The notes under the pieces: generated by a model | The model's input: the letters and a program-made list of their open reading frames with translations, nothing else | Told to the model about the DNA's origin: nothing | Database searches by the model: none | Translations under genes and position numbers: made by a program | DNA from: an uncultured Lachnospiraceae bacterium | GTDB taxonomy: Bacteria > Bacillota > Clostridia > Lachnospirales > Lachnospiraceae | Direction: 5' to 3' | Assembly (NCBI GenBank): GCA_947629865.1 | Contig: CANRFJ010000003.1 | Span: 62,001-126,000, forward strand | DNA length: 64,000 bases | Shown here: piece by piece, positions 1 to 64,000 of the stretch | Numbering within the stretch: position 1 is the stretch's first letter | Layout of the letters: every line of letters starts with the position of its first letter

Positions 1-118
1 TCCTGCCCTCCGAGAGAGCCGCCAGCAGGAGCGCGCGGTTAGTTATACTCTTAGAGCCGGGAACTGTAATCCTCATATCCGGCGGCTGGGAAAAAGGGGC
101 CATTCGGAATTTATCCAT
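1..118 (-). CDS. aroA: 3-phosphoshikimate 1-carboxyvinyltransferase (EPSP synthase), N-terminus only, cut by window edge
   Basis: The first 118 bases, read on the minus strand, give an open frame of 39 residues that runs off the window. It contains the signature PGSKSITNRALLLAALSEG, the phosphate-binding N-terminal motif of EPSP synthase, which joins shikimate 3-phosphate and PEP in the shikimate pathway. The ATG at 118-116 is preceded by GGAGG four bases upstream, so the start is clear. Only the beginning of the gene is seen, so its integrity cannot be judged. It lies downstream of the transketolase genes on the same strand, separated by a hairpin that may terminate their transcript. Confidence 0.9.
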   Translation of the reverse strand, partial: MDKFRMAPFSQPPDMRITVPGSKSITNRALLLAALSEGR

Positions 119-225
119 AGTTCCTCCATTCTGCCGCTTCAGCGGCTGTTTCACACAGGCGGGGACTTTGTGCGCCGGCACAAAGCCCGGTCTTATCTCC
201 TCGAAAAACTCTCATATCAGCAAAG

Positions 226-249
226 CGCCCCCGCATTGCTACGGGGGCG
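226..249 (-). terminator. GC-rich hairpin after the transketolase genes
   Basis: A perfect 8-bp stem (226-233 with 242-249, CGCCCCCG/CGGGGGCG) with an 8-base loop lies 28 bases past the stop codon of the transketolase C subunit. On the minus strand it is followed by only a short T stretch (CTTT), so it is a weak candidate intrinsic terminator. A second 8-bp hairpin with a GCCG loop sits at 166-185, closer to aroA; its role is unknown. Confidence 0.4.
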
Positions 250-277
250 TATAAAATTTCTGTTCCTTATATCTCTC

Positions 278-1219
278 TTAGCGGCAGAATGACTTTACCT
301 TCTCATAGATGCTGTCTGCATCCAGTCCGTATTTCTTCACCAGCTCTACTGCCGGGCCGGACTCGCCGAACACGTCATTGATGCCGATTTTGCACACTCT
401 GGTCGGACACTTCTCAGCCAGCACATCGCACACGGCGCTGCCCAGGCCTCCGATAACAGAATGTTCTTCCACGGTAACTACCTTGCCGGTCTCTTTGGCG
501 GCAGCCACTACAAGCTCCTCGTCTAACGGCTTGATTGTGTGCATATTGATTACCTTGGCGTCGATGCCGTCCGCTGCCAGTTTCTCTGCTGCCTCCAGAC
601 AGTTGGACACCGGAAGGCCGGTTGCCACGATTGTCACATCGCTTCCCTCGCGGAGGACAACGCCCTTGCCGAGCTCAAATTTATAGTCCGGCCTGTCGTT
701 GATCACCGGCACGGCCAGACGGCCGAAGCGGAGATAGCACGGGCCCTCGTGTTCATATGCAGCGCGGACAGCCGCCTCTGCCTCCACGTCATCCGAGGGA
801 ACAATCACCGTCATTCCCGGAATCGTGCGCATCAGGGCAATATCCTCGTTGCACTGATGTGTAGCCCCGTCCTCGCCGACAGAAATGCCGGCATGTGTGG
901 CTCCGATTTTTACATTTAATTTGGGATATCCGATGGAATTGCGCACCTGCTCAAAAGCACGTCCCGCCGCAAACATCGCGAAAGAACTGGCAAACGGCAC
1001 TTTACCGGTCGTGGCAAGCCCCGCCGCAATGCCCATCATATTACACTCGGCAATACCGCAGTCAATGTGCCTCTCAGGGAAAGCTTTCTTGAACACGCCA
1101 GTCTTTGTGGCAGCTGCCAGGTCTGCGTCCAGCACAACAAGGTTGTCAAACTCTGCGCCCAGCTTTGCAAGAGCATTTCCATAACTTTCTCTCGTCGCTA
1201 TCTTCTTTACTTCTGACAT
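278..1219 (-). CDS. Transketolase, C-terminal subunit
   Basis: At 313 residues this is the C-terminal half of a split transketolase (pyrimidine-binding plus C-terminal domains), like the DXP synthase/transketolase family. It carries the catalytic-glutamate region (HIDCGIAECNMMGIAAGLA, roughly residues 51-69) and a C-terminal stretch around residue 250 (EEHSVIGGLG). With the N-terminal subunit upstream it should transfer two-carbon ketol groups between sugar phosphates in the non-oxidative pentose phosphate pathway. The start overlaps the end of the N-subunit gene by 13 bases, with an AGGTGAG ribosome site, implying coupled translation. Split transketolases are common in Clostridia. Nothing looks damaged. 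Confidence 0.95.
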   Translation of the reverse strand: MSEVKKIATRESYGNALAKLGAEFDNLVVLDADLAAATKTGVFKKAFPERHIDCGIAECNMMGIAAGLATTGKVPFASSFAMFAAGRAFEQVRNSIGYPKLNVKIGATHAGISVGEDGATHQCNEDIALMRTIPGMTVIVPSDDVEAEAAVRAAYEHEGPCYLRFGRLAVPVINDRPDYKFELGKGVVLREGSDVTIVATGLPVSNCLEAAEKLAADGIDAKVINMHTIKPLDEELVVAAAKETGKVVTVEEHSVIGGLGSAVCDVLAEKCPTRVCKIGINDVFGESGPAVELVKKYGLDADSIYEKVKSFCR

Positions 1220-2043
1220 AAAGACTCACCTGCTTTCTCTAATTCTTCCATGGCCTGGGCATATTGCTCGTCGTTCGGAGCGGAACCATGCCAGCCCACC
1301 TGATTCTCCATAAAGGAAACGCCCTTTCCTTTGACCGTCTTCGCTATAATGGCGGTCGGCTGTCCCTTCGTGGCCTTCGCCTCGTCAAAGGCTGCCTTCA
1401 GGGCGTCAAAATCATGTCCGTCCACATTGATCACATGGAAACCAAATGCCTTGAATTTCTCATCGATCGGATAGGGGGAGCACACGTCGTCCACTGCTCC
1501 GTCAATCTGCAATCCGTTGTTGTCCACAATGGCAACAAAGTTGTCCAGTTTTCTGTGTCCGGCAAACATAGCTGCCTCCCAGACCTGTCCCTCCTGGATC
1601 TCACCGTCGCCCAACAGCGTGTAGACGCGGTAGCTGTCACCGCTGAGTTTGGCCGACAGCGCCATGCCGACAGCGGCGGAAATTCCCTGTCCCAGGGAAC
1701 CGCTGGACATATCCACGCCCGGAATGTGCTTCTTGTCCGGGTGTCCCTGAAGATAAGAGCCGACCTTGCGCAGAGTCGTCAGATCCCCGACCGGAAAAAA
1801 TCCCCTGTTCGCCAGCGCGGAGTAGTAACCCGGCGCCGTGTGTCCCTTGCTCAGCACAAAGCGGTCGCGGTCGGGCTTGTCCGGATTCGCAGGATCAATG
1901 TTCAGTTCCTCAAAGAAAAGGTATGTATAAATGTCTGCCGCCGACAGCGAGCCGCCCGGGTGGCCGGATTTCGCACTGTGAACCGAAGTCACGATTCCCT
2001 TGCGGATCTCGACTGCCTGCTTCTGAAGTTCTAACTTGTCCAT
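1207..2043 (-). CDS. Transketolase, N-terminal subunit
   Basis: This 278-residue protein is the thiamine-diphosphate-binding half of a split transketolase. Visible motifs are the early SAKSGHPGGSLSAADIYTYL, the LSKGHTAPGYYSAL region, and the TPP motif that begins GDGEIQEGQVWEA and ends in DNN (about residues 145-175). It forms the active enzyme with the product of the next gene. It lies 10 bases downstream of transaldolase, and the start has TAGGAGGT seven bases upstream. The three genes look like one pentose-phosphate operon read from the promoter at 2754-2783. Confidence 0.95.
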   Translation of the reverse strand: MDKLELQKQAVEIRKGIVTSVHSAKSGHPGGSLSAADIYTYLFFEELNIDPANPDKPDRDRFVLSKGHTAPGYYSALANRGFFPVGDLTTLRKVGSYLQGHPDKKHIPGVDMSSGSLGQGISAAVGMALSAKLSGDSYRVYTLLGDGEIQEGQVWEAAMFAGHRKLDNFVAIVDNNGLQIDGAVDDVCSPYPIDEKFKAFGFHVINVDGHDFDALKAAFDEAKATKGQPTAIIAKTVKGKGVSFMENQVGWHGSAPNDEQYAQAMEELEKAGESLCQK

Positions 2044-2053
2044 GGTCTACCTC

Positions 2054-2713
2054 CTATTTGCCAAATACGGCAATGTAATCTTTCTGGAATTTCTCAATTC
2101 CGATATCCGTCAGCGGATGCTTGGTCATCTGCTCGATTACAGGATAAGGAACCGTCGCGATATCCGCACCGGCCATAGCACAGTCTGTAACATGAATCGG
2201 GTTGCGAATACTGGCGGCGATAATCTCCGTGTCAATCTCCGGATCGTTGGCAAAGATCTCTACTATGCTCTCGATCAGATCGATACCGGGCTGCGATACG
2301 TCGTCCAGACGGCCCAAAAACGGCGACACATAAGCGGCGCCCGCTTTGGCTGCCAGAAGCGCCTGATTGGCGCTGAAGATCAGTGTCACGTTGCACTTGA
2401 TTCCCTCGGAGGCCAGCACCTTCGTCGCCTTCAGTCCCTCGGCCGTCATCGGGATCTTAACTACCATGTTCTCATGGAGTTTGGCTATCTCGCGCCCCTC
2501 GGCGATCATGCCCTCAGCATCAACCGTAGTCGCTTTTACCTCACCGCTGATTGGCCCGTCCACGATCGAAGCGATTTCCTTCAATACGTCCTCCTGGCTT
2601 CTTCCTCCCTCCTTGGCAATCAGAGACGGATTCGTCGTCACACCGCAGATTACGCCCATTTCTTCCGCTTTTCTAATGTCCTCGATTTTTGCTGTGTCAA
2701 CAAAAAGTTTCAT
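2054..2713 (-). CDS. Transaldolase / fructose-6-phosphate aldolase family
   Basis: This 219-residue TIM-barrel protein belongs to the short transaldolase (MipB/FSA) family, which moves dihydroxyacetone units in the pentose phosphate pathway. It starts [13 protein letters not shown], has the [13 protein letters not shown] motif near residue 25 and the Schiff-base lysine region [14 protein letters not shown] near residue 85. FSA and true transaldolase of this size cannot be separated by eye, but its place directly ahead of both transketolase subunits favours transaldolase. The ribosome site is AGGAGGG and the start is the first ATG. Confidence 0.92.
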
Positions 2714-2753
2714 TCCTTTTACCCTCCTAAAAATAATTTATATCATATGCACT

Positions 2754-2783
2754 ATTATACAACCTATAGGCATATAATCTCAA
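2754..2783 (-). promoter_or_regulatory. Sigma-A promoter of the transaldolase-transketolase operon
   Basis: On the minus strand TTGAGA (2783-2778) is followed after 18 bases by a perfect TATAAT (2759-2754), about 40 bases ahead of the transaldolase ATG. This is the best promoter-like sequence in the 110-base gap. Confidence 0.7.
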
Positions 2784-2823
2784 CTGTTTTTTATAAATTA
2801 CGGAAATTTTTCCAGCCCGGAAA

Positions 2824-4371
2824 TCACTCGCCGCCGTAAAAGCACATTCCGTTCAGGGAAAGCTTTACCACTCCCGTCATGGGACTTCCAAGCGAAAACT
2901 GCCTGGTCACATTTCCCTCCCTGTCATATTCCTCATAATTTCCTCCGGAAAGACTCGAAATGACAAAATGTCTGCCGAATACCTGACAGCCGCAGGCGCC
3001 GCCCTTCCCCACAGGAAAAGAATTTTTCACCTCTACGGTCTTTTTCTTCTCGTCCACGGCAAAAGAGAGCCCCGTCCCCTTTCCGTTGTCCGCCACATAG
3101 GCGCTTATGCCGGCTTTCCCCTCCGGCCGGCCCTCCACCAGATTCAGAGTGGCGGCCGCGAGATCCCAGCGGAGCGCCGTCTTGTCCTCCGCGGCCTTTT
3201 TCTTCCAGCCGGCCTTTTTCCAATCATTCTTCCTGCCAAGAACAAAGGAGACAAACGGTTTCTTCCCCGTCAGCGCGTCCAGCTTCACAAGCCCGCGTGG
3301 ATTTTGGCAGGCCAGATAGAGCCCGCCGGCCTCAGGTGCCGTCAGAGAAACTGTCCTGACTCCTTTGGGAAAAGAAAACACCTCCCGGCTCTTTCCGCTC
3401 TGCAGGGAAACCGCCACAAGGCAATCCCTCTTTTTCTTTCGTCCAAGGCAGTAGATATACTCATAGCCGTCATAGGCAAAATCCCGTATTTTTCCATATC
3501 CGGACAGCTGCGCCGTCCCCGTCACCCGCCCGATAGCGGAGACTCTGGCCACCTTTGTGTCTGAGACCTGGTACAGAACACAGTCGCCGGACTGATATAT
3601 CCTCTTTCCGTGGCTGCTCTCCGTCTTCACGACGTCCCTCAGGACGCCCGCATTGTCATAGGCATAAATCCGGCTGTCCTTCTCCGGAAACACAAAAAAG
3701 AGGCCGTTTTCACAGAGCTCCTCGCTCCGCCCCTGCTCCATCGTTAGATGATTCGGCATCTGGGAAGCGGGAACGTCGTATTTGTACGTCTCTGACTCTC
3801 TGCAGGCTCCGGTGCTGTCCAAAGCCTCGATCCGGATATAGTTTGTCATGCCCGGAACCAGGCCGCCCACGACAAACTCGTGCACCTGGGAGAGATTATC
3901 TTCCTTTCCGTTATTCGCATACCGCACATGGTCATAGATGCTCTCATCTGCCACCATCACCGTATAGCGGATCATGCTGCGGTATCCCGTCTCAAAATAG
4001 AAGTAAAAGGTATTCTCATTCGTCCCGAACGGATTGGCCGCAATAATCGGCGTCTTCAGCGTGGCCTTCGTGCGCTTGATGAGGCGGTCTAACCTGGCCC
4101 TGGCCTCGTTGGAAGCGCTTACCTGATAGGGCGTTTTGCTGTCGAAATTCAGGACGTTTTTGTTCTCGCCCGACGTCAGCAGCGGCACGGCCCCCTTATC
4201 CGTATCATAGCGGTAGGCCCTGTTATTTCCCTGGTCGTTCTGCTCCCCCGCAATGCGTCCGGCAAATTCATCTGACGTCCCATTGCTGCCCGTCAGCAGA
4301 AAAACAGCCCCGCCGGTCAGTACCCCCAGCGCCAGCAGGGTGATCAGTATCGGTTTCAACGCTTTCCTCAT
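2824..4371 (-). CDS. Membrane-anchored protein with arylsulfotransferase-type N-terminal domain and beta-propeller-like body
   Basis: The 515-residue protein starts with a signal anchor (hydrophobic residues about 8-28) without a lipobox. Residues about 95-200 resemble the N-terminal beta-sandwich domain of bacterial arylsulfate sulfotransferases (ANPFGTNENTFYFYF, then GLVPGMTNYIRIEALDSTG). The rest shows repeated beta strands compatible with the propeller of that family. Family members move sulfate between phenols outside the membrane. I cannot confirm the catalytic histidine, so activity is uncertain and it may be a non-catalytic surface relative. It lies 44 bases downstream of the EAL-domain gene in the same direction, so the two may share a transcript. 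The ribosome site is a weak GGAG. Confidence 0.6.
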   Translation of the reverse strand: MRKALKPILITLLALGVLTGGAVFLLTGSNGTSDEFAGRIAGEQNDQGNNRAYRYDTDKGAVPLLTSGENKNVLNFDSKTPYQVSASNEARARLDRLIKRTKATLKTPIIAANPFGTNENTFYFYFETGYRSMIRYTVMVADESIYDHVRYANNGKEDNLSQVHEFVVGGLVPGMTNYIRIEALDSTGACRESETYKYDVPASQMPNHLTMEQGRSEELCENGLFFVFPEKDSRIYAYDNAGVLRDVVKTESSHGKRIYQSGDCVLYQVSDTKVARVSAIGRVTGTAQLSGYGKIRDFAYDGYEYIYCLGRKKKRDCLVAVSLQSGKSREVFSFPKGVRTVSLTAPEAGGLYLACQNPRGLVKLDALTGKKPFVSFVLGRKNDWKKAGWKKKAAEDKTALRWDLAAATLNLVEGRPEGKAGISAYVADNGKGTGLSFAVDEKKKTVEVKNSFPVGKGGACGCQVFGRHFVISSLSGGNYEEYDREGNVTRQFSLGSPMTGVVKLSLNGMCFYGGE

Positions 4372-4415
4372 AGTGTAGTCGTCTCCATTTCAAAATAACT
4401 GTGCCTCAAAGCATC

Positions 4416-6206
4416 TCACGCACCGTTCTGGCTGTCCAACAGCTGCTCAAATTCGCTCATCGGCATCGGCTTGGCATACAGATATCCCTGCGCCATATCA
4501 CAGCGGATATTTCGCAGATAATCGGCCTGGGACTCCGTCTCCACTCCCTCGCACACCACCATCTTATCCAGTTCCCTTGTCAGTTCCACCGTCTTGCGGA
4601 TAATGATCTTACTCTTGTCTGACGTCTCCGTCTCGTCTAAGAACGACTTGTCTATCTTAATGATATCGACCGGCAGATCCTTCAGAAGATTCAGGGAAGA
4701 ATACCCCGTGCCAAAATCGTCGATCGACCACCGGATTCCCAGCTCCTTCAGGCTTTTCATCATCTGCGCCATCTCGGACAGATTATCCTTAAATATGCGC
4801 TCTGTCAGCTCCAGTTCAATATATTTTGCCGGCGTGTGGTGCTTTGCCAGCACCGACGCGATCTGATTTACATAGTCCTTGTCTCCCAGCAGCACCCTGG
4901 ACTGGTTGATGGATACGGAGACGCAGTTCTTTTTCTCGTTCAGCCGCTTCTGGATCATCTTGCACACTTCGTCCAGCATATAAAAATCCAGATTGACGAT
5001 AAACCCGTTTTTCTCAAATACCGGAATAAATTCGTCCGGGTACACCATCGTCCCGTCCCGCCGGATCCAGCGGCACAGCGCCTCTGCACCCACGATCCTT
5101 CCGTCCTCCAGACCGTATTTAGGCTGAAGATACACCTTGAACTCACCGTTGTCCAAAGCCTCCTTCATACTCCGCTCAATCTTCTTTACCTTCTCCATTT
5201 TGTGGAACACTTCAATGTCAAAAAAGGCCGCCCTGAATTTGTTGTCATACCGGAGGCTCTTGCGCGCCACATTGGCGCACTCCACCATCTTCCCGATGTC
5301 GGAGGACGTATCTGTGATCAGATAGACGCCAAATCCAAGACCGGGCGCGGCCTCGGAGTAGTCCGGAGCAATATTTTTTTCAAACTCCCCGCTCAGATTT
5401 TTCAGCAGGAGCTTCAGTTTTGTCACTTCCGTATAGGAGACGAGCAGGACAAAATGGTCGGCCACGCTGCGGCAGCACAATTTGACCGTCTTGCTGCATG
5501 TGGTGAGCAGATTTGCCATGTCCACGAGAAGTTTGTCCGCTCTCTTGAGGCCGTACAGGTTGTTAATCTGCTCATAGTGGTCTATATCCGTGCAGAGCAG
5601 GGCATACTTTGAATCCTTTCCTCTCTCGTCCAGGAACAGGCGGGCCTCACTCTTAAATGCATCCAGCGTATAAACTCCCGTCAGGATATCATAGGCATTG
5701 GAATTTTTCATATCCTCCACCATGTGAAGAAACGGTGGGCCGTCTTTTTCCATGCCCGCCGTCCGGTTTGTATCCTCGCCGGTGGAGAGAGAAGTGTGTA
5801 CCGATACAATCACATATCCGCTCTCGTTATGCAGGAGAATCATGGAATAGCGCAGATTTGAATAGAGAATCTGCGTGCGGTAGAGAAGCCTCAGCTCCAG
5901 TTCCCCCGTCACGTCGTAGCAGCCCGCCCCCAGCGCTGCCGCCTCCGACGCCACTACCTTCAGCACACAGTCATAGGGAATCTGCTGAAGTTCCTTGTCG
6001 AGAAAGCGCTCCATCTCCTCCTTGTTGTGTGCGACAAAATATTCCTTTGTCCCGATCCAGTGCACGTCATCGCTGACATTTTGCAGAGTGCTCTGCAAAT
6101 CATGCCGGACATAAAATGAGTGAAAAAAATCCAAAGCAATCTGCTTAACCTGTTCCCCTGCCATATCGCTGTCCAGCATCTGCTGCCCTTCCGGGTATAC
6201 CGCCAT
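4416..6206 (-). CDS. Degenerate GGDEF plus EAL protein with N-terminal SnoaL-like domain
   Basis: The 596-residue soluble protein has three parts. Residues about 15-140 look like a SnoaL/NTF2-type sensory domain. Residues about 165-335 are a GGDEF fold whose signature is replaced by SVADHF (247-252), so cyclase activity is unlikely. Residues about 345-590 are an EAL domain with the signature intact (EAL at 375-377), ELELTE, DDFGTGYSSL, KIDKSF, EGVET and QGYLYAKPMP. It probably hydrolyses cyclic di-GMP, with the GGDEF part possibly regulatory. No membrane segment is visible. It follows the metallo-hydrolase gene by 54 bases on the same strand; the ribosome site is GAGGAGGGG. Confidence 0.88.
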   Translation of the reverse strand: MAVYPEGQQMLDSDMAGEQVKQIALDFFHSFYVRHDLQSTLQNVSDDVHWIGTKEYFVAHNKEEMERFLDKELQQIPYDCVLKVVASEAAALGAGCYDVTGELELRLLYRTQILYSNLRYSMILLHNESGYVIVSVHTSLSTGEDTNRTAGMEKDGPPFLHMVEDMKNSNAYDILTGVYTLDAFKSEARLFLDERGKDSKYALLCTDIDHYEQINNLYGLKRADKLLVDMANLLTTCSKTVKLCCRSVADHFVLLVSYTEVTKLKLLLKNLSGEFEKNIAPDYSEAAPGLGFGVYLITDTSSDIGKMVECANVARKSLRYDNKFRAAFFDIEVFHKMEKVKKIERSMKEALDNGEFKVYLQPKYGLEDGRIVGAEALCRWIRRDGTMVYPDEFIPVFEKNGFIVNLDFYMLDEVCKMIQKRLNEKKNCVSVSINQSRVLLGDKDYVNQIASVLAKHHTPAKYIELELTERIFKDNLSEMAQMMKSLKELGIRWSIDDFGTGYSSLNLLKDLPVDIIKIDKSFLDETETSDKSKIIIRKTVELTRELDKMVVCEGVETESQADYLRNIRCDMAQGYLYAKPMPMSEFEQLLDSQNGA

Positions 6207-6260
6207 GATTCACCCCTCCTCTACTGCATTTTAATCCCCATTCCGGAGCATTTTCACACT

Positions 6261-7859
6261 CTATCTCTCCCACTTATCACACAGGGCATTTATCTGATCT
6301 GTGAATTTTGCCGTGTCTTTGTTGCTGAGTCCTTCGTTTTTCCGGATGACGGCAATCAGCCGCTGTCCCGCCGTCATCAATCTCTGGAACATATCGCCAG
6401 AGCGCTTCTTCGCCGCCTTCTTCTTCACTGTCACCGGCAGCGCCTCTCTCACAAACTCGCCGCGGATTAAGTCGAACACGCTGCCACTGTACGGGGCCGA
6501 GGCAATATAACCCGAATCCTCCAAAGTCCTTGTAAAAGCGGTGCACACACTATCCTCGCCGTGTACCACAAAGACATGCCTCGGCGGTCGCTCCGTAAAT
6601 CCGTTGATCCACCTGAGAAGCCCGTCCCTGTCTGCGTGGCCGCTCACGCCTGCGATCTTTGTAATCTTTGCCCGCACTTCCACTACTTCTCCAAACAGTT
6701 TCACCTGCGTGGCGCCCTCCAGCAGAGAACGCCCCAGCGTCCCGTGCGTCTGGTAGCCCACAAATACGATTGTGCTGTCCTCGCGCCACAGGTTATGTTT
6801 TAAATGGTGACGAATCCGTCCGGCCTCGCACATGCCGGAGGCGGAAATAATCACCTTGGGATTCATATCAAAATTAATCGCTTTGCTGTCCTCGCTGGTA
6901 ATCGACAGTTTCAGTCCCGGAAAACCGATGGGATTGATACCCCTCTCCACCAGTCCCCTGGCCTCGTCGTCAAAGCACTCCCTGACGTTTTTCTTAAAAA
7001 TACTGGTGGCCTCTACCGCCAGTGGGCTGTCCACATATACCTCAAAATCCGGATTGCTCTTTATCAGGCCCTGCTCCTTGATCTGCCGTATAAAATATAA
7101 AAGTTCCTGAGTCCTTCCCACGGCAAAAGACGGAATGACCACATTGCCGCCCCGCTCAAACGTCTGCTCGATAATCTCCGCCAGCTCGCCCACATGATCC
7201 GGCGTACCCTCGTGCAGCCGGTCGCCGTACGTACATTCCATCACGACATAGTCCGCCGCCTTGGTATAGGTCGGGTTTTTCAGAATCGGTTTGTTGACAT
7301 TGCCGATGTCGCCGGAGAACACAACCGTTCTCTCCTCCCCGTCCTCTCTCGCCATAATCTCAATAGAGGAGGAACCCAGCAGATGCCCCACATCCGTAAA
7401 CCGCACCGTAATCTCATCGCACACGGGAATCAGCGTGTCGTACTCGCAGGGAATCAGCAGCCGGATCGCTCCCATGGCGTCCTCCATGGTATACAGCGGC
7501 TGATAGGTCTCCCCGCCGGAGCGCCTGGCCTTGCGGTTGCGCCACTCCGCCTCAAACTGCTGGATATGCGCGCTGTCACGGAGCATAATCTGGCTCAGTT
7601 CCACTGTGGCCTTGGTGGCATATACCTGCCCCCGGAAGCCCCTGGCATACAGCATCGGCAAAAGCCCCGTGTGGTCTATATGGGCATGTGTCAGGAATAT
7701 GTAATCAATCTCCGAGGGATTCACGGGAATCTCCTGATTTTCAAACATATCCCGCCCCTGCTCCATACCAATATCCACGCAGAGTTTTTTGTCTCCCGCC
7801 TCAAGATAATGACAGCTCCCCGTCACTTCATGGTCTGCCCCCACAAATACCAGTTTCAT
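6261..7859 (-). CDS. MBL-fold metallo-hydrolase with beta-CASP and RNA-specificity domains
   Basis: This 532-residue protein is a cytoplasmic metallo-beta-lactamase/beta-CASP hydrolase of the type related to the RNA 3'-processing factor CPSF73. It begins MKLVFVGADHEVTGSCHYL, has the metal motif THAHIDHTG near residue 75, DVGHLLGSSSIEI near residue 165, the beta-CASP core around residue 250 (VIPSFAVGRTQELLYF) and the RMMBL-type C-terminal motif SGHADRDGLLRW. Such enzymes are usually nucleases acting on RNA. The chosen ATG at 7859 has AGGAGGAAGG just upstream; a start 21 bases earlier would overlap this site. It has a strong promoter divergent from arcC. Confidence 0.88.
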   Translation of the reverse strand: MKLVFVGADHEVTGSCHYLEAGDKKLCVDIGMEQGRDMFENQEIPVNPSEIDYIFLTHAHIDHTGLLPMLYARGFRGQVYATKATVELSQIMLRDSAHIQQFEAEWRNRKARRSGGETYQPLYTMEDAMGAIRLLIPCEYDTLIPVCDEITVRFTDVGHLLGSSSIEIMAREDGEERTVVFSGDIGNVNKPILKNPTYTKAADYVVMECTYGDRLHEGTPDHVGELAEIIEQTFERGGNVVIPSFAVGRTQELLYFIRQIKEQGLIKSNPDFEVYVDSPLAVEATSIFKKNVRECFDDEARGLVERGINPIGFPGLKLSITSEDSKAINFDMNPKVIISASGMCEAGRIRHHLKHNLWREDSTIVFVGYQTHGTLGRSLLEGATQVKLFGEVVEVRAKITKIAGVSGHADRDGLLRWINGFTERPPRHVFVVHGEDSVCTAFTRTLEDSGYIASAPYSGSVFDLIRGEFVREALPVTVKKKAAKKRSGDMFQRLMTAGQRLIAVIRKNEGLSNKDTAKFTDQINALCDKWER

Positions 7860-7914
7860 ATACCTTCCTCCTGCCTGCAAAAACCACGATGTCCATAACC
7901 CCTTCTGGTTTTCT

Positions 7915-7943
7915 ATTATACTTGATTTCGGGCGTTACGTCAA
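7915..7943 (-). promoter_or_regulatory. Promoter of the metallo-hydrolase operon
   Basis: On the minus strand TTGACG (7943-7938), a 17-base spacer and TATAAT (7920-7915) precede the metallo-hydrolase start by about 55 bases. It diverges from the arcC promoter. A 6-bp inverted repeat GGAACG-TAAAT-CGTTCC (7949-7965) lies between the two promoters and could be an operator. Confidence 0.75.
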
Positions 7944-7979
7944 TATGAGGAACGTAAATCGTTCCCCTGCGGGAATAAC

Positions 7980-8008
7980 TTGAATCTTCCCCGGCATTTT
8001 GCTATAAT
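7980..8008 (+). promoter_or_regulatory. Promoter of arcC
   Basis: TTGAAT (7980-7985), a 17-base spacer and TATAAT (8003-8008) lie just ahead of the arcC ribosome site AAGGAGGT. The predicted leader is very short, about 15 bases. Confidence 0.75.
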
Positions 8009-8029
8009 GGAGGCGATAAGGAGGTAGTT

Positions 8030-8953
8030 ATGAAAGACAAACGAATTGTGGTCGCCCTGGGCCGGAATGCCTTTGGGGAGACCTTTCCGGAACAGCAGAA
8101 AAATGTTAAAAAGGCCGCCGGGGCAATTGCCGATCTGGTAGAGCAGAAATACCAGATTGTGATCACCCACAGCAACGGCCCCCAGGTGGGCATGATTCAG
8201 ACTGCCATGACCGAATTTGCCCGGCTGGACAGCCGCTATACCGTAGCTCCCATGTCCCTCTGCGGAGCCATGAGCCAGGGATATATCGGCTATGACCTGC
8301 AGAATTCCATACGCACGGAGCTCTTAAACCGCGGCATCTTCAAGCCGGTATCCACCATCATTACACAGGTGCGTGTAGATCCTTTTGACAGGGCCTTTAA
8401 CCACCCATCCAAAATCATCGGACGCATCATGACAAAAGAGGAGGCCGATGCCGAGGAGGAAAAAGGAAACCATGTCGTGGAAGAAGACGGCGGCTACCGC
8501 CGGATCATCGCCTCTCCGCGCCCCATCGACATCTATGAGATTGACGCTGTCACGGCCCTCCTAGACGCCGGACAGTTAGTCATTGCCGCCGGAGGAGGCG
8601 GAATTCCGGTGATGGAGCAGGGCACACGCTTAAAAGGCGCCAGCGCCGTCATTGAAAAGGACTACACTGCCGCCAAACTGGCCGATATGATAGATGCCTC
8701 CCATCTTCTGATCCTGACCTCCAAAGAGCAGATGAGCATCGACAACGGCGCGACGCCCGTGGGAAAAATCTCCGTGGACGAAGCCATAAAATTCATAGAC
8801 GAGGGACATTTCGATCCCATCACCACCCTGCCCAAAATCGACGCCAGCGTAGCCTTTGTCTCAGCCGGCGAGGAGCGGACTGCCATCATCACGAAGTTGG
8901 AATATGCCTACGACGGCATAAAGGGGAGAAAGGGAACCATCATCAGGGCCTGA
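8030..8953 (+). CDS. arcC: Carbamate kinase
   Basis: The 307-residue protein is a full-length carbamate kinase, which makes ATP from carbamoyl phosphate and ADP (or the reverse). Family motifs are VVALGRNAFGETFPEQ at the start, THSNGPQVG near residue 47, the VIAAGGGGIPV loop near residue 185 and the lysine-containing VIEKDYTAAKLA near 205. No ornithine carbamoyltransferase or arginine deiminase lies nearby, so it is not part of an arc operon here; a role with purine or agmatine breakdown is possible but not shown. Its last 11 bases overlap the end of the convergent peptidase gene, leaving no room for a terminator. Confidence 0.95.
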   Translation: MKDKRIVVALGRNAFGETFPEQQKNVKKAAGAIADLVEQKYQIVITHSNGPQVGMIQTAMTEFARLDSRYTVAPMSLCGAMSQGYIGYDLQNSIRTELLNRGIFKPVSTIITQVRVDPFDRAFNHPSKIIGRIMTKEEADAEEEKGNHVVEEDGGYRRIIASPRPIDIYEIDAVTALLDAGQLVIAAGGGGIPVMEQGTRLKGASAVIEKDYTAAKLADMIDASHLLILTSKEQMSIDNGATPVGKISVDEAIKFIDEGHFDPITTLPKIDASVAFVSAGEERTAIITKLEYAYDGIKGRKGTIIRA

Positions 8954-10190
8954 TATTTCTGCCCTTTGCCACAAAATGCTGGTAATCCTTTGCATGGTTC
9001 CAGTCCCCGCCCCACTCAAAACCATTGCGGCGGAAGATCCGGTAGGCCAGATCGCCCCTGTGGATCATCTTGTCCCGGTGCTTGCCGGTACACTTATCCG
9101 CATCGCGCTCCAGATATTCTGTCGCATTGGCAGGGAAATATTCTCCCTCTCTGACATAGGGATTCATCACGGGATTGATGTCAATGGCAAGCCCCAGGGC
9201 ATGTTTGGACAGTTCTTCCCTGCCCGCCACCTTCCGGTAATTAAAGGCAGAGGAATTGTTGGCCTCCATCGAGAGTTCATCATCTGCCTCGTAATCGTCT
9301 ACAAGTCTCACGCTCTGAATGGGATACTCCATCTTGTATAACTGGTAAAAGGCCCTCATGGTCTGCCAGGCGATTTTCTGGTTTACCACCAGTTCTCCCT
9401 CCTGTATCTTTCCGGCAAAATCATAGTGAAGCACCCTCACATAGCGGAGCTCCTCCATGGAAATATCTCTGTTTGGCTCCTCCGGAAAAGAAGAACCGAG
9501 CATTTTTTCCCGAATATAGTTCGGCAGCACCGCGCTGTTGAAGCCCTCCTTATACACCTTATAGGAGCCCACATACTTGCGGCTCTCAATCAGCTGGTAC
9601 AGGTACAAAAGGACAAACACAAGATTCGCCGCCCGGTACCAGCGGGCCACGGAAAACAGTCCCACAAAGGTGAGCGCTGCGAGAAATATGCGGGAGCCCG
9701 CACTGAGCCACCACAAAAACTGCATCCGGCGGTTCGTCCCCTGGTTTGCCATGGCATCAGAGACTCGCACCGTAGTATAAATCACCGTATATTCCATCCA
9801 GAGCTCGCACACCGTGAGAAGGAAAAAGATTGCCAGCGCCCACACCACCAGGGCCGCGCTGTTTACAAAAAACGGCAGGAGCCGCAGGCCGGACGACAAC
9901 ACTCCCGTCGCCACTGCGAGGAGCAGGCCTCGGATATATTTTTTGTTGTGTTTCACTAACATCAGCACGCCAATGATAATAAGCAGGCACCCGACGACAT
10001 CCGGCAGCACATCTATCATCACATGATCGCCCAGAATGTATTTTGTCACGTTGGTCTGAATATTCGCCCCCATCGTGACGCCCATGTATTCCCCCTGGGG
10101 AGCCACATAGGCCGGATAGGAAAATCCGGACGCGACCGCAAAATCCAGTCCGGTAAAAAGTAAACCAATCGCAATCAGAAAAATTGCCAC
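8943..10190 (-). CDS. M15-family D,D-carboxypeptidase-like enzyme with polytopic membrane domain
   Basis: The 415-residue protein combines about six N-terminal membrane segments (residues 1-210) with a C-terminal M15/VanY-like zinc peptidase domain. Zinc and active-site motifs are SKHALGLAIDIN, GFEWGGDW and the final QHF. M15 enzymes trim D-Ala-D-Ala or related peptidoglycan peptides; the domain should face outside. I chose the GTG at 10190 because GGAGG lies seven bases upstream; the ATG at 10241 would run into the preceding small gene. It is the last gene of a seven- or eight-gene envelope operon. A fused multi-span membrane domain is unusual for this peptidase class. Confidence 0.85.
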   Translation of the reverse strand: MAIFLIAIGLLFTGLDFAVASGFSYPAYVAPQGEYMGVTMGANIQTNVTKYILGDHVMIDVLPDVVGCLLIIIGVLMLVKHNKKYIRGLLLAVATGVLSSGLRLLPFFVNSAALVVWALAIFFLLTVCELWMEYTVIYTTVRVSDAMANQGTNRRMQFLWWLSAGSRIFLAALTFVGLFSVARWYRAANLVFVLLYLYQLIESRKYVGSYKVYKEGFNSAVLPNYIREKMLGSSFPEEPNRDISMEELRYVRVLHYDFAGKIQEGELVVNQKIAWQTMRAFYQLYKMEYPIQSVRLVDDYEADDELSMEANNSSAFNYRKVAGREELSKHALGLAIDINPVMNPYVREGEYFPANATEYLERDADKCTGKHRDKMIHRGDLAYRIFRRNGFEWGGDWNHAKDYQHFVAKGRNIRP

Positions 10191-10206
10191 AAGACCACCT
10201 CCAAAT

Positions 10207-10377
10207 CTAGTTCTGCTTACGCACAATCTTATACTCATCATCTGTCTGGTAATAGGGACATTCCCTGTACGAGGAAGCCAGAAACCTGGCCATCTCGTCC
10301 TCGTCCAGATTTATCTCGCACTCCGCATACCCATCATCATCATATACATAAAATGCACAGAATTCACAGTCTGTCAT
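10207..10377 (-). CDS. Small cysteine-containing protein, DUF6472-like
   Basis: This 56-residue acidic protein begins MTDCEFCAFYVYDDDGYAEC. Its four cysteines (two in a CxxC near the start, then one in AEC and one in REC) suggest a small metal-binding fold; the pattern is the one I associate with the clostridial DUF6472 family. Its ATG overlaps the stop codon of the upstream permease gene in an ATGA junction, so it is translationally coupled to the transporter. Function is unknown. Confidence 0.75.
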   Translation of the reverse strand: MTDCEFCAFYVYDDDGYAECEINLDEDEMARFLASSYRECPYYQTDDEYKIVRKQN

Positions 10378-11501
10378 CTTCCCGCCGCCTTTCTTTTCTG
10401 TCGGAAAACGCCTGCCGCCACCAGAGCCGCCGCCACCGCCGCCATTCCGGCAAAACTGCCGACGCCGCCGTACAACGCCCTGAGAAAATATGCCGGCGGA
10501 CAGAGCCAGCCAAGCGCGCCGATCCACGGGATCACAGTCTCCAGACGGATAAAGACCGGCGTTGCAATCGCACTGGCAAAGACAGCCGCAAGGGCAATCC
10601 CCCACAAAATCCGGTCGGAAATCCCCCTGCCGGCAAAACAGTGCGCAAATCCCACTACCATTATATCATAAACTGCCAGACACGCAATTTCTTTCCACGA
10701 AAAACCGTCCGGCGCCTGTGCAATAAAGAGCACGGGGATCCCCGCGGCGGACAAAATCACCGGCGGCACTGCCGTACAGATCCAGGACAGCCGCGGAGAG
10801 ATTCCGGCGGGCGCCGCCATCAGAAGCCCCCTGCGCTCGTCTCCGTTCCACTGGATTACACCGCAGAACCCGGCCAGGAAAATGAGCAGCGCGGCAATTC
10901 CCGTCATGGGAGCCGTCAGATAATCTCCGAGCGTCCTCCTGACAGGGCTGTCCTCGTAATCCATCTGAAAAGTCCTCTGCGTCTCATAATTTTTCTGAAA
11001 GACTCCGGCCACCGTCTGCTCTCCGAGCCGAACCGTATCATACAGTCCGGATCCCATCACATAACGGATTATCTGCTCCCGCCCGCACTCCTTAAACAGC
11101 GCCGCAAATATCGTCTCGGACACCATGATACGGGCGGATACATTCCGCCGGTAATACTGTTTCACAAGGCCCTCGTAATCATGCCCTTTTATTTTATCCT
11201 CTATTCCGGCGGGGAAATAATAGCCGCAGGATATATCCCCCCGGACTACATCATTTACCATCTTTTTCCTGGAGTCATAGCGCACAAACCGAAAAATCCC
11301 CTCGTGCTCCAGAAGCCCGTCGACTATTTCGCCGCCCATGCCGCCGGACTCCCCGCAGCACACGCCGACGATGACAGCCGTAGTCTCCTGATGCGCCATA
11401 TAGGAAAAGACAAAAGTACCCACCGGCATGAGAAACAGGAGGACAAGAAACAGCGGCTGCCTCAAAAACCGCTTGGCATATTTGGCAATCCATATTCTCA
11501 T
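10374..11501 (-). CDS. ABC-2 type transporter permease (second of two)
   Basis: The 375-residue protein has one N-terminal membrane segment (about residues 15-35), a large extracytoplasmic region to about residue 190, and about five further segments, the usual ABC-2/YhgE-like permease topology. It overlaps the upstream permease by four bases (ATGA), so both are likely made together and form a heterodimeric channel driven by the ATPase encoded at 14378-15049. The substrate cannot be read from the sequence; the neighbouring wall enzymes suggest an envelope-related substrate or stress role. Confidence 0.8.
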   Translation of the reverse strand: MRIWIAKYAKRFLRQPLFLVLLFLMPVGTFVFSYMAHQETTAVIVGVCCGESGGMGGEIVDGLLEHEGIFRFVRYDSRKKMVNDVVRGDISCGYYFPAGIEDKIKGHDYEGLVKQYYRRNVSARIMVSETIFAALFKECGREQIIRYVMGSGLYDTVRLGEQTVAGVFQKNYETQRTFQMDYEDSPVRRTLGDYLTAPMTGIAALLIFLAGFCGVIQWNGDERRGLLMAAPAGISPRLSWICTAVPPVILSAAGIPVLFIAQAPDGFSWKEIACLAVYDIMVVGFAHCFAGRGISDRILWGIALAAVFASAIATPVFIRLETVIPWIGALGWLCPPAYFLRALYGGVGSFAGMAAVAAALVAAGVFRQKRKAAGR

Positions 11502-12703
11502 CGGCCCCCTCCTCTCATCCTAACCCTTTTTACCCTGTTCTTTTCACCGGACGCCGCATAGGCACAATTCAGGGCGCAGAATACAATTCCGTACCCGGCC
11601 GGATACAGCCACTCCCAGCCGGCCCTCCCGCGCCACAGCGCCAGATAGAGGGTTTTCATCGAGAAATATCCCGGAAGAAGCCGGCCAAAGTTCACCAGTC
11701 CGCGCGGAAGGACATAGGACGGAAAAAGTCCGCCCGGCAAAAACACAAAGAGCAGTGCCAGCAGAAAAACGGCCAGCGCCGCTCCTGCTGCATGGCGGCT
11801 CATGGAGTACAGTAACGTAAGAAGGGAGGCCGCCATAAAGCAGACAAGAAACAGAGCGGGCAGCGACAGGGCAAAATTTCCCTTCAGTCCCATCACTCCG
11901 TACACCGCTGCCATCGCACACAGACCGGCGCCGCAGAGACAGGCCGTCAGAAGGGCCGTCGTCGTCAGCTGCATAAAGACCGCCGACACTCCCCTCCTGT
12001 GCAGCTGCATGGCGAGCGCATCGTCCGCCGGGCGCATAAATCCCGCGGCGGGAATCCCCGCCAGAATAAGTATGCAGGTGAGTCCTGCCGTCATCAGGCG
12101 CCCTCTGTCCGACATGCCGTTCCCGTCCCGCAGGGGGTGGTCATCAACCATTCTCTCCTGCATCATCAAAAAGGAGAGATAGAGTTTTCCAATGTCGCTG
12201 GCAACCTGTTTTACACTCCCGCCCGCTCCGTACCGGCGATAGAGATCATAGGCCGTATAACTCCCCGCCTTGGCGCTCAGCACCAGGTTTACGCCCGCCT
12301 GGGAAAATTCCTCGATCATTCCGGCGTCCAGCGTCCGCTCCTCCGGTAGAAGCACCCGGACGCCCGCCTCCTCGTTGCGGTTGACCTTCTCGATCAGCCC
12401 CTCCGGTATCACGACCAGCGCAGAGACTTCTCCCCGCTCCAGTTCCTCGCGCCCCGCCTTTTCGTCCATCATCTCAAACTCACACACATCGGACAGGCGA
12501 TTGGTGTCCTCCATGTAATGTAAGAGCGCCGACATCAGACGATCCTCCGGGGGCATCACCACGCCAACCCGTATTCCCGCATTTGTCTGGAAGGCCTCCA
12601 TGCAGGCGAAGACCAGAAAAAGCATCACCGCCACGGAAAAGAAAATGACAGGGAGGGCCTTGCCGGCCCTCTTTGCCATTTTCGCTACATACATTTTCTT
12701 CAT
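11498..12703 (-). CDS. ABC-2 type transporter permease (first of two)
   Basis: A 401-residue permease with an N-terminal membrane segment (about 16-36), an extracytoplasmic domain of about 160 residues and about five or six C-terminal segments. The layout matches its downstream neighbour, though the sequences are clearly diverged. It lies 20 bases after the DUF6583-like gene. It presumably pairs with the other permease and the ATPase of this operon. The substrate is unknown. Confidence 0.8.
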   Translation of the reverse strand: MKKMYVAKMAKRAGKALPVIFFSVAVMLFLVFACMEAFQTNAGIRVGVVMPPEDRLMSALLHYMEDTNRLSDVCEFEMMDEKAGREELERGEVSALVVIPEGLIEKVNRNEEAGVRVLLPEERTLDAGMIEEFSQAGVNLVLSAKAGSYTAYDLYRRYGAGGSVKQVASDIGKLYLSFLMMQERMVDDHPLRDGNGMSDRGRLMTAGLTCILILAGIPAAGFMRPADDALAMQLHRRGVSAVFMQLTTTALLTACLCGAGLCAMAAVYGVMGLKGNFALSLPALFLVCFMAASLLTLLYSMSRHAAGAALAVFLLALLFVFLPGGLFPSYVLPRGLVNFGRLLPGYFSMKTLYLALWRGRAGWEWLYPAGYGIVFCALNCAYAASGEKNRVKRVRMRGGGR

Positions 12704-12723
12704 TCGCTATACCTGAAATACCT

Positions 12724-14334
12724 CTATAAACTTCCGTCAGTGCTGCTGTCATACGAATAGGCGTCCAGTCCTTCGTCGTCTGATTCGTCGGCATAATAGG
12801 AAGATGTGTCTGCATCCTGATCCGGGAGGAAAGACGAAAAATCGTTGATTCCCCAGGCCTCCAGAATTTTAGACAGATTTGTAGCCACTTCCTCTGTGTA
12901 CTTTGACATTTCCGTTTCTGCCGTATCTTTCGTAATGGATATCTCCTCGCCCTCCAGCGGTTTGATACTTTCTTCCAGTTCTCCCATCTTTATATCCAGA
13001 TTCATCGCTGCGGTGCAAGTATCCCCGTCGGCCTTGATGGAAATCTCGTCCAGCGCATAATCCAGATAAGAGCCGGGCTTTAAGTCCTTGACTGCCCCTT
13101 TGCCCTCAATGGAAAAGCTCTCCTGCCCCTGTTCAAGCAAAGCGCCCTTGAAATTACAGGTGTTGTCAGACGAATTAAAGGTCTCTCTGAATGTAAAACT
13201 TCCCAAAGAGGTACCCGCTGAGGCAATGTCAAAATCCAGGGAGGTTTCGCAGATATCGCCCTTCGTATTCCTGAGGAGAGCCTTAGCGACAATCTTTTCA
13301 CCCGAATCATCGCTGGACAGATCCGCTGTCAGGTTGACAGTGGAATCTTCTTCTCCGCCCGTAATATCCAATTTGATAACAGCGGTAATCCCGCTGTCCT
13401 TCAGCGTCGTTTCCAGCCCCTCAAATTCATTGTCCTCACCGTACACATTGAAAGTGAAATCCTGCGTGTACTGGATAAGGGTGCTGACGGCCATGCGCAC
13501 GCTGGAGAGCAGATCGAAGCTTTCCTCTCCGTCCCCTGTCTGATATGTGTACCTCATTGACGTGAGCCCATTCACATAGTCATTGACGTCCTGCACCAGT
13601 TCCTTCTGCTCATCGCTCTCAAGAAATTCCTGAAAATCATTCAGCGCCGCGTCCATGGACTCCCTGGGAATTGTCAGAGTATATCCGCCCTCGCATTTCT
13701 CACACTCAATCTCATCCTTGATCATCACAAATTCGTCTGCGAAAAATCCGGCGAAGGCCTCCTCGTACTCTTTTATTTTCTCTGCGTCATAGTTCTTTAA
13801 CGGGGAGTTGGCTCCCTCCAGGTTCTTATAATCAGCCGAGAGCACTTTGCCGCTCAGCAATTCGGGGAGAGAGTAGGATATCCGTTCCGTATCCATATAA
13901 TAATTCATGCTCAGCGGAGTCCCCGCCTTCTCAAGAGAGACGTTCATGAGACTCTTTCCCTCCGTATCCGTCTTGACGGAAATACCGGCGGTGTAGTCCG
14001 ACAGCTTACCAATTCCCATTTCATCTATGCTGTCCATCGTCCCATCCGGCGTCGTCACCGATACGGGATTAAGCGATATCGTCATATCCGAACCGTTCTT
14101 TCCCATATTTTCCAACAGCTGTCCAATTTCCAGTTCGTCTGCCACCGAGGAGTGAAAAATTTTCTCCGGCGCCTGCGACAACAGCCTGAACGCCTTCTCC
14201 TTATCCGAGGCAAAAACCCCCATAGCCGCCATGATTCCCACGGAAATTCCTCCAACAACAATGACTGCCACTGCGATCAGGGCAATAATCTGGCCCATTC
14301 TCCCGGCAAATTTCCCTACCTTTGCTTTTTCCAT
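12724..14334 (-). CDS. Membrane-anchored DUF6583-like protein
   Basis: The 536-residue protein has a short basic N-terminus, one membrane segment (about residues 16-38) and a large acidic, serine- and aspartate-rich outside domain built of beta strands, reminiscent of YcdB/DUF6583 proteins that occur beside clostridial ABC-2 transporters. The ATG at 14334 was chosen for its GGAGG five bases upstream; the open frame continues 17 codons further without a ribosome site. It lies between the ATPase and permease genes, so it is probably an accessory part of the exporter. The C-terminal tail (DQDADTSSYYADESDD) looks disordered. Confidence 0.7.
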   Translation of the reverse strand: MEKAKVGKFAGRMGQIIALIAVAVIVVGGISVGIMAAMGVFASDKEKAFRLLSQAPEKIFHSSVADELEIGQLLENMGKNGSDMTISLNPVSVTTPDGTMDSIDEMGIGKLSDYTAGISVKTDTEGKSLMNVSLEKAGTPLSMNYYMDTERISYSLPELLSGKVLSADYKNLEGANSPLKNYDAEKIKEYEEAFAGFFADEFVMIKDEIECEKCEGGYTLTIPRESMDAALNDFQEFLESDEQKELVQDVNDYVNGLTSMRYTYQTGDGEESFDLLSSVRMAVSTLIQYTQDFTFNVYGEDNEFEGLETTLKDSGITAVIKLDITGGEEDSTVNLTADLSSDDSGEKIVAKALLRNTKGDICETSLDFDIASAGTSLGSFTFRETFNSSDNTCNFKGALLEQGQESFSIEGKGAVKDLKPGSYLDYALDEISIKADGDTCTAAMNLDIKMGELEESIKPLEGEEISITKDTAETEMSKYTEEVATNLSKILEAWGINDFSSFLPDQDADTSSYYADESDDEGLDAYSYDSSTDGSL

Positions 14335-14377
14335 CTTTTCCTCCATTTCTTTGCTTACAACGTTACATATATGATAA

Positions 14378-15049
14378 TCAGCCAAGCATCCAGTCTGTCA
14401 GATGTTCGCTGTCTATCTCCGATTCCAGCTGCTCCAGTCTTCCGTCCTTCATTCCGTAGAGCCGCCCGCACACTGCGAGTTCCGGCAGCTCATGTGAAAC
14501 CATGAGTACGCTGTGTCCGGCCTGCGCATACTGCCGGATATATTCTATAATCGCACTTTTCGCGACAAAGTCAAGCGCCGCTCCCGGCTCGTCCAGAATC
14601 AGCAGTTTCGGCCGCTCCGCCAGGGCACAGGCAATGCTCAGCCTCTTTTTCATGCCGCCAGAGAGGCGGCTGACCTTTTTCTTATAAAATTCCGGAATCC
14701 CCAGAGTCCGCAGATGCCCCGACTCCATATCCCGTTCGATCTCCCGTCGCCGTCCCCGATACCAGAGTTCAAGATTGTCCTTTACCGTCAGATCCTCAAA
14801 GAGCGGATTTTCCTGGGGGACAAATCCCGTCCGCTCCGCCAGCTTTGCACCGGACACACGCTCCCCCTCCATATAGATCTCCCCCTCGTCCGGCGCAAGG
14901 CCTCCGGCCAGAATTTCCAGGAGAGTGGATTTACCGACGCCGTTTGCCCCGACAATGCCCACACATTCACCCGTGTGTACCGTCATGCTGACCTGGCGCA
15001 GCACCGTTGTCTTCCCATACCTTTTACAAACTCCTCTTACGTCTAACAT
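14378..15049 (-). CDS. ABC transporter ATP-binding protein
   Basis: A 223-residue ATPase with Walker A GANGVGKS, Q-loop in GFVPQENPLFEDLT, signature LSGGMKKRLSIA, Walker B KLLILDEP and the H-loop SHE. This is the CcmA/YhgE-type exporter ATPase family, expected to power the two ABC-2 permeases downstream. The start overlaps the end of the PAP2 gene by 26 bases. All catalytic motifs are intact. Confidence 0.92.
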   Translation of the reverse strand: MLDVRGVCKRYGKTTVLRQVSMTVHTGECVGIVGANGVGKSTLLEILAGGLAPDEGEIYMEGERVSGAKLAERTGFVPQENPLFEDLTVKDNLELWYRGRRREIERDMESGHLRTLGIPEFYKKKVSRLSGGMKKRLSIACALAERPKLLILDEPGAALDFVAKSAIIEYIRQYAQAGHSVLMVSHELPELAVCGRLYGMKDGRLEQLESEIDSEHLTDWMLG

Positions 15050-15569
15050 ACCAGTCCTCCAACCGTCTCACAAGCGCCGCCGACAGGCACCCAAGCGCAA
15101 TTCCAATCAGCGTTCCCGCCAGGATATCTGTGGGATAGTGCACATAAAAATACATGCGGGACAGGGCAATGAGCAGAGCCAGTGCCAAAGCCGGAATCCC
15201 CCACTTCTTTTTCCTGACAAACAGCCCGGTAGCCGCCGCAAAGGAGGACATACTGTGACCGGAGGGAAAGGAATAGTCCCGCGGAATGGCAATCAGCATC
15301 TCCACTCCCGGATTGCGCCAGCATGGTCTGGGCCTCGCCACCAGATTTTTCAGTATCAGATTGCCCGTCACCAGACAGAACAGGAGGGCAAGCAGAACGA
15401 CTGCGCCCGTCTCCCTTGTCTCCTTTTTCAAAAGCAGGAGAATCCCCACCAGGATCCAGACGGCGCCCCCCTCTCCCAGGGCGGTAATCACTCTGAGCGC
15501 CGCTGTCAGCACCGGCTGGTGAATGGATACAAACCAGTCCAGGATCACACTGTCAAACCACTCTATCAA
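15024..15569 (-). CDS. PAP2-family membrane phosphatase
   Basis: A 181-residue protein with about five membrane segments and the three PAP2 motifs: KNLVARPRP, PSGHSMSSFAAA and the SRMYFYVHYPTDILAG histidine motif. In Gram-positive bacteria such proteins dephosphorylate undecaprenyl diphosphate or lipid phosphates, fitting a wall-related operon. I prefer the TTG at 15569 because AGGGGAG lies five bases ahead; the ATG at 15587 is six codons upstream with a poor ribosome site. Start choice is moderately uncertain. Confidence 0.85.
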   Translation of the reverse strand: MIEWFDSVILDWFVSIHQPVLTAALRVITALGEGGAVWILVGILLLLKKETRETGAVVLLALLFCLVTGNLILKNLVARPRPCWRNPGVEMLIAIPRDYSFPSGHSMSSFAAATGLFVRKKKWGIPALALALLIALSRMYFYVHYPTDILAGTLIGIALGCLSAALVRRLEDWYVRRKRSL

Positions 15570-15617
15570 GAAATCTCCCCTTTTCATTTATTGTCAGGGC
15601 CACCATTGCCTCTCTGT

Positions 15618-16910
15618 CTATTTCTTCTTCTTTTTGCGCTTCTTCGGCCGCACCTTTACCAGGCAGCTTTTCTTCACTTTTCCGTAAGTGGCGTAGATGC
15701 GCACTTTTCCCTTCTTCTTCACCCGCACCACGCCTTTTTTACTCACCGTGGCGATTTTTGTATTGGAGGATCTCCACTTTATGCCCGACTGAAACCGCGA
15801 GACGCTGGCCGTGGCCCGCAGGCGGAATTTTTTCCCTGCCCGCAGCGTCTTTTTCGTCCGGTTCAGCCGGATCCGGCCCACTGTCTCCAGATAATGCTTT
15901 ATCTCCTTCGCCGCGCCGGAGCGGTACAGATCCGTGTAGGAAAAGAAAATATATCCCTCGCTGTTGCCCGCTTTTATCTTCTTTACCTGGGAGGCAATAT
16001 TGCGGGAGCTCTTTTTCCAGCCCTCGTCTCCCTTCAGGGACTCTCCCGCCTTATAGAGCGCCAGCCCGACATACATCGGCACGTCCCTCGTATTCAGGGC
16101 GCGCCACTCTGCGAGGGTTCTGCTGAACATAGCCACCTTTTTCCCGCCCTCGTAGTACCGGTCTGACCAGTACAGCTGCGGCGCTATATAGTCCACATAG
16201 CCAGGGGCTGACATCCATGTTTTTACATCGGCCCCGATCCTGTCGCAGTAGTCGATGCTGCCGGCGGGGCTGATGCCAAATTTCAGACGGCCGTTTACCT
16301 TTTTCACCGTCTGGTAGATGCGGCGCACCATGGCATTGACATTATTCTTCCTGGTCTGTTCCTTCACTTTGTTGTATTTTTTCTCATTCGTTGGGTAAAA
16401 ATAATCATCAAAGTGAATACCGTCCACCTTATAATTCCGGACAATTTCCTCCACCTGGGCCGCGATCCGGTCGGTCGTCTGTTTCTTCCCCGGATTCAGC
16501 ACTTTTTTTAGTGTGATCCGGTAGGGATTCAGCCATGCGTGGAAGGACAGTCCATAGCGGTGGGCGCTGGAAACCAGTATCTCCAGCGGATCATATGGCA
16601 GAGGCGCTCCGCCCTTTGATATATATTTGCTCCACCCGGTCACGCGGGAGGGATATATGGCGTCGTCAAAGGCCCTCACATGAAAATATACGGTATTGCA
16701 GCCGCTGGCCTTGATCTTGGCAAAAATGCGGTCTGCGTTTGTGCGAAACTCGCTCTCGCTTTTATTATAGAGCCCCGCGCTCTTATATTCAAAACAGGAG
16801 AGCCACACGCCTCTGACGCGGTGCGAGCCCGCCTCGGCCGTTCCGCTCTGCCCAGGCATCAGAAGCCCGGACATCAAGAGGATTGCCGCTAACATCACAA
16901 AACGTTTCAT
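15618..16910 (-). CDS. Secreted family 10 glycosyl hydrolase-like (GHL10) protein with C-terminal Ig-like domain
   Basis: The 430-residue protein has a signal peptide (about residues 1-27), a GHL10/DUF187-type TIM-barrel with GVWLSCFEYKS near the start, VDGIHFDDYFYP around residue 160 and FGISPAGSID near 215. A bacterial Ig-like domain (about residues 345-420) follows, and the protein ends in a run of lysines and arginines. GHL10 proteins are thought to cleave glycans in the envelope; activity is not proven for most. The basic tail may hold the protein to anionic wall polymers. It has its own promoter and heads the envelope operon that runs down to the M15 peptidase. Confidence 0.88.
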   Translation of the reverse strand: MKRFVMLAAILLMSGLLMPGQSGTAEAGSHRVRGVWLSCFEYKSAGLYNKSESEFRTNADRIFAKIKASGCNTVYFHVRAFDDAIYPSRVTGWSKYISKGGAPLPYDPLEILVSSAHRYGLSFHAWLNPYRITLKKVLNPGKKQTTDRIAAQVEEIVRNYKVDGIHFDDYFYPTNEKKYNKVKEQTRKNNVNAMVRRIYQTVKKVNGRLKFGISPAGSIDYCDRIGADVKTWMSAPGYVDYIAPQLYWSDRYYEGGKKVAMFSRTLAEWRALNTRDVPMYVGLALYKAGESLKGDEGWKKSSRNIASQVKKIKAGNSEGYIFFSYTDLYRSGAAKEIKHYLETVGRIRLNRTKKTLRAGKKFRLRATASVSRFQSGIKWRSSNTKIATVSKKGVVRVKKKGKVRIYATYGKVKKSCLVKVRPKKRKKKKK

Positions 16911-16983
16911 TCTTTTATCCGACCTTTCCCATTATATTTTCTATCTATTAGTATGTCAGATGGACAATCAAAATAACAGGGGT

Positions 16984-17012
16984 ATTATACTACAAATACT
17001 GGGAATGTGCAA
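16984..17012 (-). promoter_or_regulatory. Promoter of the GHL10-led envelope operon
   Basis: On the minus strand a perfect TATAAT (16989-16984) is preceded by a 17-base spacer and the weak -35 element TTGCAC (17012-17007), about 75 bases ahead of the GHL10 start. Confidence 0.55.
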
Positions 17013-17046
17013 ATAGTAATAAGTGTCAGATAAAACAGGCGGCCGT

Positions 17047-17862
17047 TCAAGAGGAAAACGGGCTGTTTGGTATTTTATAAATATTAAAGTCGCGTATATC
17101 AATATCCTGCTTTTTTATTTTTTTCTCTTTTGTCTTGATATGGTTCTTGCCCTTTTTGCGGATTTTTCTCTCCGTAGTTATCGTTCCCCTCCTGTAGTCG
17201 GTCACTTCAAATTCCGCCATTTCACCATTGAACCTCACGCCAGCCTCCGAAATATCCTTTTCGCTCCCGCTGAGCCCGCGCCCGTACTTATGATACTGCT
17301 GCTCCAGACAGATATTGTCCCCGCTCAGGGAAAAGGTATAGGAAACCCACCAGCGCCATGCGCTGCCCCCGTAAAAGGTAAGGATAAATTTACCGTCCTT
17401 CACACCTATCGAATCATAGGGATCGATCAGCATACCGCCCTCTCCCTCCTTTAGTACGGCGTTTTCATTCTCCGCCGCCACTTCATAGGTTCCATCTCTG
17501 TGCTCTCTGATCACGGTCAGCCGCCGCGCTTTCATTTTCCCAAGAACCTCATTCTTTACCAGTTTTTTCTTCGACTGGTAAATGACAAACAGATACCGAT
17601 AGTCCTCCGTTCCATACTCTCCCCGCGCCCTGTCAAAAATTTTCCAGCCATCCGGACAGCAGGCTTTCTCCGGAGAGATTTTTTCCCCTCCGGCCCTTTG
17701 GGGGGATTCCGATACCGCACTCCCGCTGAGCGCTGCGCCGGTAGCCGCCGTCCCGTCCGCCGGTTCCCCTCCCGCAGCTGCGCCTCCCTGACAGGCAGTC
17801 AGTGCGAGCGCGGCTCCGAGGCATAGCGCGAGGCATTTTTTCACTCCCATCTTTGCTTTCAT
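17047..17862 (-). CDS. Lipoprotein of unknown function
   Basis: The 271-residue protein has a classical lipoprotein signal (hydrophobic stretch ending in LTAC, followed by GGAAAGG) and a low-complexity Ala/Gly/Ser linker to about residue 65. A basic domain rich in strands follows, ending in many lysines. I do not recognise the domain. The ATG at 17862 has AAAGGTGAG upstream; an ATG ten codons earlier has no ribosome site. It is a single gene between the hydrogenase operon and the GHL10 operon, on the same strand as both. Confidence 0.75.
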   Translation of the reverse strand: MKAKMGVKKCLALCLGAALALTACQGGAAAGGEPADGTAATGAALSGSAVSESPQRAGGEKISPEKACCPDGWKIFDRARGEYGTEDYRYLFVIYQSKKKLVKNEVLGKMKARRLTVIREHRDGTYEVAAENENAVLKEGEGGMLIDPYDSIGVKDGKFILTFYGGSAWRWWVSYTFSLSGDNICLEQQYHKYGRGLSGSEKDISEAGVRFNGEMAEFEVTDYRRGTITTERKIRKKGKNHIKTKEKKIKKQDIDIRDFNIYKIPNSPFSS

Positions 17863-17954
17863 TTTTTGTCTCTCACCTTTCCCGCAAAACAAACAGCCGC
17901 CGCACCCTGCGGAGTATTATATCTGCCGGTGCGACAGCCGTTTTTTACCTCTTT

Positions 17955-19688
17955 CTATTCTTCTTCTTTTTTCAGATAATCCACATGGAGCAGTTCATGG
18001 TTCCTTCCCTTGAGTACGCCGGTCTCATACAACTGGCTCACCACGGGATTTTCACCGGAGCGCTTGATGATCGCCGATTTGTCCGCCTTATACATACCCT
18101 GGGCGCGCTCCTCCTTGACAATCTGGTATCCGAACGGCTGTCCGGCGCCTCCGATACAGCCGTACGGACAGGCCATAACTTCCACAAAGTCAAAGCGCTC
18201 CTCTCCGGAACGGATCTTTTCAATCAGATCGTCTGCGTTTCCGAGGCCGTTGACAACGGCGATGCGGAGCGTCCGTCCGCCAATTTCCACTTCCGCCACC
18301 TTGACGCCCTCCATGCCGCGGATACCGGAGTATTCGAGCTGGCGCAGTGTCTCATTGTCCTTTGCCGCCACATGCCGGAGCGCCGCCTCTGTCACACCGC
18401 CTGTGACGCCAAAGATAACGCCGGCGCCGGAGGAGATGCTAAACGGCATATCCGGAGAACTCGGCTCGATCTCATTGAACTGGATTCCCAGCTCCTTGAT
18501 CATGCGGATCAGCTCCTTGGTCGTAATCACATAGTCCACATCTGGCACGTTGTCTCTCTTAAATTCCTCTCTGGAAGCCTCATACTTCTTCGCCACGCAG
18601 GGCATAACGGCCACAGAGACAGTCTCCAGACCGGCTTCTCTGTCCGCCGGTTTGTAGTATTCCTTAATCACCGCGCCGAACATCTCCATCGGCGACTTAC
18701 AGGTGGACACATACGGCAGCAGATCCGGGTGCTTTGTCTCCACAAAACGCACCCAGCCCGGACAGCAGGACGTAAAGAGCGGAAGACTGTTTCCCTTCGG
18801 ATAGGTCTTGTCGCCGTTGTCCAGCTTGCGGACTAATTCAGCCGCCTCCTCCACGATGGTCAGGTCGGCGCCAAGGCTGGTGTCAAATACCGTATCAAAA
18901 CCGAGCATACGCAGCGCCGTAAAAATTTTTCCGATGGAATTTTTGCCCGGATTCAGTCCAAATTCCTCTCCGATGGCCACGCGCACCGCCGGAGCCACCT
19001 GGACGACTACCCGCTTGTTCGGCTCATAGAGCGCCTTCCACACCTCTCGCAGATCCTTCTTGATCGTGATGGCCGCCGTCGGGCACACCGCCGCGCACTG
19101 GCCGCAGTTGACGCAGTCCGTGTCCGCTATCCTCCGGTTAAACGCCGGTGTGACTACCATATCCGCCCCGCGGCCCGCAAAATCGATTGCGCCCACATGC
19201 TGCACCTCGTTACACATTCTCACGCAGTCGCCGCAGAGAATACACTTGCTCGGATCTCTGACAATCGCCCTGGAGGAGTCGTCAATCATTCGCTCCGGGT
19301 GGGTATTGGGGAATCTTACGTCCGTCAGACGGAAGCGGGACGCCAGCATCTGCAGACGGCAGTTTCCGTTTTTCTCACAGATCGTACAGTCTCTGCAGTG
19401 GGAGGCCAGCAGAAGTTCCAGAATCATCTTCCGGTAATCGTGCAGACGGCTTGTATTTGTATAGATCACCATTTTGTCTCTCGGCGGCGTGGAACAGGAC
19501 GCCACGATGCTCCCCCTGTCGTCCTCCACCACGCACATGCGGCAGGCGCCATAGATGGACATGTCCGAATAATAGCAGAAGGTCGGCACATGGATCCCCA
19601 CCTTGTGGATCACCTGCAAAATATTTTTCTCATCGGTAAACTCTGCCCGAATACCGTCAATTATCATATATTTACTGTTTTTTGCCAT
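17955..19688 (-). CDS. hydA: [FeFe] hydrogenase catalytic subunit of a NAD(H)-linked multimeric hydrogenase
   Basis: The 577-residue protein has an N-terminal 2Fe-2S domain (CYYSDMSIYGACRMC), the His/Cys cluster motif (HCRDCTICEKNGNC), a two-[4Fe-4S] ferredoxin domain (CILCGDCVRMC, CVNCGQCAAVC) and the H-cluster domain. H-cluster motifs are TSCCPGWV, MPCVAKKYE and MACPYGCIGGAGQP. Together with the two genes upstream it should form an HydABC enzyme that couples H2 to NAD(H), often with ferredoxin by electron bifurcation. The ATG is six bases after the HydB stop, with AGGAGGT upstream. All cluster ligands appear present. Confidence 0.95.
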   Translation of the reverse strand: MAKNSKYMIIDGIRAEFTDEKNILQVIHKVGIHVPTFCYYSDMSIYGACRMCVVEDDRGSIVASCSTPPRDKMVIYTNTSRLHDYRKMILELLLASHCRDCTICEKNGNCRLQMLASRFRLTDVRFPNTHPERMIDDSSRAIVRDPSKCILCGDCVRMCNEVQHVGAIDFAGRGADMVVTPAFNRRIADTDCVNCGQCAAVCPTAAITIKKDLREVWKALYEPNKRVVVQVAPAVRVAIGEEFGLNPGKNSIGKIFTALRMLGFDTVFDTSLGADLTIVEEAAELVRKLDNGDKTYPKGNSLPLFTSCCPGWVRFVETKHPDLLPYVSTCKSPMEMFGAVIKEYYKPADREAGLETVSVAVMPCVAKKYEASREEFKRDNVPDVDYVITTKELIRMIKELGIQFNEIEPSSPDMPFSISSGAGVIFGVTGGVTEAALRHVAAKDNETLRQLEYSGIRGMEGVKVAEVEIGGRTLRIAVVNGLGNADDLIEKIRSGEERFDFVEVMACPYGCIGGAGQPFGYQIVKEERAQGMYKADKSAIIKRSGENPVVSQLYETGVLKGRNHELLHVDYLKKEEE

Positions 19689-19694
19689 GATATC

Positions 19695-21584
19695 CTATAC
19701 CTCCTTCACTGCGCCAAAATTACAACCGTCTTTGCAGGCTCCGCACTTGATACATTTTGTGCTGTCAATAACATGCGGTTCTTTTACCTTGCCGGTGATC
19801 GCGCCTACCGGACACATCTTCGCACACTTGGTACAGCCCCGGCAGAGTTCCGGATCTATCTGGAGACTTGTCAGCGCCTTGCACTGTCCGGCCGGACATT
19901 TTTTATCCACCACATGGGCTATATACTCGTCGCGGAAGTATTTCAGCGTGGACACGACCGGAGAGGCCGCCGTCTTCCCAAGGCCGCAGAGCGCAGTGGC
20001 CGAAACGGTCTCAGACAGTGTCTCCAGCAGCTCAATGTGTTCCATCGTGCCCCGCCCCTCGGTGATATCCGTGAGGAGCTCCAACATTCTCTTGGTGCCC
20101 TCCCTGCACGGCACGCACTTGCCGCAGGACTCGTTCTGGGTAAAGTTCATAAAGAACCTCGCCACCTCCACCATACAGCTCTTGTCATTCATGACAACCA
20201 GACCGCCGGAGCCAATCATGGCGCCCACTTTTTTGAGCGAGTCGAAATCCAGCTTCAGATCCAGATGATTTTCCTTGTCGTTCAGGCACAGACAGCCGCC
20301 GGACGGGCCGCCGATCTGCACGGCCTTGAACTCGCCGCCCTTGACGCCGCCGCCTATATCAAAGATAACCTCACGCAGCGTCGTCCCCATCGGCACCTCA
20401 ATCAGTCCGGTGTTCTGCACATTTCCCGTCAGGGCAAAGGCCTTGGTGCCGTGGTTGTTCGCCGGGCCGTAGCCCTGGTACCACTTGGCGCCGTTTAATA
20501 TAATCGGCGGCACATTGCAGAAGGTCTCCACATTGTTCAGTACCGTCGGCTTGTCAAAGAGGCCGTGCTCCACCGTCCGCGGCGGTTTTACGCGGGGCAT
20601 ACCCCGATTGCCCTCGATCGATGTGGTGAGGGCGCTTCCCTCTCCGCAGACAAAAGCGCCGGCGCCCTGGCTTATCCTCAAATCAAAATCAAAACCGGAT
20701 CCAAGAATGTTCTCGCCCAGAAGTCCCCTGTCCTTTGCCTTGCTGATGGCCGTCTGGAGACGCTCCACCGCCAGCGGATACTCGGCGCGCACATAGATAT
20801 ATCCGTAATGCGCCCCCGTCGCGATAGCGGCGATCAACATTCCCTCGATTACCCTGTGTGGCTCACCCTCCATCATGGAACGATCCATAAAGGCTCCCGG
20901 ATCACCCTCGTCGCCGTTGCAGACAATGTACTTCGTCTCCACGTCCTGGTCGAGCACCTGCTGCCATTTTCTGCCCGCCGGGAAACCGCCGCCGCCGCGT
21001 CCGCGCAGGGCCGATTCCGTGATCTCGTCCACGATATCCTGCGGCTTCATGTCAAACAGCGCCTTTGCCACGGCGCTGTAGCCGCCCAGAGCCAGATACT
21101 CGGCGATGCTCTCCGCATTGATATGCCCGCAGTACTCCAGTGCGATACGCGTCTGCTGCTTGTAAAACGGGATCTCCTCCTGCTTTACATAGGGATTTCC
21201 GTCCTTGTCCTTATAGACCAGTCTGTCGATTACCTCGTCCCCGATAATGGATTTATCAATAATTTCTTCACAGTCGTCAATCCCCACTTTTATGTAGAGC
21301 CAGCCCATCGGCTCAATCCTGAGCAGCGGCCCCATCTCGCAGAAACCGTGACAGCCGCTCTTTTTCAGTCCGATGCTGTCGCCGTGCGGATCCTTCTCAA
21401 GCACAAGGGCGCATTTTAACCCCCTGGCCTCTATGACTTCCTTCATCTTTGCGTATATCTCCAGCGAACCGCCTGCCACGCACCCCGTGCCGGCACAGAT
21501 AAGAATCTGCTTTCTCTGGCTGTTCAGCGATTCCCTGTACTCTGCCTGCTTCGCAATCAGTTCTTCCCTGGTATTAATTTTCAT
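19695..21584 (-). CDS. hydB: NuoF-like flavoprotein subunit of the hydrogenase complex
   Basis: The 629-residue protein contains an N-terminal thioredoxin-like 2Fe-2S domain (about 25-120), the NADH and FMN-binding NuoF core (GRGGGGFPAGRKW, CNGDEGDPGAFMDRS), the cluster motif SCGKCVPCREGT near residue 480, and a C-terminal double [4Fe-4S] domain (CRGCTKCAKMC, CIKCGACKDGC). It is the electron-bifurcating flavin subunit in HydABC enzymes of Clostridia and Thermotoga. Its start overlaps the HydC stop by 11 bases, indicating coupled translation. Confidence 0.95.
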   Translation of the reverse strand: MKINTREELIAKQAEYRESLNSQRKQILICAGTGCVAGGSLEIYAKMKEVIEARGLKCALVLEKDPHGDSIGLKKSGCHGFCEMGPLLRIEPMGWLYIKVGIDDCEEIIDKSIIGDEVIDRLVYKDKDGNPYVKQEEIPFYKQQTRIALEYCGHINAESIAEYLALGGYSAVAKALFDMKPQDIVDEITESALRGRGGGGFPAGRKWQQVLDQDVETKYIVCNGDEGDPGAFMDRSMMEGEPHRVIEGMLIAAIATGAHYGYIYVRAEYPLAVERLQTAISKAKDRGLLGENILGSGFDFDLRISQGAGAFVCGEGSALTTSIEGNRGMPRVKPPRTVEHGLFDKPTVLNNVETFCNVPPIILNGAKWYQGYGPANNHGTKAFALTGNVQNTGLIEVPMGTTLREVIFDIGGGVKGGEFKAVQIGGPSGGCLCLNDKENHLDLKLDFDSLKKVGAMIGSGGLVVMNDKSCMVEVARFFMNFTQNESCGKCVPCREGTKRMLELLTDITEGRGTMEHIELLETLSETVSATALCGLGKTAASPVVSTLKYFRDEYIAHVVDKKCPAGQCKALTSLQIDPELCRGCTKCAKMCPVGAITGKVKEPHVIDSTKCIKCGACKDGCNFGAVKEV

Positions 21585-22059
21585 TCGCCGCTTCCTCCTT
21601 CAGTTCTTTAATCAGTTCCTTGGCCTTCTCCGGAGTCATGGACGGGTGCACATGGTCGTTGACCGTACAGACCGGCGCAAGCCCGCAGGCTCCCAGACAG
21701 GATACCGTCTCCACCGTAAACAGCATATCCTCCGTGGTCGGTTTCTCCTCCGTCACCCCCAGCGTATTGCGGAATTCCTCCAGAATCGGGACGGATTTGC
21801 GCACATGACATGCGGTGCCGTCACAGATCTTGATCACATATTTTCCCTTTGGCTCCAGAGAAAAATTTTCGTAGAAAGTGGCCACCCCGTATATTTTCGC
21901 CTCGCTCAGTTTCAGTTCCTTTGCGATATAGCTCAACATCTCCTCCGGGAGATAATGGTACTCCTTCTGTACCTCCTGCATAATGGCAATCACCAGTGTC
22001 TTGTCATAATTATGCTCCTGTAAAATCCCATCAATTTTTGCCTGTTCCAGTTCGTTCAA
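21574..22059 (-). CDS. hydC: NuoE-like thioredoxin-fold subunit of the hydrogenase complex
   Basis: A 161-residue NuoE family protein with 2Fe-2S cysteines in CDGTACHVR and SCLGACGLAP. It forms the diaphorase part of HydABC with HydB. I chose the TTG start at 22059 because AAAGGAGAGG lies directly upstream and the length then fits the family; the open frame continues 24 codons further with no ribosome site. It is the first gene of the operon. Confidence 0.92.
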   Translation of the reverse strand: MNELEQAKIDGILQEHNYDKTLVIAIMQEVQKEYHYLPEEMLSYIAKELKLSEAKIYGVATFYENFSLEPKGKYVIKICDGTACHVRKSVPILEEFRNTLGVTEEKPTTEDMLFTVETVSCLGACGLAPVCTVNDHVHPSMTPEKAKELIKELKEEAANEN

Positions 22060-22100
22060 TTTTCCTCTCCTTTCCGTCGTCCCGAACACATATTTGCATA

Positions 22101-22142
22101 AAAAATCCGGCATCTTCAAAGCGTAAAGCATGTCGGATTTTT
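22101..22142 (-). terminator. Intrinsic terminator after the second [FeFe] hydrogenase gene
   Basis: A 9-bp stem (22101-22109 with 22134-22142, AAAAATCCG/CGGATTTTT), extended by three more pairs across one mismatch, ends in a T-rich tract on the minus strand. It lies about 45 bases past the stop at 22188 and ahead of hydC, so it probably separates the two hydrogenase transcription units. Confidence 0.65.
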
Positions 22143-22146
22143 AAAA

Positions 22147-22175
22147 ATTTTATCATATTTTTCTGTAACAGTAAA
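22147..22175 (-). promoter_or_regulatory. Possible promoter of hydCBA
   Basis: On the minus strand TTTACT (22175-22170), a 17-base spacer and TAAAAT (22152-22147) stand ahead of hydC. The predicted start would fall inside the terminator stem, so the same hairpin would not form in the new transcript. The match is only moderate. No Rex-type TTGTTAA...TTAACAA box was seen. Confidence 0.35.
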
Positions 22176-22187
22176 TAGAAATTTCTG

Positions 22188-23408
22188 CTAAATCGAAAAA
22201 TTCCGAGTCAGTATATCGCTGTTCTCCAGAAATTCCTCCACCGTCCCAAAGCCGAGCCGCTGGATCAGATCCAGCACATACGGATTTTCCCCCGGCGTGC
22301 GGTATGCCGCCGCACCGGCGTAGGCCTCCACGACGGCCGCGCCCTTCTCCGTGTCGGTATTTCGTCCGGGGCCTCCCACGCAGCCGCCCTCACAGGCCAT
22401 TCCCTCATAGAAATTCCCCGCTCTCTCTCCCTCGGAGATCTGCCGGAGCATGGCCTTGCAGTCCGCCGTGCCGCAGGCGCACACCGGCGTCAGCCGGCAG
22501 TCCGGTTCGATGCTTTTGACACACTCGCTCACCGCACGGCTCACCCCTCCGGCGCGCGCGTAGATCCGGCCCGCCGAGGCTGAGTGTTCGTTCTCATCCT
22601 CCTCCATTTCCTCAAAATCCACCTGCAGCGCCTCAAAAATATCCCTAAGTTCCCCAAAGGTGAGTACACAGTCAACGGCGCCCCGCAGATCCGGCTCCCG
22701 TATCTCCGCCTTCTTCGCCATGCAAGGGCCCACAAAGACCGTGAGGCAGCCCTCGTGGAGAGCCTTCGCCACCCGGCCGGCGGCAATCATCGGCGACACT
22801 GAGGCGGGGAGATGTCCGGCGATTTTCGCAAAATCCTTCCGTATCATGGAGATCCAGATCGGACAGCAGCAGCTGGTGAGCTGAAACCCCTCTGAATCCT
22901 CCATATTGGCGCAGAACTCCAGCGCCTCCTTCAGGGTGAGTATGTCCGCGAAGGCGGCTACCTCCAGCATACCGGTAAATCCCATTCCCTTCAGGGCGCT
23001 GCGCAGCCGTCCGGGCGTGGCCGCCTCCCCGAACTGCCCCACATAGGCCGGCGCCATCAGCGCATATACCGGCTTATCCTGAGTTTTCAATATCTCTACC
23101 GCCTTTACCGCATCACGGCTGAACGTGAGATTTTTGTTCCGGCAGGCCTCCACGCAGCGGGCGCAGCCCACACAGTTTTCGGGATTGAGAACCACCTCGC
23201 CGTCCCGAATCTCCAGCGCCCGGAACATACAGGCAGTCACACATTTTGCATCGCTGCAGTCGCAGGGATTTTCCTTCCATATGAGCGGATATTTTTCCGG
23301 GTGCAGCAGACAGTCCAGTTTCTTTCTGGCATGGCGGCCGGAAAATTCCACACTCTCCCCCCTGAGCCGCCGTCTCAGCACAAGGCGGTATAATTCGTCA
23401 AAAGTCAT
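22188..23408 (-). CDS. Second [FeFe] hydrogenase, compact, group-B-like
   Basis: The 406-residue protein has two ferredoxin-type cysteine groups (CDCSDAKCVTAC, CVGCARCVEAC) and an H-cluster domain with TSCCCPIW, GPCMAKKAE and MACEGGCVGGPG. The extra cysteine in TSCCCP is the variant I associate with group B hydrogenases, whose physiological role is poorly known; partners are probably ferredoxins. I chose the ATG at 23408, which has GGAGG five bases upstream, over earlier ATGs with poor ribosome sites. It follows four ABC exporter genes on the same strand with a gap of about 120 bases, so it may be partly cotranscribed with them. Confidence 0.88.
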   Translation of the reverse strand: MTFDELYRLVLRRRLRGESVEFSGRHARKKLDCLLHPEKYPLIWKENPCDCSDAKCVTACMFRALEIRDGEVVLNPENCVGCARCVEACRNKNLTFSRDAVKAVEILKTQDKPVYALMAPAYVGQFGEAATPGRLRSALKGMGFTGMLEVAAFADILTLKEALEFCANMEDSEGFQLTSCCCPIWISMIRKDFAKIAGHLPASVSPMIAAGRVAKALHEGCLTVFVGPCMAKKAEIREPDLRGAVDCVLTFGELRDIFEALQVDFEEMEEDENEHSASAGRIYARAGGVSRAVSECVKSIEPDCRLTPVCACGTADCKAMLRQISEGERAGNFYEGMACEGGCVGGPGRNTDTEKGAAVVEAYAGAAAYRTPGENPYVLDLIQRLGFGTVEEFLENSDILTRNFSI

Positions 23409-23424
23409 CGCTTCCTCCATTTCC

Positions 23425-23449
23425 GGGACGCCGCGCAGCCGGGCGTCCC
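23425..23449 (-). other. GC-rich hairpin ahead of the second hydrogenase gene
   Basis: A perfect 8-bp stem (23425-23432 with 23442-23449, GGGACGCC/GGCGTCCC) lies just ahead of the GGAGG of the hydrogenase start. There is no U tract, so it is not a standard terminator. It might affect translation or mRNA processing between the exporter and hydrogenase genes. Confidence 0.35.
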
Positions 23450-23528
23450 CGCACAATATAGTGCTAGTGTTGGTAGAAAATGACTTTTTCATACAGATTC
23501 CCATGAACGGCCAAAGTTCCGTCGGCCG

Positions 23529-25262
23529 TCAGCTCCACTGGGCCTCAAAGAGGCGGCGGTAAAAACCGTTCTGCGCGAGCAAACTCTCGTGATTTCCCTG
23601 CTCGATAATCTTCCCGTCCTTCATCACAAGAATCACGTCCGCCTCACGGATTGTTGAGAGGCGGTGGGCCACAATAAAACTGGTGCGCCCCCTCATCAGC
23701 CGGGCAAACGCCTGCTGGATATCCATCTCGGTGCGGGTGTCTATGGAGGAAGTGGCCTCGTCCAGTATCAGCATCGGAGGCAGACAGAGCATTACCCTGG
23801 CAATGCAGAGAAGCTGCTTCTGCCCCTCGGACAGGCTTCCTCCGTCCTCACCGAGCACCGTATCATACCCGTCCCGCAGACGCCTGATGAAACCGTGGGC
23901 ATGACTGGCTTTCGCCGCCTCCCTGATTTCTTCATCTGTGGCGTCCGGCCGTCCCATAGCGATATTTTCCCGAATCGTCCCGTTCTTCAGCCATGTCTCC
24001 TGCAATACCATGCCGTAATTTTTCCGCAGGCTCTCCCTGGTAATTTTGCGGATATCATGGCCGGACACGGAGATTTTACCGCTGTCCACATCATAAAAGC
24101 GCATGAGCAGATTGATCAGAGTGGTCTTGCCGCAGCCGGTGGGCCCCACAATGGCGACGCGCTGGCCCGGAACCACATGGAGGTTAAAATCCTCAATCAG
24201 TCTCTGGGAGGGCTCATAGGCAAAAAATACGTCCTCGATATCCACGGCGCCATCTGCCTCCCTCAGTTCCACCGCGTCCGGCGGCTCCGCCGGTTCCGGC
24301 TCCTCGCCAATCAGCTCAAGCACCCGACCGGCACAGGCGATTGCATTCTGAAGCTCTGCCACCACGCCGGAAATCTCATTAAACGGCCGCGTGTACTGGT
24401 TCGCATAACTCAGGAAGCAGGAGAGCATACCCACGGTAATGCCGCCGCGGACGGCATAAACGGCGCCGAAGATGCCCACGCCTGCATAGACCAGGCTGTT
24501 GACAAAACGGGTGGCCGGATTGGTGATGGAGGAGAAAAAAGTACCCCGCAGGGAATATTTCCGCAGCTTCTCATTGATCTCGTCAAACTCCTCCAGCGCC
24601 TCCCTCTCATGGCCGAATGACTGGACAACCCTCTGATTGCCAATCATCTCCTCCACAAATGCCGTCTGATCCCCCCTGGCCTCCGACTGTAGCCGGAACA
24701 TCTGATAGGTGCGTCTGGCTATAAAGGCGGCCACAAACAGAGATACCGGCGTCACCACGACCACGACAGCGGTGATTGGCAGGCTGACGCTGAGCATAAA
24801 TCCCAGTGTGCCGAGGATCGTGATCACTCCTGTAAAAAGCTCTGTAAATCCCATCAAAAGGCCGTCCGCAAAGGAATCCGCATCTGCGATCACCCGACTC
24901 ACCACATCACCGTGGGAATGGCTGTCAATGTAGCTGAGCGGCAATTCGCCCAGACGGGAAAAAGCGTCCGCCCTCACGTCACGCACCACTCCATAGGTAA
25001 TCCGGTTATTGCATACATTCATAATCCACTGGGCCGCCGCGGTCAGGGCAATGGCAATCCCGATTTTCCCACAGATTGCCGTCACCGCGGTGAAATCCAC
25101 CGCCCCCGGCGCCACGATCACATCTACCGCCCGGCCGGTGAGTACGGGCACATAAAGAGTGAGCGCCACAGACGCCACTGCCAGCAGAAGCGACGCCGCC
25201 AGATAAAGCCAGTAATGCCTTATATAGCGCAATACCTTCCTGATGATCTCCCTCTGGCTCAT
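23529..25262 (-). CDS. ABC exporter half-transporter, canonical Walker B glutamate but LSEGQ signature
   Basis: A 577-residue fused permease-ATPase: six membrane segments (about residues 15-300) and an ATPase with Walker A GPTGCGKT, signature SLSEGQKQ, Walker B MLILDEATSSID and H-loop AHR. It overlaps the upstream half-transporter by four bases (ATGA). That partner has lost catalytic residues, so the two should form an asymmetric heterodimer such as TM287/288 or BmrCD, which expel drugs or lipids. The noncanonical signature in this subunit fits the degenerate-site arrangement. The substrate is unknown. Confidence 0.92.
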   Translation of the reverse strand: MSQREIIRKVLRYIRHYWLYLAASLLLAVASVALTLYVPVLTGRAVDVIVAPGAVDFTAVTAICGKIGIAIALTAAAQWIMNVCNNRITYGVVRDVRADAFSRLGELPLSYIDSHSHGDVVSRVIADADSFADGLLMGFTELFTGVITILGTLGFMLSVSLPITAVVVVVTPVSLFVAAFIARRTYQMFRLQSEARGDQTAFVEEMIGNQRVVQSFGHEREALEEFDEINEKLRKYSLRGTFFSSITNPATRFVNSLVYAGVGIFGAVYAVRGGITVGMLSCFLSYANQYTRPFNEISGVVAELQNAIACAGRVLELIGEEPEPAEPPDAVELREADGAVDIEDVFFAYEPSQRLIEDFNLHVVPGQRVAIVGPTGCGKTTLINLLMRFYDVDSGKISVSGHDIRKITRESLRKNYGMVLQETWLKNGTIRENIAMGRPDATDEEIREAAKASHAHGFIRRLRDGYDTVLGEDGGSLSEGQKQLLCIARVMLCLPPMLILDEATSSIDTRTEMDIQQAFARLMRGRTSFIVAHRLSTIREADVILVMKDGKIIEQGNHESLLAQNGFYRRLFEAQWS

Positions 25263-27013
25263 GTCTCCTCCTTTCCGGAAACCCTGCAGATCTCGCGGTA
25301 CACCCCGCAGGTCTCACGCAGTTTATCATGATTGCCGAGCCCGACGATCCGGCCGTCCTCCAGCACCACGATCCGGTCTGTATTCCGCACGGAAGCCGCG
25401 CGCTGCGACACGATAAACAGAGTCATGTCCGTCAATTCCTCCCGGATAGCCCTCCTGAGCGCCGCGTCCGTGGCATAGTCGAGAGCCGAGGCGCTGTCGT
25501 CCAGAATCAGAATTTCCGGCCGTCTCACAATCGCCCTGGCAATGGCGAGCCTCTGCCTCTGTCCGCCGGAGAAATTCCGCCCCTCCTGCTCCACTCTCTC
25601 GTCCAGGCCGTCCCTTTTGCCCCGCACAAACTCCTCCGCCTGGGCTATGCGCAGCGCCCGCCACATCTCCTCCTCCGTGGCGTCCTTTTTTCCCCAGAGC
25701 AGATTGCTCCGGACAGTTCCCTTAAAGAGGACGGATTTTTGCAGGACGATCCCCACCTTCTTTCTCAGTTCCTCCGCATCGTAATCTCCCACCTCCCGGC
25801 CGTCTATGAGAAGCCGACCGGAGGTAACGCCATAAAAGCCCGGCAGAAGATGCACCAGGGAAGTCTTGCCGGAGCCGGTGCCCCCGATGATCCCGATGCT
25901 TTCTCCCCGCTCTGCGGAGAAATCAATGTCCGTCAGCGATTCCTCCGAGGAACCCGGATAGGTAAATCCCACATGCTCAAACACCACCGCTTTTTCCGTC
26001 CGTGCGCTGGAAGCGGCGAATCTCTCCCCGCTCTCCGCCCGTCCGGTTCCGCCGACAGGCGCGGCCAGCCCCGGCTCCCTCTCGAAGATCTCCTGGATCC
26101 GGTCGCCGCAGGCCACCGCCTTATTCACGCTGACGATCAGATTCGCCAGCTTCACCAGTTCCACCAGTATCTGGGACATGTAATTGATGAGAGCCACCAC
26201 CTCGCCCTGTGTCAGCGCCCCTGCGTTGACCTGGACGGCGCCCGTGTAGATGAGGGCGATCACCGCCCCGTTGAGAATCAGATATGTGATTGGATTCATC
26301 AGCGCCGCAATACGTCCGACCGCCTGCTGGAGACGGTTGAGTTCCCCGTTCTCTCCGGTGAACTTCTCCCTCTCCTCCCCCTGTTTGTGAAAGGTCCTCA
26401 GCACCCTGGCGCCGGCGAGGTTTTCCCTGGTTCTCCCAAGCAGCCTGTCCAGCGCCTGCTGCACCTTCTTGTAGCGCGGTATGCTCGCCGCCATCACGCC
26501 GAACACCACCGCCGACAAAAGCGGAATAGCCACCACAAAGATGAGCGCCGCCTTCACGTCCACGGTAAATGCCATGACCATGGCGCCGAATACAATAAAC
26601 GGAGAGCGCAGAAAAAGACGCAGAACCAGATTCACACCATTCTGCACCTGGCCCGCGTCGCTGGTTATCCTTGTAATCATAGTCGAGGCGCCGAGTTCGT
26701 CCATATCGGCAAAGGAAAACTTCTGTATGTGGGCAAACAACTCCCTTTTCATTCCGGCGCAAAAGCCAACCGCTGCTTTTGCCGCAAAATACTGGGCTGT
26801 CAGCGAGGCGGCCAGCCCCACTGCGGCCAGAAGCACCAGGAGAGCGCCCATCCTTCCGATACAGGCATAGTCTCTCCCTGCGATTCCCACGTCGATGATC
26901 TCTGCCATCACCAGCGGGACAAACAGTTCAAAGGAGGCCTCCAGCAATTTAAACAGAGGCGCCAGTATACTCTCTTTTTTGTATTCCCTCAAAAACCGCA
27001 GTAACTTTTTCAA
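25259..27013 (-). CDS. ABC exporter half-transporter with degenerate ATP site
   Basis: A 584-residue fused permease-ATPase. The permease covers about residues 15-310; the ATPase has Walker A GGTGSGKT and signature NFSGGQ, but Walker B reads ILILDDSASALD (Asp in place of the catalytic Glu) and the H-loop is SQR instead of SHR. These changes are typical of the non-hydrolysing site partner in heterodimeric exporters. The start is a TTG with AAAGGG seven bases upstream. It precedes, and overlaps, its likely partner at 23529-25262. Confidence 0.92.
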   Translation of the reverse strand: MKKLLRFLREYKKESILAPLFKLLEASFELFVPLVMAEIIDVGIAGRDYACIGRMGALLVLLAAVGLAASLTAQYFAAKAAVGFCAGMKRELFAHIQKFSFADMDELGASTMITRITSDAGQVQNGVNLVLRLFLRSPFIVFGAMVMAFTVDVKAALIFVVAIPLLSAVVFGVMAASIPRYKKVQQALDRLLGRTRENLAGARVLRTFHKQGEEREKFTGENGELNRLQQAVGRIAALMNPITYLILNGAVIALIYTGAVQVNAGALTQGEVVALINYMSQILVELVKLANLIVSVNKAVACGDRIQEIFEREPGLAAPVGGTGRAESGERFAASSARTEKAVVFEHVGFTYPGSSEESLTDIDFSAERGESIGIIGGTGSGKTSLVHLLPGFYGVTSGRLLIDGREVGDYDAEELRKKVGIVLQKSVLFKGTVRSNLLWGKKDATEEEMWRALRIAQAEEFVRGKRDGLDERVEQEGRNFSGGQRQRLAIARAIVRRPEILILDDSASALDYATDAALRRAIREELTDMTLFIVSQRAASVRNTDRIVVLEDGRIVGLGNHDKLRETCGVYREICRVSGKEET

Positions 27014-27043
27014 TCTCTTACCCTTTCTCTATGGAACTGTCCC

Positions 27044-29224
27044 TCAGCTTCCCTGCATCTCCAGCTGCGCCTTCACCAGACGGCTGTAGATGCCGCCCTT
27101 TGCGATCAGCTCCTCATGGGAGCCCACCTCCGCGATCCGGTGTCCGTCAATGACAATAAGGCGGTCGGCATTTTGCAGGGTGGAGAGGCGGTGGGCAATG
27201 GCAAACGTAGTCCGCCCGTCCGTGAGTCGCTCCAGCGCCTTCTGAATCATAAACTCGCTCTCCGTATCCAGACTGGCTGTGGCCTCGTCGAGGATCAGAA
27301 GCCTCGGCTCATTCAGTATAGCCCTTGCAATGGCGATCCGCTGCCTCTCTCCTCCGGAGAGGGTATACCCCTTCTCACCGACATAGGTATTGTACCCATC
27401 CGGCGTCTTTGATATGAATTCGTGGGCATTCGCCATCTTGGCCGCCCGAATCACCTCCTCATAGGTGGCGTCCGGACGGGAGAACCGGATATTATTGAGA
27501 ATGGTTCCCGTGAACAAAAACGTCTCCTGCAGCACCACACCGATCTGGGAGTGGAATTTATCCGAGCGTATCTCCTTAATGTCGTGCCCGTCTACCAGAA
27601 GGCTGCCGTCGTCTACTTCATACAGGCGCATAATGAGGTTGATCAGGGTGGACTTTCCTGTTCCGGACGCCCCCACAATCCCTATCATCTCTCCCTTGCG
27701 TATCCTGAAATTCAGATCCTCCAATACCGGCTGGTAGGACTTGTAGCCGAACGTAGCATGGGAAAACTCAATCTCCCCCTGCACTTCCAGCTCCACCGGC
27801 CTCTCCACATCTTCGATAAATATATCCTGAGCCAGCACATCATTGATTCTCTCAATGCTGCTGATGAGGTTCATCAGATCCCTCGGCATCGACGTCATCC
27901 AGTTGAGGTACTGGTACAGAAGCTGCGTGTAGGTGATAAACTGAATCAGTTCTCCCGTAGTCATGGCGCCACCAAACACGTCCAGACCGCCAAAGTAGAT
28001 GACGAGAAATACACCGGCTCCCATTATCAGGCTGATAAAGGGGTTAAACACTGCCCAGAACACCTCGTTTCTCGTCTGCACGCGGCAGAACTCCTGCGCC
28101 AGGGCATTGAATTTTTCCTTCTCATCCTCCTCCTTACCGTAGGATTTTACCACCCGCATACCCGATATGACGTCCTGCAGGTTGCTGTTTACATCATCGC
28201 TCTTTTTCCACTGCAGATGAAACCGTCTGTGAATACTCTTGCGGAAGGCATAGGTAAAAATCACCGCCAGCGGCACAAAGATAAAACTGAGCAGCGCCAG
28301 TTTTACATTCAGGAGCAGCATAAAAATAATATCGCAGACAAAAATAAAGCAGACCGTAAACATATTACAGAATGTTCTCTGCATAAAATCACGGATTTTC
28401 CCCGTGTCAAAGGCGATCCGGTTCATCAGTTCGCCCGGCCGCCTGTCGTTGATAAAATTCAGCGAGAGAATCTGCACCTTCTCAAACAGCTCCCGCCGCA
28501 GGTCTTTGGAAATCGTGGCCCCCAGCACCGTACAGTAGTAACTTTTGAGTACATTGATTACCACGATGCCCGCGCTGAGCAGAAACATGATGCCCAGGCA
28601 CAAAAAAGCCACTCCCATGCCGCCCTCTCCCGAAGTGAGCACATCATCTACCAGGTGCTTTTGCACCTCCGGATTCAAAAGAGTCACCACGGCGGCCAGT
28701 ATCATCAGTATGATAATGCCGGTAAAGCTCTTTTTGTAGGGCGCCGACATGCGGAGAAAATTCCGCCAGAAGCCCCCCTCTTTTGAACAGTGCGGACAGT
28801 ATCTCGTGCCCGGAATGGCGCGCCCGCACTGGGGACATATCTTCTCATATTCCCCGCTTGACACCTCCTCGGTGCGTCCGCTTATCAATATATTGATTCC
28901 CCTGGCTACATAGGCATAGCGGGACAGGTGCCTGGCCGAATAGTGTACCAGATAGCGCTCGGTGCCCCTGTGGCGCAAAGTCAGAATACCTCCTCCGATC
29001 TTTGCCTCCGCCTTTACCTGTTCGCAGTCCGATATGCCGATTTTTTCCAGCACCTCTCCCCGACAGATCTTCCAGATATGTCGGGTGCCCACGATCAGAT
29101 AGGCGTCCTGAAGCCAGGCGCCCCCCTCGTCGATGTCATAGGGAACGGCGTAATAGATCCGTTCGTCCTCCTCCAGATCAAGACAGGCCTCTGTCTGCTC
29201 CGGCAGTTCATATTTCAGTATCAT
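27044..29224 (-). CDS. ABC exporter with N-terminal PH-like domain and zinc ribbon
   Basis: The 726-residue protein has an unusual N-terminal extension: a beta-rich, PH-like region (about residues 1-120) and a zinc ribbon CPQCGRAIPGTRYCPHC (about 130-146). A standard exporter permease and an intact ATPase follow (Walker A GASGTGKS, LSGGERQR, LLILDEATASLD, AHR). It is separated from the similarly built exporter at 29815-32148 only by the DUF1854 gene, so the three products probably work together. NCBI-style annotation links DUF1854 and such ABC proteins to cyanophycin metabolism; no cyanophycin gene is seen here. Confidence 0.9.
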   Translation of the reverse strand: MILKYELPEQTEACLDLEEDERIYYAVPYDIDEGGAWLQDAYLIVGTRHIWKICRGEVLEKIGISDCEQVKAEAKIGGGILTLRHRGTERYLVHYSARHLSRYAYVARGINILISGRTEEVSSGEYEKICPQCGRAIPGTRYCPHCSKEGGFWRNFLRMSAPYKKSFTGIIILMILAAVVTLLNPEVQKHLVDDVLTSGEGGMGVAFLCLGIMFLLSAGIVVINVLKSYYCTVLGATISKDLRRELFEKVQILSLNFINDRRPGELMNRIAFDTGKIRDFMQRTFCNMFTVCFIFVCDIIFMLLLNVKLALLSFIFVPLAVIFTYAFRKSIHRRFHLQWKKSDDVNSNLQDVISGMRVVKSYGKEEDEKEKFNALAQEFCRVQTRNEVFWAVFNPFISLIMGAGVFLVIYFGGLDVFGGAMTTGELIQFITYTQLLYQYLNWMTSMPRDLMNLISSIERINDVLAQDIFIEDVERPVELEVQGEIEFSHATFGYKSYQPVLEDLNFRIRKGEMIGIVGASGTGKSTLINLIMRLYEVDDGSLLVDGHDIKEIRSDKFHSQIGVVLQETFLFTGTILNNIRFSRPDATYEEVIRAAKMANAHEFISKTPDGYNTYVGEKGYTLSGGERQRIAIARAILNEPRLLILDEATASLDTESEFMIQKALERLTDGRTTFAIAHRLSTLQNADRLIVIDGHRIAEVGSHEELIAKGGIYSRLVKAQLEMQGS

Positions 29225-29250
29225 AGATAACCTCCATTCCCATCGTTCGT

Positions 29251-29793
29251 CTACAGGAATAAATCCAGTTTGCGCTGCTCCTTCTGGCTCAGTTCAAACA
29301 CGTCCGGTATCTCAAAACGGTTCTCGTCCAGATCTGTGATCAGCAGCCGGCTGTCCGTCAGGCGCACCACCGCATTGGCTCCCATATTGATGGTAAAACG
29401 GCACTCGCCCCTGTCCGTCATCACATGAAAATACGCATAGCCGTACTCGTCCTTAATATCTATTATCTTCTCAATGATAGGCGTGAAATAGTGAAGGTTC
29501 AGCTGTTCCTCCAAAAGCTTTCTGGTCTCCACGGAGACCTGCGCCAGATCGGCGATCACGCCAATTTCCTTCGAGCGCTCATCTACCGTGCGCAGGGAGA
29601 TATACTTATCCGGTTCGGTAAAGGGAAACAGCCGGATAACCTGTACCCTCTCCCATACCCTGCCGTCATATTCCAGACGCACAAAGCCTCCCTCGGTACG
29701 GATAAACGAGGCGTTCTCCTCCGTCAGATAGTGAAGCGCCGTCATCTCCTCCGTCTCCTTCTCCATCTCACTCATCGTAATATTTTCTTCCAT
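29251..29793 (-). CDS. DUF1854 family protein
   Basis: A 180-residue soluble protein matching the DUF1854 pattern: an N-terminal strand region (EGGFVRLEYDGR), a central GVIADLAQVSVETRKLLEEQ, and the end DVFELSQKEQRKLDLFL. DUF1854 proteins are typically encoded next to ABC exporters and may modulate them. The ATG at 29793 has GGAGG five bases upstream and is preferred to one four codons earlier. It sits between the two zinc-ribbon exporter genes with gaps of 21 and 26 bases, so all three form an operon. Confidence 0.85.
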   Translation of the reverse strand: MEENITMSEMEKETEEMTALHYLTEENASFIRTEGGFVRLEYDGRVWERVQVIRLFPFTEPDKYISLRTVDERSKEIGVIADLAQVSVETRKLLEEQLNLHYFTPIIEKIIDIKDEYGYAYFHVMTDRGECRFTINMGANAVVRLTDSRLLITDLDENRFEIPDVFELSQKEQRKLDLFL

Positions 29794-29814
29794 GGTTCCC
29801 TCCATTTCTATCTG

Positions 29815-32148
29815 TCATTCCAGTCCCTTCAGGGCCAGGGATTTTGTCTGCAATTCCATCAGTTTATAATAGATGCCCCGGAGAGCCTCCAGTTCGCTGT
29901 GGGTTCCCTCCTCGACAATCTTTCCGTTATCAATCACCACCAGACGGTCGGCGTCTCTCAGCGTGGATAGACGGTGGGCAATCGACAGTGTCGTGCGCCC
30001 CTTCACAAGGTAATTCAGCGAGCTCTGGATCGCCTTCTCCGTCTCGGTGTCCACACTGGCCGTCGCCTCGTCCAGAATCAGAATCTTCGGATTGGCAAGC
30101 ACCGCCCTGGCAATGGATATCCGCTGCTTTTCACCTCCGGACAGATCCTTGCCCGAAGCTCCGATCACCGTGTCGTAGCCGTCCGGCATATTGGCGATAA
30201 ATTCGTGGGCGCTGGCCAGTATGGCCGCCTGAATGATATCCTCCCTCGTGGCCTCCGGATTGGCGTACGCAATATTCTCCGCGACCGTCCCCATAAAGAT
30301 ATAAGTATCCTGGGACACCATCGCCACATTTCTCCGCAAATCCCTGAAGGCCAGGTTTTTCACGTCTTCCCCGTCGATGGAGATACTTCCCTCGTCCACG
30401 TCGTATAGCCTTGAGATCAGATTGACAAGCGTGGTCTTTCCCGCGCCCGAACGCCCTACGATCCCCAGCATCTCTCCCTCCTTCACATGAAGGCTTATGT
30501 CCTTCAGGACAGGATTATTTATATCGTAACCAAATGTCACATGCTGCAAATCAATCTCGCCCCGCGGCTCTTTCATCTCCACGGGATTCTCGATCTCCTG
30601 GATATCCGGCACCGCATCCATAATCTCAAACATGCGCTGCGCCGCATTGATGCTGTCAGACCACATGTGGAATACCTGGGAGAAAAAGTTCATCGGCCCG
30701 TTCAGCTGCGCCACATATCCCACAAAGGTGATCAGCACACCCAGCTCGATGCTTCCGGTATTCAGAAGGAGTATAACTCCCAGTATCCACACCCAGATAT
30801 TCGATATCTCCTGCACCAGGTTATACAGTACCGTAAAGCGGTTATTGTACTTAACAATGCGGATTTCCGCCTCCTGCAGCCGCTCGTTGACCGGCTCAAA
30901 CCGGTGGTTCTCCTGTCCCTGCTGCCCAAATGCCTTCACCACCCGCGCCCCGGTCAGATTGTCGTTGACGCGGCTGTTCAGCGTGCGCTCGGCCCGGTGC
31001 CTGCGCCCGAACAGGCTCCACAGCTTCGGCTTTAATTTCACACTCATAAATACAAGAAACGGCAGAAGCACGCAGGCCACCAGCGCCATGCGCCAGTTCA
31101 GCCGGAACATCACAACAAACGAGGCGATGATCGTAAAGGCGTGGACAAATATATACGGAAATCCGTCCAGGAAAAATCCAGTCACCCGATCCGCGTCGCT
31201 GAGCACCCTGGTCATCAGGCTTCCCGTCTGCTTACTGGTAAAAAAGTGAATGGAGAGCCGCCCCATGGAGGAAAAGACGTCCTGCTTCATATCGCGCACC
31301 GTGGCGGCCACCACCCGCGCCATCAGGGTTCCCTGCAATATGCTCACCCCCTGCTGGACGCACTTGGACAGCAGAATCGCCGACACTAACAGCGCCAGCG
31401 CCAGAACGTATCTCCCCTCAAGTCCGAAGGAGGCCAGCCAGGCATCGTCCTTCACCAGAACCCTATCGTACAGCACCGTACCGCTCAGGTACGGCCACAC
31501 CAGATTCAGTCCCGCCGCCGCAAAGTAGCACAGAAACAGCGTGATGAACTGCACGCGGTATCGGAAGAAATACCGCAGTGTCCTCACAAAAATCGAGCGC
31601 TTGTTCATGCACTTCGGGCATATCTTCCGCTTCGGATCCGGATACATCGTACCGCAGACCGGACAGTACTCCGCCTTCTCCTCCTGAATATCCGCCGAGG
31701 CCTCCACCTCCTCCGCCGCATCCGGATACTTCTTGAGTTTCTTATAGCTTTTCATAAACAGATTCATCTGTTCCAGATACAGATTGGTAAGCGCCGCCAC
31801 CCGCATGGGAGCGCCCTTATAATCTATCACCACCAGATTCGTAGCAACCTGGCGCTCGATCTTCATGTGCGCCGTCTCCGCCAGCGGGAGCAGACGGCAT
31901 GTGTATTCGAGCGTGTCCTCGCCATAATTCATATCCTTCGTCTTCGTCCCCCGGAAATACCGCACGCGGTTCCCGATCGGCTCGCTGGTTACGATCCCCA
32001 GCATCTCCCCTGTCAGAAACAGATAGCCGCTTATGTATTCCCCCTCAAAGGACAAATCGGCCGGACAGACGTCCAGAATGTCCTCCTTTTTTATCCCCTG
32101 CGCCTTCAACTGCGCGAGAACCCTTGCCGGGAGCTGGTTATCCTTCAT
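29815..32148 (-). CDS. ABC exporter with long N-terminal extension and zinc ribbon; first structural gene of the attenuated operon
   Basis: The 777-residue protein has a beta-rich N-terminal domain (about 1-150), a zinc ribbon CPVCGTMYPDPKRKICPKC (about 180-198), a six-helix permease and a complete ATPase (GRSGAGKT, DLSGGEKQ, ILILDEATASVD, AHR). It is probably the partner of the exporter at 27044-29224. The ATG at 32148 has AAAGGGG ten bases ahead; a start 27 codons earlier would lie inside the terminator and is rejected. Expression appears controlled by a TetR-type operator, a leader peptide and a terminator just upstream. Confidence 0.9.
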   Translation of the reverse strand: MKDNQLPARVLAQLKAQGIKKEDILDVCPADLSFEGEYISGYLFLTGEMLGIVTSEPIGNRVRYFRGTKTKDMNYGEDTLEYTCRLLPLAETAHMKIERQVATNLVVIDYKGAPMRVAALTNLYLEQMNLFMKSYKKLKKYPDAAEEVEASADIQEEKAEYCPVCGTMYPDPKRKICPKCMNKRSIFVRTLRYFFRYRVQFITLFLCYFAAAGLNLVWPYLSGTVLYDRVLVKDDAWLASFGLEGRYVLALALLVSAILLSKCVQQGVSILQGTLMARVVAATVRDMKQDVFSSMGRLSIHFFTSKQTGSLMTRVLSDADRVTGFFLDGFPYIFVHAFTIIASFVVMFRLNWRMALVACVLLPFLVFMSVKLKPKLWSLFGRRHRAERTLNSRVNDNLTGARVVKAFGQQGQENHRFEPVNERLQEAEIRIVKYNNRFTVLYNLVQEISNIWVWILGVILLLNTGSIELGVLITFVGYVAQLNGPMNFFSQVFHMWSDSINAAQRMFEIMDAVPDIQEIENPVEMKEPRGEIDLQHVTFGYDINNPVLKDISLHVKEGEMLGIVGRSGAGKTTLVNLISRLYDVDEGSISIDGEDVKNLAFRDLRRNVAMVSQDTYIFMGTVAENIAYANPEATREDIIQAAILASAHEFIANMPDGYDTVIGASGKDLSGGEKQRISIARAVLANPKILILDEATASVDTETEKAIQSSLNYLVKGRTTLSIAHRLSTLRDADRLVVIDNGKIVEEGTHSELEALRGIYYKLMELQTKSLALKGLE

Positions 32149-32186
32149 ACTGTCAAGTCCCCTTTCCTGAAAATTCCCCTTACACG

Positions 32187-32220
32187 AAAAAAAGTACCTC
32201 TGAATATCTATCAGAAGTAC
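32187..32220 (-). terminator. Attenuator terminator of the ABC exporter operon
   Basis: On the minus strand a 10-pair stem (32220-32211 with 32203-32194; one G-U pair) with a 7-base loop is followed by seven Us (32193-32187). It lies between the leader ORF and the first exporter gene, 39 bases ahead of its ATG. Its 5' arm can pair instead with a segment in the leader ORF, so it is probably a regulated terminator rather than the end of a gene. Confidence 0.82.
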
Positions 32221-32292
32221 CCACTCCATGTCTCACAAAAAGCGCTCTCATCTTCCCTGCGGCGGCATGAACAATATGTAACCTTCTGATAG
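32208..32292 (-). promoter_or_regulatory. Antiterminator pairing that competes with the attenuator
   Basis: The segment CTATCAGAAG inside the leader ORF (32292-32283, minus strand) is perfectly complementary over 10 bases to CTTCTGATAG at 32217-32208. The latter holds seven of the ten bases of the terminator 5' arm, so the two structures exclude each other. Ribosome stalling early in the leader ORF would leave the upstream arm free and favour read-through. Confidence 0.72.
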
Positions 32293-32331
32293 TATGTGCG
32301 TATCTGTATATGTCTTAGTCAAAATTTTCAT
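32248..32331 (-). CDS. Leader peptide of 27 residues ahead of the ABC exporter operon
   Basis: A short ORF begins at the ATG at 32331, with AAAGGTGG eight bases upstream, and ends at a TGA at 32248. The peptide begins MKILTKTYTDTHILSEGYI and ends FMPPQGR. Codons 14-17 form one arm of the antiterminator. The setting (drug-exporter operon, leader ORF, mutually exclusive hairpins) is like bmrB ahead of bmrCD in Bacillus subtilis, where antibiotics that slow ribosomes induce the exporter. The peptide sequence itself is not one I know, and function is inferred from layout only. Confidence 0.68.
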   Translation of the reverse strand: MKILTKTYTDTHILSEGYILFMPPQGR

Positions 32332-32363
32332 ATTGTCCACCACCTTTCCTTTAGTCTGCTGTC

Positions 32364-32392
32364 ATTATAGCGAAAGAAATTCCATATGTCAA
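32364..32392 (-). promoter_or_regulatory. Consensus promoter of the ABC exporter operon
   Basis: On the minus strand TTGACA (32392-32387), a 17-base spacer and TATAAT (32369-32364) match the sigma-A consensus exactly. The -35 box lies inside a perfect palindrome. The predicted start is about 25 bases ahead of the leader ORF. Confidence 0.85.
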
Positions 32393-32403
32393 TATGGAAT
32401 TTC
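32376..32403. promoter_or_regulatory. Perfect 12+12 palindrome overlapping the -35 box: probable TetR operator
   Basis: GAAATTCCATAT (32376-32387) is followed by four bases and its exact reverse complement ATATGGAATTTC (32392-32403). It covers the -35 box of a consensus promoter, and the tetR gene ends 46 bases away. Size and position fit a TetR-family operator that blocks RNA polymerase. Confidence 0.72.
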
Positions 32404-32448
32404 CGTATAAATGTCATATATACTTGTCATTATGACTGTCCTATATAA

Positions 32449-33057
32449 TTATTCCGAAACCTCCATGCGCCGGATAATGTCCCGCACCACTCCATAGAGT
32501 TCCGGTTTCAGCACCTCCAGAGAGACCGGCTCCTCCATGAGAATCACATTGTGGCAGGTGGCGTTGATCAGTTCCACAATCATATACAGCATAAGGTCGG
32601 GATTCCGGAACGTCCGCCCAGACTCCTCCAGGAGCGCGCGGTACACGTCATAGAAGCGGTAGCCCCCACTGTCCTCCGCCTCGGACACCAGCATGTGCCG
32701 GAACACTCCCCAGCTGAGGTTGCGGGAGATAAAGCGAAGCACAATGGGATTTTTCTGAAAGTGATTGACAATAAAATCCGCCAGGAAAATTACCTTGTCC
32801 TCCAGCTCCGGCAACTGTCTCCCCGCCATCTGTTCCCACGCCTTCCGGAACAGTCCGGACGCCTCGTGGACGATGAGCTTGTCCCGCAAATCGTACTTAT
32901 CCTTGAAATACAGGTAAAAAGTTCCCTTCGCCATACCGGCTTCCCTTACGATGTCCGATATGGAAGTCTCCTGGATTCCCTTTGTGGTAAAGAGGGAAAA
33001 CGCTGCGTTTAACAGCGCCTCCCTCTTTTGTTTTTTCTTCTCGTCCAGTTTGCCCAC
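32449..33057 (-). CDS. TetR/AcrR family transcriptional regulator
   Basis: The 202-residue protein has the N-terminal TetR helix-turn-helix (AFSLFTTKGIQETSISDIV, then AGMAKGTFYLYFKDKYDL, about residues 18-60) and a helical ligand-binding domain. The start is a GTG with AGGGGG eight bases upstream. It is the third gene after the MMPL pump and YhgE-like genes, so it is probably cotranscribed with them. It likely represses its own operon and the ABC exporter promoter just downstream, where palindromes lie at 37304-37326 and 32376-32403. Confidence 0.92.
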   Translation of the reverse strand: MGKLDEKKKQKREALLNAAFSLFTTKGIQETSISDIVREAGMAKGTFYLYFKDKYDLRDKLIVHEASGLFRKAWEQMAGRQLPELEDKVIFLADFIVNHFQKNPIVLRFISRNLSWGVFRHMLVSEAEDSGGYRFYDVYRALLEESGRTFRNPDLMLYMIVELINATCHNVILMEEPVSLEVLKPELYGVVRDIIRRMEVSE

Positions 33058-33069
33058 GGCAACAGCCCC

Positions 33070-35076
33070 CTAGTCCTCTTTCTCCAGCGCTTCCGTCTCG
33101 ATGATGAACTTCACATCACCCTTCATTCCACTGCCGATTCCGCTGAAGCTGTCATACTTTTTACCCGCTTCAATCACTGCGTCCAGACGGTCTAACAGGC
33201 TCTTGATATCCTCCTCGTATACACTCTCCAGTTTGCTCACGCCCTCATTCCTGAATTTACTCATTCCCGAAGCCAGCTTTCCTGCGCCCTTATCCAGCTT
33301 GCCGCTGGCCTCTGACAGTTTGGAGACGCCGGACACCAGTGTGTCTGTGGCCTTATTTAAATCCTTCCCGCCCTTTTTCAGTGTCTTCATTCCTGTATTC
33401 AGTTTCTTTGTCTGCTTCTTCATGGTTTTGCTGGCCTTTTTCAGTTTCTTTGCACCGTCCGTGAGCGTCTTATTATTCTTTACCAGCTTATCGCCGCCCT
33501 CTTTCAGTGTCTTTATGCTGGCAACCAAATTAGGCATCTGGGTTTTCAAGGTCTTCGAGCCCCCCGTCAGGCTGGCGGAGCTTCCGGCCAGTGTACTCAG
33601 TCCGTCCATAACGGTATTTACCCCTCCTGCCAGAGTAACCGCTCCCTTCTTCAGATCTCCAGAATCCGAAGTGGCTGTCTCCATCTGTTCAATAGCCGCT
33701 TTCTGGCCGGCCGTCACCTGCTCCAGACTGGCAATCAGCGTCGCATCTGCCCCGGCCGCCTTCAATCCGGCAATAATCTTCTCATTCTGTGCAAAAGTAG
33801 CCTTCAGCTGCGTCAGGTTCGCATTTAAGGAAGCTACACCGTCGGAAACGGCCTTCGCCCCTCCCTTTAGCGCCGTGACATTTTCCTTTTGTCCCAGCTT
33901 ATCCACTCCGTCCGTATAGGTCTTCAGTCCCTTGTCAAACGTGTTGATCTGGGCGGGAAGGCCTTTCACCGCCTCGTACAGGTCGCTGTTTCCATCGGCA
34001 ATCTGTCCGGCCCCCTTCACATAGGCGCTCACGCCGTCCGCCATCTCCGTCACGCCGTCCGCATATTCCTTCACTCCTTTTACGAGTGCAGGGCCGTTTG
34101 CAGCCAGGGTGGAGATCCCCTTCGTGAGCTTTTTCACACCGTCTTTGCGGTAAGTCTTTATCTTCTTGTCGAGTGTTCCCATCTTCCCCTCAAAGAGCTC
34201 CATATTGTCCGAGAGGGTATCCGTACCGTCCACCAGCGTGGCCGCGGCGTCTGTCAGATCGGAGAGTCGCTCCTCCACCTCGTCCCGGCTGCCTATCTTG
34301 TTCAATTTCAACTCGTTTAACAGACTGGGGCTTGCATAGGTGAACGTATTCCCCATGGAAAAATCTGTCACCTGGGCTGTCACCGTAAATTCGCTGTGTA
34401 TCTTCTTCGCATACTTTTCCTCCAGCGACAGGCTCTCTGCCAGGCCCGGCGTGCCCACTCCCACTACAATCTGGTTGGAGCCGTCGTTGATTAGACGGCC
34501 GTTGTCCACCTTTACCTGGGAGAATTTGTCATTGGGGAGAATCATTCCCGTAATCAGCACAAACGGCGTATAAACCGTTTTCTTCTTCCCATGGACTGTC
34601 ACCGTCTGGCGGGATTTGTTCGTGTAGGACACATGAATCTTTACCTCTCCGCTCTTTCCGGGCAGTTCGGCCGCCGGTATCTCCTTCCCGTCCAGCGAGT
34701 AAGTGACCGACACCTCCACCGGAAGCTCCTCCGAGGACTTTCCCTGATAATAGATGTCGTCGCCGGAAGTGTTCCAGTTCAGCGCCCCGCCCGACTGGGT
34801 AAAGCTCTCCTTCCCCTTTACATTGGTAATATCCGTCAGATTGGATTTGTCATTTACCGTTCCGGAGACCATTCCGGAATTTTTCAGCCAGTCCGCCACT
34901 GTAATCTTCTGTACCGAACCGTCGGCCGCCGCATTGACGTAGACCGACTCCTCTTTGCTTATCTTCTTTGCACTGGCATACGGACAACTTCCGAGAACCA
35001 GCGCTGAGACTAACGCCGCGCTGAGCGCCGTTTTCCCGATTCTCTTTACTCTTATTCCTCTCATTCCTGCTTTCAT
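33070..35076 (-). CDS. Secreted YhgE/Pip-like protein with heptad (coiled-coil) repeats
   Basis: The 668-residue protein has a signal peptide (about 1-36), a beta-rich domain (about 40-270) and then a long alpha-helical region of heptads with repeated LxxG patterns (KLDKGAGKLASGMSKF and similar), typical of YhgE/Pip-like proteins that accompany MMPL pumps. It lacks the YhgE C-terminal membrane domain. The ATG at 35076 has GGAGG five bases upstream. Placed between an MMPL pump and tetR, it is probably an accessory of the pump in the envelope. Confidence 0.8.
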   Translation of the reverse strand: MKAGMRGIRVKRIGKTALSAALVSALVLGSCPYASAKKISKEESVYVNAAADGSVQKITVADWLKNSGMVSGTVNDKSNLTDITNVKGKESFTQSGGALNWNTSGDDIYYQGKSSEELPVEVSVTYSLDGKEIPAAELPGKSGEVKIHVSYTNKSRQTVTVHGKKKTVYTPFVLITGMILPNDKFSQVKVDNGRLINDGSNQIVVGVGTPGLAESLSLEEKYAKKIHSEFTVTAQVTDFSMGNTFTYASPSLLNELKLNKIGSRDEVEERLSDLTDAAATLVDGTDTLSDNMELFEGKMGTLDKKIKTYRKDGVKKLTKGISTLAANGPALVKGVKEYADGVTEMADGVSAYVKGAGQIADGNSDLYEAVKGLPAQINTFDKGLKTYTDGVDKLGQKENVTALKGGAKAVSDGVASLNANLTQLKATFAQNEKIIAGLKAAGADATLIASLEQVTAGQKAAIEQMETATSDSGDLKKGAVTLAGGVNTVMDGLSTLAGSSASLTGGSKTLKTQMPNLVASIKTLKEGGDKLVKNNKTLTDGAKKLKKASKTMKKQTKKLNTGMKTLKKGGKDLNKATDTLVSGVSKLSEASGKLDKGAGKLASGMSKFRNEGVSKLESVYEEDIKSLLDRLDAVIEAGKKYDSFSGIGSGMKGDVKFIIETEALEKED

Positions 35077-35136
35077 TTTAACCTCCATTCCGGAGCGCTT
35101 TGCGCGCTTCTGTTGCGGGGCACGATGCCCGTCTGC

Positions 35137-37215
35137 TCAGTAATCTATTTTTCTCATATCCCATGTCGTCCGGCATATAATGCGGTCAAATACAGTCAGC
35201 ATAGCCGGCAGGATCAGAATTACTACCACCGTACTGATGACGGCTCCTCTGGCCAACAGCGTACAGATGGATTGAATCATGTCAATGCTGGAGGACATAG
35301 TCACTCCAAACGTGGCGGCGAAAAGGCACAGTCCGCTTGTAAGTATGGATTTTATAGACGTCCTGTGGGCAATGCCGATCGCCTCTTTCTTCGTCCTGTG
35401 CTCCAGCGTGCGCTCCTTGTGGTAGCGGCTTGTCATCAGAATCGCATAATCCACAGTGGCTCCCAGCTGAATCGTACCTATGACAATGCTCGCCACAAAG
35501 GGGAGCGACTCCCCGCTGAAAAACGGCACCGACATATTCAGGAAGATGGCAAATTCAATGACCGCCACCAGTATGATCGGTATGGAAACCGACTTAAATA
35601 CAAACAGGATAATGATAAAAATGGCCGCCACGGAAATGTAATTTACATTGGCGAGATCCACGTCCGTGACCTCCGCCAGATCCCTGGACAGAGGCGCCTC
35701 TCCAATAATCATGGATTCCGGACTGTATTTTTTCACAATGCCGTTGAGGGCGTCAATCTGCTTATTGGACTCTGTGGTGGCCGACCGGTAATCCGAGCAG
35801 ATAAACTGCAGTTCATAGTTATCGCCCTGCAGCATCTCACGGTACTCATCCGGCACCATCTCGTCCGGAAAATTCGCCCCCACGACGGAATTCATTCCAA
35901 GCACCCATTTAATCCCGTCCACCTTCTCAATCTCCTGCCGCATCGCTTCCTTGTCCTGATTTTTTATGCCGTTCTTCATCAGAAGGACATGCATACTGTT
36001 CATGTCAAACGTGTCCTGCAGTTTGTCATTGGCAACCGCCGAATCCAGTGTCTGTGGCAGGGAACGGGAAATATCGTAATAAATCTCGTAGTTCTTATTG
36101 CCATAGTAGGCCGGCCCGATCAGTACCACAAAGATGGCGAGCGCCACCGGCCACAGTTTTACGATCCAGCGGGACAGTCCGTTCATTTCCGGAAGGATAC
36201 TGCGGTGGGAAGTTTTCTCAATGGCCCCGTCAAACAGAAGAATCATCGCCGGAAGCAGGGTGATACAGGTAATGACGCCGATCACCACTCCCTTTGCCAT
36301 GACAAGGCCCAGATCCGTCCCCAGCCGGAATGTCATGAAACAGAGCGCCGCAAATCCGGCAATCGTAGTGACGGAACTGCCCGTCACAGACTTAAAGGTA
36401 TTAGCGATGGCATGTGCCATAGCCCGATTTTTATCCCCCTCAAACCGCTGCTTGTTCGCCCGGTAGCTGTCCAGCAGAAAAATGGAATAATCCATCGTGA
36501 CTCCCAGCTGCAGGATCGCCGTGAGCGCCTGTGTAATATAGGAAATCTCACCGAATATAATATTGCTTCCCATATTATAGAGGACGGCGGCTCCTATACC
36601 GGCCAGAAATATAAAGGGCGTTGCGAAGGAGTCCATTGTAAACATAAGGACAACCAGCGACAGCAAAACGGCCACTACCACATAAACCGGCATCTCAGAC
36701 AGCGCCAGATTTTTAATATCCGTGACAACGCCGGACATACCGCTGATAAACGCCTGCTTCTGCACGATTTCCCGCATCTGCGTCACGGCCTCCATCGTGG
36801 AGTCCGCCGAAGTCGTGTCGTCAAACAGCGCAATCATCATCGTGGCGTCGCCTCTGAAAAAGGCCTCTCGGAGTTTTTGGGGAATCATCTCCACCGGCAC
36901 GCTGATGTCGGTCAAGTCGTCATACCAGAGAATGTTCTCCACATGGTCAACCTCTTTCAGTTTGTTCTTTAGTTCCACGACGTCCCGGTTCTCCATATTT
37001 TCCACTATGACCATGGAAAATCCTCCCATGCCGAATTCATCTACCATGATGTCCTGACCGGACACGGTTTCCAGCGAGTCCGGAAGGTAGCTGAGCACAT
37101 CATAGTTGATCCGCGTCATGCTGTAACCGATGGCGGAGGGAATCAGCAGAAGAACTCCCACAATCAGAATCCAGATTTTGTGTCTGGCAATCCATTTTCC
37201 AAATTTAATTACCAT
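35137..37215 (-). CDS. MMPL/RND-family transporter
   Basis: The 692-residue protein has about twelve membrane segments in two similar halves, each with a large outside loop after the first segment (about residues 35-190 and 370-520). Motifs such as GVTMDYSIFLLDSYR and GATVDYAILMTSRYH are the MMPL signature in segment 4 of each half. Related proteins export lipids or drugs by proton motive force. It is the first gene of an operon with the YhgE-like gene and tetR. The start has GGAGTGAG upstream. Confidence 0.92.
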   Translation of the reverse strand: MVIKFGKWIARHKIWILIVGVLLLIPSAIGYSMTRINYDVLSYLPDSLETVSGQDIMVDEFGMGGFSMVIVENMENRDVVELKNKLKEVDHVENILWYDDLTDISVPVEMIPQKLREAFFRGDATMMIALFDDTTSADSTMEAVTQMREIVQKQAFISGMSGVVTDIKNLALSEMPVYVVVAVLLSLVVLMFTMDSFATPFIFLAGIGAAVLYNMGSNIIFGEISYITQALTAILQLGVTMDYSIFLLDSYRANKQRFEGDKNRAMAHAIANTFKSVTGSSVTTIAGFAALCFMTFRLGTDLGLVMAKGVVIGVITCITLLPAMILLFDGAIEKTSHRSILPEMNGLSRWIVKLWPVALAIFVVLIGPAYYGNKNYEIYYDISRSLPQTLDSAVANDKLQDTFDMNSMHVLLMKNGIKNQDKEAMRQEIEKVDGIKWVLGMNSVVGANFPDEMVPDEYREMLQGDNYELQFICSDYRSATTESNKQIDALNGIVKKYSPESMIIGEAPLSRDLAEVTDVDLANVNYISVAAIFIIILFVFKSVSIPIILVAVIEFAIFLNMSVPFFSGESLPFVASIVIGTIQLGATVDYAILMTSRYHKERTLEHRTKKEAIGIAHRTSIKSILTSGLCLFAATFGVTMSSSIDMIQSICTLLARGAVISTVVVILILPAMLTVFDRIICRTTWDMRKIDY

Positions 37216-37303
37216 TTTCTCACTCCGTTTCCATACAAAATTCCCATGCAGGTCTCTTGGCAGGGCAGCCTTTTAAGCTGCGCCCGCCTCCGTTTATGTC
37301 CCA

Positions 37304-37326
37304 AAAAATGAACGTTGGTCATTTTT
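37304..37326. promoter_or_regulatory. Inverted repeat at the start of the MMPL operon: probable autoregulatory operator
   Basis: AAAAATGA (37304-37311), seven bases and TCATTTTT (37319-37326) form an 8+8 inverted repeat just downstream of the -10 box. A TetR-family gene is encoded in the operon. The sequence differs from the palindrome at 32376, so only one of the two may bind this TetR. Confidence 0.5.
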
Positions 37327-37335
37327 GTCTATGTC

Positions 37336-37364
37336 AGTGTATCACAAACCATTTTCGCCGTCAA
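37336..37364 (-). promoter_or_regulatory. Promoter of the MMPL-YhgE-tetR operon
   Basis: On the minus strand TTGACG (37364-37359), a 17-base spacer and TACACT (37341-37336) lie about 120 bases ahead of the MMPL start, in the 302-base gap shared with the divergent chemoreceptor-like gene. Apart from the two promoters and the inverted repeat I see nothing else in this gap. Confidence 0.6.
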
Positions 37365-37438
37365 CCCCCGGAAGATAATTTTATGCTATTTTAATGCAAT
37401 TTTTAATAAAATTATTTTGTGACCGCGGAAGTTTTTTC

Positions 37439-37467
37439 TTGAGTATCTCTGAAAACTATAGTATAAT
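37439..37467 (+). promoter_or_regulatory. Promoter of the soluble chemoreceptor-like gene
   Basis: TTGAGT (37439-37444), a 17-base spacer and TATAAT (37462-37467) stand about 50 bases ahead of the start codon at 37518. Confidence 0.72.
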
Positions 37468-37517
37468 ATATGATATAGTAACGTTCTTTGATACCCAGAC
37501 TACACGGAGGAATTACC

Positions 37518-38345
37518 ATGAGCCAGAAAATAGAAAATCTGATTGAGCTGCTGCCAATGATACAGCAGTTGTATAGCCAGGATGTATATATTACGATTCT
37601 TGATTCAGATGGGATAATGCGGGGATACGCCATACCGGAGGGCGAGAAACCGCAGCTTGAGGTCGGAGACGTCTTCATCGATCCGAGTGGCGCTTTCGAC
37701 GAGGTTATGCGCACAGGAAGATCCAGACACAACTATCTGCCCAAAGAAGTCATGGGAGAGGCCTTTGAGGGAGAGCTGGTGCCAATCAAAGAGGACGGCA
37801 AAGTTGTCGGGTGCATAATCTGTACATATTCTGTGGACGTCAGGGATCAGATGAAGAAGATCACAGATGAATTCCGGAATTCCGTGGACAACATCAGCCA
37901 GTCGCTGGCTCAGCTTGTGACAGGCATGGGAAATCTGTTCCAGATGCTCACGGATATGGACTCCACCACCACCAATGTGGAGAGCGATGTCCACAATGCC
38001 GTCGAGGTTGTGAATACGATCAACAGCAACGCCTCACGCTCCAATATTCTGGCGCTGAACGCTTCGATTGAAGCGGCGCGGAGCGGCGAAGCCGGACGCA
38101 GTTTCGCGGTAGTAGCCACCGAGATGGGCAAACTGGCTAATGACAGCGGCAACTCCGCCAAAGAGATCCAGTCCACTCTGAACACGATCCGCGAGGATCT
38201 GCTTTCCATTGTCTCATCTATTAAGGAAGCGAGCAATTTCACAGAGGAACACCGGGGCAATATAAGCGGTATCCAGACAGTCCTTGGAAAACTGACCGAG
38301 TTGGCCGGACAGCTGGAGAAAGACATAAAACAGCAGGGGAGATGA
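37518..38345 (+). CDS. Soluble methyl-accepting chemotaxis-like signalling protein
   Basis: This 275-residue protein has no membrane segment. Residues about 1-115 form a PAS/Cache-like sensory region; residues about 120-270 are a shortened MCP coiled coil with the conserved hairpin [20 protein letters not shown]. Such cytoplasmic receptors signal through CheA/CheW or act as stand-alone scaffolds; no chemotaxis gene is nearby. The ATG at 37518 has GGAGG seven bases upstream and is preferred to one ten codons earlier. It is the only gene on the plus strand for 28 kb and ends at a bidirectional terminator. Confidence 0.88.
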
Positions 38346-38398
38346 TTTGCCCCGGCATATTATTCTCCATTCCGGAGCGCAGCGACGGAAGTACGAGC

Positions 38399-38425
38399 AA
38401 AAATCAGCGCATCGGCGTGATTTTT
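38399..38425. terminator. Bidirectional terminator between the chemoreceptor-like and VanZ genes
   Basis: AAAAATCA (38399-38406) pairs with TGATTTTT (38418-38425), with further CGC/GCG pairing inside, giving a compact hairpin flanked by A and T runs on either side. It sits between two convergent genes and can act on both strands. Confidence 0.75.
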
Positions 38426-38429
38426 CACA

Positions 38430-38945
38430 CTATCTCCCCTCCCCGCCGGTGCGTTCTCTCTGTGCCGTAGGAGCACCGCCCCGCCGTCTCCGGAAGATCG
38501 TTCCGACAATCCACACGGCCATCACTCCGAAAAGCGCGCCGGCGCTGTCAATCAGTACATCTGTCAACCGGCCACTTCTCCCCGGAACAAACAATTGATG
38601 AAACTCATCTGTCGATGCGTAGAACACAGAAATAAGCCAGGCCATAAGGAAATACCTGTTCCTTATGTCCAGCCACGACAATAACGTCAGAGCGCAGAGA
38701 ACTCCCAACACCGTATACTCCAGCGCATGGGCTGTCTTGCGCACCGGATAATCCACAGTCCTGGCAAAATTCATCTGTGCCGTCTCCTCCCAGTTGTCAA
38801 AATCCGGATAAAGTATTGTCCCAACTGCCATTCCCACACGATAACTGTCTTCGGATGACTCAGCTGCCGTCCTGGCGGAAAAGAGGAAAATAACCGCCAT
38901 CCAACAGAGGAACAGAGCCAGGAATACGATTCTGAATCTACCCAT
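38430..38945 (-). CDS. VanZ family membrane protein
   Basis: A 171-residue protein with about four membrane segments and the VanZ pattern (PVRKTAHALEYTVLGVL, then STDEFHQLFVPGRSGRLTDV). VanZ-type proteins are linked to glycopeptide tolerance or remain uncharacterised. The ATG at 38945 has AAAGGA upstream; another ATG five codons earlier has a weaker site. It is the last gene after the HAD, UbiA and GT-C-like genes, with a 34-base gap. Confidence 0.85.
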   Translation of the reverse strand: MGRFRIVFLALFLCWMAVIFLFSARTAAESSEDSYRVGMAVGTILYPDFDNWEETAQMNFARTVDYPVRKTAHALEYTVLGVLCALTLLSWLDIRNRYFLMAWLISVFYASTDEFHQLFVPGRSGRLTDVLIDSAGALFGVMAVWIVGTIFRRRRGGAPTAQRERTGGEGR

Positions 38946-38979
38946 GCTGTTTCCTTTCATTACTTTTCTCTATTATAAC

Positions 38980-39549
38980 TTATTTTTCTGCAAATTTCCA
39001 TAATGTGAATTTTCCCTTTTTCTTCATATACGCTTTCACAGCAAGTTTGGCCATGGGCAAATCTGATTCTGAGTCCGAATAAAAAGCATCTATCTTTTCG
39101 TCCTTCCATATATTCCGAAATCTTCTTACTTTTTCCTCTCCATAACAATTGTCACCGGCAAAAATACCGCTGGCGCCATCTACCTGGGAAGCGATTAGGT
39201 TTTTAATTCCGAGTTCCCGGCAAATTGGACGAAGGAGAAATTCCGGAGAGGCGGAAATGATTACATCCGTCGGTTTCTTTACTTGAATATACCACGAATC
39301 CAGTTTCCCTTTGTGATGTTTCCAAAAGGATTCCACTTCCCTCCCAATATCCTTGATCCCCCTGAGAAAAGAAAAAAAATCTTCTTTCATCTTCGTTTTA
39401 TCACAGCGTCCTGTTTTGTATCTCCACATAGCGCGGAACTGTCCCGGCCAGTAACGCGCAATAAAGGGCCTTCTCGCAAGACAATACAGATAAAATTCTA
39501 TCGTGCTGTCTCCCTTATAGATTGTTCCATCGAAATCATATACATTCAC
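38980..39549 (-). CDS. HAD-superfamily (subclass IB) phosphatase
   Basis: The 189-residue protein has HAD motifs DFDGTIYKGDS near the start, ISASPEF, a lysine in EEKVRRF and YSDSESDLPM. It begins with GTG, preceded by AAGGAG eight bases upstream. It lies 12 bases after the UbiA gene, whose product resembles decaprenyl-phosphate phosphoribosyltransferase. A likely role is removal of the 5-phosphate from a polyprenyl-phosphoribose, a step done by a different phosphatase family in mycobacteria. This link is inferred from gene order. Confidence 0.82.
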   Translation of the reverse strand: MNVYDFDGTIYKGDSTIEFYLYCLARRPFIARYWPGQFRAMWRYKTGRCDKTKMKEDFFSFLRGIKDIGREVESFWKHHKGKLDSWYIQVKKPTDVIISASPEFLLRPICRELGIKNLIASQVDGASGIFAGDNCYGEEKVRRFRNIWKDEKIDAFYSDSESDLPMAKLAVKAYMKKKGKFTLWKFAEK

Positions 39550-39561
39550 GTTTCTCTCTCC

Positions 39562-40419
39562 TTATCCCATATACAAGACAAAAAACAAAAATATTGCATA
39601 CACGCATCCGAGGCCGAGGATCACTTTGTCCTTCAGTATCACCTCAACCGGATCTCCCTCCGACTCTCCCTCAAGGATAAAACTGTAGCGCATAGTCAAA
39701 AGCAACACAATAGGAACTGTCCCAATTATCCGGGAGTCTGTATGTTCCATTGTCCAGAGCGCATAAAAGCCGTTGCTTAGTCCCATACACATATACATAT
39801 TTTTATCCAGAAACTCCTTTGTATAGAGTGAGAGAACCCTGCGAGTCTGAAGCTTTGTCTCCGGCCCATTATACTTTTCAAGTTCATTTCTCCTTTTGCC
39901 CAGGGCAAAATAAAACGACAGGGAAATTACCGTTAAATACAGCCAGGCTGAGACGGCGATGCCGGAAACCACACTTCCAAAAAGAATCCGAATCAAGAAA
40001 CCGGATACCAGTATACATATATCAAGAAGCGCTACCTCCTTCAATCGATAACTATATACAAGATTCAGAATCATATACAAGGCCAGATATCCCGCCGCAA
40101 TAAGCGGAAAGCGCAGGATCACCACAGTCAAAGACAGCAGACCGCATACAATTGCAATAATGGCAGCCGTCTTTACAGAGACTGCACCGCTCGCAATCGG
40201 ACGGTTCTTTTTGGTCGGGTGAAGGCGATCCTTTTCTGCATCACAGATATCGTTAATGATATATATGGCAGAGGAAATGAGACAAAAGCAAACCGTCCCC
40301 ACCAGGGTATCAAAAAATCTGCTTCCATTTAAGAACTGTCTCCCAAAAAACAGCGGTATAAAAACCAATATATTTTTTATATAATGCCGAACTCGTAAAA
40401 GCTTCATATATTTCAACAT
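39562..40419 (-). CDS. UbiA-family prenyltransferase, decaprenyl-phosphate phosphoribosyltransferase-like
   Basis: A 285-residue protein with about nine membrane segments. The motif IINDICDAEKDRLHPTK, continuing into NRPIASG, is the NDxxDxxxDxxHPxKxxRPIASG pattern of polyprenyl-phosphate phosphoribosyltransferases (Rv3806c type), which join PRPP to a polyprenyl phosphate. A second acidic motif typical of UbiA enzymes is not clear to me. It sits between a GT-C-like gene and the HAD phosphatase, suggesting a polyprenyl-phosphoryl-ribose supply route. No DprE1/DprE2 epimerase is present. Confidence 0.88.
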   Translation of the reverse strand: MLKYMKLLRVRHYIKNILVFIPLFFGRQFLNGSRFFDTLVGTVCFCLISSAIYIINDICDAEKDRLHPTKKNRPIASGAVSVKTAAIIAIVCGLLSLTVVILRFPLIAAGYLALYMILNLVYSYRLKEVALLDICILVSGFLIRILFGSVVSGIAVSAWLYLTVISLSFYFALGKRRNELEKYNGPETKLQTRRVLSLYTKEFLDKNMYMCMGLSNGFYALWTMEHTDSRIIGTVPIVLLLTMRYSFILEGESEGDPVEVILKDKVILGLGCVYAIFLFFVLYMG

Positions 40420-40451
40420 TTCATATCCCCCGTTTCTTCTCTCCTTAATAT

Positions 40452-41897
40452 TTATTGCGGCGTCACTATGCGAAAGGAATTAAACCGGTCGTCCACCTGG
40501 TAAGCGCTTTGATTGTCAAAATAGTGATATAAAGTCCTGCTTACATTTTTCTCAAACAAGATAAGGATAAATTTATCCTGTTTCCAGCCCTCAATGAGAT
40601 TTATTATCTCCTGCTCCGTCTTGTCCGATACATCTACAAGCTGTCTCTCCGAGTCCTTTGCCGAAGCAGCATATGAATAATATCCGGAGAAATTTATCCT
40701 GCCTGTGTCAAGGACAACAAGGGCCGGATCTTTTCTCAGCTGCTCAGACACATACTCCGTAACCCCCTTGTAATCATCACACGAATAATAATATAAGCGG
40801 GCTATAAAGACAGCAGACAGTAACAAAAGCACAAAATATGCCGAAAAAAGAATCTTCCCCAGTATTGATTTATCCCATATCTCATGAAGGAGGTCGCACA
40901 GACATATCAGAAAAACAGGGAACACCGACATACAGTGTCTCTCCCACAATCCCATATGGACAACGGCAGCACAGATAAAAATAACCGCGAAAAAAGCGAC
41001 AGAGGAAATCAACATACTCTGATTTCTTCTGACAAATGAAGACCTCGCCCTGACAAGAACAGCCAATATGCCGAGCAGTGTAAGCACAAAGAGCAGCAAA
41101 AGAGCAATCTGCCACCATTGCATACTCCCCCAGTTACCCGCCCGCAAGTCGTTCCGCGACAGGCCTACGCCCTGCATACCGAGGAATGAGTATATTACAT
41201 ACAATATACTTTTTATGCCAAAGCCGGTAGTCGTGCTGTTCAGATAAGTGGCATACAGATACAGCAAAATGATATAAAATGGAGAAAAGCACGCCATTAT
41301 GCCAATATGCCTCAAAACCAAAGCCCTTTCCCTGCGGATTTTCAAAAAGCAATTTGCAAAATAAAGCACAATGATAAATCCAAACATAAAATGGAAAAAC
41401 ACACCCAACAGATATATGATATTCAGTTTGACAAGATTCGCACAACTGCTGAATTCCTCCACACAAAAGGTGTAATAGACAAACGCAAGCGAAAAAGCGT
41501 ATACAATAATATAAGGCGTTGCCTCATCCATATAATACACAAACATCGGATGCACAAAAAATACAAGGCTCCACCACAGAGACCAGCCTCTGGATTTTAC
41601 AATCTTAAAAACATAGACAACAGCGAGCGCCACAAAGGGAAGATTGCTGCACCGCAGAAGAAATTCGGTTGCACCTGCCAGATGTGACCAGAGCATAATA
41701 TAGAGCATATATCCCGGCTGCGCATACCCCAGCGCCGTCTGCATCGTCGCCTTAATATCTCCGCTAATCGGATCGGCTACCCGGCAGATCTCATCACCCC
41801 AAAGACTCCCGCCGGTAATTGAAAACAGGGAAATCAGAAAGATTACAACTGTACATACCGCCAGACTGATTTTGGACTTTTCGACTATTTTTTTCAT
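40452..41897 (-). CDS. Polytopic membrane protein, GT-C (GT39-like) glycosyltransferase candidate
   Basis: The 481-residue protein has about eleven membrane segments and an early outside loop with an acidic pair (LWGDEICRVAD, near residue 35), where GT-C transferases of the ArnT/PMT type have their catalytic Asp-Glu. It ends in a soluble domain of about 100 residues. GT-C enzymes take sugars from polyprenyl phosphates, which fits the DPPR-synthase-like gene just downstream. The ATG at 41897 has GAGGAG seven bases upstream. The exact family is uncertain. Confidence 0.65.
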   Translation of the reverse strand: MKKIVEKSKISLAVCTVVIFLISLFSITGGSLWGDEICRVADPISGDIKATMQTALGYAQPGYMLYIMLWSHLAGATEFLLRCSNLPFVALAVVYVFKIVKSRGWSLWWSLVFFVHPMFVYYMDEATPYIIVYAFSLAFVYYTFCVEEFSSCANLVKLNIIYLLGVFFHFMFGFIIVLYFANCFLKIRRERALVLRHIGIMACFSPFYIILLYLYATYLNSTTTGFGIKSILYVIYSFLGMQGVGLSRNDLRAGNWGSMQWWQIALLLLFVLTLLGILAVLVRARSSFVRRNQSMLISSVAFFAVIFICAAVVHMGLWERHCMSVFPVFLICLCDLLHEIWDKSILGKILFSAYFVLLLLSAVFIARLYYYSCDDYKGVTEYVSEQLRKDPALVVLDTGRINFSGYYSYAASAKDSERQLVDVSDKTEQEIINLIEGWKQDKFILILFEKNVSRTLYHYFDNQSAYQVDDRFNSFRIVTPQ

Positions 41898-41976
41898 TGT
41901 TCCGCTCCTCGGCATTTATTTTTCTAAGTAAGCGTAACACAAAGCAATTCAAAAATCAATGATGATATTGTTTTTC

Positions 41977-42005
41977 TTGACATTTAATAACTGTCGTTCT
42001 ATTAT
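41977..42005 (+). promoter_or_regulatory. Promoter of the acyltransferase gene
   Basis: TTGACA (41977-41982), a 17-base spacer and TATTAT (42000-42005) precede the acyltransferase start by about 100 bases. The leader holds no obvious structure. The region 41898-42106 otherwise contains nothing I can identify. Confidence 0.7.
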
Positions 42006-42106
42006 ATTAGTAATTGTCACAATATTTTTGCTCAGAAAACACTGTGATGGTTGCAATATATATCCACTGGTAATACTGCTGTCTATAAGTAGAGAGGTAT
42101 TTTAAT

Positions 42107-43048
42107 ATGAATTCCGATAAAACAAAGACAATTGCTTTTTTGAATCTGCTGCGTGCGTTTGCCGTGGTGCTTATTACACATGCGCACACAGCGGGAGTGT
42201 GGCCCATAGATATACACGGCGGCGCGGCGCTTGGAAATGCGCTCTTTTTTATGATTTCAGGTTTTCTGCTTCACGTAAATCATGACAGCAGATTTCTGAC
42301 ATGGTATAGTCAAAAATTAATCCGGCTATACGTTCCTCTGACTCTGGTTCAGATTTTTTTAATATTTATCCATCCGGAGCGGATTAATTCGGTTCTTAAA
42401 TGGATTGGTGTAGAACATTACTGGTTTGTCCCCGCAATAGCTCTCCTTTACATTTTTATGTATTTTATCTTAAAATACAGCGCTGATAAGATACCGCGAT
42501 ATATATGGGGCGCAATTGTATTATATTTTCTGTTGTATGTATATTATTATACCACATCCGACTCTTTTGATGTAGACGGCCATTTTTTATTGAGACTGGT
42601 ACTAAGCATGATAGAAATATCCATAGGCGCCTGGCTGAGAGTGCGTCTTGACGGCCGGCGCCTGATTAAGCATCCTCTTTGCAAGGGGATACTGGCGTGC
42701 CTCTGCTATGGCATAGCCATGATTGGCGGCAAACTACAAATCAATGTATTTTATCTTGGACAGTTTTTGCAACATGCAAGCGCAATTGCATTTGCCGTCT
42801 GTATGATGGATTGGGGACGACAGAATGAAGATAAAATCCGCCATTTTCTGGAAGATACAAAGACAGGACGGCTTGTGATCCAACGGATCAGTGCATTATC
42901 GTTAGAAATTTATTTAGTGCAACTTCCTTTGATGGCGGATTTTAAAAAATTCGTATTTCCAATTAATCTAATCATTATCATACTGCTGATCGGAGTATGC
43001 GCCGTTATACTTCAAAAACTTTCCCGCAACATACTGCATAGGCGCTAA
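42107..43048 (+). CDS. Acyltransferase 3 family membrane protein
   Basis: A 313-residue integral membrane protein with about ten segments and the family start FLNLLRAFAVVLITHAHTAG (catalytic histidine) plus FFMISGFLLH. Such enzymes put O-acetyl or other acyl groups on surface sugars. It is transcribed opposite to the neighbouring genes, with its own promoter and a GAGAGG ribosome site. It is AT-richer than the genes before 39 kb. Confidence 0.87.
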   Translation: MNSDKTKTIAFLNLLRAFAVVLITHAHTAGVWPIDIHGGAALGNALFFMISGFLLHVNHDSRFLTWYSQKLIRLYVPLTLVQIFLIFIHPERINSVLKWIGVEHYWFVPAIALLYIFMYFILKYSADKIPRYIWGAIVLYFLLYVYYYTTSDSFDVDGHFLLRLVLSMIEISIGAWLRVRLDGRRLIKHPLCKGILACLCYGIAMIGGKLQINVFYLGQFLQHASAIAFAVCMMDWGRQNEDKIRHFLEDTKTGRLVIQRISALSLEIYLVQLPLMADFKKFVFPINLIIIILLIGVCAVILQKLSRNILHRR

Positions 43049-43100
43049 CTATGAATTTCTGCCAAAAAAATATCCTCTCCCGCAATCCATAACTTTTCAG

Positions 43101-44606
43101 TTACCCGACGATCACGGTGTGCATCTTATGGCAGATAAACGGTAAGCCATCTGGATACTGTCCCTTTACCGTTATGTGCGCAGTATATATACCGGAATTT
43201 TCTGCCGGCGCCAGTACGCCTTTAAAAGCGCCGGAAATATCTTCCTGAAGTGCGACAAGTTCCCGTGAACAGGAAACAGCCTTTGCGCCGGATTCACTGA
43301 ACATATTCTCTACCGGCCGACTGTGAACAGCCGTCACCGCCAGATTTTCTATCACGGTACCTCCGCTTACTGTCACTGCATATTCCGGTGTCGCTCCAAG
43401 CTCTGCCCTCTGCGGCCCATTTACCTTTACACAGATATCCTCGCCTTCCCGAATCACACCTACGGTCGCCGTCATGGGAGCATCCGTACTGTACTGGGCC
43501 AGAAGCCTCCATGTGCCCGGACGGACATTTTTTAGATTATATATACAAAATCCCCCTCCACATATCTGTGGACGAATATCCGTAGGTTTATTATCCGGTC
43601 CAATAAGTACCAGATTGATCTGGCAATCGCCCGGATAACCGGATGTGTACCAATACTTTTTATCCGACCACACGACAGTTATCATAGAATAATTCCCCTG
43701 GGCCGAAACGATAAATTCATAGAGACGGTAATTCGCTCCCTGATAGGTATCCAACTGGTTAAGGCTCAGCAGAGACTCGGAGGAATCTGCCAATATCTGG
43801 TTAAATATCCGCATCATGTCAAAAGCATTGGGAGCGTTATAATATTTGCTTTTTACATTTTTTGCCAACATATCATGAAAGTAACTCTCCCTCATATACG
43901 GGCCAAGCCCGGCTATATAAATGGGAGGCTCATTTTTTAATACCTGCGCCGGATTGGGGCCGTGATTATGCTCTCCATCGCTTATAAGTACAAAGGCCTT
44001 AATATCCGTCTTCATTTTCCCTTCCATATCATTTGCCAGGCTCACTGCCTCACCGATATTTGTCGAACTCCCCTCTGTCTTCAGAGTGTCAATGGCTGCC
44101 GCCGCCTTCTCTAACTCGTCTCTGCCCTCAGTAACAACTGCGGGTTCCGGCGCGCTGCCGTCCGGATACAGCCACGAAGCGGACGTTTCAAATCGTGATA
44201 CTCCAAACTGGTCTCCCCGGCGGGAGCAATCAAGAAACGCCTTGGCGTCAATCTTAATCATGGCGCTCGCCTGATACATGCTGCAGGAATCGTCTAACAT
44301 CAGTACATAGCCAAGTAATTGGGGATAATACCGCTCAATCGCCTGTTCTACAGATGGTTCATCGTATCCGCAGATAAGCAGAAGTCCTCGCAGTTCCTCC
44401 TTTGTAATCAACGGATCTGTGTATTCATTCACAATAATCCGGCACATCTCGTCTACCGTTAAAGCCGGAAAAAAATGCAGCACCTCCCGGACAGAGGCCT
44501 CTCTGTCATAACCGGCCATATGCAGGTTGTGAAGCATCTCCGCCGCTGTGATAGACGGATCCTTTTCTAACTGCTCCTGACAAAATTGTTCAATTGGAAT
44601 TAACAT
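43101..44606 (-). CDS. VWA-domain protein with helical N-terminus and beta-sandwich C-terminus
   Basis: The 501-residue protein has no signal peptide or membrane segment. Residues about 15-95 contain two similar helical repeats each with an AGYD/CGYD turn. Residues about 96-290 are a von Willebrand A domain with a complete MIDAS (DDSCS, a Thr in SSTNIGEA, and ISDGEHN). The last 200 residues look like two beta-sandwich domains. Its start overlaps the end of the papain-like gene by 17 bases, so the two are made together. Function is unknown; metal-dependent protein binding is likely. Confidence 0.82.
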   Translation of the reverse strand: MLIPIEQFCQEQLEKDPSITAAEMLHNLHMAGYDREASVREVLHFFPALTVDEMCRIIVNEYTDPLITKEELRGLLLICGYDEPSVEQAIERYYPQLLGYVLMLDDSCSMYQASAMIKIDAKAFLDCSRRGDQFGVSRFETSASWLYPDGSAPEPAVVTEGRDELEKAAAAIDTLKTEGSSTNIGEAVSLANDMEGKMKTDIKAFVLISDGEHNHGPNPAQVLKNEPPIYIAGLGPYMRESYFHDMLAKNVKSKYYNAPNAFDMMRIFNQILADSSESLLSLNQLDTYQGANYRLYEFIVSAQGNYSMITVVWSDKKYWYTSGYPGDCQINLVLIGPDNKPTDIRPQICGGGFCIYNLKNVRPGTWRLLAQYSTDAPMTATVGVIREGEDICVKVNGPQRAELGATPEYAVTVSGGTVIENLAVTAVHSRPVENMFSESGAKAVSCSRELVALQEDISGAFKGVLAPAENSGIYTAHITVKGQYPDGLPFICHKMHTVIVG

Positions 44607-47600
44607 CGTTCTTCTCCTTTATCTCTAATAATATGGGCATATTATATCTGTGTCCGTCCAGTACGCCAATGAGTACAAGATCGTATGTATCCGCCTCGGC
44701 AAATGCAACAAGCTGAAGATAAAAATCATTGCCCTTTTCCAAGACCTCTCCGCTTTTCAACACTACCTGTGCCAGATGAGGAGACAAACTCCAGGTGAGC
44801 CGTTCCGTTCTCTCATGATTCATTCCCATGATAGCAACCGTCTGTCCGACGTCATACACAAACCGGTTATCCTTTGGCGGCTCAGGGAATGGAAATGGAT
44901 AATCATACTTCTGGGCAATCTTCCCATCCTGAAGCAACGGGAATCTGCCTCTCTCATCGATCTTCCACACGGAAAGATCCCAGCCAAGCTGCTCATACAG
45001 ACTCTTATCCAGAAAAGCATCCGCCGGTTTCAATACTTCCCCTGCATCGATAAATTTTCCGTCGCAGGTCATGGAATCATAAGCAACACAGTTTTGCACA
45101 GGCTGCAGAGATATTCTGGCAGATTTTGCCCCGGCAAAATGCGAGCCCACCGACACACAGCCTGATATGCTGGCACTGGCGCCTGAAACTCCTTTTCCAA
45201 TGCCGCAGACTTCTCCATCCTTTTCCGTTGCCGTCAGGCAACAGGCGCTATAACAGCCGGATACTCCGGCCCCGCTCTCCATAGTTCCCACCACTCCATA
45301 CGCGCCTTTCCCGCCTGACAAAAGAGCGGAGACGCGGCAATTCGTAATACTGCCGCCCTTCATAGAGCCTACCACTCCGACGGCAGTTTCCTCCGCGGCC
45401 TGATAACTGCCAGAGACAACTGCTCCCGACACCTGCACTCCGGTGGCGCAGCCGATCAGTCCCGCTACCGCCGTCTGTCCCTGAGCTGACAAACTAACGC
45501 CGACATTTTTTACAGAACCGCCCTCCATGGTATCTACAAGGCCGGAAATCTTCCCTGCGTTCACTTTGCCCTCCACTGTAACATCGCTGATCGTATTTTT
45601 ATCTCCTTTTAGATTCGCCGCCACACCGGCATATATACCGGTGCAATTATCTGCCTCGATCTCTACCGTACAGTCTTTAACCGTTACATCCTCCCCCTCA
45701 TAAAACAGACCTCCCAAATTGGCTGCATTATCTATATATCCTGTTACATGACAGTCAGTAACACTCCCGCCCTTACTGATTTTACCAACAAGCCCCGCCA
45801 GACAGGCGGCGGGCGACAGAGCCTTTGTATGCGCTTTATTTGGGAACCGCCGAATCACCCCATCTACATCTTTGGCCTCTCCCAAAAGCGGCTGCATCTC
45901 CTCTGCCTCAATCGTCCTGCGACCATTCAGACCTTTCAGGCTGACATTGGAGCCACCCGCGCCGGCGATAGCGCCGCCCGCTCCGGTTGCCCCAACCGTT
46001 ATATCTCTTGCCAGATAAATACATCCCCCTATATAAGCGGCAGCTGCTATTCCCGCCAGAGTCCAGACCTGCCAGCCATCCCCGTGCTTTTCCACCGGAT
46101 TTACAAGTGTTATCTGCTTGCTTCCCTCTGTGAGCAGATATTCGTCTGAAGATTGGATCTGAACTGTAACTTTAGTTTCTTTATAATCCTCCGACCACCC
46201 ACCTGTGGCGTCATAAAGAGAAAAGTCACGGATCTCCCAGGTTTTATCCTCCTTTACAACGCTATCTTTTTTCTGCCCGTTTGCACTAACACATACCTTC
46301 GCTCCCGGAATCTCAAAGCAACCGCTCAGCGTAGTCCGGTTGTCATGCTCCGCTACCAGCGTACAGTTGAACGGGTATTCTTTACTCACTGTCTCCATGG
46401 TAATCGGAATGATCTTTCTCATGCAGACAGAGGCATTGCCGACAGAGGCAACGCACCACGCCTCCGCTTCTTCACCTGCTATATTTACAATTCCATAGCG
46501 GTCTTTGCCGTCATTTGTAATTTTATACATACAGTTCTTACTCTCATAAGTATGGCTGTATGTGGAGACCTGCCACGGCTCCAGCCTCCATTCCACCGGT
46601 TCCCCTTCCACCTCCTCCGGGAGTAGGTCGGTATAGCCTTCATAGAGAGCCGGTTTCTCCAGGGAATCATAGGCAGTTTTTATCTTTTTCTGCTCCTCTG
46701 AAGTATTTTTAAGAATTACCTTCATACATACATTGCCGTAGGCCAGAGCATCGGTCGGACTGGAAAGATCCGCCACATCTACCCAGCCTCCATCTTTATC
46801 CTCTACAAAGGATTGTCCCCTCTTTACATTCCAATGATTATATTTATTTTCGTCATCCTTTATTTCCAGCGGGAGAAAAGCCGGTATTCCTGTCGCAGAT
46901 TTGTATTTGATTATGATTGAGAGAGTAGTTCCTGTAAGAGACAGTGGTTGCGGCAGATCATATGTATAATATCCGGGCCCCGGACAGGGAATATTTCTCA
47001 CAATATTTTTTTCCTGTCCCTGGTATTCGTAAAATATATCTGCATAACAGGCAGCACAGGCATAAAAACTGACTCCGGCCAGTTGATTGCCGGATTCCAA
47101 AGCAAATATACATTTTCCTGCCACAGACGTTTTATTATTTCCATATGGGATGCGAAAATCATTATAGCCGTAAAAATCATGATGAAGAATTTTATAGGGG
47201 TTGCTGTAAATATCGTCCGCTGTCTTTGCGATGCAATAGGCATTCCGTCCAAAATTAGCAGATTCATAAGAAATCCAAAAATATCCCCCTGCCGGTTCGC
47301 TTTCCCAACAATTTTTCACAAGAAAAGCGCCGGGATTTTTAGGAGCGTTCACAAAATTTGCGATAGGATATGTATCGTCCCAGCCCATAATCGTCACCGC
47401 ATGGTTGCTACGGCTTCCTGATGTATTGTCAAAATAGGAATATTCCTCTCCTACTGCTTTTACATATTGGTCATTCCATAATATAGAACAGGCAACGCCG
47501 CCATACTGCATAATATGATATTTTACCTGCATCTGCCAGTTCGGATCGCCTCCCGACGGCATCGGATTAGGGAGATAACGCACCTCTTTCACATAGCAGT

Positions 47601-48132
47601 TTCCCGGTTTCTTCTCCGTAATGTCCCACTTGCGTTTCGGAAGTAACTGTTTTTCCATATCTGTTTTATAATAGGGATCAACACAGTGGGGCGTAGCCCC
47701 AACGTCCCTTGTCAGATAATTAACCGCCATATAACGGTTTCCCCCATAGGCCTGGGTTCCATCCGGCTTCACCCCCGGCTTCCTTCCCCTTGGGTTCTCA
47801 TATTCCAAGTCGCCAGACGAAATATCAAAAGTGGAATAAGCTCCATGGAGTTCCGACTTAATCTGCAATTCATCCGCCTCTGACAGTTCCTTCTTATACA
47901 ATAAGTGAGACTCCAATGAGGCAATCCCTGCAAACAGCCAACAGATTCCAATGCCATAGGGCGTCTTCCCCTTATCCTTGAGCGGACTTGCACCTCCCTC
48001 GGCACGCAAATCAAATTTATCTGGTAACGCCGTCATCTGTTTGTCATCCAACGGCAGCATTATCTCATCTCGTTCGTACTGTGATGTCCAAGGATCAACA
48101 TCAATATAACCGTCCACATCATATATCCCCAT
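44590..48132 (-). CDS. Large papain-like (C1) cysteine peptidase with GLUG-type repeats and Ig-like C-terminus, no signal peptide
   Basis: The 1180-residue protein starts with a C1 peptidase domain (about 35-310): Cys64 in GIGICWLFAG, His244 in RSNHAVTIMGWDD and Asn274 in VKNCWES. The usual oxyanion glutamine is replaced by lysine (DKG instead of NQG, Lys54), and three residues are inserted before the Cys. Next come a lectin-like region (310-480), beta domains, a hydrophobic stretch near residue 705, GLUG-like repeats (about 790-1020) and a terminal beta domain. Related clostridial proteins are surface proteins, yet no signal peptide is visible. I chose the ATG at 48132 with GAGAGG upstream. 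Confidence 0.8.
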   Translation of the reverse strand: MGIYDVDGYIDVDPWTSQYERDEIMLPLDDKQMTALPDKFDLRAEGGASPLKDKGKTPYGIGICWLFAGIASLESHLLYKKELSEADELQIKSELHGAYSTFDISSGDLEYENPRGRKPGVKPDGTQAYGGNRYMAVNYLTRDVGATPHCVDPYYKTDMEKQLLPKRKWDITEKKPGNCYVKEVRYLPNPMPSGGDPNWQMQVKYHIMQYGGVACSILWNDQYVKAVGEEYSYFDNTSGSRSNHAVTIMGWDDTYPIANFVNAPKNPGAFLVKNCWESEPAGGYFWISYESANFGRNAYCIAKTADDIYSNPYKILHHDFYGYNDFRIPYGNNKTSVAGKCIFALESGNQLAGVSFYACAACYADIFYEYQGQEKNIVRNIPCPGPGYYTYDLPQPLSLTGTTLSIIIKYKSATGIPAFLPLEIKDDENKYNHWNVKRGQSFVEDKDGGWVDVADLSSPTDALAYGNVCMKVILKNTSEEQKKIKTAYDSLEKPALYEGYTDLLPEEVEGEPVEWRLEPWQVSTYSHTYESKNCMYKITNDGKDRYGIVNIAGEEAEAWCVASVGNASVCMRKIIPITMETVSKEYPFNCTLVAEHDNRTTLSGCFEIPGAKVCVSANGQKKDSVVKEDKTWEIRDFSLYDATGGWSEDYKETKVTVQIQSSDEYLLTEGSKQITLVNPVEKHGDGWQVWTLAGIAAAAYIGGCIYLARDITVGATGAGGAIAGAGGSNVSLKGLNGRRTIEAEEMQPLLGEAKDVDGVIRRFPNKAHTKALSPAACLAGLVGKISKGGSVTDCHVTGYIDNAANLGGLFYEGEDVTVKDCTVEIEADNCTGIYAGVAANLKGDKNTISDVTVEGKVNAGKISGLVDTMEGGSVKNVGVSLSAQGQTAVAGLIGCATGVQVSGAVVSGSYQAAEETAVGVVGSMKGGSITNCRVSALLSGGKGAYGVVGTMESGAGVSGCYSACCLTATEKDGEVCGIGKGVSGASASISGCVSVGSHFAGAKSARISLQPVQNCVAYDSMTCDGKFIDAGEVLKPADAFLDKSLYEQLGWDLSVWKIDERGRFPLLQDGKIAQKYDYPFPFPEPPKDNRFVYDVGQTVAIMGMNHERTERLTWSLSPHLAQVVLKSGEVLEKGNDFYLQLVAFAEADTYDLVLIGVLDGHRYNMPILLEIKEKNDVNSN

Positions 48133-48179
48133 ATGCACCTCTCCCTTCTCTTGGAACCAGATGTTTAGAATGTAGAATT

Positions 48180-48208
48180 ATTTTAGCACAGGGGGAGAAA
48201 AAATACAA
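48180..48208 (-). promoter_or_regulatory. Promoter of the papain-like/VWA gene pair
   Basis: On the minus strand TTGTAT (48208-48203), a 17-base spacer and TAAAAT (48185-48180) lie about 48 bases ahead of the papain-like gene. The predicted transcript start leaves no room for an upstream signal-peptide exon or alternative start. The 140-base gap shows no clear terminator for the polysaccharide genes. Confidence 0.6.
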
Positions 48209-48278
48209 TTGGAAAGCCTGCACAAAAAACGGAAAATGCTTTTGTGTGGAAGTCTGTCTCCCAAAATTATACCCGTTT

Positions 48279-49652
48279 TTATTCTTCCTTTTTTTGAACC
48301 ATTAAGCGCACGCATTTACCCGTAATAAATTTATCTATTATGTCGCATATGGCATAGGAAACGCTTCTGTCTATGTTATCAATGTATTTTAAAGACTCCC
48401 TACTATTGTTTAAGGAGGCAGCTATCATCTTCATAAATGCAACGAGTTCATACCGGATGCCCTCTCCATCAAGTTGGTAAAAATAGCGTCTGTTGTCTGC
48501 GGGATTTTCATACCGTATCTCAAAATAATCCATTTTCCACCATGGAGCCGGAACATAAATATATCCTTCTGTCCCGGACACAATCAACTCTCCCTCCGAT
48601 TTTACACCCGTACCGACTTTTATACTTGCTGTTGCTTTTTGATATATGAAATCTACTTTCGAAAATTCATCCATTGTTTTATCCTCTCCGCAACGCGAAA
48701 CGATACTGACATCTTTATAATCAGTACCAAGTATCTGAAAGACTGGCAACAGCGCAGTCGGTCCCCATGCCGTCATACTGCTCCATTTTAGTTCGTCACA
48801 TACATTTTCGCTATTTGTACTCAGGCTTGTACAGGTAGCGTCAACTGAGACAACTTCCCCAATCTTGCCCCCTTTTATAAGTAGCAGCATACGGGCATAT
48901 GCGGTTGAATACGCAGTCCTCATTGCTTCCATAAGGATACAACCCTTTGACTTTGCAAGCACATCAAGTTCTACCGCCTGTTCTCTGTTCAATGCCATAG
49001 GTGACTCACACAAAACATGTTTTCCTGCCTCAAGCGCTTCTTTCACTTCCAAATAATGCCTGGATGGATGTGAATGGACATATACGGCATCGACATTAGC
49101 AAGCAGGGAATCGTAGCAGTCTGCCACAGTCAGCGAAAGTACATCCTTACTCAATTGCCTGGTGTCATCTGAATACACAGCAACAACATTCGCACCATCC
49201 ACAAGCCTACTTTCCGCATATATCTTATTTAGAAAATTATCATATCCCACGAGCCCAACATCCATTGATTGTTTTTGGTCTCTAATCTCGGAACTCGAAA
49301 CTCCCTGTGTCCGTTCAAGGTAAACGACCTTACAAAATTCTTCCAAATAATCAAAGCGGCCTGTCCAATCTGATCCCACAGTAAAAATGTCAATACCATA
49401 TTTCTTTATGTCATCTATCTTTTGACCTTCATATTCTTCAATAATAATCTTATCTGCTATACCAGTATCCCTGACTGCATTAACTCTCTCCTCCAATGGT
49501 TGTTTGACATTAATTTTCCCTCTTGTTTTATCAAAGTCATCCGAAGTTATTCCTACAATAAGGTAATCCCCTAATGCTTTTGCTCGCTCAAGAAGACGAA
49601 TATGACCATAATGGAGCAGATCATATGTGCCATATGTTATTACCCTGACCAT
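48279..49652 (-). CDS. TagD-type cytidylyltransferase fused to Gfo/Idh/MocA oxidoreductase
   Basis: The 457-residue protein has two parts. Residues about 1-130 are a glycerol-3-phosphate cytidylyltransferase-type domain (GTYDLLHYGHIRLLERAK; RTQGVSSSEI). Residues about 135-455 are a Gfo/Idh/MocA dehydrogenase (VGLVGYDNFLNK; SHPSRHYLEVKEALEAGKHV; CESPMALN). The first would attach CMP to a polyol phosphate, the second oxidise or reduce a related substrate. The ATG at 49652 has GGGAGG seven bases upstream. It is the last gene of the polysaccharide locus, next to a class V aminotransferase, pointing to a CDP-activated polyol or aminopolyol. The product is not known. Confidence 0.87.
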   Translation of the reverse strand: MVRVITYGTYDLLHYGHIRLLERAKALGDYLIVGITSDDFDKTRGKINVKQPLEERVNAVRDTGIADKIIIEEYEGQKIDDIKKYGIDIFTVGSDWTGRFDYLEEFCKVVYLERTQGVSSSEIRDQKQSMDVGLVGYDNFLNKIYAESRLVDGANVVAVYSDDTRQLSKDVLSLTVADCYDSLLANVDAVYVHSHPSRHYLEVKEALEAGKHVLCESPMALNREQAVELDVLAKSKGCILMEAMRTAYSTAYARMLLLIKGGKIGEVVSVDATCTSLSTNSENVCDELKWSSMTAWGPTALLPVFQILGTDYKDVSIVSRCGEDKTMDEFSKVDFIYQKATASIKVGTGVKSEGELIVSGTEGYIYVPAPWWKMDYFEIRYENPADNRRYFYQLDGEGIRYELVAFMKMIAASLNNSRESLKYIDNIDRSVSYAICDIIDKFITGKCVRLMVQKKEE

Positions 49653-49669
49653 AATTTTTCCTCCCATTC

Positions 49670-50743
49670 TTACATCAAACCGCGGCTATATATATCTTTT
49701 AAAGCATTTATCAGTACCGTATTATCCTCGTGGCTCAAATGACCGATATGTCCTACTCTGAAAATTGTATGCTTCATATCTCCACCATTGGGACAAACCC
49801 AAATACTGTATTCGTCTTTTAATATTTCAAATATCCTGTATGCATCCCCACGAATAGGATGTACCGGCGTTACGCCATTTGCCGGAGATTCAGAAACAAA
49901 TTCAAACGGCAATTCTCTTATTTTTCTTCGGAAATCATCTGCCTGTGCTTCCACACGCAAAATTTCCGCATCAGCACCACCGTTTTTTTTGATTTCTCTG
50001 AGCCTTGCGTTAATCTGTAGCAAAATACCCACTGCGGGGGTAAACGGCGTCTGACCTCGTTCCATATTCTTCAATGAATCAGCCAAATTAAAATACATGG
50101 ATTTTACTTTTGCATGAATGACTCTCTCTAACGCCCTCGGTGTGAGGATAATAGCAGATACCCCAGGAGGACAAGCAAGGGCCTTTTGTGAGCCAGTTAT
50201 CATCACATTTGCACCACAATGTGTCATGTCAAAAGGATCTGCCAAAAACGAAGAAACACAGTCACAAACATAAAAAATTCCGTTCTTTTTACAGAAATCG
50301 CCTATCATTTCTGAGTCGTAAAGAACACCGGTGGACGTCTCATCGATGTTTACAAGAAGTCCTGTAAATGACTGGCCATCATATTCATATAACCGTTCTT
50401 TTGTAAGGCTTCGGCCATGCTCCAGCCTAAGTGCCTCATATGGAATGCCATAAATCTCGCACAACTCCACAAAACGATGACCGAAACTCCCTCCGTCAAC
50501 GATAAGAACCTTATCTGATTCCGTAAAGCAGTTCATAACCACTGCTTCCATGGAACCGGTCGATGAATTTGTCATAAAAACTGCCCTGGATCCTTCCGGC
50601 GCCCTTGCATATTCCAATATGAATTTTTCATTTTCTAACATAACTGCAGAAAATTCCGGCGTTCTGAAATATGGCACCTGTTCAGCGCCGATTGCACAAA
50701 CCTCGCGCGAAGACTGGACAGGCCCTATTGTAAAGTTGAGCAT
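49670..50743 (-). CDS. Class V PLP aminotransferase (AGAT / 2-aminoethylphosphonate aminotransferase-like)
   Basis: The 357-residue protein has the class V fold, starting [13 protein letters not shown], with [10 protein letters not shown] near residue 58, the aspartate in [12 protein letters not shown] and the PLP lysine in [12 protein letters not shown]. Relatives use alanine, serine or glyoxylate, or aminate a keto-alcohol phosphate; Campylobacter Cj1437 makes serinol phosphate from dihydroxyacetone phosphate, but its sequence cannot be compared here. It is 17 bases upstream of the TagD-Gfo/Idh fusion, with GGAGG at its own start, so both likely work on the same substituent. Confidence 0.85.
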
Positions 50744-50800
50744 ACTATTCCTCCATCCCTAATTGTCTATACGACAAATAATAAAAATACCGCTTCATTG

Positions 50801-51778
50801 TTACTTTCCGCCTTTTCTTTTCTCTAATATCCTTTTAATTATTTCTCTGTTTCCAGCGGGTATTTTCATATAGATTCTTTTTATGTTATCAGCAAACAAA
50901 TCTCTGCTTTTTAATAAATATCCACTTAGATTTTTTCTATATAAAACAAAATCGGAGACCTGTTCTTCTATGCCGCCATATCTTCGTTTGTATTCTAGAT
51001 TTCCTCCTGATAAAAAAAGTCCTGTTTTCCCTTTTTCAATCAGTCTTTTCAAATACCAATCATAAAGCACTTGTCCTGGAGAATACTTGGAAAATTCTAA
51101 ATCATATGTCAAGTTTTCAATATATACGACATCACACTGCTCACAGGATAATATAAGCGACAGTATTTTCCCTTCTATCTGCAACACGTAAATATGAGAA
51201 ACATGAAACTTGTCTATATATTCCTGTGCAGTCATATAATAATTATAATGATGCGTCATTAATTTAAACTTAAAATATACCTGCATTGCTTCTGGAACTT
51301 CAGGGGCATCCACGCTATATTCTAAAAACTGAACTTCCCCTATTTGCTCGTTCATAAGCCTTAATTCTCGTTTTATATTATAGCGTCCCTTCTTCGAAAG
51401 TCTCTTTTCTAACAGTTCAGTTTTTTCTGGTAAATCAATATGAAAATCGTTGTGTCTCTTAATTTTGCAACCGTCTCCTAATAACAGAGTTCTAAAATAC
51501 TCTACACGTTTTACCGAACCCCAGTTATTAAAAATGAACTCAGATATGGCTTCTGCCTCTGCATAATCTAATTTCAATAAATATGTTCCAAGAAAAGCTG
51601 TCTGCTCCTCTATGAGACAGGGGATAAATTTTGTATCTTCTTTTTCGCGCATTACAATAACAAATTTTATTCCCTTACTATTCATTAAATCAAATCTGTT
51701 ATATATTACATTTGGGTTTACCTTTTCCCATGCGTCATCCGTTGTATACATATCAAAAGAATCTTTACACTTTCCCAT
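50801..51778 (-). CDS. GNAT/FemAB-like acyltransferase
   Basis: The 325-residue protein resembles FemAB-like GNAT enzymes: KRLSKKGRYNIKRELRLMNE near residue 125, then VLQIEGKILSLIL, and the C-terminal ending KTGLFLSGGNLEYKRRYGG. These transfer aminoacyl or acyl groups to wall or sugar amines. In this locus, N-acylation of an amino sugar or an amino substituent is plausible. No signal peptide; GGGAGA ribosome site. Acceptor and donor are unknown. Confidence 0.7.
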   Translation of the reverse strand: MGKCKDSFDMYTTDDAWEKVNPNVIYNRFDLMNSKGIKFVIVMREKEDTKFIPCLIEEQTAFLGTYLLKLDYAEAEAISEFIFNNWGSVKRVEYFRTLLLGDGCKIKRHNDFHIDLPEKTELLEKRLSKKGRYNIKRELRLMNEQIGEVQFLEYSVDAPEVPEAMQVYFKFKLMTHHYNYYMTAQEYIDKFHVSHIYVLQIEGKILSLILSCEQCDVVYIENLTYDLEFSKYSPGQVLYDWYLKRLIEKGKTGLFLSGGNLEYKRRYGGIEEQVSDFVLYRKNLSGYLLKSRDLFADNIKRIYMKIPAGNREIIKRILEKRKGGK

Positions 51779-51803
51779 ATCAAATTTTTCTCCCTTCTCC
51801 TAT

Positions 51804-52679
51804 TCAGTGTCTTAATAATCTGAATATTACATTCCTGACTTTTCTTACTATTACTATCCATGCTGTATATATTTTTTTATCAGATACTAACATATCTACA
51901 ACATATATTTCATCATCATATGCCAGTGTATGTGTACCCAGCGCAGCCTTTGGCAAAATGTCACTTTCAAAACGAGTCGCTTTTATTTCTTTCATTTTAG
52001 TAACATTAAATGGCGCAAAAGAATTAATTCGTTCGATTATAATACCGCCGCCATATATCTCTGTGTTAAGTTGGACGGGGCGGTACAACGTTCCATCTAT
52101 TTCAAATGTGCGCCCTGCTGGCCTTCCGGTATTATCATGAGATATAATGGTTTCCAAATGGTTGATTTCCAATTTCTCCATATCCAACAAAAAAATATGG
52201 GTTTTCCACTCGCCTTCACACTCCTCATAGGCAATAATATAATATATACCCTCGTAGAGAACAACTGTTGCATCTGCGTACCCGGTATCATCACTCAAAA
52301 CCTTAATTTTACTCCAGTGAAAAGGCGAATCATTTTCGGCCCTGTAAATTTCCAATGTCCGGTTCTGTCCTGTTTCCGGCAGCATATAAAGAGCATCCTC
52401 ATATTCAAAAACAAATGGATATGACATGTGATACGGCTTTTTTATAACAATTTCAGGCGTTGAAAATCGCTCTCCGTCCCACACAGAAACAGCAATCCTT
52501 CCTACTGACCATAACATATCATAAGCTTCCATAAATAAATACTTTTTCCCACGCCATTCTTTTAAAATTGGATCGGCATACCAATATCTATGCGGCCCCT
52601 TAACCTGGTGCCATAAAGTTTCAGAATTCTTTCTATAAAAGACATTCCACAAACTATAGTTGGTTGTAAAAATTTTCAT
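51804..52679 (-). CDS. Beta-propeller protein like the N-terminal domain of GIPC transferases
   Basis: The 291-residue protein has repeats around KEWRGKKYLFMEAYD, SYPFVFEYEDALYMLPETG, TGYADATVVLYEGIYYIIAY and GRPAGRTFEIDGTLYRPVQ. This is the five-bladed pattern seen in the N-terminal region of glucosamine-inositolphosphorylceramide transferase-like proteins, also common alone in polysaccharide loci. It likely acts as a sugar-binding or sugar-transferring partner. The ATG at 52679 has AGGAGG seven bases upstream; a start fifteen codons earlier overlaps the flippase end. Confidence 0.7.
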   Translation of the reverse strand: MKIFTTNYSLWNVFYRKNSETLWHQVKGPHRYWYADPILKEWRGKKYLFMEAYDMLWSVGRIAVSVWDGERFSTPEIVIKKPYHMSYPFVFEYEDALYMLPETGQNRTLEIYRAENDSPFHWSKIKVLSDDTGYADATVVLYEGIYYIIAYEECEGEWKTHIFLLDMEKLEINHLETIISHDNTGRPAGRTFEIDGTLYRPVQLNTEIYGGGIIIERINSFAPFNVTKMKEIKATRFESDILPKAALGTHTLAYDDEIYVVDMLVSDKKIYTAWIVIVRKVRNVIFRLLRH

Positions 52680-52725
52680 TTTGCTTCCTCCTGACAGACA
52701 GTTTTGATTAAACTTCATTTTCATG

Positions 52726-54180
52726 CTAGTCTTTTTGTTTCATTCTGAATATTTTATAATACATTTTCTTCATCACTCCAAAATAATATGTCTGATTTGT
52801 AATTTTCCAGTATATACTGCACAGACCAATATATATAACCGCTCCAGCGATAATCTCAAATAGGAGCGTATAAACATGCATTCCCAAACCATTAGCAATC
52901 CCTCTGATTACGGGAAACATAATGGCCCCCAAGGGTATATACACACAGCCCTCTTTTATATAACGAATAATCGGAAGTTGTTTTCTTACTATTACACACT
53001 GCGCCAGCAAAACAACAAATTCTGATATAAAAGTAGAAATGGCAGCCACTATCACTCCATAATAAGGAATAAAAATACAATTAATCAAAAAATTTGTTGC
53101 TGCTCCCAAACTCGCACACAGCATATACCGTTTATTCTGTCCTGACGGGAGTAAAAATTCATCTCTTATTATTCTGGATAGACCTTCAGCTGGTATAGCC
53201 AGTGCCATTATAAAAATAAGAATGGCACACGGCTCAAATTCCCTGCCCCAAAAAACAACAGAAAATTCTTGAGAAACTGCCGCCGTGCCAATTCCAAATG
53301 CCATTGAAAGCACCATAGCAAAATCTATTATTTTTTTCATTAATTTTTGTATATCTTCCTCTGCCCGATTATAAATCAAAAAAGTCATGCGCGGCATTAT
53401 AACCGCTATCAATGCATGAATAATCCTTTGGGCAATTAAGGCCTTTTCCGAATTTTCGTAAAATCCAACAGCCTCTTTGTTATCCATAATTCCCAACATA
53501 ATCTTATCCATGGATATATATACATTTTCAATCACTACGGGAATAAAGAAAATCGCCATTCCTTTACTATGTGAAAACACTCCTTTTCCTGTTACAGGAA
53601 CCAAATGGACAAACTGGGGGACTGACAGCCAGAAAACAACTCCTCCTGCAAGACTTCCCAATGACATTATACTAATATAAACAACAAGATCGCTTCTGTC
53701 ATGTATAAATAACAATATCAAAACAAAAGTTACCAATTTTATTATTGTATCCCGGATTGTAATTTTTTTAAAATCTTCCATGCCGGCAAACAACCAGTCA
53801 ATATTTAAAATCCCTCCCAAATATTGTAATCCCATTATCAGGTAAAACATTCTATGATCTGTAGTATTTATGATAAACAAAATATAAAAGCCGCCTACTA
53901 TAACAGATATAATGGAATGAAGCCACCATATTTCCCAAAAGACATGGTTACATTTTTCGGGATCATCTCTGGCTGTCGAAATTTTTTGTATGCCATGTCT
54001 GTATACTCCAAAATTAGCCAATAACACAAAATAATCAACTACCGAGGAGGCAAAAGAATATATCCCAATACCTTCGGCGCCAAGAACTCTGGATAATAGG
54101 GGAGAGGTCACAAGGGGAAGTATCATGGACAAAATCTGCCACATGGCTTGATATGCAAAATTTTTCTTAATACTAGCCAT
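52726..54180 (-). CDS. wzx: Polysaccharide flippase, Wzx/MATE-like
   Basis: The 484-residue protein has about fourteen membrane segments and the family N-terminus (NFAYQAMWQILSMILPLVTSP continued by LLSRVLGAEGIGIYSFA). It should move lipid-linked repeat units across the membrane. It is next to the polymerase gene, fitting a Wzx/Wzy-dependent locus. The ATG at 54180 has GAGG nine bases upstream; an ATG five codons earlier is less likely. Confidence 0.9.
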   Translation of the reverse strand: MASIKKNFAYQAMWQILSMILPLVTSPLLSRVLGAEGIGIYSFASSVVDYFVLLANFGVYRHGIQKISTARDDPEKCNHVFWEIWWLHSIISVIVGGFYILFIINTTDHRMFYLIMGLQYLGGILNIDWLFAGMEDFKKITIRDTIIKLVTFVLILLFIHDRSDLVVYISIMSLGSLAGGVVFWLSVPQFVHLVPVTGKGVFSHSKGMAIFFIPVVIENVYISMDKIMLGIMDNKEAVGFYENSEKALIAQRIIHALIAVIMPRMTFLIYNRAEEDIQKLMKKIIDFAMVLSMAFGIGTAAVSQEFSVVFWGREFEPCAILIFIMALAIPAEGLSRIIRDEFLLPSGQNKRYMLCASLGAATNFLINCIFIPYYGVIVAAISTFISEFVVLLAQCVIVRKQLPIIRYIKEGCVYIPLGAIMFPVIRGIANGLGMHVYTLLFEIIAGAVIYIGLCSIYWKITNQTYYFGVMKKMYYKIFRMKQKD

Positions 54181-54233
54181 ACGCCAATACCTCAACTATA
54201 TAAATACTTTATATAATACCATAGGGTGGATAA

Positions 54234-55520
54234 TCATACACTTTTTTCTTTTTCCCTGAAATTTCCATCTTCATAATCATAGGCAAGCGTCAGCCGCACC
54301 AGGTACATACTAAGCCAAAAAACGCAAAAATCCAAATCCGGAATCGCAATTATCTGGCTTATAATAGTTGCAACTAAAAACATGGCAACTGATACGGTAT
54401 TTCTTCGCCGTATAGCAGCCAATAATATGGTCAATACCGATAAGGCAAAAAATGTAGTCCCTATAATTCCTAATTGTCCCAGAACAGAGGCATATAACTG
54501 GGATCCTCTTACTCTTTTGTAGCCAACCCCAAATAATGGATTTTTATTAAACTCCTCCATTGCATACATATCCCATCCCCTTCTCACAGTGCCCGAACCG
54601 CTTTGCAGTTTATTAAAGATAACATCACCTAATATATCCTGCATAGTGCCGGTAATTAGTAGTAATATTACCATAACTATTCCCAATGGAATTAAAAACT
54701 TTAATGCCTTTTTATTTTTACTGACAAGGAGATAAACTATTCCTGTTAATAATGTTGCAGCATACGCTGTAGACGAAAAAGTCAGCACAATTTCTATCAT
54801 AACTAAAATGCACAATATAAAACTTTTTCTATTCCAGATTTCCCTTGAAATTAAATAATAAAAACTTCCCACCAAAAACGGAGCGCAATAACTGGGTTCC
54901 ATAAAAAGTGAAAATATACGGGGATAATAACTAAGATTATACGCATACGAATCGCCGGTCGATTTCATGTTATAAATAAAAGTTTCTATCAAAAAATTTC
55001 GCGGAAGAATATTAGTTGTAATAAGAAATTGTAAAATTCCAACAGACACAACTACAATAATAATTCCCTCTATAATTTTATGCAGTTTCCTAATATGCAG
55101 TTTCCTTGCTATATATGGCACACTCAAATAAGTAATTATCAAAATCAACAGTTGCAGCAACTGTAAAATATATAACGCTATGGATCTATTTCTACCTGTA
55201 TCCGAATTTTGATATGCCATAACAACAATATAACCAAAAAACAACCATATAAATAAAGTCGATAATCTCCAATAGTTTTCTCTGGATTTTATAACCAGTC
55301 TTCTCTGCAATAACAGATGCGAATTCATTAAAATCCAAATTGAAAATACTATTGACACTACTACCTGGGGACCCATTTCATATTCGCCCCACACGACGAC
55401 AGATGTTGTCTGCATACACATGCCGAGAATTAATAATGTCATCATAATTTTTTCATTATTTTTTATAAAACCATATAGCAATATCGCTAGGAATGAAACT
55501 CCAAATACAGTTATACCCAT
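54234..55520 (-). CDS. wzy: O-antigen/capsule polymerase, Wzy-like
   Basis: A 428-residue membrane protein with about twelve segments and a large outer loop in the second half. It contains the Wzy/Wzc ligase-type stretch NPLFGVGYKRVRG in the loop (around residue 325), typical of O-antigen polymerases. It would link repeat units delivered by the flippase next door. The sequence is very AT-rich. Confidence 0.82.
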   Translation of the reverse strand: MGITVFGVSFLAILLYGFIKNNEKIMMTLLILGMCMQTTSVVVWGEYEMGPQVVVSIVFSIWILMNSHLLLQRRLVIKSRENYWRLSTLFIWLFFGYIVVMAYQNSDTGRNRSIALYILQLLQLLILIITYLSVPYIARKLHIRKLHKIIEGIIIVVVSVGILQFLITTNILPRNFLIETFIYNMKSTGDSYAYNLSYYPRIFSLFMEPSYCAPFLVGSFYYLISREIWNRKSFILCILVMIEIVLTFSSTAYAATLLTGIVYLLVSKNKKALKFLIPLGIVMVILLLITGTMQDILGDVIFNKLQSGSGTVRRGWDMYAMEEFNKNPLFGVGYKRVRGSQLYASVLGQLGIIGTTFFALSVLTILLAAIRRRNTVSVAMFLVATIISQIIAIPDLDFCVFWLSMYLVRLTLAYDYEDGNFREKEKSV

Positions 55521-55543
55521 TTAAATTTCGCCCCTTCTGTCTC

Positions 55544-56632
55544 CTATAACCTACTGTAAATCTCCTGTAATCTCAATGCCTCTGCACTAATATCATAACC
55601 ATGTTTACCTATACTCCTACAGGCCTCCAATGAGCATTTTTCTCTATCATAAACCTCTACCCCGAGCAGAGCATCCTTCCATCTTTCAATTGAATCATCT
55701 AAATTAAGATATTGGAGCAATGAAGATACACAGGCGTCTGTTGGTACATTGTCGGAAGCAAAACAATATAGTCCTGAAGCCTGTGCCTCAATCAATGCTA
55801 AACCAAGGCCTTCATATAAAGATGGAAATACAAATACATCCATACACTGCAGCAATTGCGATACATCTTCACGCATTCCCAAAAAAGTCACACTATCACT
55901 TATTCCTAAATTTCTACATTGTTCTTCTAATTCAGCCTGCATTTCACCGCCTCCTACAAGGAGAAGATGTGCGTTTTCTTTCTGCTTTTGTAATTCATAA
56001 AAGATTTGTATAAGAAATGAGTGATTTTTAGCCTCGTATAATTTTCCGACATTTCCCACTACAAATTTGTCAGTTAATTCCAGATTCTCCCGATACTTTT
56101 TTCTAATCGCTGCATCATATTTAAATTTTTCTATCGGAATGGCATTGTTCAGTACCGCATAATCCTTCCCGGAGAACAACCACCTCCCTGCTTGATCCGA
56201 AACTGCAATTCCCTGCGTATAACTCTTTTCAAAAAAACGAAGTAAAATTCTATGGAGCCATGGATGCCGACTCCGGGTAGTATGCCCATGTGCAATACGA
56301 ACAGGTACTTGCCTTCTTTTCGCCATTTCCAGTTCAAAAGCCATCGTTGCGCTGTTGCCATTCACATGTATCACATCATAATCATTCTCCTGCATTAGCC
56401 TGCTTATTTTTTTCAAATACTTAAAAAGATGCTTTTTCCTACTTCCCAAATTAAAATACCGTGAACCATTCCCTGCCAGTTCACTCTTAAGTACTTTTGG
56501 CGCCTCATTAGTTGACGCAAAATCTATTGTCAACCCGCTTTTATCCATGGCGCGATAGTAATTCATCATAACCGTTGTAAGCCCTCCAGATGGAACAAAT
56601 TCCGTCGTTATGACGATTAAAATATTTTTCAT
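55544..56632 (-). CDS. Family 4 glycosyltransferase
   Basis: A 362-residue GT-B enzyme: VITTEFVPSGGLTTVMMNYY at the start, RIAHGHTTRSRHPWLH near residue 110, FVVGNVGKLYEAKNH near 190 and the nucleotide-sugar region FPSLYEGLGLALIEAQASGL near 275. The family is EpsF/CapH-like retaining transferases that add a hexose or amino sugar to the lipid-linked unit. Donor and linkage cannot be told. A 78-base gap separates it from the gene upstream. Confidence 0.9.
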   Translation of the reverse strand: MKNILIVITTEFVPSGGLTTVMMNYYRAMDKSGLTIDFASTNEAPKVLKSELAGNGSRYFNLGSRKKHLFKYLKKISRLMQENDYDVIHVNGNSATMAFELEMAKRRQVPVRIAHGHTTRSRHPWLHRILLRFFEKSYTQGIAVSDQAGRWLFSGKDYAVLNNAIPIEKFKYDAAIRKKYRENLELTDKFVVGNVGKLYEAKNHSFLIQIFYELQKQKENAHLLLVGGGEMQAELEEQCRNLGISDSVTFLGMREDVSQLLQCMDVFVFPSLYEGLGLALIEAQASGLYCFASDNVPTDACVSSLLQYLNLDDSIERWKDALLGVEVYDREKCSLEACRSIGKHGYDISAEALRLQEIYSRL

Positions 56633-56710
56633 GTTTTACAACTCACTTTCATGCTTCCTTCACAGTTAAATTGCCGTATATTGCTCCTATCCCATATCCT
56701 TCCTCATTTA

Positions 56711-57871
56711 CTATTTATTAATTTCACTTAGTTTCAATATACGCTCGCAACTTCTTCCGTCATCATATTTATGAATGATTTTTTTTACTCTTTTTCTCTC
56801 ATCTTTATAAATATCCTGACCTGTGGCAAGCTCCTGCAAAAACTGGTAAAATTCTTCCTTACTTTTAATTTTATAACCCGGCATGTATTCTTCTGGATTT
56901 TCAAAGACAAATCCTCTGTGTTCTTTATATGAATCTATATCTGGAATCACATAGGCCAATGGTTTATCCAATAATAAAAACTGTAGCGATACAGAGGAGT
57001 AATCTCCAATCAGAACATCCACCTGCTGCAAAAACTGATACAAATCATAACCCAGTTCAAGAAAATCTGCATTTGAATAAATATGCAAATTTGATAATTG
57101 CATTTTCCTATATTGCTTTAGAACCTGAGCTCCATGCAATTTTACAATCAATTTATAATTATATTGCCGCAGTACATTATTTAAAATTTTATAATCATTT
57201 TCTTCAAAACAGGGAATTAAATTAGTGACCATGGAGTCATTATAATTTAATGTCTCTGATTGTTTAAAAGTAGGCAGCCATAATAAAATCTTATCATAAC
57301 AACCTAAATCATAAATCTGTTTTAATGGTCTATAAAATGAATCTGTTGTTGGTTCACTACAGACAAACACATTCGCTTCCTGACAATCATATTCTTTTGC
57401 CACAATTGGCACATAATAATCGCCCGTTGTTAAAATATAATTAAAATAAAACTCATCTCCATTATTTATCTTTGTCAATTTTCCCATTGTCTTGTAATCA
57501 CAGGTACCATGATTCATATGAATAACAATTTGATCCTTTGATGGTTTAATGGGAATTTGACCAGCCGTATAAAATACATGTCTGGACAACATAAACATCA
57601 ATATCCCTCTAATCTTAGTAATATAAATTACATTATGATTCTTTTCACCACTGTATTTGAGAGACTCAATAGCACAAATTATATTGTATTTTGAAGTATA
57701 TTCCTTTTCAACTAAATACTCCAACAAGGGTTTAAGATTATGCCTTAAACCCTCTGATGCTATATATAGCAAAACAAAATTGTCCCTTTTGGGGACAATT
57801 TTATTTATTTGATTGAGCAATCGAAATACCGTATTTTTTAATGCCTTTTTGATTATAACATTATTTAACAT
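56711..57871 (-). CDS. CDP-glycerol glycerophosphotransferase-family protein
   Basis: The 386-residue protein resembles TagB/TagF enzymes: VIHMNHGTCDYKTMG near residue 130 (position of WHGTPLK), LLWLPTFKQ near 215, and GDYSSVSLQFLLLDKPLAYV near 305, followed by the DSYKEHRGF motif. These use CDP-glycerol, CDP-ribitol or similar donors to add phosphopolyols to glycans. It fits the CDP-activating TagD fusion at the other end of the locus. The ATG at 57871 with GAGG upstream was chosen; an open frame continues back into the preceding gene. Confidence 0.85.
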   Translation of the reverse strand: MLNNVIIKKALKNTVFRLLNQINKIVPKRDNFVLLYIASEGLRHNLKPLLEYLVEKEYTSKYNIICAIESLKYSGEKNHNVIYITKIRGILMFMLSRHVFYTAGQIPIKPSKDQIVIHMNHGTCDYKTMGKLTKINNGDEFYFNYILTTGDYYVPIVAKEYDCQEANVFVCSEPTTDSFYRPLKQIYDLGCYDKILLWLPTFKQSETLNYNDSMVTNLIPCFEENDYKILNNVLRQYNYKLIVKLHGAQVLKQYRKMQLSNLHIYSNADFLELGYDLYQFLQQVDVLIGDYSSVSLQFLLLDKPLAYVIPDIDSYKEHRGFVFENPEEYMPGYKIKSKEEFYQFLQELATGQDIYKDERKRVKKIIHKYDDGRSCERILKLSEINK

Positions 57872-57897
57872 GATTGTCTTTACCTCTTGGATCCTGA

Positions 57898-58797
57898 TTA
57901 TATTTTTACCTTTCCAACGATCTTCAAAACCTTCTGACTTTCGCCTCCACACGCAACAGCTCCGCGATGTGCATTTTCCGGATACAAAACAATACAATCA
58001 CCGGTTTTAAGCGTTACTCTTGCCATTCTCCCTGGTATATTCCAAAACATTACATCCTTTGCCGAATTATAATTTTCTTTCATTGTCAAACGTGATATAT
58101 CCACTAAATCCATAATTTCCTCACCTTTTACCATTATCTGGATATCCACAAATTTTCTGTGTGATTCCAATTTAGTTTCAGCTTCCTCTTTTGTCTGATA
58201 ACTTTGAACCATGTAGAAAAATTCTTCATTTACGATCACTTTTTTGCCAATATCCATCGCTGAAACAGTTATATTCTTAAGATAATTGACTGCATAATTC
58301 ACTCTTTTTTCAATTGCCGCCTGATCAGGTCCTGAATTGCCGAGCCACTCAACAAATTCGCGCAATGCCCCATTTCCTGCATCGCCAGAACATACATAAT
58401 CCGCTATCGCTTTTATTTCCTGAACAGCATCGGAGGGACATCCAATTATTCCGCCAGCTTGTTTAATTGAAAGCATACACTTCAAATCGATTATATCATC
58501 CCCAAAATATGCACAATTCCCAAGTTCTGATTCTCCTACAATTTCTGTCAGGGCGCCCAACTTATCCGTCTTTCCCTGATAAACTTCCTTTATCCCGAGC
58601 TCATTGCAGCGATTTTGAACAATTGAACTTGTCCTTGCAGTAAGAATAATAGGGACGATGCTACCTGACTTAAGTAAAGAGGTAATCGCATAGCCATCCT
58701 TCACCGAAAAGGCTTTCATTGTTTCACCATACGGTCCCATGTAAATTTTTCCATCTGTAAGTGAACCGTCTACATCCATTACAAGGTACCTTATCAT
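57898..58797 (-). CDS. KdsC-like HAD phosphatase fused to YhcH/NanQ-type domain
   Basis: Two domains in 299 residues. Residues about 1-150 are a KdsC/CMP-sialate-type HAD phosphatase (MDVDGSLTDGKIYM, LTARTSS, GKTDKLGAL, YFGDDIIDLKCM). Residues about 160-299 are a YhcH/YjgK/YiaL beta-barrel (SYQTKEEAETKLESHRKFVD, IQIMVKGEE, VLYPENAHRGAVA), the family of NanQ sialate anomerase. A phosphatase and an anomerase on one chain suits synthesis of a 2-keto-acid sugar before CMP activation. It lies six bases after the TPP enzyme C-part. Confidence 0.88.
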   Translation of the reverse strand: MIRYLVMDVDGSLTDGKIYMGPYGETMKAFSVKDGYAITSLLKSGSIVPIILTARTSSIVQNRCNELGIKEVYQGKTDKLGALTEIVGESELGNCAYFGDDIIDLKCMLSIKQAGGIIGCPSDAVQEIKAIADYVCSGDAGNGALREFVEWLGNSGPDQAAIEKRVNYAVNYLKNITVSAMDIGKKVIVNEEFFYMVQSYQTKEEAETKLESHRKFVDIQIMVKGEEIMDLVDISRLTMKENYNSAKDVMFWNIPGRMARVTLKTGDCIVLYPENAHRGAVACGGESQKVLKIVGKVKI

Positions 58798-58803
58798 AGT
58801 TCA

Positions 58804-59916
58804 TTATTCTCCTATAAGTTCGTTTACTCTTTTTTGAAGTACCACATCCAGGTCTGGTTTGATTACACCGTTTTCCCACATTATCTTGGGAATCAACGGT
58901 GTTAATGGCGGCAGCATAATATTCAGAAGACAGGGTTGAGCATCATATAGCCATTCTTTATAGTTATCAAGTTTTTCGAAAGATTCAAGAGTAGCCGCTC
59001 TAATACCATAAGCTGTCGCAATCTTTTCAAAATCAGGAACAGAATACCCACTCTCAACAGTTGTAATGTTAAATCTTCCATTATAGGAGCCATTTTGAAT
59101 TTCGCTGATTTTACCTAATTCTTTGTTATTTAAGACAAAAATTTTTATTGGAAGTTTCTCTCTATTGACTGTTTCCAATTCCTGTATATTCATCTGTAAT
59201 CCGCCATCACCTGTAATGCAATATACAATTCCCTTATTATTGGAAATCGATGCTCCAATGGCATATGGAAGTCCTACGCCCATGCTGCCGTAACTTCCAC
59301 CTATAATTATTCTTCCCTCTTTGCCCTTTAGGCAAAGAGACTGAGCGGTCCAACAGACAATTTGTCCAATATCAACTGTTACAACAGGATTCTCCGGCAA
59401 TAATTGCCCAATTTTTCTAACTGCTTTATTCCCGGCCGTATCATCATATCCATCCAATAATTTTCTGGCTTTCTGACATCTGTTCCACCAGTCGGTATAA
59501 TCCGGAATCGCTTCCTTTAGAAGCTGCTTTATAAAATACCGGGCGTCAAAATTATATTTTTCTTCGTCCTCCTTAATCTGCCTGCCTAATTCATACTGAT
59601 CTACATCACATCTGATTAATTTTGCTTTAGGTGCAAACAATCCTTTTAAATGCCCAATCTGCCGAAGTCCTAATCTTGCTCCAACAGAAACAACAAGATC
59701 GCACTCATTCAAAATCATATTAGAAATTCTATTTCCATAGGTACCAATAAAGCCAATCCTGTACTTATCCTGTACCATGTCAACAGTATTCATACTGGTT
59801 AGCACTGGAATATGCGTTTTCTCAATTAGTTCATAAATCAAATCTCCAGCTTCCGCAGAGCGAACGCCATTACCAATTATCAATACTGGCTTTTTGGATA
59901 TCGAATGGAAAATCAA
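58804..59916 (-). CDS. TPP-dependent acetolactate synthase-like enzyme, central and C-terminal part
   Basis: The 370 residues cover the central domain (KKPVLIIGNGVRSAEAG) and the complete TPP-binding domain (GGSYGSMGVGLPYAIGAS, GDGGLQMNIQELETVN, VLNN). It is the second part of an enzyme whose N-terminal part is encoded in another frame at 59870-60403. The start is a TTG with a very strong AAAGGAGGTG eight bases upstream. The missing linker and the frame change at an A5 run (59891-59895) suggest a deletion or frameshift. The two parts could still be made separately and reassemble. Confidence 0.72.
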   Translation of the reverse strand: MIFHSISKKPVLIIGNGVRSAEAGDLIYELIEKTHIPVLTSMNTVDMVQDKYRIGFIGTYGNRISNMILNECDLVVSVGARLGLRQIGHLKGLFAPKAKLIRCDVDQYELGRQIKEDEEKYNFDARYFIKQLLKEAIPDYTDWWNRCQKARKLLDGYDDTAGNKAVRKIGQLLPENPVVTVDIGQIVCWTAQSLCLKGKEGRIIIGGSYGSMGVGLPYAIGASISNNKGIVYCITGDGGLQMNIQELETVNREKLPIKIFVLNNKELGKISEIQNGSYNGRFNITTVESGYSVPDFEKIATAYGIRAATLESFEKLDNYKEWLYDAQPCLLNIMLPPLTPLIPKIMWENGVIKPDLDVVLQKRVNELIGE

Positions 59917-60403
59917 TTAAAACACCTCCTTTTCTGCCTGTCGTCGCCAGATTATAAGCTCTGCAAACAATTTCAGGAAATGTTTCAGCATGGTTTGGCG
60001 ATACTGAATATTTTGTAATATGTTTAGTCATCGATACAATTTCCATCTCCTGAAATCCGTTCTGTCTGACTCCCGAATGTCCCCTCTGCTCTCTAGTTGG
60101 CACATTGCCACTGATTCCCATTAAGGGAACACCGTCAAACCACGCATCTGCAAGTCCGCCAAACGCATTAACCGCTCCCGGACCAGAGGTAGTAAAATAT
60201 ACACCAAGCTTTCCATTTGCACGCGCAAAACCATCCGCAGCATAAGCGCAGCCCTGTTCATTGTAGCAGACGTGAACACTGATCTCTCCTTTACGGGAAT
60301 ATAGCGCATCAATAAAAGGAACAATATATCCACCCGAATAACCAAATACATCTGTGATGCCTTTTTTTATCAAAAAATCAACGAGATATTCCGCACAATT
60401 CAT
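59870..60403 (-). CDS. TPP-dependent acetolactate synthase-like enzyme, N-terminal (PYR) part
   Basis: The 177 residues form the pyrimidine-binding domain: CAEYLVDFLIKKGITDVFGY at the start, VCYNEQGCAYAADGFARANG with the catalytic Glu, and TSGPGAVNAFGGLADAW. It ends at a stop just after LIDFPFDIQ, where the central domain should begin after a linker of some 35-50 residues. The ATG at 60403 overlaps the aldolase stop (TGATG), with AAAGGTGAG upstream. On a single chain the enzyme would decarboxylate a 2-keto acid such as pyruvate and ligate the two-carbon unit. Confidence 0.75.
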   Translation of the reverse strand: MNCAEYLVDFLIKKGITDVFGYSGGYIVPFIDALYSRKGEISVHVCYNEQGCAYAADGFARANGKLGVYFTTSGPGAVNAFGGLADAWFDGVPLMGISGNVPTREQRGHSGVRQNGFQEMEIVSMTKHITKYSVSPNHAETFPEIVCRAYNLATTGRKGGVLIDFPFDIQKASIDNW

Positions 60404-61437
60404 CACAACTCACCTTTCCTGTACTTTTCATACAACGCATCAAGCACTGCAAAATCTGTTTTAGAATAATTGATTCCATACCGTGTTCTCTGCTGTTGGG
60501 GCAGCGCCTCTACCAAATCAAACATTTCATCTGCAGTACAACCGTGTTTTTTCTCCAAATGATATACATTATCCACATGCGCATGTTTTGTCCCACATAT
60601 ATACATAGGAAGGTCGTATCCCCAATGAACTTCTGTCAGTACGGGCGTAATGTATCTGTCGATTGTCTTAAGCAGTTTCCGAAGATCATAATCCCCTCCA
60701 CAGTGCTTATTAATATAATCAGCAAGCAATTCTGTTTTTGCATTTCCCGCACCACGCCCCATACCAAACAAGGAGCCGTCCACTATAATGTTCCTGCCAG
60801 TTTCCTCCGATAATTCAATCATTCTCTCAGCCAAAGCGCATGATAATCCCAAATTATCGTGAGAATGTAGGCCGATTTTGATATCCCGATCGAGCAAAGA
60901 ATCAATCTGTCTGAAAATATGCGTAAGGTCCTTCATATCCATTGCACCAAATGTATCCACTATAGATAATGAAGCAGGCCTAACATTATTTACCTTTTCT
61001 ATCAAGCTTTTTCTGTCATCATCCGTATAACTTATTGAATCCATAGGATTAAACTGGATATAATATCCCTTTTTCATTGCGCCCGCACAAAATTCCAGCG
61101 CGTCATCTATTTCATGCTGTGCAAATGAAATTCTAATCCATTTAAAAGAAATTCCTTTATATGCGTCTAATTTGTCCAGAGAATATCTGCTGTTGTCGCA
61201 AAACCCAAGAAATTCCGTATTTTTACAATCGGCTGGTATATATTCTCCCGCGTCAATCGTATTCTTATAAACCAGCGTGTCATCTGTAACGTGAGTCTGC
61301 AAAAAACCAGTCTCCACAAAATCAATGCCGGCATCTACCAGTCCTTTCATAATGCCCTTCACAAATTCGGGACTGGAGTTCTTATTAAAAAGATATCCTC
61401 CGTCCCTGACAGTGCAATCCGTTATCTGTACACTCAT
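60403..61437 (-). CDS. HMGL-like (DRE-TIM) aldolase
   Basis: A 344-residue TIM-barrel of the HMGL-like family, like 4-hydroxy-2-oxovalerate aldolase: DCTVRDGGYL at the start, IVDTFGAMDMKDL, GLHSHDNLGLSCALAERMI near residue 200, and GMGRGAGNAKTELL near 230. These make or break carbon bonds next to a keto acid. Its position between the cytidylyltransferase and the TPP enzyme suggests it builds the carbon chain of the sugar, in place of KdsA/NeuB. The first 53 bases overlap the end of the cytidylyltransferase gene; GGAGA lies upstream. Confidence 0.88.
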   Translation of the reverse strand: MSVQITDCTVRDGGYLFNKNSSPEFVKGIMKGLVDAGIDFVETGFLQTHVTDDTLVYKNTIDAGEYIPADCKNTEFLGFCDNSRYSLDKLDAYKGISFKWIRISFAQHEIDDALEFCAGAMKKGYYIQFNPMDSISYTDDDRKSLIEKVNNVRPASLSIVDTFGAMDMKDLTHIFRQIDSLLDRDIKIGLHSHDNLGLSCALAERMIELSEETGRNIIVDGSLFGMGRGAGNAKTELLADYINKHCGGDYDLRKLLKTIDRYITPVLTEVHWGYDLPMYICGTKHAHVDNVYHLEKKHGCTADEMFDLVEALPQQQRTRYGINYSKTDFAVLDALYEKYRKGEL

Positions 61438-62086
61438 TTTTTAACATCTCCTTATAGATGGCATTACATATTTCAAAATCCTCCGGATAATCAATATCCA
61501 TAGCCTCTATTTTGCCTACCTCCCTGATATACGGATGAATACCTACCCTTCTATTATGTTCCATGAAGGATTCTTTGGTAAACACATATGCTATGGATGT
61601 TTCCCCATAAATAAGCGGCAAATCCTGTGTGCGGGGAAAATGATCCGGATCAAAGTTTATTGGTTTTTCATCTTTCCACATAAACGTGCGAAATACTTCG
61701 GCACAGAACGCACTATCGTATTCACCGCTCATAACATGTCTGACACAATCATCAATGGTTTCCGGCTTTGCAAAAGGGGAAGTACTGTGAGCATTAACAT
61801 AAATATCAGCATTGACGCTTTTCATAAATTCTCTGATAAAATCATTGGCATTTATGTTATCACCATCCAGATATTCTGGTCGTTGAAGAAATGACACACC
61901 GGGAAGTATGTAATCCCTTACAGTTTTATCAGAACAATATACATAAACTTCGTCAATTGTTTTTGCATTGAGACATACTTTCTGGATAAAATGCATTAAT
62001 GGAGTACCATCAAAAAAGGGTTTAATATTCTTCCCATGTACTCTCTTGCTGTCCATTTTTATTGGAATCAACGCTACTGTTTTCAT
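61385..62086 (-). CDS. Acylneuraminate/KDO-type cytidylyltransferase
   Basis: The 233-residue protein belongs to the NeuA/KdsB family: ALIPIKMDSKRVHGKNIKPF at the start, YVNAHSTSPFAKPETIDDCV near residue 95, and GETSIAYVF. The end of the motif AMDIDYPEDFE is typical. It should link CMP to a 2-keto-3-deoxy acid or similar sugar. The ATG at 62086 has GGAGG five bases upstream. No NeuB, NeuC, KdsA or KdsD gene is present in the window. Confidence 0.88.
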   Translation of the reverse strand: MKTVALIPIKMDSKRVHGKNIKPFFDGTPLMHFIQKVCLNAKTIDEVYVYCSDKTVRDYILPGVSFLQRPEYLDGDNINANDFIREFMKSVNADIYVNAHSTSPFAKPETIDDCVRHVMSGEYDSAFCAEVFRTFMWKDEKPINFDPDHFPRTQDLPLIYGETSIAYVFTKESFMEHNRRVGIHPYIREVGKIEAMDIDYPEDFEICNAIYKEMLKNECTDNGLHCQGRRISF

Positions 62087-62102
62087 AATTTCCTCCAAAA
62101 CA

Positions 62103-62903
62103 TTAAATTATTGCATCAAAATTCGTACGTTCAAAAATTTCCAATTTCCCTCCGCGTGTCGCATTATATATTTTTATATTGTGTGATTCGGCATATTCCC
62201 TCGCACTCTCATAAGCCGAAAAAGTATACTCGATATCTGGCGGCATACCTATTTTCTCCGGATCATACATTCTCTCATCCGCATATGAATTTTTATTGAT
62301 TACGCGATTACTTACGGAATAATTTGAATCTACTCCTAACAGATAAATCTCCTGAAATCCCATATATACTGCAAACTGTATTGCTGTATATGTAACCGAT
62401 AATCCATCATATACAGTCACCTCCGGATCAGAAGAAAATGGCGGCTTCTTTCTTTTAAAACTATAATCATAATTATTATCAAAATAAACCGCATTCCTTA
62501 TATCATATCTTTTTTGTCCTGTCGGTTTAATAAACTTTACTATAGAAGTATCAATGGCATCAATATCTTCTTTGCAAGATCTTATCAACGTAGGATCCTG
62601 ACAAAAATAAAATGTTGGTCGCCAGTATGTTTTATCAAACAGTACATAAATTCTATTACTTGCAAAAGTTATTTCGTTGCTGATTTTTTCCAAATCTTCT
62701 TTCTTCAGACTCGGTCCGTTACCTATTATGAAACACCTTTCTCCACGATACATATCCTTATATTTTTGCAATAAAGGAAGCGATTGATTGCGCAGATACA
62801 GTATTCTTGGGTGCATTATTTTATAAAATAGCGGTCGTAACATATTTTTAATATTATTCTTCATTTTCTCCATAGACATTATCCCATCCTTTACTGTTCT
62901 CAT
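62103..62903 (-). CDS. DUF115/MptE-like protein, possible CMP-sugar transferase (GT42-like)
   Basis: The 266-residue protein has the motif CFIIGNGPSLKKEDLEKI near residue 55, AIQFAVYMGFQEIYLLGVD near 180, and an end KIYNATRGGKLEIF. The same layout (GNGPSL, GxKEIYLxGxD, then a final strand) occurs in DUF115 proteins and in GT42 sialyltransferases such as Cst-II. Next to the cytidylyltransferase, it is a good candidate to transfer the CMP-activated sugar. Its start overlaps the gene upstream by four bases (ATGA). Confidence 0.62.
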   Translation of the reverse strand: MRTVKDGIMSMEKMKNNIKNMLRPLFYKIMHPRILYLRNQSLPLLQKYKDMYRGERCFIIGNGPSLKKEDLEKISNEITFASNRIYVLFDKTYWRPTFYFCQDPTLIRSCKEDIDAIDTSIVKFIKPTGQKRYDIRNAVYFDNNYDYSFKRKKPPFSSDPEVTVYDGLSVTYTAIQFAVYMGFQEIYLLGVDSNYSVSNRVINKNSYADERMYDPEKIGMPPDIEYTFSAYESAREYAESHNIKIYNATRGGKLEIFERTNFDAII

Positions 62904-63397
62904 ATTCCCAATTCCTTTATAATCTGTTCCAGTTTCTTATTAAAAATCTCATTGTGATTACTCAGGTCAACATTCATTTTCCTGCACAATTCACTGTAAT
63001 TTGTTATTTTCTCACAAAGTTCTCCGACGTCTTCTACCAGAATAATATTCCCGATTCTCCTTTCCACTGTGCGGCAGAACTCCAGCTGATGGTCATTTAC
63101 ATGTTCGCCAAAGCGTTTTTGTCTCGGCACCACAATGGGAACCTTCCCCTCCTGCAATGGCGCAATAAAACTGGCCGGCCCTCCGTGGGTGATAACAATA
63201 TCCGCTCTGGCAATATTTTCTTTCATTTCTTCATAGGGGATCAGCTTACTCCATCGACAGTGCGCCGGTTCATAAGTGGAAAAACCTGTCTGCACAATTA
63301 CTTCATCTTCTACCTTCCCCTTTTCTTTTAATATATCTACTTCTCTGATAAGACGATCAAACTGCTGCTCATGCGTTCCAACTGTTACAAATATCAC
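62900..63397 (-). CDS. Glycosyltransferase, catalytic subunit (Alg13/PssE/EpsF-like, GT28)
   Basis: The 165-residue protein starts IFVTVGTHEQQFDRLIREVD and has VITHGGPASFIAPLQEGKVPIVV with the nucleotide-sugar site. It is the small subunit of Alg13/Alg14-type two-part transferases. The GTG at 63397 with GGAG upstream gives the family length and leaves a 29-base gap; the longer frame would overlap the previous gene. With its partner it adds a sugar to the lipid-linked first residue. Confidence 0.85.
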   Translation of the reverse strand: MIFVTVGTHEQQFDRLIREVDILKEKGKVEDEVIVQTGFSTYEPAHCRWSKLIPYEEMKENIARADIVITHGGPASFIAPLQEGKVPIVVPRQKRFGEHVNDHQLEFCRTVERRIGNIILVEDVGELCEKITNYSELCRKMNVDLSNHNEIFNKKLEQIIKELGI

Positions 63398-63426
63398 TGT
63401 AATCTCCGTTCCTTCCTTCTCGGATT

Positions 63427-63876
63427 TCAGAAAATACTTCCCAGGTTCACCGCTTTGGGGTATACCTGCTTCATTTCCTCCCACTGCACTACAAAGCAGT
63501 CAACAATTGGATATACCAGTTTCCCTGTCAAAGTCGGTTTATCTATTCGATCAAACACTTCAATATATACCAGTTTTTTCCCCATTATTTTCGCCAGATA
63601 AAAAAAAGGGACTGCAACAGCAGCGCCGGAGGAAATCAGCAAATCCGGTTTTTCTTTCCGCAACACCTTAATTGCCACAAAGACATTGCGAAACAGATTC
63701 CAGAGATTTCGGTTTGTTGGATAATAACAGGGGTACACTTTTTCGCCCTCTAAAAGGCTTCTCGCATCCTCCTTATCAAAAGTCACCCAGAAATGCTCCC
63801 TTTCCTGCCAGAATGGTTTCAGCATATATAGATGCGTGAGATGCCCTCCCGATGAACCAACCAGACATATTTTCAT
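63427..63876 (-). CDS. Glycosyltransferase, membrane-associated subunit (Alg14/PssD-like)
   Basis: The 149-residue protein begins KICLVGSSGGHLTHLYMLKP and has ISSGAAVAVPFFYLAKIMG, the Alg14/PssD pattern, which anchors the catalytic partner encoded next. The ATG at 63876 has GGGAGAG seven bases upstream; a longer frame reaches 63942 without a ribosome site. It is the first complete gene of the polysaccharide locus in the window; more genes probably lie upstream, as no initiating phosphosugar transferase is seen. Confidence 0.88.
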   Translation of the reverse strand: MKICLVGSSGGHLTHLYMLKPFWQEREHFWVTFDKEDARSLLEGEKVYPCYYPTNRNLWNLFRNVFVAIKVLRKEKPDLLISSGAAVAVPFFYLAKIMGKKLVYIEVFDRIDKPTLTGKLVYPIVDCFVVQWEEMKQVYPKAVNLGSIF

Positions 63877-63950
63877 TGAATCACTCTCCCTGAGCTTAAC
63901 GATTGTTTCCATTTTCACCTTACAGATAATGCAATTAAACACATTTAAAC

Positions 63951-63998
63951 AAAAAAAGAGCAGGCTTCGCCATCTCCGCCTGGCAATTCCAGCCGGAG
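63951..63998 (-). promoter_or_regulatory. Possible terminator/antiterminator ahead of the pssD-like gene
   Basis: On the minus strand a 5-bp GC stem (63982-63978 with 63965-63961) is followed by CTC and seven Us (63957-63951). The same CAGGC can be held in a rival hairpin (63998-63994 with 63978-63974; 63992-63989 with 63983-63980). This looks like a regulated terminator at the head of the locus, but the window ends here and the structure is short. Confidence 0.4.
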
Positions 63999-64000
63999 CC

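Follow-up and report, generated by a model that had tools for sequence, protein, structure and literature searches.

This locus raises the question of how a short transcribed leader, carrying a small reading frame of its own, might decide whether the ABC exporter genes behind it are expressed. Few triggers are known for the inducible genes of uncultured gut Clostridia that serve export or drug modification, and a compact leader that is defined by its structure can be searched for; such a leader would mark ribosome-inhibitor-responsive genes even when their protein family points to no particular drug. The window (the whole 64,000-nucleotide stretch of DNA analysed here) had previously been described from its letters only, and this sequence-only reading proposed that a leader open reading frame (ORF), an intrinsic terminator, and a short complement between them form a possibly undescribed ribosome-mediated attenuator ahead of drug-type exporters. 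We followed up this proposal by comparing the leader with those of related genomes, by folding the leaders with ribosomes placed at different codons, and by weighing the result against other explanations and against known attenuators.

The leader and the operon behind it

Direct reading of the reverse strand, on which all of the genes and leader elements described below lie, bore out the 27-codon ORF plus TGA (32331-32248), which encodes MKILTKTYTDTHILSEGYILFMPPQGR, and its own ribosome-binding site (SD; AAAGGTGG, 32347-32340). Upstream is a TTGACA-17-TATAAT promoter with 12 of 12 consensus matches (-35 box at 32392-32387, -10 box at 32369-32364). The intrinsic terminator (32222-32187) begins 25 nt past the stop codon of the leader ORF and was likewise recovered, with a 12-pair stem at 32222-32192, where 32220-32194 had been given before, and a U7 tract at 32193-32187. 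A terminator scan of the window returned one terminator against 0.7 expected, which is weak evidence alone; the terminator of the leader is present again in relatives. The leader folds with z = -3.89, and 0 of 200 shuffles folded as well. At gathering score, Rfam release 15 gave 0 matches in the window and, among nine relative loci, a single tRNA distant from the leader; the leader is thus covered by no Rfam family.

The first ABC exporter gene (29815-32148) very probably starts at the ATG at 32148; the mechanical ORF list places its start at 32229, only seven bases ahead of the terminator stem, so that a frame from there would cross the terminator. A gene for a DUF1854 protein (PF08909; 29251-29805) is flanked by the first and the second ABC exporter genes (the latter at 27044-29224, from the ORF list and family searches), and a third (25259-27013) and a fourth (23529-25262) ABC exporter gene follow, with the two TM287/288 chains among their PDB sequence matches. 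The first and second ABC proteins are nearest to the NCBIfam CphA-associated (cyanophycin-associated) ABC exporter, at 549.8 and 521.3 bits and thus below its cut-off of 880, and none of the operon's exporters reaches the cut-off of a drug-exporter family among the best 25 families listed for each. By eye, the first and second ABC proteins (27044-32148) carry extra N-terminal domains with CxxC pairs that resemble zinc ribbons.

Upstream of the promoter is a gene for a TetR-type regulator (32449-33057; TetR_N), and a perfect 12-bp inverted repeat with a 4-bp centre, a putative TetR-type operator, covers the -35 box (32376-32403, without strand). These two features make a second layer of control likely, with the promoter probably also gated by a TetR-type repressor. 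Further upstream on the same strand, 33070-37215 encodes an RND/MMPL-like transporter and a large protein that is rich in repeats and looks secreted, both named by eye from their translations, which are perhaps under the same regulator as the operon. In a relative without the leader (L042, upstream of 6001), a different palindrome occupies the same promoter place, after the end of a TetR-like gene.

Alternative pairings in the leader and its relatives

In the minimum-energy fold of the window leader, the SD and start codon of the leader ORF (32344-32329) pair with codons 18-24 (32278-32261), forming a hairpin, hereafter hairpin A, that closes the SD. On comparative sequence evidence this is the best-supported element of the leader. 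RNAalifold predicted it unprompted from an alignment of nine species, in which 92.3% of its cells are paired and 4 of 13 pairs have changed on both sides, a count reached by 10 of 500 shuffles; among 15 aligned leaders, 94.4% of cells are paired and 7 of 12 pairs have changed on both sides (0 of 500 shuffles), with the qualification that the shuffles ignore the relatedness of the leaders. When the partner was displaced by 1 to 3 columns in the 15 leaders, only 25.6-50.0% of cells remained paired. In 14 of the 18 leaders tested, hairpin A exceeded every shuffled 3' arm, the exceptions being L033, L034, L092, and L037, in which it has fewer than 5 expected pairs in the ribosome-free calculation. 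The loop between its arms varies in sequence and length, and the alignment contains no conserved pocket.

The second pairing is the antiterminator. Codons 14-17 of the leader ORF (CTATCAGAAG, 32292-32283; region 1) are, as the sequence-only reading had it, the exact 10-base reverse complement of CTTCTGATAG (32217-32208; region 2) within the 5' side of the terminator, and the duplex between the ORF zone and the terminator 5' arm in the window reaches -15.1 kcal/mol, against -6.7 ± 1.8 for 500 shuffled versions of that zone (p = 0.002). In 14 of 18 leaders, the segment that separates the start codon from the hairpin A 3' arm pairs more strongly with the terminator 5' arm than its shuffles do (p < 0.05), while L049, L041, L037, and L098 miss this level; a 19th leader outside the 18, L114, gave p = 0.002. 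Over the 18 leaders, duplexes averaged -13.7 kcal/mol with the cognate terminator, -12.2 with non-cognate terminators of the same group, and -8.4 with those of other groups, and 12 of the 18 prefer their own terminator over every terminator of another group, where the leader groups and the terminator strings for the duplex and fold tests were picked by eye with the leaders already seen. The arms vary among leaders (CTATCAGAAG/CTTCTGATAG, CTGATAAAATCA/TGATTTTATCAG, CCGATAAAGTCG/CGATTTTGTCGG) and still pair, i.e., the pairing has been kept through changes on both sides.

None of the 18 leaders has a stop codon in the ORF before the end of the hairpin A 3' arm; for shuffled interiors, the chance of such an open frame is 0.09-0.51 each, giving a product of 4e-12 if the leaders were independent, which they are not. 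ORF lengths range from 16 to 45 codons, spanning both arms, with the stop 6-54 nt beyond the hairpin A 3' arm. Among leaders, that arm occurs in all three phases with respect to the ATG, so the peptide there is not conserved; given this, the place of the ribosome seems to count for more than any stalling peptide. The alignment of leaders from relatives thus sustained the expectation that the arms co-vary and went against that of conserved leader codons. The interpretation proposed earlier also stood in part: the layout of ORF, antiterminator arm, and terminator is conserved and co-varies in relatives, but the key competing structure, hairpin A, had not been listed. The conserved attenuator is real, and its mechanism appears well supported by comparison.

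Ribosome position, rival explanations, and known attenuators

For the window leader, we computed ensembles at the point where region 2 has been made and the terminator 3' arm has not. Without a ribosome, hairpin A formed with a probability of 0.94 and the antiterminator with 0.06 (0.82 and 0.18 with the loop added). A ribosome on the AUG raised the antiterminator to 0.97 and one at codon 5 to 0.98, a ribosome at codons 10, 14, or 20 reduced it to 0.00, and one waiting at the stop codon also favoured it (0.97). In the full-length RNA the terminator prevails whatever the ribosome state, which means that the decision has to be a kinetic one, as it is in other attenuators. Across the 18 leaders without a ribosome, at least 5 expected pairs were found for hairpin A in 14 and for the antiterminator in 5. 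The antiterminator reached this level in 18/18 with the start masked, although 372 of 720 shuffled interiors did so as well, and in 15/18 with the ribosome at codon 4, 1/18 with it over region 1, and 7/18 with it at the stop; with the start masked, at most 10% of the 40 shuffled interiors of each leader equalled the real antiterminator value. Hairpin A excludes the antiterminator in the predictions for the window leader and most others, though not for L033, L034, L092, and L037. The folds ignore pseudoknots, and the two elements could also form together as one pseudoknot.

We consider it likely that the leader is a ribosome-mediated transcription attenuator in which early ribosome arrest triggers read-through. 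In the absence of drug, the ribosome would clear the ORF and let hairpin A close as an anti-antiterminator, leaving codons 14-17 unused and the terminator free to stop RNA polymerase. A ribosome halted at the start codon or within the first few codons would cover the hairpin A 5' arm and keep the hairpin open, whereupon codons 14-17 would capture the emerging terminator 5' arm before the terminator closes, and transcription would proceed into the exporter genes. The trigger would most likely be a ribosome-targeting antibiotic that arrests early, and the exporters may, on this view, carry drugs and be reached by read-through under antibiotics. Conservation of the SD-closing fold in related species suggests that the pumps are switched on by ribosomes stuck at the beginning of the small leader ORF. 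The rule that this predicts, and offers to experiment, is that read-through would depend on whether the leader start codon is occupied.

Three other explanations account for parts of the same evidence. Threonine is enriched in codons 2-13 of the leaders (33 of 216; 1000 shuffles gave 15.4 ± 3.6, and none came as high), and the window leader has it at codons 5, 7, 9, and 11, as might an amino-acid attenuator in which scarcity of one charged tRNA, with threonine as the likeliest amino acid, would halt ribosomes soon after the ORF start and so let transcription pass the terminator. Against this, threonine is lacking in codons 2-13 of L041, L109, L102, and L103 (L092 has three and L037 one), and the genes downstream encode exporters, acetyltransferases, and a kinase rather than enzymes that make threonine. 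Moreover, phenicol-type drugs are reported to stall ribosomes after Ala, Ser, or Thr (PMC12121999), and such stalling would account for the threonines without a tRNA signal. The enrichment may fit either phenicol-type stalling or the sensing of threonine, and we treat it as a lead rather than a finding; as an explanation of the switch, we hold threonine scarcity to be highly improbable.

Co-varying alternative structures and a terminator would also be displayed by a riboswitch or a protein-bound leader, in which a bound molecule switches the folds and the ORF is incidental. We regard such a leader as very unlikely, given an ORF kept open through the 3' arm in every one of the 18 leaders, a hairpin A 5' arm made of the SD and start codon, a variable loop without a conserved pocket, and the lack of an Rfam match at gathering score. 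The perfect palindrome over the -35 box and the adjacent TetR-type gene would in turn fit a terminator that is a fixed brake, with control exerted solely at the promoter by a TetR-type repressor. By eye, however, the 70 bases upstream of L032, L033, L034, and L048 hold no such palindrome while the leader structure is kept, and a terminator that is a fixed brake has no need of alternative pairings that co-vary; we therefore give promoter-only control very little credence. Attenuation released by early ribosome arrest remains our preferred reading.

Several described systems resemble this arrangement, as far as the excerpts of their published accounts extend. In vmlR of Bacillus subtilis, arrest at the start of an upstream ORF (uORF) prevents an anti-antiterminator and the antiterminator forms (PMC9226507). 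It shares with the leaders a uORF, an anti-antiterminator (SL-1) opened by start arrest, and an intrinsic terminator that is bypassed, but its uORF has three codons (MIN) and lies in a bulge with its SD single-stranded before SL-1, an extra hairpin covers the SD of vmlR, and the target is an ABCF ribosome-protection factor and not an exporter (PMC9226507). The cplR leader of Clostridioides difficile, induced by retapamulin and lincomycin, is Clostridial as well, holds its uORF in a 5' hairpin, and has a terminator and an alternative antiterminator; it differs in its three-codon uORF (MRI), in a terminator stem that also hides the cplR SD, and in its ABCF target (PMC10201436). The bmrB-bmrCD system of B. 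subtilis, induced by lincomycin, erythromycin, and chloramphenicol, likewise has a leader ORF before a pair of ABC exporter genes together with an antiterminator and a terminator, but there the terminator lies inside the bmrB coding region, unlike that of the window leader, which lies past the ORF (PMC4191407). Its authors call the role of their anti-anti-terminator unclear, and the excerpts of this account describe no SD-closing hairpin (PMC4191407). In toiL-topAI of Escherichia coli, a uORF inside a repressive hairpin also senses start-codon arrest, but it controls topAI translation and Rho-dependent termination rather than an intrinsic terminator (PMC12121999). By analogy, the leaders appear to share the logic of vmlR and cplR; new would be the SD as a stem arm, an ORF of 16-45 codons laid over both arms, and the other target genes. 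A description of these leaders was not found in the excerpts returned from the open-licence PMC literature, where no paper had MPPQGR, none combined DUF1854 with ABC transporter, and none combined Lachnospiraceae with attenuator, leader peptide, and terminator.

Distribution and downstream genes

The relatives are placed in Lachnospiraceae. The first ABC protein was searched in 61 genomes, and a match of at least 66% identity was found in 18 genomes of the same genus (G000, G001, G003, G004, G014, G016, G017, G020, G023, G024, G027-G031, G033, G034, and G036). A covariance model of hairpin A (R1) matched 14 of these 18 (E ≤ 1.8e-7), eight of them by construction as members of its training set; the remaining four (G027, G028, G030, and G031) had no match at E 0.1. 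In the six newly matched genomes (G001, G004, G016, G017, G020, and G024), the leader stands ahead of an extra ABC gene. In five of them the first ABC gene follows on the same contig at a distance of some 4 kb; in G004, the leader and the first ABC gene are on different contigs. In the other 21 of the 39 genus genomes, two of which (G061 and G062) were outside the search for the first ABC gene, R1 matched only G025 (L098, before another ABC exporter) and G026 (L099, judged false). L041, on a contig not assigned to any of these genomes, is a further leader, and L093-L096, near copies of L092 and L037, were excluded from the 18 leaders. Of 37 loci taken from the 52 relative loci, 13 matched at E < 1e-6.

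Across 397 genomes of the family, R1 gave 6 matches and a broader model, R2, gave 12, of which 6 were kept on reading: the window's own, G036, G431 (L100), G184 (L102), G174 (L103), and G227 (L109), where L100, L102, and L103 match by construction because R2 was trained on them. R2 gave 8 matches in 391 genomes of the class, and 5 were kept (the window's own, G036, G751 with L112, G530 with L113, and G539 with L114); 2 of 21 genomes in the family of G530 matched. Searches over 40 genomes use stricter filters, so these counts are lower bounds. An exact pattern of the short type occurred in 1 of 392 genomes of the order, the already known G184, and in none of 249 genomes of the phylum and no viral contigs, and two leaders searched against plasmids gave no match. 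The exact pattern TTCAGAAG-gap-CTTCTGA matched 12 of the 39 genus genomes, none of these matches being a leader by coordinates, and was uninformative.

Several model matches were dropped by eye, L099, L105, L108, L110, L115, L116, and L117 as ordinary gene starts and L111 because such a leader was not seen there; L106 could not be judged, its contig stopping 28 bases past the match. L101 and L107, which are one place, have the SD hairpin, and a terminator was not seen; at L101 (1501-1581), the SD-closing hairpin and a small ORF precede a gene that is MgtE-like by eye, perhaps a separate case of control by a leader ORF. The loci L055, L062, and L063, with ABC identities of 62%, 52%, and 49%, look alike by eye and were left uncounted (E of 0.6, unlisted, and 0.67, respectively); at 5255-5331, 5724-5895, and 5721-5882 of these loci, the SD also pairs with the end of the ORF, the register being shifted, and more distant ABC relatives lie downstream.

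In other Clostridia, such leaders precede another ABC exporter, MFS transporters, GNAT acetyltransferases, and an APH-type kinase. ABC exporters follow L098 and L092; an MFS transporter follows L102, scoring 49 bits to MefA against a cut-off of 675 and so not a member of that family, and L103 is alike by eye; GNAT acetyltransferases follow L100, L112, L113, and L114, the last a good leader outside the 18-leader counts; and an APH-type kinase follows L109. We tentatively propose, with slightly less than even confidence, that these represent a Clostridial leader family whose own SD and start codon form an arm of the switch, so that start-codon occupancy would be read almost independently of the peptide, and which may repeatedly have brought exporters, MFS pumps, acetyltransferases, and kinases under the control of drugs that halt ribosomes at initiation or directly after it. 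In some species, repeat-like or hairpin-rich inserts lie between the terminator and the ABC gene (L033, 5755-6000; L040, 5618-6000).
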